Source: a virus. Taken from it: a stretch of 21,196 bases of DNA. Position numbers and translations under genes: made by a program. Under the pieces are notes generated by a model. That model did not search any database and was not told where the DNA came from. It was given only the letters and a program-made list of their open reading frames with translations. Positions 1-21,196 of this stretch are shown in pieces (the stretch's first letter is position 1; each line of letters starts with the position of its first letter). The stretch covers positions 1-21,196 of IMG/VR virus record IMGVR_UViG_3300006917_000181. One strand, written 5' to 3'.

Positions 1-1932
1 TATTATATTGATGGTAATAGCACATCATATCTGAATAGTTTATATTTGTATGGAGGACTTACCACAACAGGAAATACTCGTCTTGGACAAAGCAGCGGCA
101 CGACAACACGCATTGATGATATTCTGCAAGTAGGAGCTTCTGACAGCGGTGATAGCCATTTGTACTTTGGAGAAGATACCAGTAACTGGTATGGAGCACA
201 CTGGTATTGGGATTCAGGATATACGCACTATTGGTATTCACGCAATGGTGGAACCGATAGCACGCTGATGCAGTATGCCACGAATGATACCACTAAAATC
301 ACATTCGGCAGAAATATTGAATTTAATAATTACGGAAAAGGAATCATTGGAACATACGCATCCACTCGCTATCAGGGGGTATTTGCGATGGGAGAATCCT
401 ATAAACTTCCAGATGATGGAAACGGCGTAGGAACTCTTTACGGTATTGCGTGGTCTCATCCAAACGCAGGTGGTGCGGCAGGAAATCTTGCATCTCACGG
501 TATGCTCATCCTTGAGAATGGAACATTCAAGGGAGCTTGGGGCGGTGGAAGACTTGTAACGACTTCTGATATACGTGGTACAGTCTTTTATGATTATGAT
601 AATACTGGATATTATGTAGATCCAACTGGCAACGCCAATATTGCTAACTCTGTATATGTTGGAGGCTGGTTTAGAAACTATGGAAACCAAGGATTATATA
701 ATGAAACTCATGGCAATCACTGGTACGCAACGGGCAATGATTTTTGGAATTTAGCAGGAAATAACGCGAGCAATATTGGAATTATTTTAAGATCTGGCGG
801 ACACCAAGGAACTATACGCGGATACGTTTATGCCGATAGTAATAATCATATTGGATTTCTAAATGATGGCGGAGCTTGGAGATTAAGAGTGGTCAGTGGA
901 GATTACACTCTTGCCGATGGCTCTTCTATTCGAGGCCAACTATTTTATGATAGTAATGATACCAATTATTATATAGACCCAGCAAGCACTGGAACCTCCG
1001 CGAATTTTGCTGGAAATATAATTGTAGCAAATGGACGCACAGACGCCTATATCTACATGGGCGATACAGACGAAGGCCAAAGAGTTATTCACAACAATTC
1101 AAATAGAATTGGATTTTTGAATCAGTCTAGCGGATGGGGAGCTTGGTGCGATGATTCTGGCTATTGGCAATCCGATACAAGCATCAGAGGACCGCTTTTC
1201 TATGATAGTAACGATACCAATTATTATGTAGATCCTGCCAGCACATCAAATCTTAACCGTCTTTTAATTCAGCCTCGCAACGACAATTATTATGTTGGAA
1301 CGGTGAGTTATGTAAATTCAGTGTCGGATTGGCAAAGTTTGACGAATACCACAGGCCAATTCACAGTGACCCAAATGAATAATTTTGCTGCAGGTGGGTT
1401 TAGCAATTATCCAAGCAGCGTTTATACATATGGATCAGTATTAAGTTGGAGAACAGAATACCATTCTTTCCAACTATACGCCGCACATACAGGAGATATT
1501 ACGTACAAAACTCAATGGGCTAATGACAACTATTCTGGATGGTTGTATCCAATGGTGTATGGAAGAGTAAATGGCGGCGGAGGATCTATTTATGGCACAA
1601 TTTTTTACGATCAAAATGATAGTGGCTATTATGTAGATCCAAATAGCACAAGTAAACTAAATAATTTACAGGTTGCAGGAGGAATATCAGATCCTAGTAC
1701 TAATGGTAGAATATATCTTTATGGAAATCTTCATATTGATGCGTTCAACGGATATGATATCTATGCCAATTATTATAGCGGTAGAAGATTCAGAACATTT
1801 TATGGTGCACAAAATGAGTCTTTTAGATGCGATACTGATGGAATTGTATATGCATATAACCACATCCGCACTCCTTATATTTACGATTATAACAATACTG
1901 CATATTATTTTGATGGAAATAATACTTCCGTG
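1..1932 (+). repeat. Diverged protein-level repeats in the fibre shaft (FYDxNDxxYYVDP units)
   Basis: Five complete copies and one clipped copy of a ~20-residue linker (F-Y-D-x-N-D-T/S-x-Y-Y-V-D-P-x-S-T-x-x-L-N-x-L) start at about 586, 943, 1198, 1603 and 1879, with the clipped copy at 1-42. Spacings are roughly 255 to 405 bases, with a different domain-sized insert between each pair. The linker copies are similar in protein but diverged in DNA (about 943 and 1198 are closest), so this is an old modular duplication rather than fresh slippage. The inserts differ from each other, which suggests a shaft made of swappable modules on a constant linker. Confidence 0.8.
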
Positions 1933-2346
1933 ATGAATCTGGTGACGGTGAATTCTCTTGGAGTAGGAACATCCGTATCTGGAACAACAGGTGAAATTCG
2001 CGCCACAAATAATATCACAGCTTACTATTCCGATGAACGCTTAAAAACTAGACTCGGAAAAATTGAAGATCCAATTGCCAAAGTAAAGTCACTTTCTGGT
2101 TTCTATTTTGAAGCTAATGAAACGGCAGTTGCTTTGGGCTACGATAAAAAACGCGAAGTTGGCGTATCAGCCCAAGAGGTCCAAGCTGTATTACCCGAAA
2201 TTATAGCCCCTGCCCCAATTAGCGATAAATACATGACAGTAAGATATGAAAAGCTTATTCCTCTTCTTATTGAGGCCATTAAAGAGCAGCAAACTCAAAT
2301 CGAACAACTTTCTAATGAATTGAAATCATTAAAAAATAAATTATAA
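1..2346 (+). CDS. Large tail fibre with repeat units and C-terminal peptidase_S74 chaperone domain (5' end missing)
   Basis: The frame is open from the first base, so the gene begins upstream of the window; the TTG at 46 is only an internal codon. The visible 781 residues are rich in Gly, Asn, Tyr and Ser, as in beta-structured phage fibres. A short unit of the form FYD-x-N-D-x-x-YY-(V/I)-D-P recurs at about 586, 943, 1198, 1603 and 1879, and its tail end is visible at 1. The last ~105 residues, from about 2029, form a peptidase_S74 intramolecular chaperone: the S-D-E-R-L-K motif supplies the catalytic serine (codon 2029-2031) and lysine (2044-2046), and a coiled-coil-like end (EQQTQIEQLSNELKSL) follows. 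Family knowledge: such domains trimerise the fibre, then cut themselves off just before the serine. Likely role: receptor-binding fibre at the tail tip or side. It is followed 13 bases later by a small fibre-associated gene. Confidence 0.9.
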   Translation, partial: YYIDGNSTSYLNSLYLYGGLTTTGNTRLGQSSGTTTRIDDILQVGASDSGDSHLYFGEDTSNWYGAHWYWDSGYTHYWYSRNGGTDSTLMQYATNDTTKITFGRNIEFNNYGKGIIGTYASTRYQGVFAMGESYKLPDDGNGVGTLYGIAWSHPNAGGAAGNLASHGMLILENGTFKGAWGGGRLVTTSDIRGTVFYDYDNTGYYVDPTGNANIANSVYVGGWFRNYGNQGLYNETHGNHWYATGNDFWNLAGNNASNIGIILRSGGHQGTIRGYVYADSNNHIGFLNDGGAWRLRVVSGDYTLADGSSIRGQLFYDSNDTNYYIDPASTGTSANFAGNIIVANGRTDAYIYMGDTDEGQRVIHNNSNRIGFLNQSSGWGAWCDDSGYWQSDTSIRGPLFYDSNDTNYYVDPASTSNLNRLLIQPRNDNYYVGTVSYVNSVSDWQSLTNTTGQFTVTQMNNFAAGGFSNYPSSVYTYGSVLSWRTEYHSFQLYAAHTGDITYKTQWANDNYSGWLYPMVYGRVNGGGGSIYGTIFYDQNDSGYYVDPNSTSKLNNLQVAGGISDPSTNGRIYLYGNLHIDAFNGYDIYANYYSGRRFRTFYGAQNESFRCDTDGIVYAYNHIRTPYIYDYNNTAYYFDGNNTSVMNLVTVNSLGVGTSVSGTTGEIRATNNITAYYSDERLKTRLGKIEDPIAKVKSLSGFYFEANETAVALGYDKKREVGVSAQEVQAVLPEIIAPAPISDKYMTVRYEKLIPLLIEAIKEQQTQIEQLSNELKSLKNKL

Positions 2347-2359
2347 TCCTATTAAGTCT

Positions 2360-2734
2360 ATGATCACCTACACATGGAAATTAACATCCCTAAAAAAACG
2401 CAACGTCGGTAATTTAAACGATGTTGTTTTTCAAACCCACTGGCAAAAAATTGGAACAGATGAGAGTGGCAACACTGGAATTTTCTCTGGCGCTACCCCA
2501 TTTGATCCAGCTAAATTAGATCCTTCTTCATTTGTTTCTTTTGAGCAGCTGACAGAAGCCGCAGTCCTAGAATGGATTAAGGCGGTTGTTGTTGGCTCTT
2601 ACGAGCAGCATGTAAACGAGCAAATTGCTCGTCAAATCGACGAGAAGAAAAATGTCGCTTCTGAAGTTAATGCTGGCGCATTCCCCTGGGATCCTCCTCC
2701 CTCTGGCGCGCCAACATCCGGTATAGCTCCCTAA
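2360..2734 (+). CDS. Small fibre-associated phage protein (DUF7936-like)
   Basis: 124 residues with no signal peptide or membrane segment. The N-terminal half is beta-like (ITYTWKLTSLKKRN, DVVFQTHWQKIG) and residues ~55-98 are helical (FVSFEQLTEAAVLEWIKAVV then EQIARQIDEKKN), followed by a short proline-rich tail (W-D-PPPSGAP). This pattern, a W-containing strand, a L-T-E-x-x-V-x-x-W-I helix and a Q-I-x-E-x-K-N end, matches from memory a small family (DUF7936) seen beside fibre genes in cyanophage-like genomes. Its biochemical role is unknown to me. The start at 2360 has no Shine-Dalgarno sequence but sits 13 bases after the fibre stop. The C-terminal tail resembles that of the gene ending at 4105. 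Confidence 0.7.
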   Translation: MITYTWKLTSLKKRNVGNLNDVVFQTHWQKIGTDESGNTGIFSGATPFDPAKLDPSSFVSFEQLTEAAVLEWIKAVVVGSYEQHVNEQIARQIDEKKNVASEVNAGAFPWDPPPSGAPTSGIAP

Positions 2735-2758
2735 TACTACAATAAATAAGTAATTGTC

Positions 2759-3757
2759 GTGGCCTTACCCTCATCAGGCGCTATTTCAATGAATAACGTC
2801 AACCAAGAGTTGGGTAAGGCTTCGCCATATACTCAAACCGTCTCATTGAATGATTCGGATGTAAGATCGCTTTTCCAAAAAACAACAGCAGGAAGTGCGA
2901 TTTCAATGAGTGATGGTTGGGGTAAAAGTAATGCTGCTCCAGCTAGCCAAGTAGAATGGACAACGCCTAACACTTATAGTTGGACGGTTCCTGCTGGAGT
3001 AACATCTATATGCGCAGTAGCAGTTAATGGCGGTGGTGGTGGTCCCCGTGGAGGCTGCGATTTTGGAGGACAGGGTGGACTAGGAGGTTATTTTTTTTAT
3101 AGAAATAATATTTCAGTTACACCTGGAGAAACTTTGACAATTGTTGTTGGTGCTGGTGGTTCTGGAGGAACAATAAATGGTGTTGGAACAAATGGTGGCG
3201 CATCATCGATTGCCAGATCTGGAACAGGATTATTATCAACAAGCGTTTTTGATTATTTATCTAATGGAGCATATGGTGATGCCTGTGGTGCTGGAGGTGG
3301 CGCTGGTGGTTATTCTGCTTCGGGACAAACTTCTACAGGAGGTGTTGGTGGAGGACAAGAGAATCAAGGAGGAAATGGAACCTATGGCGCATCTGGAGGC
3401 GGCGGCGGCGGTTATGACGATGGATGCTGGAATCGTTATCAATCTGGTAATGGCGGCAGCACTTATCTTTATGGCAGAGGAGATAATGGTGTAGGAGGAG
3501 CAGGTGGAGATCCAAATTCACATTATGAAGGCTATAATGGAGGCGATGGCTCCGCAACAAATATAGCTGGATCTGGAACAAGAGGGAACGCAAAAGGAGG
3601 AGGCGGCGGTGCGATTGGCGGTTATAATTCAGATGATTGTGGAGGCACAGTATCTACAAATTTTGGTTACGCTGGAGCAGCTGGTGCAGTTAGAATAATT
3701 TGGGGAGACACTAGCATCAGCAGATCTTTCCCCGCAACAAACACAAAAAATGTATAA
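2759..3757 (+). CDS. Glycine-rich tail fibre tip / adhesin-like virion protein
   Basis: 332 residues from a GTG start (V-A-L-P-S-S-G read as M-A-L-P). The N-terminal ~56 residues follow a pattern common in phage structural proteins: MALPSSGAISMNNVNQELG, then a second S-x-N-D-x-x-V-R-x-L unit and a G-S-A-I-S-M-S-D-x-x-G-K-S unit. Residues ~68-88 (W-T-T-P-x-T-Y-S-W-T-V-P-A-G-V-T) lead into a long Gly-rich domain with many GGGG runs, ending in G-A-V-R-I-I-W-G. Glycine-rich domains of this type resemble the polyglycine-sandwich adhesins of T-even phages, which bind host surface receptors; that comparison is by composition, not alignment. Cys pairs (around 3058, 3291, 3424 and 3640) may stabilise it. 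No Shine-Dalgarno sequence is visible; the leader contains AATAAATAAG. Confidence 0.75.
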   Translation: MALPSSGAISMNNVNQELGKASPYTQTVSLNDSDVRSLFQKTTAGSAISMSDGWGKSNAAPASQVEWTTPNTYSWTVPAGVTSICAVAVNGGGGGPRGGCDFGGQGGLGGYFFYRNNISVTPGETLTIVVGAGGSGGTINGVGTNGGASSIARSGTGLLSTSVFDYLSNGAYGDACGAGGGAGGYSASGQTSTGGVGGGQENQGGNGTYGASGGGGGGYDDGCWNRYQSGNGGSTYLYGRGDNGVGGAGGDPNSHYEGYNGGDGSATNIAGSGTRGNAKGGGGGAIGGYNSDDCGGTVSTNFGYAGAAGAVRIIWGDTSISRSFPATNTKNV

Positions 3758-3760
3758 TTT

Positions 3761-4105
3761 ATGAAAGTTAAAATTCAACCTTGGATATACAACGATAAAA
3801 CAGCAGTTAATATTGAAGTGCCAACTATTTTCATAATGGGCGGTAAAAAAGCCGTTATTAATTGCGCTTTAACAGACGAAAATAGCATTCCTGTTTATGC
3901 TTCTAGAATCGATATGCCAAAAGAAGATTATGATCAATGGGGAAGCGATGATTTGTATATTGTAAATTATTGCGCAAATGTATTTAATCCTCCAGCGATT
4001 ATTGATGGACCTTTGTCTGGATATTCGGAATTATATACTACTATAATTAATCAAAAGCCACCTCCTAGTGGCTCTGCTCCGACACCTAGCGGATCTGCTC
4101 CATGA
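3761..4105 (+). CDS. Small fibre-cluster protein of unknown function with PSGSAP tail
   Basis: 114 residues, starting 3 bases after the glycine-rich gene's stop and ending in a 4-base ATGA overlap with the next gene, so translation is probably coupled. The body (residues 1-75) looks like a small beta-sandwich: K-V-K-I-Q-P-W-I-Y-N-D, V-N-I-E-V-P-T-I-F-I, K-A-V-I-N-C-A-L-T-D, then a polar D-Y-D-Q-W-G-S-D-D-x-Y-I-V motif. The last ~15 residues are PPPSGSAPTPSGSAP, a low-complexity proline/serine tail like that of the protein ending at 2734. I do not recognise the family. Its position suggests a fibre accessory or assembly protein. Confidence 0.65.
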   Translation: MKVKIQPWIYNDKTAVNIEVPTIFIMGGKKAVINCALTDENSIPVYASRIDMPKEDYDQWGSDDLYIVNYCANVFNPPAIIDGPLSGYSELYTTIINQKPPPSGSAPTPSGSAP

Positions 4106-4335
4106 ACCCATTAGAGGTCGTCAAAGAAGCCTCTAAAACAGCTTTTAATGTAGCTGAACATGCTGTAAGAACAGCTTCTTTTTTTGCAACAGATAAAAAG
4201 AAAAACGAAAGAATAAACATTTGCCAAACTTGCTCAGAGTATATATTAGAAAAAGATAAATGCTCTAAATGCGGATGCGTTATGCAAAGAAAAGCTTCCT
4301 TAGAAGCTGCAAGGTGTCCAATAGATAAATGGTAA
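4102..4335 (+). CDS. Small six-cysteine zinc-ribbon-like phage protein
   Basis: 77 residues. The N-terminal ~30 residues form a hydrophobic or amphipathic helix (VVKEASKTAFNVAEHAV). The C-terminal half holds C41-x2-C44, C54-x2-C57-x-C59 and C72, ending in the pattern C-G-C-x-M-x-x-K-A-x-L-x-x-A-x-C-P-x-x-K-W. This arrangement recurs in short phage proteins and is consistent with binding one zinc or more; the target is unknown. The start overlaps the stop of the previous gene (ATGA). It is the last gene of the plus-strand fibre block and is followed directly by the hairpin terminator. Confidence 0.7.
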   Translation: MNPLEVVKEASKTAFNVAEHAVRTASFFATDKKKNERINICQTCSEYILEKDKCSKCGCVMQRKASLEAARCPIDKW

Positions 4336-4336
4336 T

Positions 4337-4365
4337 AAAAAACCCCCGATTTCTCGGGGGTTTTT
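4337..4365. terminator. Strong bidirectional intrinsic terminator between convergent genes
   Basis: A 7-bp G+C-rich stem, CCCCCGA (4343-4349) pairing with TCGGGGG (4354-4360) around a TTTC loop, is flanked by six As and five Ts that extend the stem and act as U-tracts in either direction. It lies between the plus-strand fibre block (stop at 4335) and the minus-strand tail tube gene (stop at 4388), so it can end both transcripts. Confidence 0.92.
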
Positions 4366-4387
4366 AGTTTATTTTATTTGTGTATTG

Positions 4388-5509
4388 TTATACAGTTGTA
4401 GCTACGAATACGCCATTAGTAGTATCCTGTGGCGCACCGATCTGAGTCGTGAAGACCAGATCAACACTCTTGTTGTCACCGATTGAGCTTGAGAAGTTTT
4501 CACTTACAAGCTTGCAGCCTTTGACCTGATAGCAGATCTTATCGCTTCCAGAAGGATCTTTGAACTTGAAGAGCAGGGTCTTTGTAGTGTCAGCATTTAC
4601 AAGATCAATCAAATTACCAGCTTGTCTAAGGTCAGCGAGAGTAGCGGAAACGTTTACAGTTACTTCGATTGGGAAGTCGATAACCTTTGCGAAACCGAAG
4701 CGAGTGCCGAGGCGTTGCAGAGTTGTACGGCCAATTGGAACCTCAATTGAGAAGGACTGAATGTGAGCCGCAGTATTGCCAGTATCAATGCCTGTGGGCA
4801 TGTCTGTCAGTACTGGATCAGCAAGTTCCATTACAATGTCACCGGGGCGGAGAGCAGAAATTCCGATATCACCGCTAGAAGGTGTTGGAAGAGTAAATCC
4901 ATTACTTGTCGCAGTGCTGGTTTCTACAGTTAATGAGGGAAGAACTCCTGTGCTGCCTTCAACAACATTAATATTCAGACCTTCTACTGAAACTGAAACT
5001 GTTGGAAGGTTACCTACAGAAGCTTCAAGTGAATAGTTTGTAACGAATCCGTTGCCGATTGTGATTGTGCTAGCTTGATCGCCTGTAAAGGCTACACCAG
5101 CAGCATTATTGGCGTCGTTACCTTCTGGGGCAGTAAAGATATGGAAGTTACGGCCAGAAAGGGTCGAAGTGTCAGCCGTTTGAGTAGCGTCAATCAGACC
5201 CGAAATGAAAGAGCGTGTGGTTCCGAGACCAGTGCCTACGCTGAAACCAAGTGCTGTTTCATTATTACCTGAGTGCAGGTAATATGTGAAGTCCAGATTA
5301 ACTGTGGGAGGTTCAAGAATGATAGCGTCAATACGGGCAAGATTGCCGAATTGATTAACGTCTTGGCGAGCTACGGAGAAACCGTAATTAGCCGATTGTA
5401 CACGGTGAAGCTGCTTAATTTTATTTGCGGCGTGAACTGCTGTTGGAATAAGCGTGCCGTCGCTAACAAAGAGAGCCTCCGATTGGTAAATTACTCTATT
5501 GCGTGACAT
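4388..5509 (-). CDS. Probable major tail tube protein (duplicated tube domain)
   Basis: 373 residues, beta-rich, with no signal peptide. Two internal copies of the same motif align without gaps: residues 37-55 (V-Q-S ... R48 ... G55) and 250-268 (I-Q-S ... R261 ... G268). Each is followed by a long strand region; residues 154-176 (FVTNYSLEASVGNLPTVSV) are shared with two other proteins in this window (16174-16953 and 17885-19048). The fold is inferred to be that of tail tubes, with two domains fused as in T5 pb6. I call this copy the major tube because it stands last in the neck operon, ends at a strong terminator and has distinctly higher G+C content than neighbouring genes (hand-counted lines 43% and 53%, versus 20% in one line of the 201-residue gene upstream), as expected of a heavily expressed virion gene. 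No clear Shine-Dalgarno sequence. Confidence 0.7.
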   Translation of the reverse strand: MSRNRVIYQSEALFVSDGTLIPTAVHAANKIKQLHRVQSANYGFSVARQDVNQFGNLARIDAIILEPPTVNLDFTYYLHSGNNETALGFSVGTGLGTTRSFISGLIDATQTADTSTLSGRNFHIFTAPEGNDANNAAGVAFTGDQASTITIGNGFVTNYSLEASVGNLPTVSVSVEGLNINVVEGSTGVLPSLTVETSTATSNGFTLPTPSSGDIGISALRPGDIVMELADPVLTDMPTGIDTGNTAAHIQSFSIEVPIGRTTLQRLGTRFGFAKVIDFPIEVTVNVSATLADLRQAGNLIDLVNADTTKTLLFKFKDPSGSDKICYQVKGCKLVSENFSSSIGDNKSVDLVFTTQIGAPQDTTNGVFVATTV

Positions 5510-5561
5510 AGTTTAAGAAGGTTTGAAGTACTTTACATTTTTTTACCTATAAATGGAATAT
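5510..5561 (-). promoter_or_regulatory. Possible own promoter/leader of the tail tube gene
   Basis: This 52-base gap is the longest in the minus-strand block. Read on the minus strand it is AT-rich and contains TTTATAGG and TGTAAAGTA (plus-strand positions 5529-5537). The same 9-mer TGTAAAGTA occurs in the leader of the first gene of this operon (7462-7470). A separate promoter would fit a tube protein needed in far greater amounts than the neck proteins. The motif match is suggestive only. Confidence 0.3.
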
Positions 5562-6416
5562 TTAAGCCCTTGGGTATCTATATTTAATAATCTCAAAATC
5601 AGCAAATCCAACGAATGATTTAGGGTTCTGAGTTCTTGATCTAGAGTCTTTAAGTTTTGATACTACAACATGATCAATAAACATTTGTTCTTGAGGCGTT
5701 GGATTGTCATAATAATCATCATAAATATATGGAGAAGTTTTAACATCTCCAAATTCATTTATAGGATAAGTTGAAAAATCTTTTAATTTAAAAGCTTTTT
5801 GCATAGTATCGGCAAAAATTGATAAGACTCCATCTAAGCTATATGGAGAGTCTGCAAAAATTACTGATTTAAAATGAGAGCGGCTTTCGTCTTCTCCTCC
5901 TAATGCAAATGGCGTATTATGAAAGCCTTCTGTAATTAGATAGATAGCGGGAATGGCTTGGTCGTAAGGTTGAACATATTTACCCGTCCAAGGAAACTTT
6001 TCATTTGCCGCCAAATTATTATTTTCGATGATTAAGTCTTCTTCGTTTTCGTTAGTTAAATAGATATTATAATCTTTAACTGCAAAACTGCCAGTTACTG
6101 TTGCTCCTGTTGGAATTCCATTGCCAGTAGCTAAAACTCTACCATTTAAGTAATCAATGACTAAACCATCGCCTCTTCCTTTAAAAGATCCATTTACATA
6201 AACTCCACTAGGCACTGTTGCGCCAGTTATACTTGAATCAAATACCCATTGTTTATATAAACTACCAAATGCTTTGTACGAGCTTGGTAATCTAGTATCA
6301 GAATAGTAACTTAAAACGCCAGTTTGATTTTGATATGCTTCACCTTTTTTAAGCAAGTGGTGATCAAGCCACATTGCAAATGAGGTTGTTACATTATGTT
6401 GATATTGATGTTTCAT
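5562..6416 (-). CDS. Virion protein in the tail-terminator / tail-completion position
   Basis: 284 residues, not recognised as a named family. The N-terminus is helical and His-rich (MKHQYQHNVTTSFAMWLDHHLL), followed by beta-rich stretches with turns such as G-A-T-V-P-S-G-V-Y-V-N-G-S-F and a central A-I-P-A-I-Y-L-I-T-E-G segment. Near 200-225 is an F-A-D-S-P-Y-S-L-D-G-V-L-S-I-F-A-D-T-M helix. It overlaps the previous gene by 23 bases and lies 52 bases before the tail tube gene. In long-tailed phages this slot usually holds the tail terminator or completion protein, so that role is inferred from position. There is no Shine-Dalgarno sequence before the ATG at 6416. Confidence 0.6.
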   Translation of the reverse strand: MKHQYQHNVTTSFAMWLDHHLLKKGEAYQNQTGVLSYYSDTRLPSSYKAFGSLYKQWVFDSSITGATVPSGVYVNGSFKGRGDGLVIDYLNGRVLATGNGIPTGATVTGSFAVKDYNIYLTNENEEDLIIENNNLAANEKFPWTGKYVQPYDQAIPAIYLITEGFHNTPFALGGEDESRSHFKSVIFADSPYSLDGVLSIFADTMQKAFKLKDFSTYPINEFGDVKTSPYIYDDYYDNPTPQEQMFIDHVVVSKLKDSRSRTQNPKSFVGFADFEIIKYRYPRA

Positions 6417-6999
6417 TTAATTGTGATATTTTTTTCTCATATTTGCCGAGTATATCACTTATATATTTTACATTTTTAAATCTAGGTTTTCCAATTCTAG
6501 TTGATGTTTGTATAGCTGTTCCAGATCTAGAATTTTTTAATTTTTCTCTTTGTGTATATAAATAATATCCTACGCCAGAAATGCCTGTTTCTATACCTTT
6601 GGCCCAACTTCTACCAATAGCCCAAGGCATAGGAGAAGCTGCCCAAATATCTTCTTTATCGGGAAGATAAATATTCCAAACTGCACCTCCTTCTACTAAT
6701 CTAGAAAAAACTATTGTGCTTTTTTTAAATTCTTCTAAAACTGGTTCAATTGGATCATCGCCATCATAAAATCCAATATAGGAAAATAGATTGCCATATC
6801 CATTTAATGTACCACTGATATTTTGTGCGTTTGCACCTTTTTTTATTTCTTCAGTAACTGGATGATTCAAAAACTCCTTAATCATTTCTGCCTTAATTTT
6901 TTCAAATTGCGATAAAAGAGATTTTTCAACAGATTTTCTAATTATATCAGCAGCATCTCTATTTATTTTACTAGAAGTATCTCTTGGAATGTTTAACAT
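6394..6999 (-). CDS. Neck / HK97 gp10-like position protein
   Basis: 201 residues. The first ~60 are helical and charged (AADIIRKSVEKSLLSQFEKIKAEM then F-L-N-H-P-V-T-x-E-I-x-x-G). Next comes an N-I-S-G-T-L-N-G-Y-G-N-L-F-S-Y-I-G-F stretch, a D-G-D-D-P-I turn and a helix (I-E-P-V-L-E-E-F-K-K). The C-terminus is basic. A helix that clamps onto a small beta domain and a V-T-x-E-I-x-x-G motif is what I would expect of the HK97 gp10-like neck family, but I cannot align it. It starts 2 bases after the previous stop (TAATTATG) and overlaps the next gene. Confidence is good that it is a real gene and low for the role. Confidence 0.6.
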   Translation of the reverse strand: MLNIPRDTSSKINRDAADIIRKSVEKSLLSQFEKIKAEMIKEFLNHPVTEEIKKGANAQNISGTLNGYGNLFSYIGFYDGDDPIEPVLEEFKKSTIVFSRLVEGGAVWNIYLPDKEDIWAASPMPWAIGRSWAKGIETGISGVGYYLYTQREKLKNSRSGTAIQTSTRIGKPRFKNVKYISDILGKYEKKISQLNETSIST

Positions 7000-7001
7000 A
7001 A

Positions 7002-7457
7002 TTATTCATCAATTGGAGATAAAATAAAAGAATAATATCTTGGTCCAAAAATACCAAATGGTTGGTAATCTGAAACGATTGAATATCTTCTTCCATCAAA
7101 TTCTATTCTTCTTGCTTCTTTAAGATATGGGAATGCATCGCCACCAACTTTGATTTTTACAGATCCAACTGGATACACGATTCTTTGTTGAGCTTCTGCA
7201 CCAGGAAATATACTTTGTTCTTGAGATAAGTAATGTATTTTTGCTTTAAATTTATAAGATTTTACAGTATAAGAAGGTTTATTGGCTGCATTTGCAACAT
7301 CAGAACTATATAAATAATTAAATGTTGGAGATGTTGTCATTACCGTCATCTCTGGATTCATGTAAATAGTTATTTCACGGGCAAAGGTTTCGAAAACATT
7401 ATCAAAAATTGTATTAATGTATTCTTTTTGAGAAGCCGAAATATAGGAAGTCGCCAT
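7002..7457 (-). CDS. Head-tail joining (stopper)-like protein, first gene of the neck operon
   Basis: 151 residues. The N-terminal third is helical (Q-K-E-Y-I-N-T-I-F-D-N-V-F-E-T-F); the rest is beta. The C-terminal half has V-G-S-V-K-I-K-V-G-G-D-A-x-x-Y-L-K-E-A-R-R-I-E-F-D-G-R-R-Y, then S-x-Y-Q-P-F-G-I-F-G. The I-x-x-D-G-R-R-Y-x-I turn followed by a final hydrophobic strand resembles small phage head-closure proteins. The role rests on this resemblance plus position, two genes before the terminator-position gene. It is transcribed divergently from the gene at 7510 across a 52-base gap. Confidence 0.55.
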   Translation of the reverse strand: MATSYISASQKEYINTIFDNVFETFAREITIYMNPEMTVMTTSPTFNYLYSSDVANAANKPSYTVKSYKFKAKIHYLSQEQSIFPGAEAQQRIVYPVGSVKIKVGGDAFPYLKEARRIEFDGRRYSIVSDYQPFGIFGPRYYSFILSPIDE

Positions 7458-7509
7458 ATTTTACTTTACACTTTCTATACTTAAACTATTATATAGTAAG
7501 GTAAAAGGT
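7458..7509. promoter_or_regulatory. Divergent promoter region between the neck operon and the tape-measure operon
   Basis: This 52-base region separates two oppositely transcribed operons, so both must start here or inside a neighbouring gene. On the plus strand TTTACA (7465-7470), a 16-base gap and TATTAT (7487-7492) make a fair sigma-70-type promoter, each box one base off consensus, with the start codon at 7510. On the minus strand a perfect TATAAT lies at 7493-7488, but I see no good -35 box for it. The region also holds TGTAAAGTA on the minus strand (7470-7462). Confidence 0.45.
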
Positions 7510-7806
7510 ATGACAGGCAAGGAATATTTTAACGATAGGGTAAAAGTGAACACCTCTGACTTGTTCAAGAGGATGCTTATTATTTTAGAAGATATTAAGC
7601 ATGAGCATGATAGGCAATTTGCTCTATTGTACTCTTCTGCCCCTGATTCATTCAAGCCAGTTGTCAAACAGGCCAATTACCTAGATGAAGAGAAAATGAC
7701 GCTTTATAGAAAGCGCGTTTTAGACATGGGAAATGAAGCTATCCGAAAGATTATTTCTGAGATGGATAGCACTAGAGTAGAATTTCACCACACCTTTAAA
7801 CAATGA
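7510..7806 (+). CDS. Small helical protein of unknown function, first gene of the tape-measure operon
   Basis: 98 residues, almost entirely helical and charged (FNDRVKVNTSDLFKRMLIILEDIKHEHDRQFALL and a C-terminal E-E-K-M-T-L-Y-R-K-R-V-L-D-M helix). No cysteines, signal peptide or membrane segment. I do not recognise it. The leader AAGGTAAAAGGT gives a weak ribosome-binding site, and the stop overlaps the next start (ATGA, 7803-7806), so the two are probably translated together. Its place just upstream of chaperone-position genes suggests a role in tail assembly rather than a mature structural part. Confidence 0.6.
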   Translation: MTGKEYFNDRVKVNTSDLFKRMLIILEDIKHEHDRQFALLYSSAPDSFKPVVKQANYLDEEKMTLYRKRVLDMGNEAIRKIISEMDSTRVEFHHTFKQ

Positions 7807-8546
7807 AAGAGCTATTTAGTTACATCGTAAAAATCAACAAAGAAGTTGAAAAGACCGAAACAAAAGAAGAGAACGGTCAAAAAATTACTGTTACACAAAA
7901 AATTAAGGAAGAGGTCCCGGTCAAAATTATCATCAAACAGCCTTCCCGTAGAAATCTTGAGGATGCAGAACTGCAATTTAGCATTGAAATGTCAAACTGT
8001 ATTAAGAAGGGCATTTTGACAAAAGGAATGCTAACTAAAAAATACTCTGATACGGGAGGAATGTTATCGGAGGAAGATGCTAAGGAGCTTGTTTTTCTCT
8101 ATAATAAGATTACTGAATATCAAAATGATCTTTTGAGATTAACGTCAAAGGCTGATTACGACAAAGAGGCAGAAGCGGCGGTTATCAATAAAATTACAAC
8201 TACAAGACTTAGAATGGTTCAAGTTGAATCTAGCTATCGAACACTATTTGAAAATACGGCAGACAATATCGCTCAAAATAATGTGATTCGTTGGTTCTGT
8301 TTACATATGGCGCATACACAAATTATGCCCGATGGAAATATTGAGCCATTTTTTAAAGGTTCTACTACAGAGCAAAAACTTGAAGCTCTGCATGAAATGG
8401 ATGAGGATGCAGATGAACTTTATACAAAAGCTTATCGCAAACTCGCAACATTTATGTCTTTTTGGTTCTTCAGTAAGAATGCAAAACGTGAAGATTTTGA
8501 AAAATTAGACAATGACATCGAAACGGGAAAGTTTGACGAACAGTAA
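7803..8546 (+). CDS. Putative tail assembly chaperone-like protein (first of an overlapping pair)
   Basis: 247 residues. The N-terminus is a charged beta hairpin (FSYIVKINKEVEKTETK ... ITVTQKIKEE) followed by a K-I-I-I-K-Q-P-S-R-R-x-L-E-D-A-E strand-helix. A conserved-looking L-T-K-x-M-L-T-K-K-Y-S-D-T-G-G-M-L-S-E-E-D-A-K motif sits around residues 74-98, then helices to an acidic end. In long-tailed phages the slot between tail tube and tape measure normally encodes the G/GT-type chaperones that coat the tape measure; that is the basis of the call. The 3' end overlaps the next gene by 35 bases in a different frame, recalling the G/GT arrangement, although the frame relation is +1 rather than the usual -1. 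Confidence 0.55.
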   Translation: MKELFSYIVKINKEVEKTETKEENGQKITVTQKIKEEVPVKIIIKQPSRRNLEDAELQFSIEMSNCIKKGILTKGMLTKKYSDTGGMLSEEDAKELVFLYNKITEYQNDLLRLTSKADYDKEAEAAVINKITTTRLRMVQVESSYRTLFENTADNIAQNNVIRWFCLHMAHTQIMPDGNIEPFFKGSTTEQKLEALHEMDEDADELYTKAYRKLATFMSFWFFSKNAKREDFEKLDNDIETGKFDEQ

Positions 8547-9513
8547 ACTGTTTCTTATTTTCGACGAAATTGTTAGAGGTTTTTCTAAAAGAAAATTTAA
8601 AGATAGTTATATTTTTATAAAACATTTGGGGATAGCTGAAAAAGCTTTCTTCGATTTTCGTTTTCAAGAGTTTCACGATTATGCTTTAACTTCTGGTATT
8701 CCATCAGAAGATGATGCATTAAAGAATGTAATACAAGAAGGATTTTGGTCAGAAAAAGAAGAAGAAGAAATTGATACATCAAAAAAATATATAGACAGAT
8801 TAATTTTAACAAAAAAGAATCTTATTAGAAAATTAGAAATAGACGCCATTTCCAAACAGATTGATGAAGAGCGCCAAAAGCTTGCTAAAAAAATATCGCA
8901 ACGAAAAGAGGTTTTAGGTAAAACCGCAGAAGAGTATGCCAGCAATAGATCTAATGATTACGTTCTATACGAATCTTTATTTAAAGACGAAGGGTTGAAA
9001 CAAAAGCTTTTTAGCGAAAAGGATTTTGAAGAAATGACTTACGAAGATCTTGTTGAATATATTTTATTTTTTAATGAATACATGGATGAATTCAAAGAGC
9101 TTAATTTACAAAAAATTGCGTTATTAGATTTCTTTCATCCCTATTACATGGTATTAGATCAGCCAATGCAACTTTGGGGCAAGCCTATGGTTCAACTTAC
9201 TGACTTTCAAGTTAGAACAACTATATACGGTAAGATATTTAAAAATATATTTGAGACTAATGAATATATACCTGACAGCATAAGACAAGATCCAGAAAAG
9301 CTTTTCGAGTATACCGACAAGTCAAAAGCCAAAAAGAACTACGAATCTAAAGAAAAAAATAAAGAAAAAGCTAGTGCAGAAGCTATTTTTGGCGCAACTA
9401 AAGAAGAAATAGAAGAAATAAAAGGATCTGGCGCAAAATCTCTTTCTCAAGTCATGAAAGGCAAGAAGGTTATGAATATGGAAGAGCTTATGAAATTGCA
9501 CGGTGAAGCTTAA
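8512..9513 (+). CDS. Charged protein in the second tail-chaperone position
   Basis: 333 residues, rich in Lys and Glu. A helical N-terminal part (L-F-L-I-F-D-E-I-V-R-G-F-S-K-R-K-F), a F-W-S-E-K-E-E-E-E-I acidic stretch, a long coiled-coil region (residues ~100-150) and a hydrophobic middle (L-D-F-F-H-P-Y-Y-M-V-L-D-Q-P-M-Q-L-W-G) precede a low-complexity tail K-A-K-K-N-Y-E-S-K-E-K-N-K-E-K. It lies 34 bases before the tape measure, the usual site of the T-part of GT chaperones. The ATG at 8512 has no Shine-Dalgarno sequence; a TTG at 8533 preceded by GGGAAAG is an alternative. The reading frame is closed at 8506-8508, so any shift from the upstream gene must occur in 8509-8543. Real gene: confident. 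Role: inferred from position. Confidence 0.55.
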   Translation: MTSKRESLTNSKLFLIFDEIVRGFSKRKFKDSYIFIKHLGIAEKAFFDFRFQEFHDYALTSGIPSEDDALKNVIQEGFWSEKEEEEIDTSKKYIDRLILTKKNLIRKLEIDAISKQIDEERQKLAKKISQRKEVLGKTAEEYASNRSNDYVLYESLFKDEGLKQKLFSEKDFEEMTYEDLVEYILFFNEYMDEFKELNLQKIALLDFFHPYYMVLDQPMQLWGKPMVQLTDFQVRTTIYGKIFKNIFETNEYIPDSIRQDPEKLFEYTDKSKAKKNYESKEKNKEKASAEAIFGATKEEIEEIKGSGAKSLSQVMKGKKVMNMEELMKLHGEA

Positions 9514-9522
9514 CTTTTTGGG

Positions 9523-9530
9523 TGTAAATA
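9523..9530 (+). promoter_or_regulatory. TGTAAATA box ahead of the tape measure (possible late-promoter-like site)
   Basis: TGTAAATA, one base from the T4-type late promoter TATAAATA, lies 17 bases before the tape-measure ATG. The 9-mer TGTAAATAT also occurs just before the second fibre gene (19050-19058). With only two plus-strand cases this is tentative. Confidence 0.2.
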
Positions 9531-9547
9531 TCTCAAAAGGTTAAAGG

Positions 9548-12500
9548 ATGGCTAAAGGTATATCACTTCCAGTAGTTCAATCTGGTTTAGAAGCTTCTAT
9601 TCAACAAGGAGTTAAAAGTGTTGGCACGATTAAAATTCCAGCCAATATTGACCCGTCTGCATTTAAAAATTTAGCCCAGCCCCTTGGGCGCGTAAGTGGA
9701 TTAGCAACTGAGTTTGAGAAGTCGATTGCAGCATCAAATGCCCGTGTTTTGGCATTCGGAGCTTCAGTTGGCATTATCAATGGAGTGCAAAATGCATTTT
9801 CTGATTTGTTAAAAACAGGTATAGAAGTTCAAAAAACACTGGCAGATATATCGGCAATAAGTGGAAGGAGCGGACAAGAATTATCAAAATTTGGAGATGA
9901 GCTTTTTAATATTGGAAAGCTTACTGGTCAAAGTTTTAAAACAGCCGCTCAAGCTGCGCTTGAGTTTTCTCGTCAAGGTTTAAGTGTCGAAGATACGCTT
10001 AAAAGAACAACTGATGCCCTTACTTTAACAAGATTCACTTCCTTAAATGCGGCTGAAGCTGTTGATGTACTAACTGCTGCGGCAAATTCATTTGGCGAAA
10101 CTGGAATCACAACCGCACAGATTATTAACAAGCTTGTTGCGGTTGATACTAAATTTGCTGTTTCTGCTGAAGACTTGGCAAACGGCCTTGCGCGTGCAGG
10201 ATCAATTGCGCAGGAGGTTGGAGTTAATTTTGATGAATTAAATGCTGCAATTACAGTAGCACAAGAAAGAACTGCCCGTGGTGGCGCAGTCATTGGTAAT
10301 GCGCTTAAAACAATTTTTACAAGAATAAGAAGCGATGAAACAGTTCAAGCGCTAAGAGATATTGGAATCGAGTCTCTCAATGCTCAAGGACAATTAAAAG
10401 GCGCGGTTCCACTTTTACAAGAACTTGCCCAAAAACTTCAAGGATTAGCTGGTGGAGAAAGAATTCAAATTTTAGAAGCTGTTGCTAGTAAATACAACAT
10501 TAACATTCTTTCTGCTCTTCTTGATGATTTGAATAATGCTAATAGTAAATTTACACAGGCCGTTGCAATTTCTGCTGGAGCCAGCAACCAAGCTTACGAA
10601 AGACAGATAGAATTAAATAAAACTTTAGCCGCAGAAATCAATCGCGCTTCTGTTTCTGTAACTCAACTTTTCAATAAACTTTCAGAAATTGGAGTTACTG
10701 ATAATTTAGCTACTTTATTAAAGTTTGTTAGCGACCTTATTAATGGGTTTAACAAGCTTGTAGATTCAGAAGGTCTTGGGGGGAACATAGCTAAAGGTTT
10801 GGTTAAGGGTATTTCTGATGTATTTTTTACTATTGGATTGCCAATTATTGGAGCTATATTTATCAAACTGACTAGAGATATTGCTAAGTTTGGCGTTGAT
10901 TCTTTAAAAACAATTTTAGGAATAAATCAGCAACTTAAAGAACGTCAGGCTCTTGAACAGGCTGTAGTTAATACTCTTATAAGAGATCAGCAAATAATGG
11001 CGACCATTCTTTCTTTGAGTGGTGATCGCAGAAAGCAAGAGGAGTATTTACTCAACGTATATAATCGTCAATTAACTGCCTTGCAGCAAGTTCAAAATAT
11101 TGCAAAGTCAGTGGCCCCAGCATTATTAGCTGGTGGTTTAAGTGCTACAAGCGGAAGAATTCAAAAGCGTGGAGCAAGTGGTTATTTACCTGCTCAAGAA
11201 GCTGCTGATGTTCGTCGCGGCGTTGGAGGAGCAAGTTCTTCTTCTAAAGTAGTTTCAATTCCTAATTTTGCATTTGGTGGTGGCAAAAAAGGAACAATGA
11301 TTGCAAATACAAGCGAATATATTGTTCCTAATTTTGCAAATGGTGGATCTGCTATTTTTAACCAAGACATGGTTAGAAAATATGGTTTGCCTAGTGGCGC
11401 GAAAAAGATTTCTGCCTCTGGTGGATTTATACCTAACTTTGCTCGTTATGTTTATGACGCTGACAGAATATCAGCTGACGGCAATGCTATACTTAAATCA
11501 ATTTTATCATCTAAAGTTAAAAAGAATTTAATCGTTGGTCCGTCAGGTGCTGGCAAATCAACTTATGGCTCTGGGTTAGGAAGCTTCATCACTAGTGCCG
11601 CAGACGTAAGCAAGGCTTCAGAAATTGATATTTTATCAGGCGCAGCTAGAACAAAAACCGGCGGAATGTCAAAAAATCTTCAACAGATTTTAGATGCCGT
11701 TAATGTATCTGGAGGAAAAGTATCTTATCTTTATACTCCGAATATGAACGTTCTTTCCAGAAGAACAGAAAGAATTGGCGCAAATCCAATGGAGGGAGAC
11801 TTAAGAACATCTAAGCAAATTTCTGGAACGATGTTCGCGCCATTAAATCAATTTGATTTTATTTCAAAGATAAAAGGTACATCAAGAAACTTTGAAATGA
11901 TGCGCGGTGCTAGTGGGTATATTCCTAATTTTGCCACAAACTATAATTTGGGTTATGTTTGGAAAGGACAAGGCGCTCCAAATATAGGAGGAAAAATAGT
12001 TGATACATCTAATAAAACTGAATCTGGAGAGACCTTGCTTGTAGGAAATCAATTAAGAATGTTTAAAAAGGATGGAAGGGATCTAACCCCAGAAGAAATA
12101 ATAAAACTTGGGTGGCGACAAGCAAAAGATGAAGAATTAAAATATTTTAATACACAAAAAGCAAGTAGAAAAAAAGCTAGTTCTATTGGTAGAGCTGCAA
12201 TGCTTATTCCATCTGGAGTAGATGAACCATCTGCATTTGCTGAACCTCAAATTCCAGAAAATAAAGAATATTCTTCAGTGTCTTTCCCGGTATACAATTT
12301 AAAAGAAAGCAAATTAAAATCATTAAAAGGTCAGACAGCAAGTATTCCTGGTTATATAGATGAGCTTCAAAAAAATACAGAAAATATTGGTAAAATTCTT
12401 ACTGCAAAATTAATAGGTTCAACAAATATTGATGATAATGTTTATAAACAAGCTTGGAAAGCTAGTTATGGCGCACAAAGCGCAGTAAATTCATTATCGG

Positions 12501-15500
12501 GGGGTTTATTTGAAGCTGGAGTTAGGTATTTGACACATCCAGAAGGCACAATGGCTAAAGATAATTCTAATAGTCTAGATTTCCCGAACTTATCTAGCCC
12601 ATCTGGAAAAATAGTTAGAGATCTTTTTTCTATTAATAAAGAATATGCTGCTGATTTAAAAGGATCTGACTCTGGGTCTATTCGCAGAAAATTTGCAAGT
12701 CAAGTTTTAAAAAATGGCCTTGCAGCCGCAAGAGGTTATGTTCCAAACTTTGTTGACGATATGGCTTTGGGCGATGCTATAGACAGAGAATTATCTGCTG
12801 GCTTAAGGCCAAGTCAAATCCGTGTTACTCAGGATACAAAATTAAGAAATGCTCAAAATCCAAATGGTCTTGCAGTTATCAACACAAGAGACGAACCCAA
12901 TGGAAAGATTCCTTCTGATGCAAAAATACCAAATTTTGCAAAAACTAGAAAAAAAACTAAAAAGGTTCTAGATAAAGGTGAAAATGAATTTGAAGTTTCT
13001 TCTGGCAAATTAGGAGCAGCGTTTGCCGCATTGATTTTAGCATCTAATACTTTACAATCATCTTTTAGAAATGCTGATGGAACAATTAGTAAATTTGGGG
13101 AAGTTTTGACCACTGTTTCTAGAGTAGGAACTGGAGCTTCTGGTGGAGCATTATTAGGCAGCTTAGGAAAAGATACATTTGGACCACTATTAGGAAAATT
13201 AGGAAGAGTTGGAGCGGGTTTTGCCAAAGGATTACCTTTTGCTGGCGCTGTTGCTGGAGGAATTCTTGAATATGTTCAAATGAGAAATGAAGAAAAAGCC
13301 GCAGCAGAACAAACCAGACAATCAGAAATTCAAAAATCAGTACAGAATAAAATAAATGTAATTCAATCTAAAAGTTTGAATACTACTGAAGCTGCACAAG
13401 AAATTAATAAAGAAAGAGAAGAGACAGATAAAAAAAGAGCGGATACGGAACAAAAAATTTTATTAGCTCAAAAAAGATTGAGACAATTTAGTCAAAAAAT
13501 AAATCCTATAACTGGCAAGTTGTCCGAAGAGGATCAGCAAGAAGAGGAAAGGATTTCAGAATCTCTTAATGGATTGCTAGAATATAGAAATCGTTTAATA
13601 GATGAATCAAAATTTTTAGTAGAGGGATACATATCCACAATGAACGAAGGATTGCTAATTTCTAATAGAGAATCATTAAACGCTAGAACTCAAAATGCAG
13701 AATTAGAAAAAAGAATACCTTTAGAAAAGGCAGCCGCTGATATAATTTTTAAGTCATTGCAGGCAGAAAGCGCTGCTAGTATAAAATTCAAAAAGATTTC
13801 AGCAGAAAAAATTTTTAATGCATCATTGTTAAGCGAAGAAGAACAAAAACAAGTAGAATATGGAATAAAAAAAGAAGATATTGAAAATCAAATTAAAAAT
13901 TTACAATCAGAAGGTTTTAGATCTATCGTTTCTCAAGTTAAAAATAATAATAAGTTGGCTTCTTTAGATGAGGATAAATTAAAATCCTTAATGGAAAGAC
14001 TTGATGCGGGAAAGCAGATCGAAGATACTGATAAGGCTCTTAAAGAATTAGGTTTTGATACTTTGGCCGCGTTTAAATCAATGGTAGCCCCTATAATGGA
14101 GCAAAATAGAGAGAAAAAATTAGGGCTTGAGACTTCCGCTTCAGAATTAGAAATATCAGAACGTTTAGAATCTAAATTAAGATTACAGGTCTCGATTATA
14201 AAATTAAGAACTGAGGCCCTTCAATCTTCTCTGCAAATAGAAGAAGAAATTGCTGACTTGATTGAAAGAAATGCTCAAAATTTAGAAGATACAAAAAGTA
14301 GAACAGCTTTAACCGATATTGAAAGAAAGATAGCAAGACAACCATTTGCGACAAGAGAAGATGAATACAATTTAGGTTTAGTAAATGCTCAACTCGAAAG
14401 AACAAATCAACAACTTCAAGTTCAAAGAACTTTAACTCAAACTTCAAAGGGAGCGTTTAGAGACTTAAGAAAATCTTTTGAGGGAGAAGTTGGTAAAATA
14501 GGAGCTTTAGGAGAAGGCTTCACTAATCCAATATTACAAAATGTTTTAAATACAAAAGACGCAGAAGATGCCACAGAAAATTATAAAAATTTTTCAAATA
14601 TTTTAGATGAATTAAAGAAAAAAAGAAATGCTTTGTCAGAACAAAGAGATCAGTTAGAAATAGATCAAAATTTTGGATTAGGTGATCCTAAAAAATTAAG
14701 TATTTTTGATAATCAAATTTTAGATATAGATTCTAGAATAAAAAATCTACAAGAAAATCTAGCTAAATTTAATATCTCTCTTCAAGATGCTAATCTTTTA
14801 GCCGAAGAACAAAAGAAACAATTTAGAGACATTTATACTTATCAATTACAGTTATTAAAATTAAGAAAAGAAAGTCCATTTAAAGCTGGTATTTTAGAAG
14901 CCACAAACGAAATAAAGCAAGAGGTTGAATTCTTCAATCAAAAATTAGGTAAAGATATTACTCTTGGATTTAGAGATGGAATAGTTGGAGCTTTAGATGC
15001 TGCCATATCAGGAACAGAAAATTTAAACACCGCTTTACAAGATGTTGCTAGAAACTTTTTAAGATCAATGCAAAGCGCGTTTATTCAAAATGCAGCTAAT
15101 AATGCAATGGTTGGTTTAAGCAGCGCTTTCCCATCTATCTTTCCTAAGATAGCAACTGGTGCAAAAGGTGGTCTTGTAAGTGGCGGTAGTGGATATCGCG
15201 ATGATGTACCAGCCCTTCTTATGGATGGCGAATTCGTCATGAGGAAATCCGCTGTTGAAAAATATGGCATAGAAAATTTAAGAAAAATGAATGCTGGAGG
15301 AATCTTTCTTCCTGGTGTTCGTGGCGGCGGTAATATAACTGGTTATGACCAATTAAGAGCTTTCGCTAATCAAACAACTACTAGCGGTGCAACCGATGTA
15401 TTAAGAGGCAGTGGTTCAAGCGCATTTATTAATCTCGAAGATCAAAGCGCAAGACTTTCTAGATTTGGTTTATTAAATGAAGATACTATTAACCAAGAAA

Positions 15501-16174
15501 TTCGCTCTGCGCAAGAGCAAGGATTAAATATTATTGCAGAGAGGGAAAAGTATAGAACAGAGCAAAGAAAAGCGTTTCAACAACAATTAGTCGGAACAAT
15601 AGCGTCGGCGGCGTTAAGTTATGGAACAAGTAAATTTCTCTCTCCGAAAATTCCATCCAGCTATGGACCGAGATCAGATTTAAATCTTGGTTTATATAAA
15701 AATACTGCAAATATAACTAGTGGTCCAATGGCATTTGGACCATTTACTGGTTCAATGACAAGAGTCCCATTCAAGGCTTACGGTGGTCTTATGCGCCGTT
15801 ATGCAGCTGGTGGTCCAACTGATGATATTCCTGCATTGTTAATGAGCGGTGAATACATAATGAATCGCGGGGCAACGTCAAAGTATGGCAAAAGGATGCT
15901 TGAAGCTATGAATCAAGGTCGTATGTCGAGATTTGCGGATGGCGGCGAGGTTGGCTCTGTTTCCGAAAATACATCAACTGATAATGGCGCAAAGATGATG
16001 GGCGACGTTAATATTAGCATTAACGTAACTGGCCAAGGAACGCAGACAGAGGCTCAGGGCAATACAAACCAAGGCGGTATAGATTATAAGAAAATGTCTG
16101 AAAGGATCAAGGCTGTAGTGCTAGAAACCATAAACGAAGAAAAGCGTTTAGGAGGAGCACTCAGAAGTAGATAA
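9548..16174 (+). CDS. Tail tape measure protein with inserted P-loop and other modules
   Basis: 2208 residues. Residues ~85-335 match the TP901-type tape-measure core (Q-K-T-L-A-D-I-S-A-I-S-G-R, R-T-A-R-G-G-A-V-I-G-N-A-L-K-T-I-F-T-R). A hydrophobic segment lies at ~417-449. From ~570 to 1130 six hydrophobic-P-N-F-(A/V) motifs separate inserted modules, including a P-loop (GPSGAGKST, 664-672). Hydrophobic Gly/Ala-rich stretches at ~1150-1235 could cross a membrane; ~1240-1770 is long coiled coil. The C-terminus has two D-D-(V/I)-P-A-L-L-M-x-G-E units (from 1885 and 2092), a known tape-measure signature. Family role: sets tail length, sits inside the tube and is ejected with the DNA. At about 1.5 angstrom per residue the whole chain would predict roughly 330 nm, less if the modules are compact. 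Start ATG follows AAAGG. The stop overlaps the next start (TAATG). Confidence 0.93.
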   Translation: MAKGISLPVVQSGLEASIQQGVKSVGTIKIPANIDPSAFKNLAQPLGRVSGLATEFEKSIAASNARVLAFGASVGIINGVQNAFSDLLKTGIEVQKTLADISAISGRSGQELSKFGDELFNIGKLTGQSFKTAAQAALEFSRQGLSVEDTLKRTTDALTLTRFTSLNAAEAVDVLTAAANSFGETGITTAQIINKLVAVDTKFAVSAEDLANGLARAGSIAQEVGVNFDELNAAITVAQERTARGGAVIGNALKTIFTRIRSDETVQALRDIGIESLNAQGQLKGAVPLLQELAQKLQGLAGGERIQILEAVASKYNINILSALLDDLNNANSKFTQAVAISAGASNQAYERQIELNKTLAAEINRASVSVTQLFNKLSEIGVTDNLATLLKFVSDLINGFNKLVDSEGLGGNIAKGLVKGISDVFFTIGLPIIGAIFIKLTRDIAKFGVDSLKTILGINQQLKERQALEQAVVNTLIRDQQIMATILSLSGDRRKQEEYLLNVYNRQLTALQQVQNIAKSVAPALLAGGLSATSGRIQKRGASGYLPAQEAADVRRGVGGASSSSKVVSIPNFAFGGGKKGTMIANTSEYIVPNFANGGSAIFNQDMVRKYGLPSGAKKISASGGFIPNFARYVYDADRISADGNAILKSILSSKVKKNLIVGPSGAGKSTYGSGLGSFITSAADVSKASEIDILSGAARTKTGGMSKNLQQILDAVNVSGGKVSYLYTPNMNVLSRRTERIGANPMEGDLRTSKQISGTMFAPLNQFDFISKIKGTSRNFEMMRGASGYIPNFATNYNLGYVWKGQGAPNIGGKIVDTSNKTESGETLLVGNQLRMFKKDGRDLTPEEIIKLGWRQAKDEELKYFNTQKASRKKASSIGRAAMLIPSGVDEPSAFAEPQIPENKEYSSVSFPVYNLKESKLKSLKGQTASIPGYIDELQKNTENIGKILTAKLIGSTNIDDNVYKQAWKASYGAQSAVNSLSGGLFEAGVRYLTHPEGTMAKDNSNSLDFPNLSSPSGKIVRDLFSINKEYAADLKGSDSGSIRRKFASQVLKNGLAAARGYVPNFVDDMALGDAIDRELSAGLRPSQIRVTQDTKLRNAQNPNGLAVINTRDEPNGKIPSDAKIPNFAKTRKKTKKVLDKGENEFEVSSGKLGAAFAALILASNTLQSSFRNADGTISKFGEVLTTVSRVGTGASGGALLGSLGKDTFGPLLGKLGRVGAGFAKGLPFAGAVAGGILEYVQMRNEEKAAAEQTRQSEIQKSVQNKINVIQSKSLNTTEAAQEINKEREETDKKRADTEQKILLAQKRLRQFSQKINPITGKLSEEDQQEEERISESLNGLLEYRNRLIDESKFLVEGYISTMNEGLLISNRESLNARTQNAELEKRIPLEKAAADIIFKSLQAESAASIKFKKISAEKIFNASLLSEEEQKQVEYGIKKEDIENQIKNLQSEGFRSIVSQVKNNNKLASLDEDKLKSLMERLDAGKQIEDTDKALKELGFDTLAAFKSMVAPIMEQNREKKLGLETSASELEISERLESKLRLQVSIIKLRTEALQSSLQIEEEIADLIERNAQNLEDTKSRTALTDIERKIARQPFATREDEYNLGLVNAQLERTNQQLQVQRTLTQTSKGAFRDLRKSFEGEVGKIGALGEGFTNPILQNVLNTKDAEDATENYKNFSNILDELKKKRNALSEQRDQLEIDQNFGLGDPKKLSIFDNQILDIDSRIKNLQENLAKFNISLQDANLLAEEQKKQFRDIYTYQLQLLKLRKESPFKAGILEATNEIKQEVEFFNQKLGKDITLGFRDGIVGALDAAISGTENLNTALQDVARNFLRSMQSAFIQNAANNAMVGLSSAFPSIFPKIATGAKGGLVSGGSGYRDDVPALLMDGEFVMRKSAVEKYGIENLRKMNAGGIFLPGVRGGGNITGYDQLRAFANQTTTSGATDVLRGSGSSAFINLEDQSARLSRFGLLNEDTINQEIRSAQEQGLNIIAEREKYRTEQRKAFQQQLVGTIASAALSYGTSKFLSPKIPSSYGPRSDLNLGLYKNTANITSGPMAFGPFTGSMTRVPFKAYGGLMRRYAAGGPTDDIPALLMSGEYIMNRGATSKYGKRMLEAMNQGRMSRFADGGEVGSVSENTSTDNGAKMMGDVNISINVTGQGTQTEAQGNTNQGGIDYKKMSERIKAVVLETINEEKRLGGALRSR
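11258..12937 (+). repeat. Six x-P-N-F-(A/V) motif repeats inside the tape measure, delimiting inserted modules
   Basis: The motif's proline codons are at 11261 (P572), 11327 (P594), 11432 (P629), 11924 (P793), 12743 (P1066) and 12929 (P1128). Most copies are preceded by small or Gly residues (S-G-G-F-I, A-S-G-Y-I, A-R-G-Y-V) and use I or V before P-N-F. The intervals are short (22 and 35 residues), then 164, 273 and 62, so modules of different size sit between constant short linkers. Linker function is not known to me. Confidence 0.85.
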
Positions 16175-16953
16175 TGGCAAAGTTATCAACAGCAAATTAT
16201 GATGCAGAGGTTTACCTCAGTGGCTATAAAGTATTTGGAGTCACTGATGTAAATTTTGGATATTCTTTACCAATAGAACATCTTAATGTTTTGGGGTATA
16301 ACAAGTTTAGAACATTTACTTCTGGCCCACCGCAATCTTCATTTAGTATTCAAAAGTATTTATCTCCAAATGATTTCATTCTTGGTTTTACTGGCACAAC
16401 TGCAATAAGCGGCGGTTTGCTTTATGATTCGGCAAGTAAAAGTTTTGGTTTCACTTCTGGTTATTTAAATTCATATTCTGTTTCATGTGCAGTTGGCAAC
16501 TTTCCAAGTTTAAGCGCAGATTTTTCAGTATACGGAAATATTGGCAATGGTTTAATATCTTCTTCGGCTAGTCAAACAGGATCACTAACGGTTGTCAGGC
16601 CCAAGGATATTTTAATTCAATGCGATGGTAGTGGGACAAATAGAATAGAGTCTTTTACATATAACGTCGAATGTTCAAGACAAGCGCTTTATCATCCGAC
16701 AGGAAGTTCTCCAACGGAAGTTATAACGTTTAGGCCATATAGAGTAACAGCGCAGTTTTCTTTGGCGGTAGATGACTATCAGTCAAAAAAGCTTTTTGAT
16801 TATATTATTGATTCAAATAAAAGAAATATTAGTATAACAATAGGCTCTTTAGCTGCATTCACAATGTCAAACATGGAACTTATAGGAGAAACTATAAATT
16901 CATCAGCAACTGATGACGCTATGATAACCCTTAATTATCAAGGATTTTTATAA
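16174..16953 (+). CDS. Tail-tube-fold paralog, distal-tail position (shorter form)
   Basis: 259 residues, beta-rich. Two internal copies of the tube motif are visible: residues 23-41 (V-T-D-V-N-F-G-Y ... L-G) and 158-177 (I-E-S-F-T-Y-N-V ... R169-Q-A-L-Y). The strand pair around 94-117 (S-G-Y-L-N-S-Y-S-V-S-C-A-V-G-N-F-P-S-L-S) matches the same region of the proteins at 4388-5509 and 17885-19048, and V-R-P-K-D-I at 141-146 matches L-R-P-G-D-I in the major tube. Position after the tape measure suggests a tube initiator or distal tail ring, by analogy with T4 gp48/gp54, which are paralogs of the tube protein. It is coupled to both neighbours by TAATG overlaps. Confidence 0.65.
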   Translation: MAKLSTANYDAEVYLSGYKVFGVTDVNFGYSLPIEHLNVLGYNKFRTFTSGPPQSSFSIQKYLSPNDFILGFTGTTAISGGLLYDSASKSFGFTSGYLNSYSVSCAVGNFPSLSADFSVYGNIGNGLISSSASQTGSLTVVRPKDILIQCDGSGTNRIESFTYNVECSRQALYHPTGSSPTEVITFRPYRVTAQFSLAVDDYQSKKLFDYIIDSNKRNISITIGSLAAFTMSNMELIGETINSSATDDAMITLNYQGFL

Positions 16954-17885
16954 TGTCATTCTTTTACGACAGAGACCAAAATGTCACAGGAACGATTTCA
17001 TCGTCGTTCACATTTACTCCTTCGTATGGGATGCAGGTTTCATTTACTTCTGAATTAGCAGACTATGGAACAATAGATAATTATATTCATACTATGCCAA
17101 AAGGCTTGAACCATTTACAAATGCAAATTTCAATGCCGTTTGAAAATCGCAAGGAAGAACAAGCGAGACAAATCATAAGTTTTTTTGAAGGTCTTCACGG
17201 CACAGGTCATTTTGAATACACTGATGCCGCACAAATATATAAACCAATTAGATTGTTTGTTAATTCAATAGATGATTCGTTTAACGAAAATGATCTTCAT
17301 AATATTAATGTAACTTTAAGCACAGATCAAACTTCAACTTTATTAAATTGGAACAATGCCTATATAACTGGTAGTAACATAAAAGGAGATTGGGCAGCAA
17401 ATACTAGTTATTCTAAATACGATGTCGTAAGAAATGTTGCTGGGAATAGTGCTAATTTATATGATTCTTTTTATTATTGCACAGGAGATCATGCTGGGGT
17501 AGCTGCAATTGGAAATGGGAAGTGGACAAGAGAACTTGATTTCCAGCCAACGTATTCTTCGCAGGTTGCAAAAGAAACATCTGTAATCAAAACTGAATTA
17601 CCGTATTCATTTACAAAACGAACAGACTTCGGATTACACTCTAATACCATTAAACAATTCAAACTTGATTATAGAGGCGTCAGTGATGCTGAAGCTAGGT
17701 GTATTTTACATTTCTTAATAGGAAGACAAGGGTACAGAAAGTTTCAATATAAAATACCAAAGATATATAATCAGAATAAATACTTTTTTGCCCCACAATG
17801 GGAACACACATTTGTTTACAAAAATGTAAATGATATTTCAGTAACTCTAGTTGAAGACCCATTGGGCGCAAGGAGGATCTACTAA
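16953..17885 (+). CDS. Tandem gpM-like minor tail protein with a carbohydrate-binding-like insert
   Basis: 310 residues. Two halves are related: residues ~68-122 (E-E-Q-A-R-Q-I-I-S-F-F-E-G-L-H-G-T-G-H-F-E-Y ... N-I-N-V-T-L) and ~245-299 (D-A-E-A-R-C-I-L-H-F-L-I-G-R-Q-G-Y-R-K-F-Q-Y ... D-I-S-V-T-L). Each resembles the C-terminal half of lambda gpM-type tail-tip proteins. Between them, residues ~144-194 hold W147-x4-T-S-Y-x3-D-V-V ... Y-Y-C-T-G-D-H ... W191, the aromatic pattern of CBM5/12 or chitin-binding-like modules on phage and chitinase proteins. Likely role: distal tail or baseplate part touching host surface glycans. It lies in a TAATG-coupled chain between two tube-like proteins; its stop is preceded by AAGGAGG, a strong ribosome site for the next gene. 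Confidence 0.65.
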   Translation: MSFFYDRDQNVTGTISSSFTFTPSYGMQVSFTSELADYGTIDNYIHTMPKGLNHLQMQISMPFENRKEEQARQIISFFEGLHGTGHFEYTDAAQIYKPIRLFVNSIDDSFNENDLHNINVTLSTDQTSTLLNWNNAYITGSNIKGDWAANTSYSKYDVVRNVAGNSANLYDSFYYCTGDHAGVAAIGNGKWTRELDFQPTYSSQVAKETSVIKTELPYSFTKRTDFGLHSNTIKQFKLDYRGVSDAEARCILHFLIGRQGYRKFQYKIPKIYNQNKYFFAPQWEHTFVYKNVNDISVTLVEDPLGARRIY

Positions 17886-19048
17886 TGCCTAGAAAATGGA
17901 TATCATACGAAATGCTTTCGATGTTTGTCGGAAGCGGAGACGCTTTCAGCGAAGTTAAGAATACGGGGTCTTATATTTCAAGATTGGACTTTATACAAAA
18001 CTATGCCTTTTCGTTTGATGTTCAGCGCCAAGCCTTAAAGCAAATCGGATCTTTTGATTTTGCTTCAAACTCAACTCAGCTTGCGCCAGATGTTAATTTG
18101 CGCCTTTCTTATTATTTAAATGATGGTTGGAACGAAGACTTTTTAGGCTTTAATATAAATTCGGGATCATATAGCAATTTTATTGGTTCGGAAATTTTTG
18201 ACGCCACAAATGATAGGAATTTTTATGTAGCAATAGCTAATGATCAATACTCTGACGCTTCTGCCGCCACATCATTAAATAATTTTAATATTCTTGGGAT
18301 TGGTAATACCTATATAAATTCATATAACATATCTGTTTCAGTAGGGCAGCTTGCTACTGTATCTTGTGATTTTGTTGGCGCTAATGCGACTATATCTACC
18401 TATTCCGCTAATAATTACATGCCATCTGTTGATACAGATAATACTGGTCAAACTGCATCTGGTGCAAATAAAAAATATGGGATAGAAATTTTAGATTCGT
18501 CAAGGGCTGATAGGTATATGACTGGATTTAAAAATCAATTTAATGGAGGCTGTCCATTTGGTAAGGTTTCGGTAACAACCTCAGAAGTTTACGGATCAGA
18601 TTCTATAAAGTTTGGTGAGTTATTTAATAATATCCAATCTTTAAATTTTAATTTAAATTTTGAAAGAAAAGCTTTGTATGGCTTTGGCAATAACCATCCA
18701 TTTGCTAGAAAATTACAAAGACCAATAGGTGGCTCTATATCCTTTGAAACTATTGTGGATAGTCTTGAGGCAGAGAATCTAGCTGAAACTTTTGCCAAAG
18801 AAGACGTTTCAATAAGTGGACTTAATTTTAATATTATATTTAAAAATCAATCTGATGTTGAGAAATTTGGTCTAGGAATTTCTGGAGCAAGATTAGATTC
18901 TTATGAGATAGGCGCTCAAATTGGTGGCCAGTCTGCGATATCAACAAATTGGTCTTTTTATGTAAAAGATGGCTCTGAAGTTAGGGTCTCTGGTTCCCGC
19001 CCAAATAAGTCATTTAGCGCGGTTTATGTGAATGAATCTATAACTTAA
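17885..19048 (+). CDS. Second tail-tube-fold paralog, distal-tail position (long form)
   Basis: 387 residues and clearly related to the major tube at 4388-5509. The two duplicated motifs fall at the same residue numbers, 37-55 (I-Q-N-Y-A-F-S-F ... R48-Q-A-L-x-x-I-G) and 250-268 (I-Q-S-L-N-F ... R261-K-A-L ... G). A shared P-x-V-N-L-x-x-x-Y-Y-L-x-x-G-x-N-E-x-x-L-G-F block occupies ~68-89, and Y-I-N-S-Y-N-I-S-V-S-V-G-Q-L-A-T-V-S ~143-160. Because it follows the tape measure, it is more likely a specialised distal ring than the bulk tube. A perfect AGGAGG sits 8 bases before its ATG, the best ribosome site in the window, while its start also overlaps the previous stop (TAATG). Confidence 0.7.
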   Translation: MPRKWISYEMLSMFVGSGDAFSEVKNTGSYISRLDFIQNYAFSFDVQRQALKQIGSFDFASNSTQLAPDVNLRLSYYLNDGWNEDFLGFNINSGSYSNFIGSEIFDATNDRNFYVAIANDQYSDASAATSLNNFNILGIGNTYINSYNISVSVGQLATVSCDFVGANATISTYSANNYMPSVDTDNTGQTASGANKKYGIEILDSSRADRYMTGFKNQFNGGCPFGKVSVTTSEVYGSDSIKFGELFNNIQSLNFNLNFERKALYGFGNNHPFARKLQRPIGGSISFETIVDSLEAENLAETFAKEDVSISGLNFNIIFKNQSDVEKFGLGISGARLDSYEIGAQIGGQSAISTNWSFYVKDGSEVRVSGSRPNKSFSAVYVNESIT

Positions 19049-19049
19049 C

Positions 19050-19057
19050 TGTAAATA
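19050..19057 (+). promoter_or_regulatory. TGTAAATA box ahead of the second fibre gene
   Basis: TGTAAATA occurs only 5 bases before the ATG at 19063 and extends to the same TGTAAATAT 9-mer found before the tape measure. If it acted as a T4-type late promoter the message would be almost leaderless, which argues for caution. Confidence 0.18.
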
Positions 19058-19062
19058 TTTAT

Positions 19063-20946
19063 ATGGCAACAAGAGCAGGAAGCAATACAGTTGGTGATCT
19101 AGAAGAGGCAAAATTATTACAGGCAGAAGATCAATTTGTATTTTTACAAAATACAACAAAGAAACCCAAAAGAATTTCAAGAAAGAATTTCTTTAATACT
19201 CCTGGCTTAATTGTAAAAGGTAAAATTTTAGATCCAGAAGGTAATGATGTTGGTTTGGCTGCTGCGGCAGCTGCAAATGATGCCGCTACTGCTTTAGTCA
19301 CAGCGCAGGGCGCTCAAGATACTGCTGACGGTAAAAATAGAATTTTTTATTCAGATGATCCTCCATCAAATCCAACTGGGACTTATAATTTAAAGGAAAA
19401 TGATATTTGGTATGACACCAATAATGGTTATAAAATGTCCAAATGGACAGGATCGGCATGGCAAGCATATCAATTAGATGATCCAGCTTTAGCTGGATTA
19501 AATGTTGGAAAATTAACCGCAGGATTTATAAGTTCTCAGGTTATTTCTATCTTAGGAAATACCCCAAACAGTACACAGCCCGCACAATGTTCTGGGTTTA
19601 TAGAATCAAGTAACTTTGTTCCAACTTGGGTTTCTGGTGTGATGACAGTAAGGGCTTACAATGCAAGCGCTCCGTATGGTTGGCTGGGTAAAGAAAGTGC
19701 AAGTGACGTTGTTCAAGTAAAAGTTCTTCAGTCAGATGGAAGTTATAAATTATTTAGGTCCAAAACAAATCAAGGAGCAAACGCAACAGGCGCGCCACCA
19801 AGTTCTGGTAGTAACACTTATTGGGACGAAATAACTGGAAATGATATACCAACAATTGAATTAAAAATAAGCGATTCAATAACTAAAACTGTTCAAAATT
19901 TTGGTTTTAGAATTGTTGCTAATGGTTACGGAGAATTTGGAGGAGCTTTATTTAGAGGAGCAATTATAGCAAATGAAGGTTATTTTGGAGATAAAGTAAA
20001 TGCAGTAAGAGTTGACGACGACGGTTTGACAATGGGAAATTACGGCAGAATAAAATCTGCTGGTATAGGATACAATGGCACTGATTTTACAAGTTCAAGT
20101 GCATCTGGAGGATTTTTTCTAGGTAATACTCAGGCAGAAAATCAAGAAGAATTATATCAATTTTTTATTGGGGCGCCGTCTGGAAACTTTTTAAGATGGA
20201 ATGGAACTGATTTAATTATTAACGGTAAAGTAGGAATACCAAGTACAGGAAATGTAGATACAGATGCTGGATTAGAAATTACTAGTGGATTTGGTATAAG
20301 AAGAACGAGCAAAGATAAAGTACTAACAATAACTGGTGGCAATGGTAATGGTATTACATATGGTGCGCAAATAGATTTATGCGGAACAGAATTTATGGGT
20401 GCAAGTGGATTAGCAGAGGGACAATTAATTTTATCCGCTGGATATGATAGTACTCTTGCTTCTCCAGATCCATCTAGGGATGGATGCATTATATTTAGAA
20501 CATCCAGAGAATCTAATGCTAATATCGGCGTCCAAAGATTAAGAATTGATCTAGATGGAACTGTAAGAGTTGTTGACGCTGGTAACGCAAATGCAGGTGC
20601 GCCTGATGATGGCGCTGGTAATTTAGTAGTTGATAATAGTGTTACCGCTGGAACTTACACATCAACTTCTTCAAGGCGTTTTAAGAAAAAGATAAGAAAC
20701 TTTAAAAACGGTTTAGAAACCATTTCTAAACTCAGGCCAGTCATCTTTGATTGGAAGAATAAAGAAATTAAAAATGATATTGGTTTAATCGCTGAAGAAG
20801 TTAATGAAGTTATTCCTAACCTTGTTGGATTAAATAATAAAGGTGAAGTTGTTGGAATTGATTATGGAAAATTAACCCCAATCTTAATTCAAGCTGTAAA
20901 GGAGTTATCGCTTGAAGTTGAGAGATTAAAAAATAAAATAAAATAA
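19063..20946 (+). CDS. Tail fibre / central fibre protein with peptidase_S74 domain
   Basis: 627 residues. The N-terminus (residues 1-60) is polar and helical (G-D-L-E-E-A-K-L-L-Q-A) and probably docks to the tail tip. An Ala-rich helix (~67-90) is followed by T-A-D-G-K-x-x-I-F-Y-S-D-D-P-P and D-I-W-Y-D-T-N-N-G ... W-T-G-S-A-W-Q (~86-133), a motif set found in central fibres of J-type tail proteins. The middle is beta-rich with G-x-x-A-N-E-G-Y-F-G-D-like turns. The S74 chaperone spans ~536-627 with S536-S-R-R-F-K, the catalytic serine and lysine spaced as in the fibre ending at 2346, and I-G-L-I-A-E-E-V-N-E-V-I-P. It ends in a coiled-coil helix. The domain should release itself after trimer assembly. 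No Shine-Dalgarno sequence; it is followed 4 bases later by the collagen-like gene. Confidence 0.85.
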   Translation: MATRAGSNTVGDLEEAKLLQAEDQFVFLQNTTKKPKRISRKNFFNTPGLIVKGKILDPEGNDVGLAAAAAANDAATALVTAQGAQDTADGKNRIFYSDDPPSNPTGTYNLKENDIWYDTNNGYKMSKWTGSAWQAYQLDDPALAGLNVGKLTAGFISSQVISILGNTPNSTQPAQCSGFIESSNFVPTWVSGVMTVRAYNASAPYGWLGKESASDVVQVKVLQSDGSYKLFRSKTNQGANATGAPPSSGSNTYWDEITGNDIPTIELKISDSITKTVQNFGFRIVANGYGEFGGALFRGAIIANEGYFGDKVNAVRVDDDGLTMGNYGRIKSAGIGYNGTDFTSSSASGGFFLGNTQAENQEELYQFFIGAPSGNFLRWNGTDLIINGKVGIPSTGNVDTDAGLEITSGFGIRRTSKDKVLTITGGNGNGITYGAQIDLCGTEFMGASGLAEGQLILSAGYDSTLASPDPSRDGCIIFRTSRESNANIGVQRLRIDLDGTVRVVDAGNANAGAPDDGAGNLVVDNSVTAGTYTSTSSRRFKKKIRNFKNGLETISKLRPVIFDWKNKEIKNDIGLIAEEVNEVIPNLVGLNNKGEVVGIDYGKLTPILIQAVKELSLEVERLKNKIK

Positions 20947-20950
20947 TATA

Positions 20951-21196
20951 ATGCCACACCCGATTACAAATATTTTAGTTAATGGCCCAGGTGGCAAAGA
21001 CGTAGAGGGTAATTCGTTTACTGGGCCAACAGATTTAGGCGATATATTTGTTGCTATAGGAGATACAAGTTTTACTGGTTATACGGGATACACTGGTTAT
21101 ACGGGATACACTGGTTATACGGGATACACTGGTTATACGGGATACACTGGTTATACGGGATACACTGGTTATACGGGATACACTGGTTATACGGGA
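20951..21196 (+). CDS. Collagen-like fibre protein, N-terminal part (cut by window edge)
   Basis: This open frame (82 codons, no stop) begins at ATG 20951, 4 bases after the preceding fibre gene. The first ~41 residues are M-P-H-P-I-T-N-I-L-V-N-G-P-G-G then a short hydrophobic stretch (L-G-D-I-F-V-A-I-G-D). From 21074 the protein is pure Thr-Gly-Tyr repeat, i.e. Gly in every third position as in collagen triple helices. Phage collagen-like stretches usually form fibre shafts or linkers and trimerise. No proline is present in the visible repeat, so triple-helix stability would depend on Thr and Tyr. What lies downstream, probably a receptor-binding head or a chaperone domain, cannot be seen. 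Confidence 0.85.
   Translation, partial: MPHPITNILVNGPGGKDVEGNSFTGPTDLGDIFVAIGDTSFTGYTGYTGYTGYTGYTGYTGYTGYTGYTGYTGYTGYTGYTG
21074..21196 (+). repeat. Perfect 18-base tandem repeat encoding (Thr-Gly-Tyr)n
   Basis: Unit ACTGGTTATACGGGATAC, encoding T-G-Y-T-G-Y, occurs six times without a single change from 21074 to 21181, then 15 more matching bases to the window end. The array is still running at the edge, so its true length is unknown, and an assembler may have collapsed or cut it. Confidence 0.97.

Follow-up and report, generated by a model that had tools for sequence, protein, structure and literature searches.

The tape measure protein of long-tailed phages fills the tail tube and exits ahead of or with the DNA. 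In the phage described here, the middle of this protein contains a perfect Walker A motif, which raises the question of whether an enzyme has been built into the tail ruler and, if so, what such an enzyme would do there. The window, the whole stretch of DNA that was analysed, spans the whole of a virus record of 21,196 bases, with no sequence beyond it. The original prediction had placed a module resembling small P-loop kinases of the zeta-toxin or polynucleotide kinase (Pnk) type at positions 11435–11923, inside a protein read as a tape measure. This range matches the natural module, which starts at 11432, within one codon.

The tape measure protein and its surroundings

The module is encoded within the largest open reading frame (ORF) of the window, which is intact and specifies 2208 amino acids. 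Its suspected identity as a tape measure protein is borne out by a Pfam match to PhageMin_Tail (E 1.2e-27, residues 122–311) and by matches to PHROG tape-measure families down to E 6.9e-44. The coordinates of all features are collected in Table 1. A phage minor tail protein is encoded shortly downstream (16953–17885). The N-terminal backbone is 71–86% identical to that of the closest relatives; when it was searched against the GenBank phages, the matches were limited to generic tape measure proteins of about 25% identity. A terminase search in the relatives gave no placement of these phages.

Elsewhere in the window, two tail-fibre-like proteins (1–2346 and 19063–20946) contain a C-terminal Peptidase_S74 (endosialidase chaperone) domain. 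Between tail fibre and tail genes lies a reverse-strand block (4388–7676) with ORFs of 373, 284, 201, 151 and 71 amino acids, of which the four longest have no Pfam match and those of 373 and 284 amino acids have no PHROG match. No metallopeptidase (zincin-like processing peptidase) was found among the 16 ORFs searched in the window, which is a fragment.

Table 1. Features of the tape measure protein and of modules in related phages. Positions are those of the window unless a relative (L number) is named.
Feature	Position	Strand	Basis
Tape measure protein	9548–16174	+	Pfam PhageMin_Tail, PHROG tape measure
PhageMin_Tail domain, aa 122–311, within constant N-terminal backbone aa 1–571	9911–10480	+	Pfam
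Array head: SIPNFA and YIVPNFA (aa 572, 594), conserved glycine-rich stretch	11261–11338	+	
Left boundary motif GFIPNFA, aa 626–632	11423–11443	+	Motif scan
P-loop kinase-like module, 164 aa (aa 629–792)	11432–11923	+	Family alignment, model, fold match
YDAD, aa 636–639, invariant YDxD ending the N-terminal strand; candidate metal or acid site	11453–11464	+	
Walker A GPSGAGKST, aa 664–672, lysine 670	11537–11563	+	Conserved in relatives
RRTER, aa 738–742, invariant RRxxR after strand 4, lid-like	11759–11773	+	Conservation, model
DLR, aa 751–753, invariant	11798–11806	+	Conservation
Right boundary motif GYIPNFA, aa 790–796	11915–11935	+	Motif scan
Neighbour module, aa 793–1065, PD-(D/E)XK-type nuclease by catalytic pattern	11924–12742	+	E989, D1011, K1038
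Boundary motif GYVPNFV, aa 1063–1069	12734–12754	+	Motif scan
Short conserved end module, aa 1066–1127, '..LAVINTRDEPNGK'	12743–12928	+	42-member cluster
Last boundary motif AKIPNFA, aa 1125–1131	12920–12940	+	Motif scan
SNase / GNAT PNFA modules	L106:8751–9353; L056:250–705; L061:2237–2665	−; +; −	Profile match
HAD-like modules (DWDGT, DYDYT, DLDET)	L099 aa 1226–1378; L123 aa 1016–1168; L122 aa 1443–1650; L045:2200–2730		

A conserved P-loop module with fixed edges

The kinase-like module extends from the PNFA at residue 629 to the GYI ahead of the PNFA at residue 793, with a G[YF][IV]PNFA motif on either side. The Walker A motif is located where it had been described and is preceded by the hydrophobic residues N-L-I-V, and the downstream stretches SEIDIL and VSYLYTPNMNVLSRRTERI also read as given in the original prediction. 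When the tape measure protein was shuffled, the loose pattern G....GK[ST] arose by chance in 15.5% of the trials, and a hydrophobic strand followed by GxxGxGK[ST] in 0.15%. According to this shuffling, the Walker motif alone is suggestive, so that conservation has to decide.

Here, pattern and profile scans of IMG/VR yielded 32 distinct module copies longer than about 140 amino acids, each of them part of a modular tape measure protein from an uncultivated phage. The motifs [AG]xxxxGK[ST], RRxxR, DLR and YDxD are kept in all 32, down to the most distant copies (L196, L197, L307 and L311), which are 47–50% identical to the copy of the window. The Walker lysine, chosen beforehand as the decisive residue, is invariant in every homologue. 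The ratio of nonsynonymous to synonymous substitutions (dN/dS) is about 0.05–0.26 (Nei-Gojobori, equal-length copies, unsaturated synonymous sites), a rough value because the synonymous divergence is high. Judged from these sequence comparisons, the module is under purifying selection. Its length is 162–167 amino acids in nearly all relatives, whereas neighbouring modules vary widely, and it occupies the first, second or a later position of the array. No match to the module was found in GenBank phages by tblastn, and no relative was found in 84,980 GTDB species genomes by the scan used.

Predicted fold and family assignment

Modelling of the module by AlphaFold with 27 sequences of the family resulted in a pLDDT of 83.5 and a pTM of 0.81, values of a prediction from a shallow alignment. 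An earlier run with 14 close homologues had reached a pLDDT of 60.6 and a weak fold search, and improved once the distant members were added. In module numbering, the model displays strands at 5–9, 30–36, 64–70, 97–101 and 154–158 and the P-loop helix at 42–47. A helix at 81–93 connects strands 64–70 and 97–101, the next one at 104–117 holds RRxxR, and two more precede the last strand. This predicted alternation of strands and helices corresponds to the P-loop layout with a central parallel sheet, the absence of which was to have refuted the original prediction, and the lid-type arginines are found, in 32 of 32 copies, in the helix following strand 97–101.

The top Foldseek match among predicted viral structures was a putative polynucleotide kinase (probability 1.00, E 1.7e-3, TMq 0.46), followed by another Pnk (0.98), zeta-toxin proteins (0.82–0.92) and P-loop proteins. 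Against the PDB, the best match was an adenylate kinase (probability 0.75, E 0.011, TMq 0.36), and no solved structure fell below E 0.001; the TM-scores of the fold matches lie between 0.3 and 0.47. Profile searches assigned the module to no family. For the window copy, all Pfam matches to AAA families stayed under the cut-off; AAA_33 was matched by 5 of 14 module members with a best E of 0.16, PHROG returned diffuse P-loop families and no convincing kinase family, and hhalign aligned the module with T4 Pnk in the Walker A region only (17 columns, probability 24%). The prediction therefore stands in part: the model supports the fold class of a P-loop kinase, nearest to polynucleotide kinases and zeta-toxin proteins, whereas the sequence profiles do not place the module in any named kinase family.

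The weak profile matches are mostly to AAA and ABC ATPases, and the carrier protein certainly has a structural role. Both would fit a module that serves the tape measure itself as an NTP-binding switch or motor part, ATPase-like, during tail assembly or ejection. This appears unlikely, however, because the viral fold matches are lid-bearing kinases and not AAA motors, the neighbouring exchangeable modules resemble nucleases and acetyltransferases, and close relatives with the same backbone (L123 and L043) lack the module, so that tail assembly does not need it.

In Pnk-type kinases, the catalytic acid is located at strand 2 or 3. The candidate for this acid, the aspartate of EIDIL, is a threonine in the distant members L196, L197, L307 and L311, and the only invariant acids of the module are D9, D11 and D123 (module numbering), which lie within YDxD and DLR. 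Catalysis may have been lost with the scaffold retained. Taken further, the apparent lack of an acid at strand 2/3, together with the tolerance of tape measure proteins toward insertions, would suggest a catalytically dead filler that merely provides bulk or length and in which the Walker motif is a relic. This is considered very unlikely, since the Walker lysine and threonine, the lid arginines and the two acidic motifs are invariant in every copy down to 47–50% identity, the dN/dS values are low, and the length is fixed here and free in other modules. A divergent P-loop kinase-like domain that is folded and maintained remains the preferred reading.

Exchange of modules at the PNFA motif

The G[YF][IV]PNFA motif is repeated along the middle part of the tape measure protein (residues ~572–1130 in the window) and divides it into an array of modules, the head of which is 71–88% identical among relatives even where the modules differ. 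Of the 80 homology breakpoints that pairs of related genes show in the array, 72 are no more than 30 nt away from a motif, compared to 11% expected for random positions, and the median distance is 11 nt versus 140 for random ones. These 80 endpoints are not independent because 46 pairs share members; the effect is large.

The comparison of L099 with L123 illustrates a single exchange. Both are 96% identical at the DNA level up to residue 634, where the identity breaks at GYIPNF and a kinase module stands opposite an unrelated nuclease-type module; identity (87%) resumes at GYIPNY, ahead of a HAD-like module. On a backbone tree built from the N-terminal ~510 amino acids of 61 proteins, presence of the kinase requires seven changes, at least five of which are forced by well-supported branches. 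PNFA motifs, as these alignments indicate, split the middle of these tape measure proteins into exchangeable modules. Beyond what had originally been proposed, the kinase-like module is one of many such PNFA-bounded cargo modules.

The codon usage of the motif equals the background of the rest of the gene, which argues that selection keeps PNFA as a peptide. A DNA recombination site conserved as DNA was rejected for the same reason. As a peptide, the motif may link modules, serve as a docking strand within the tube, bind a chaperone or be cut.

Since every relative is a metagenomic contig and the joins occur at a repeated motif, one may ask whether assemblers have fused unrelated phages there. 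At the motif, only ~20 nt of DNA are shared, with no conservation of codons, which is too little for usual assembly overlaps. Furthermore, the same arrays were recovered from different metagenomes (L002 = L003, L006 = L007 and L009 = L010), the kinase occurs on well-supported separate branches and the reading frames are open throughout. An assembly artefact is therefore extremely unlikely.

Genuine exchange could also be driven by the modules themselves, if these were mobile elements akin to homing nucleases and the kinase a hitchhiker. In the arrays, no type of module is more common or more diverse than PD-(D/E)XK, and tape measure genes frequently contain interrupting homing endonucleases (PMC10448857). 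All modules are in frame, however, and no intron or intein was seen; the kinase module is under apparent purifying selection, and modules without a nuclease signature (kinase, GNAT and a helical module of 137 amino acids) swap likewise at the same motif. Hence, there is little probability that the modules are passengers of this kind, and cargo exchanged at PNFA joints is the reading followed below.

The other modules of the array

Motif-to-motif segments were clustered from 159 open reading frames, some of them from overlapping loci. Besides the kinase-like family, these array sets contain several unrelated enzyme-like domains, namely modules with a PD-(D/E)XK pattern, SNase (E 2e-9), GNAT (E 0.0026 and 7e-5) and HAD-like modules, all between PNFA motifs of tape measure proteins. 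The array of the window itself combines the kinase-like module with a nuclease-pattern module. For the latter, no Pfam match was obtained. Its assignment as a putative nuclease follows from a cluster of 70 relatives, in which G (99%), E (91%), D (97%) and K (97%) are conserved at spaced positions. The N-terminal half of this module is highly variable between relatives.

Within the HAD-like modules, DxDxT, TxR, K and D are conserved; this label is taken from motifs only, because profile searches gave no family. HAD-like and kinase modules sometimes share one protein and recall the two halves of a polynucleotide kinase-phosphatase. Most labels of the non-kinase modules are likewise motif-based. 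For other modules, ART-, protein-kinase- and metallopeptidase-like labels had been suspected by eye and were dropped, as they found no profile support.

The short end module with GLAVINTRDEPNG is widespread among the clustered arrays. With its consensus '..IRVTQDxxLRNxxNPNGLAVINTRDEPNGK', it is a very constant piece of the array, and this module of 65 amino acids had no match in GenBank phages by tblastn. On contig L134 (+), which also has a kinase-bearing tape measure, an ORF starting near 2302 encodes a separate small protein with MGLPGAGKTT that resembles small P-loop kinases.

A motif scan of GTDB returned mostly single chance matches and four MAG contigs with PNFA-type proteins (L239, L251, L288 and L305). 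These tape measures fall into Verrucomicrobiales, Flavobacteriaceae and Woesebacteria MAG bins, mostly on short contigs, and are weak hints to the hosts.

A proposed loadable tail ruler

Taken together, the locus most probably encodes a folded, divergent P-loop kinase-like domain as one cargo module of a modular tape measure protein, with G[YF][IV]PNFA as the joints between exchangeable modules. The module boundaries, the exchange at the motif, the purifying selection and the invariance of Walker A and the lid-like arginines are read directly from the sequences. Delivery, catalysis and substrate of the module are inferred. Such a set of interchangeable, enzyme-like modules suggests that the tail ruler serves as a rack onto which proteins are loaded for delivery together with the phage DNA.

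Mechanistically, the N-terminal tail-assembly domain and the C-terminal half would form a frame around the array. The tape measure protein would leave the tail with the DNA, its cargo being threaded in the tube, and the module would refold at or in the cell and bind ATP. Phosphorylation of a nucleic acid or a host component could follow there, in the first minutes of infection. By analogy with the P23-45 tape measure and Tme, the putative nuclease and other modules of the same polypeptide would act alongside, before any phage gene is expressed. Delivery with the DNA follows from established tape measure biology only, and since a kinase requires ATP, the module would have to arrive in the cytoplasm to be of any use. 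As the likeliest class of substrate, nucleic-acid ends, as for Pnk, or a small metabolite can be guessed.

More tentatively, and with somewhat less than even confidence, the tape measures of this large, so far uncultivated phage group can be regarded as programmable delivery cassettes. Here, the GYIPNFA joint, as docking or cutting site, would let whole effector domains swap, including a new P-loop kinase family, which would be delivered at DNA entry as counter-defence or takeover enzymes. If delivered, the modules would belong to the phage proteins that act first, being in place ahead of phage gene expression, and a motif search would list such modules across uncultivated phages. In proteins that are blank to profile libraries, the PNFA motif offers a simple rule for module edges.

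Comparison with known systems

No paper on the PNFA motif or such an array was found in the open-licence literature, many papers lying outside it. Mosaic signals in tape measure proteins have been reported, with no genuine recent case confirmed (Smug et al., 2023; PMC10684548). For the phages described here, the exchange is resolved at the DNA level, its breakpoints fall at a short peptide motif and the swapped pieces are enzyme-like.

An NTP-using enzyme as part of a tape measure has a precedent in gp96 of Thermus phage P23-45, which carries a virion RNA polymerase thought to act during DNA entry (PMC10770324). There, a single RNA polymerase is located at the N-terminus, whereas the window protein carries a small P-loop kinase-like module in an exchangeable PNFA array.

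Several unrelated enzyme domains in one polypeptide also occur in the polyvalent proteins of phages and conjugative elements, which are predicted to be injected with the DNA and whose domains include nucleases, GNATs and zeta-toxin-like kinases, some of them fused to MuF (Iyer et al., 2017; PMC5512222). The word 'tape' is absent from that paper. In contrast to the polyvalent proteins, the carrier here is a tape measure and the modules are separated and exchanged at a standard peptide.

A tape-measure-like carrier of effector-type parts is likewise found in Tme and Sle1, tape-measure-related effectors of bacterial contractile injection systems (PMC11126660, PMC13277306), of which Tme has endonuclease activity (PMC11126660). 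These belong to bacterial injection systems and hold their effector parts C-terminally, whereas the window encodes a phage tape measure with an internal multi-module array.

The module shares with T4 Pnk and the zeta-toxin kinases the predicted fold class, Walker A and lid-type arginines after strand 4. It differs from T4 Pnk in that the two sequences resemble each other in the Walker A region only and the usual catalytic acid is not evident. Furthermore, T4 Pnk is a kinase-phosphatase, whereas kinase and HAD-like parts are separate exchangeable modules here, in some cases of the same tape measures.

Enzyme motifs inside tape measure proteins are also known as peptidoglycan-hydrolase motifs, for example in mycobacteriophage TM4 (cited in PMC13277306), and these act on the cell wall during entry. 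The tape measure described here likewise contains enzyme motifs, but a kinase or DNA nuclease would have to be in the cytoplasm to encounter its ATP or DNA. Tape measures fused to a single enzyme and injected multi-enzyme proteins are known, and the kinase-like family described here matches no named one.
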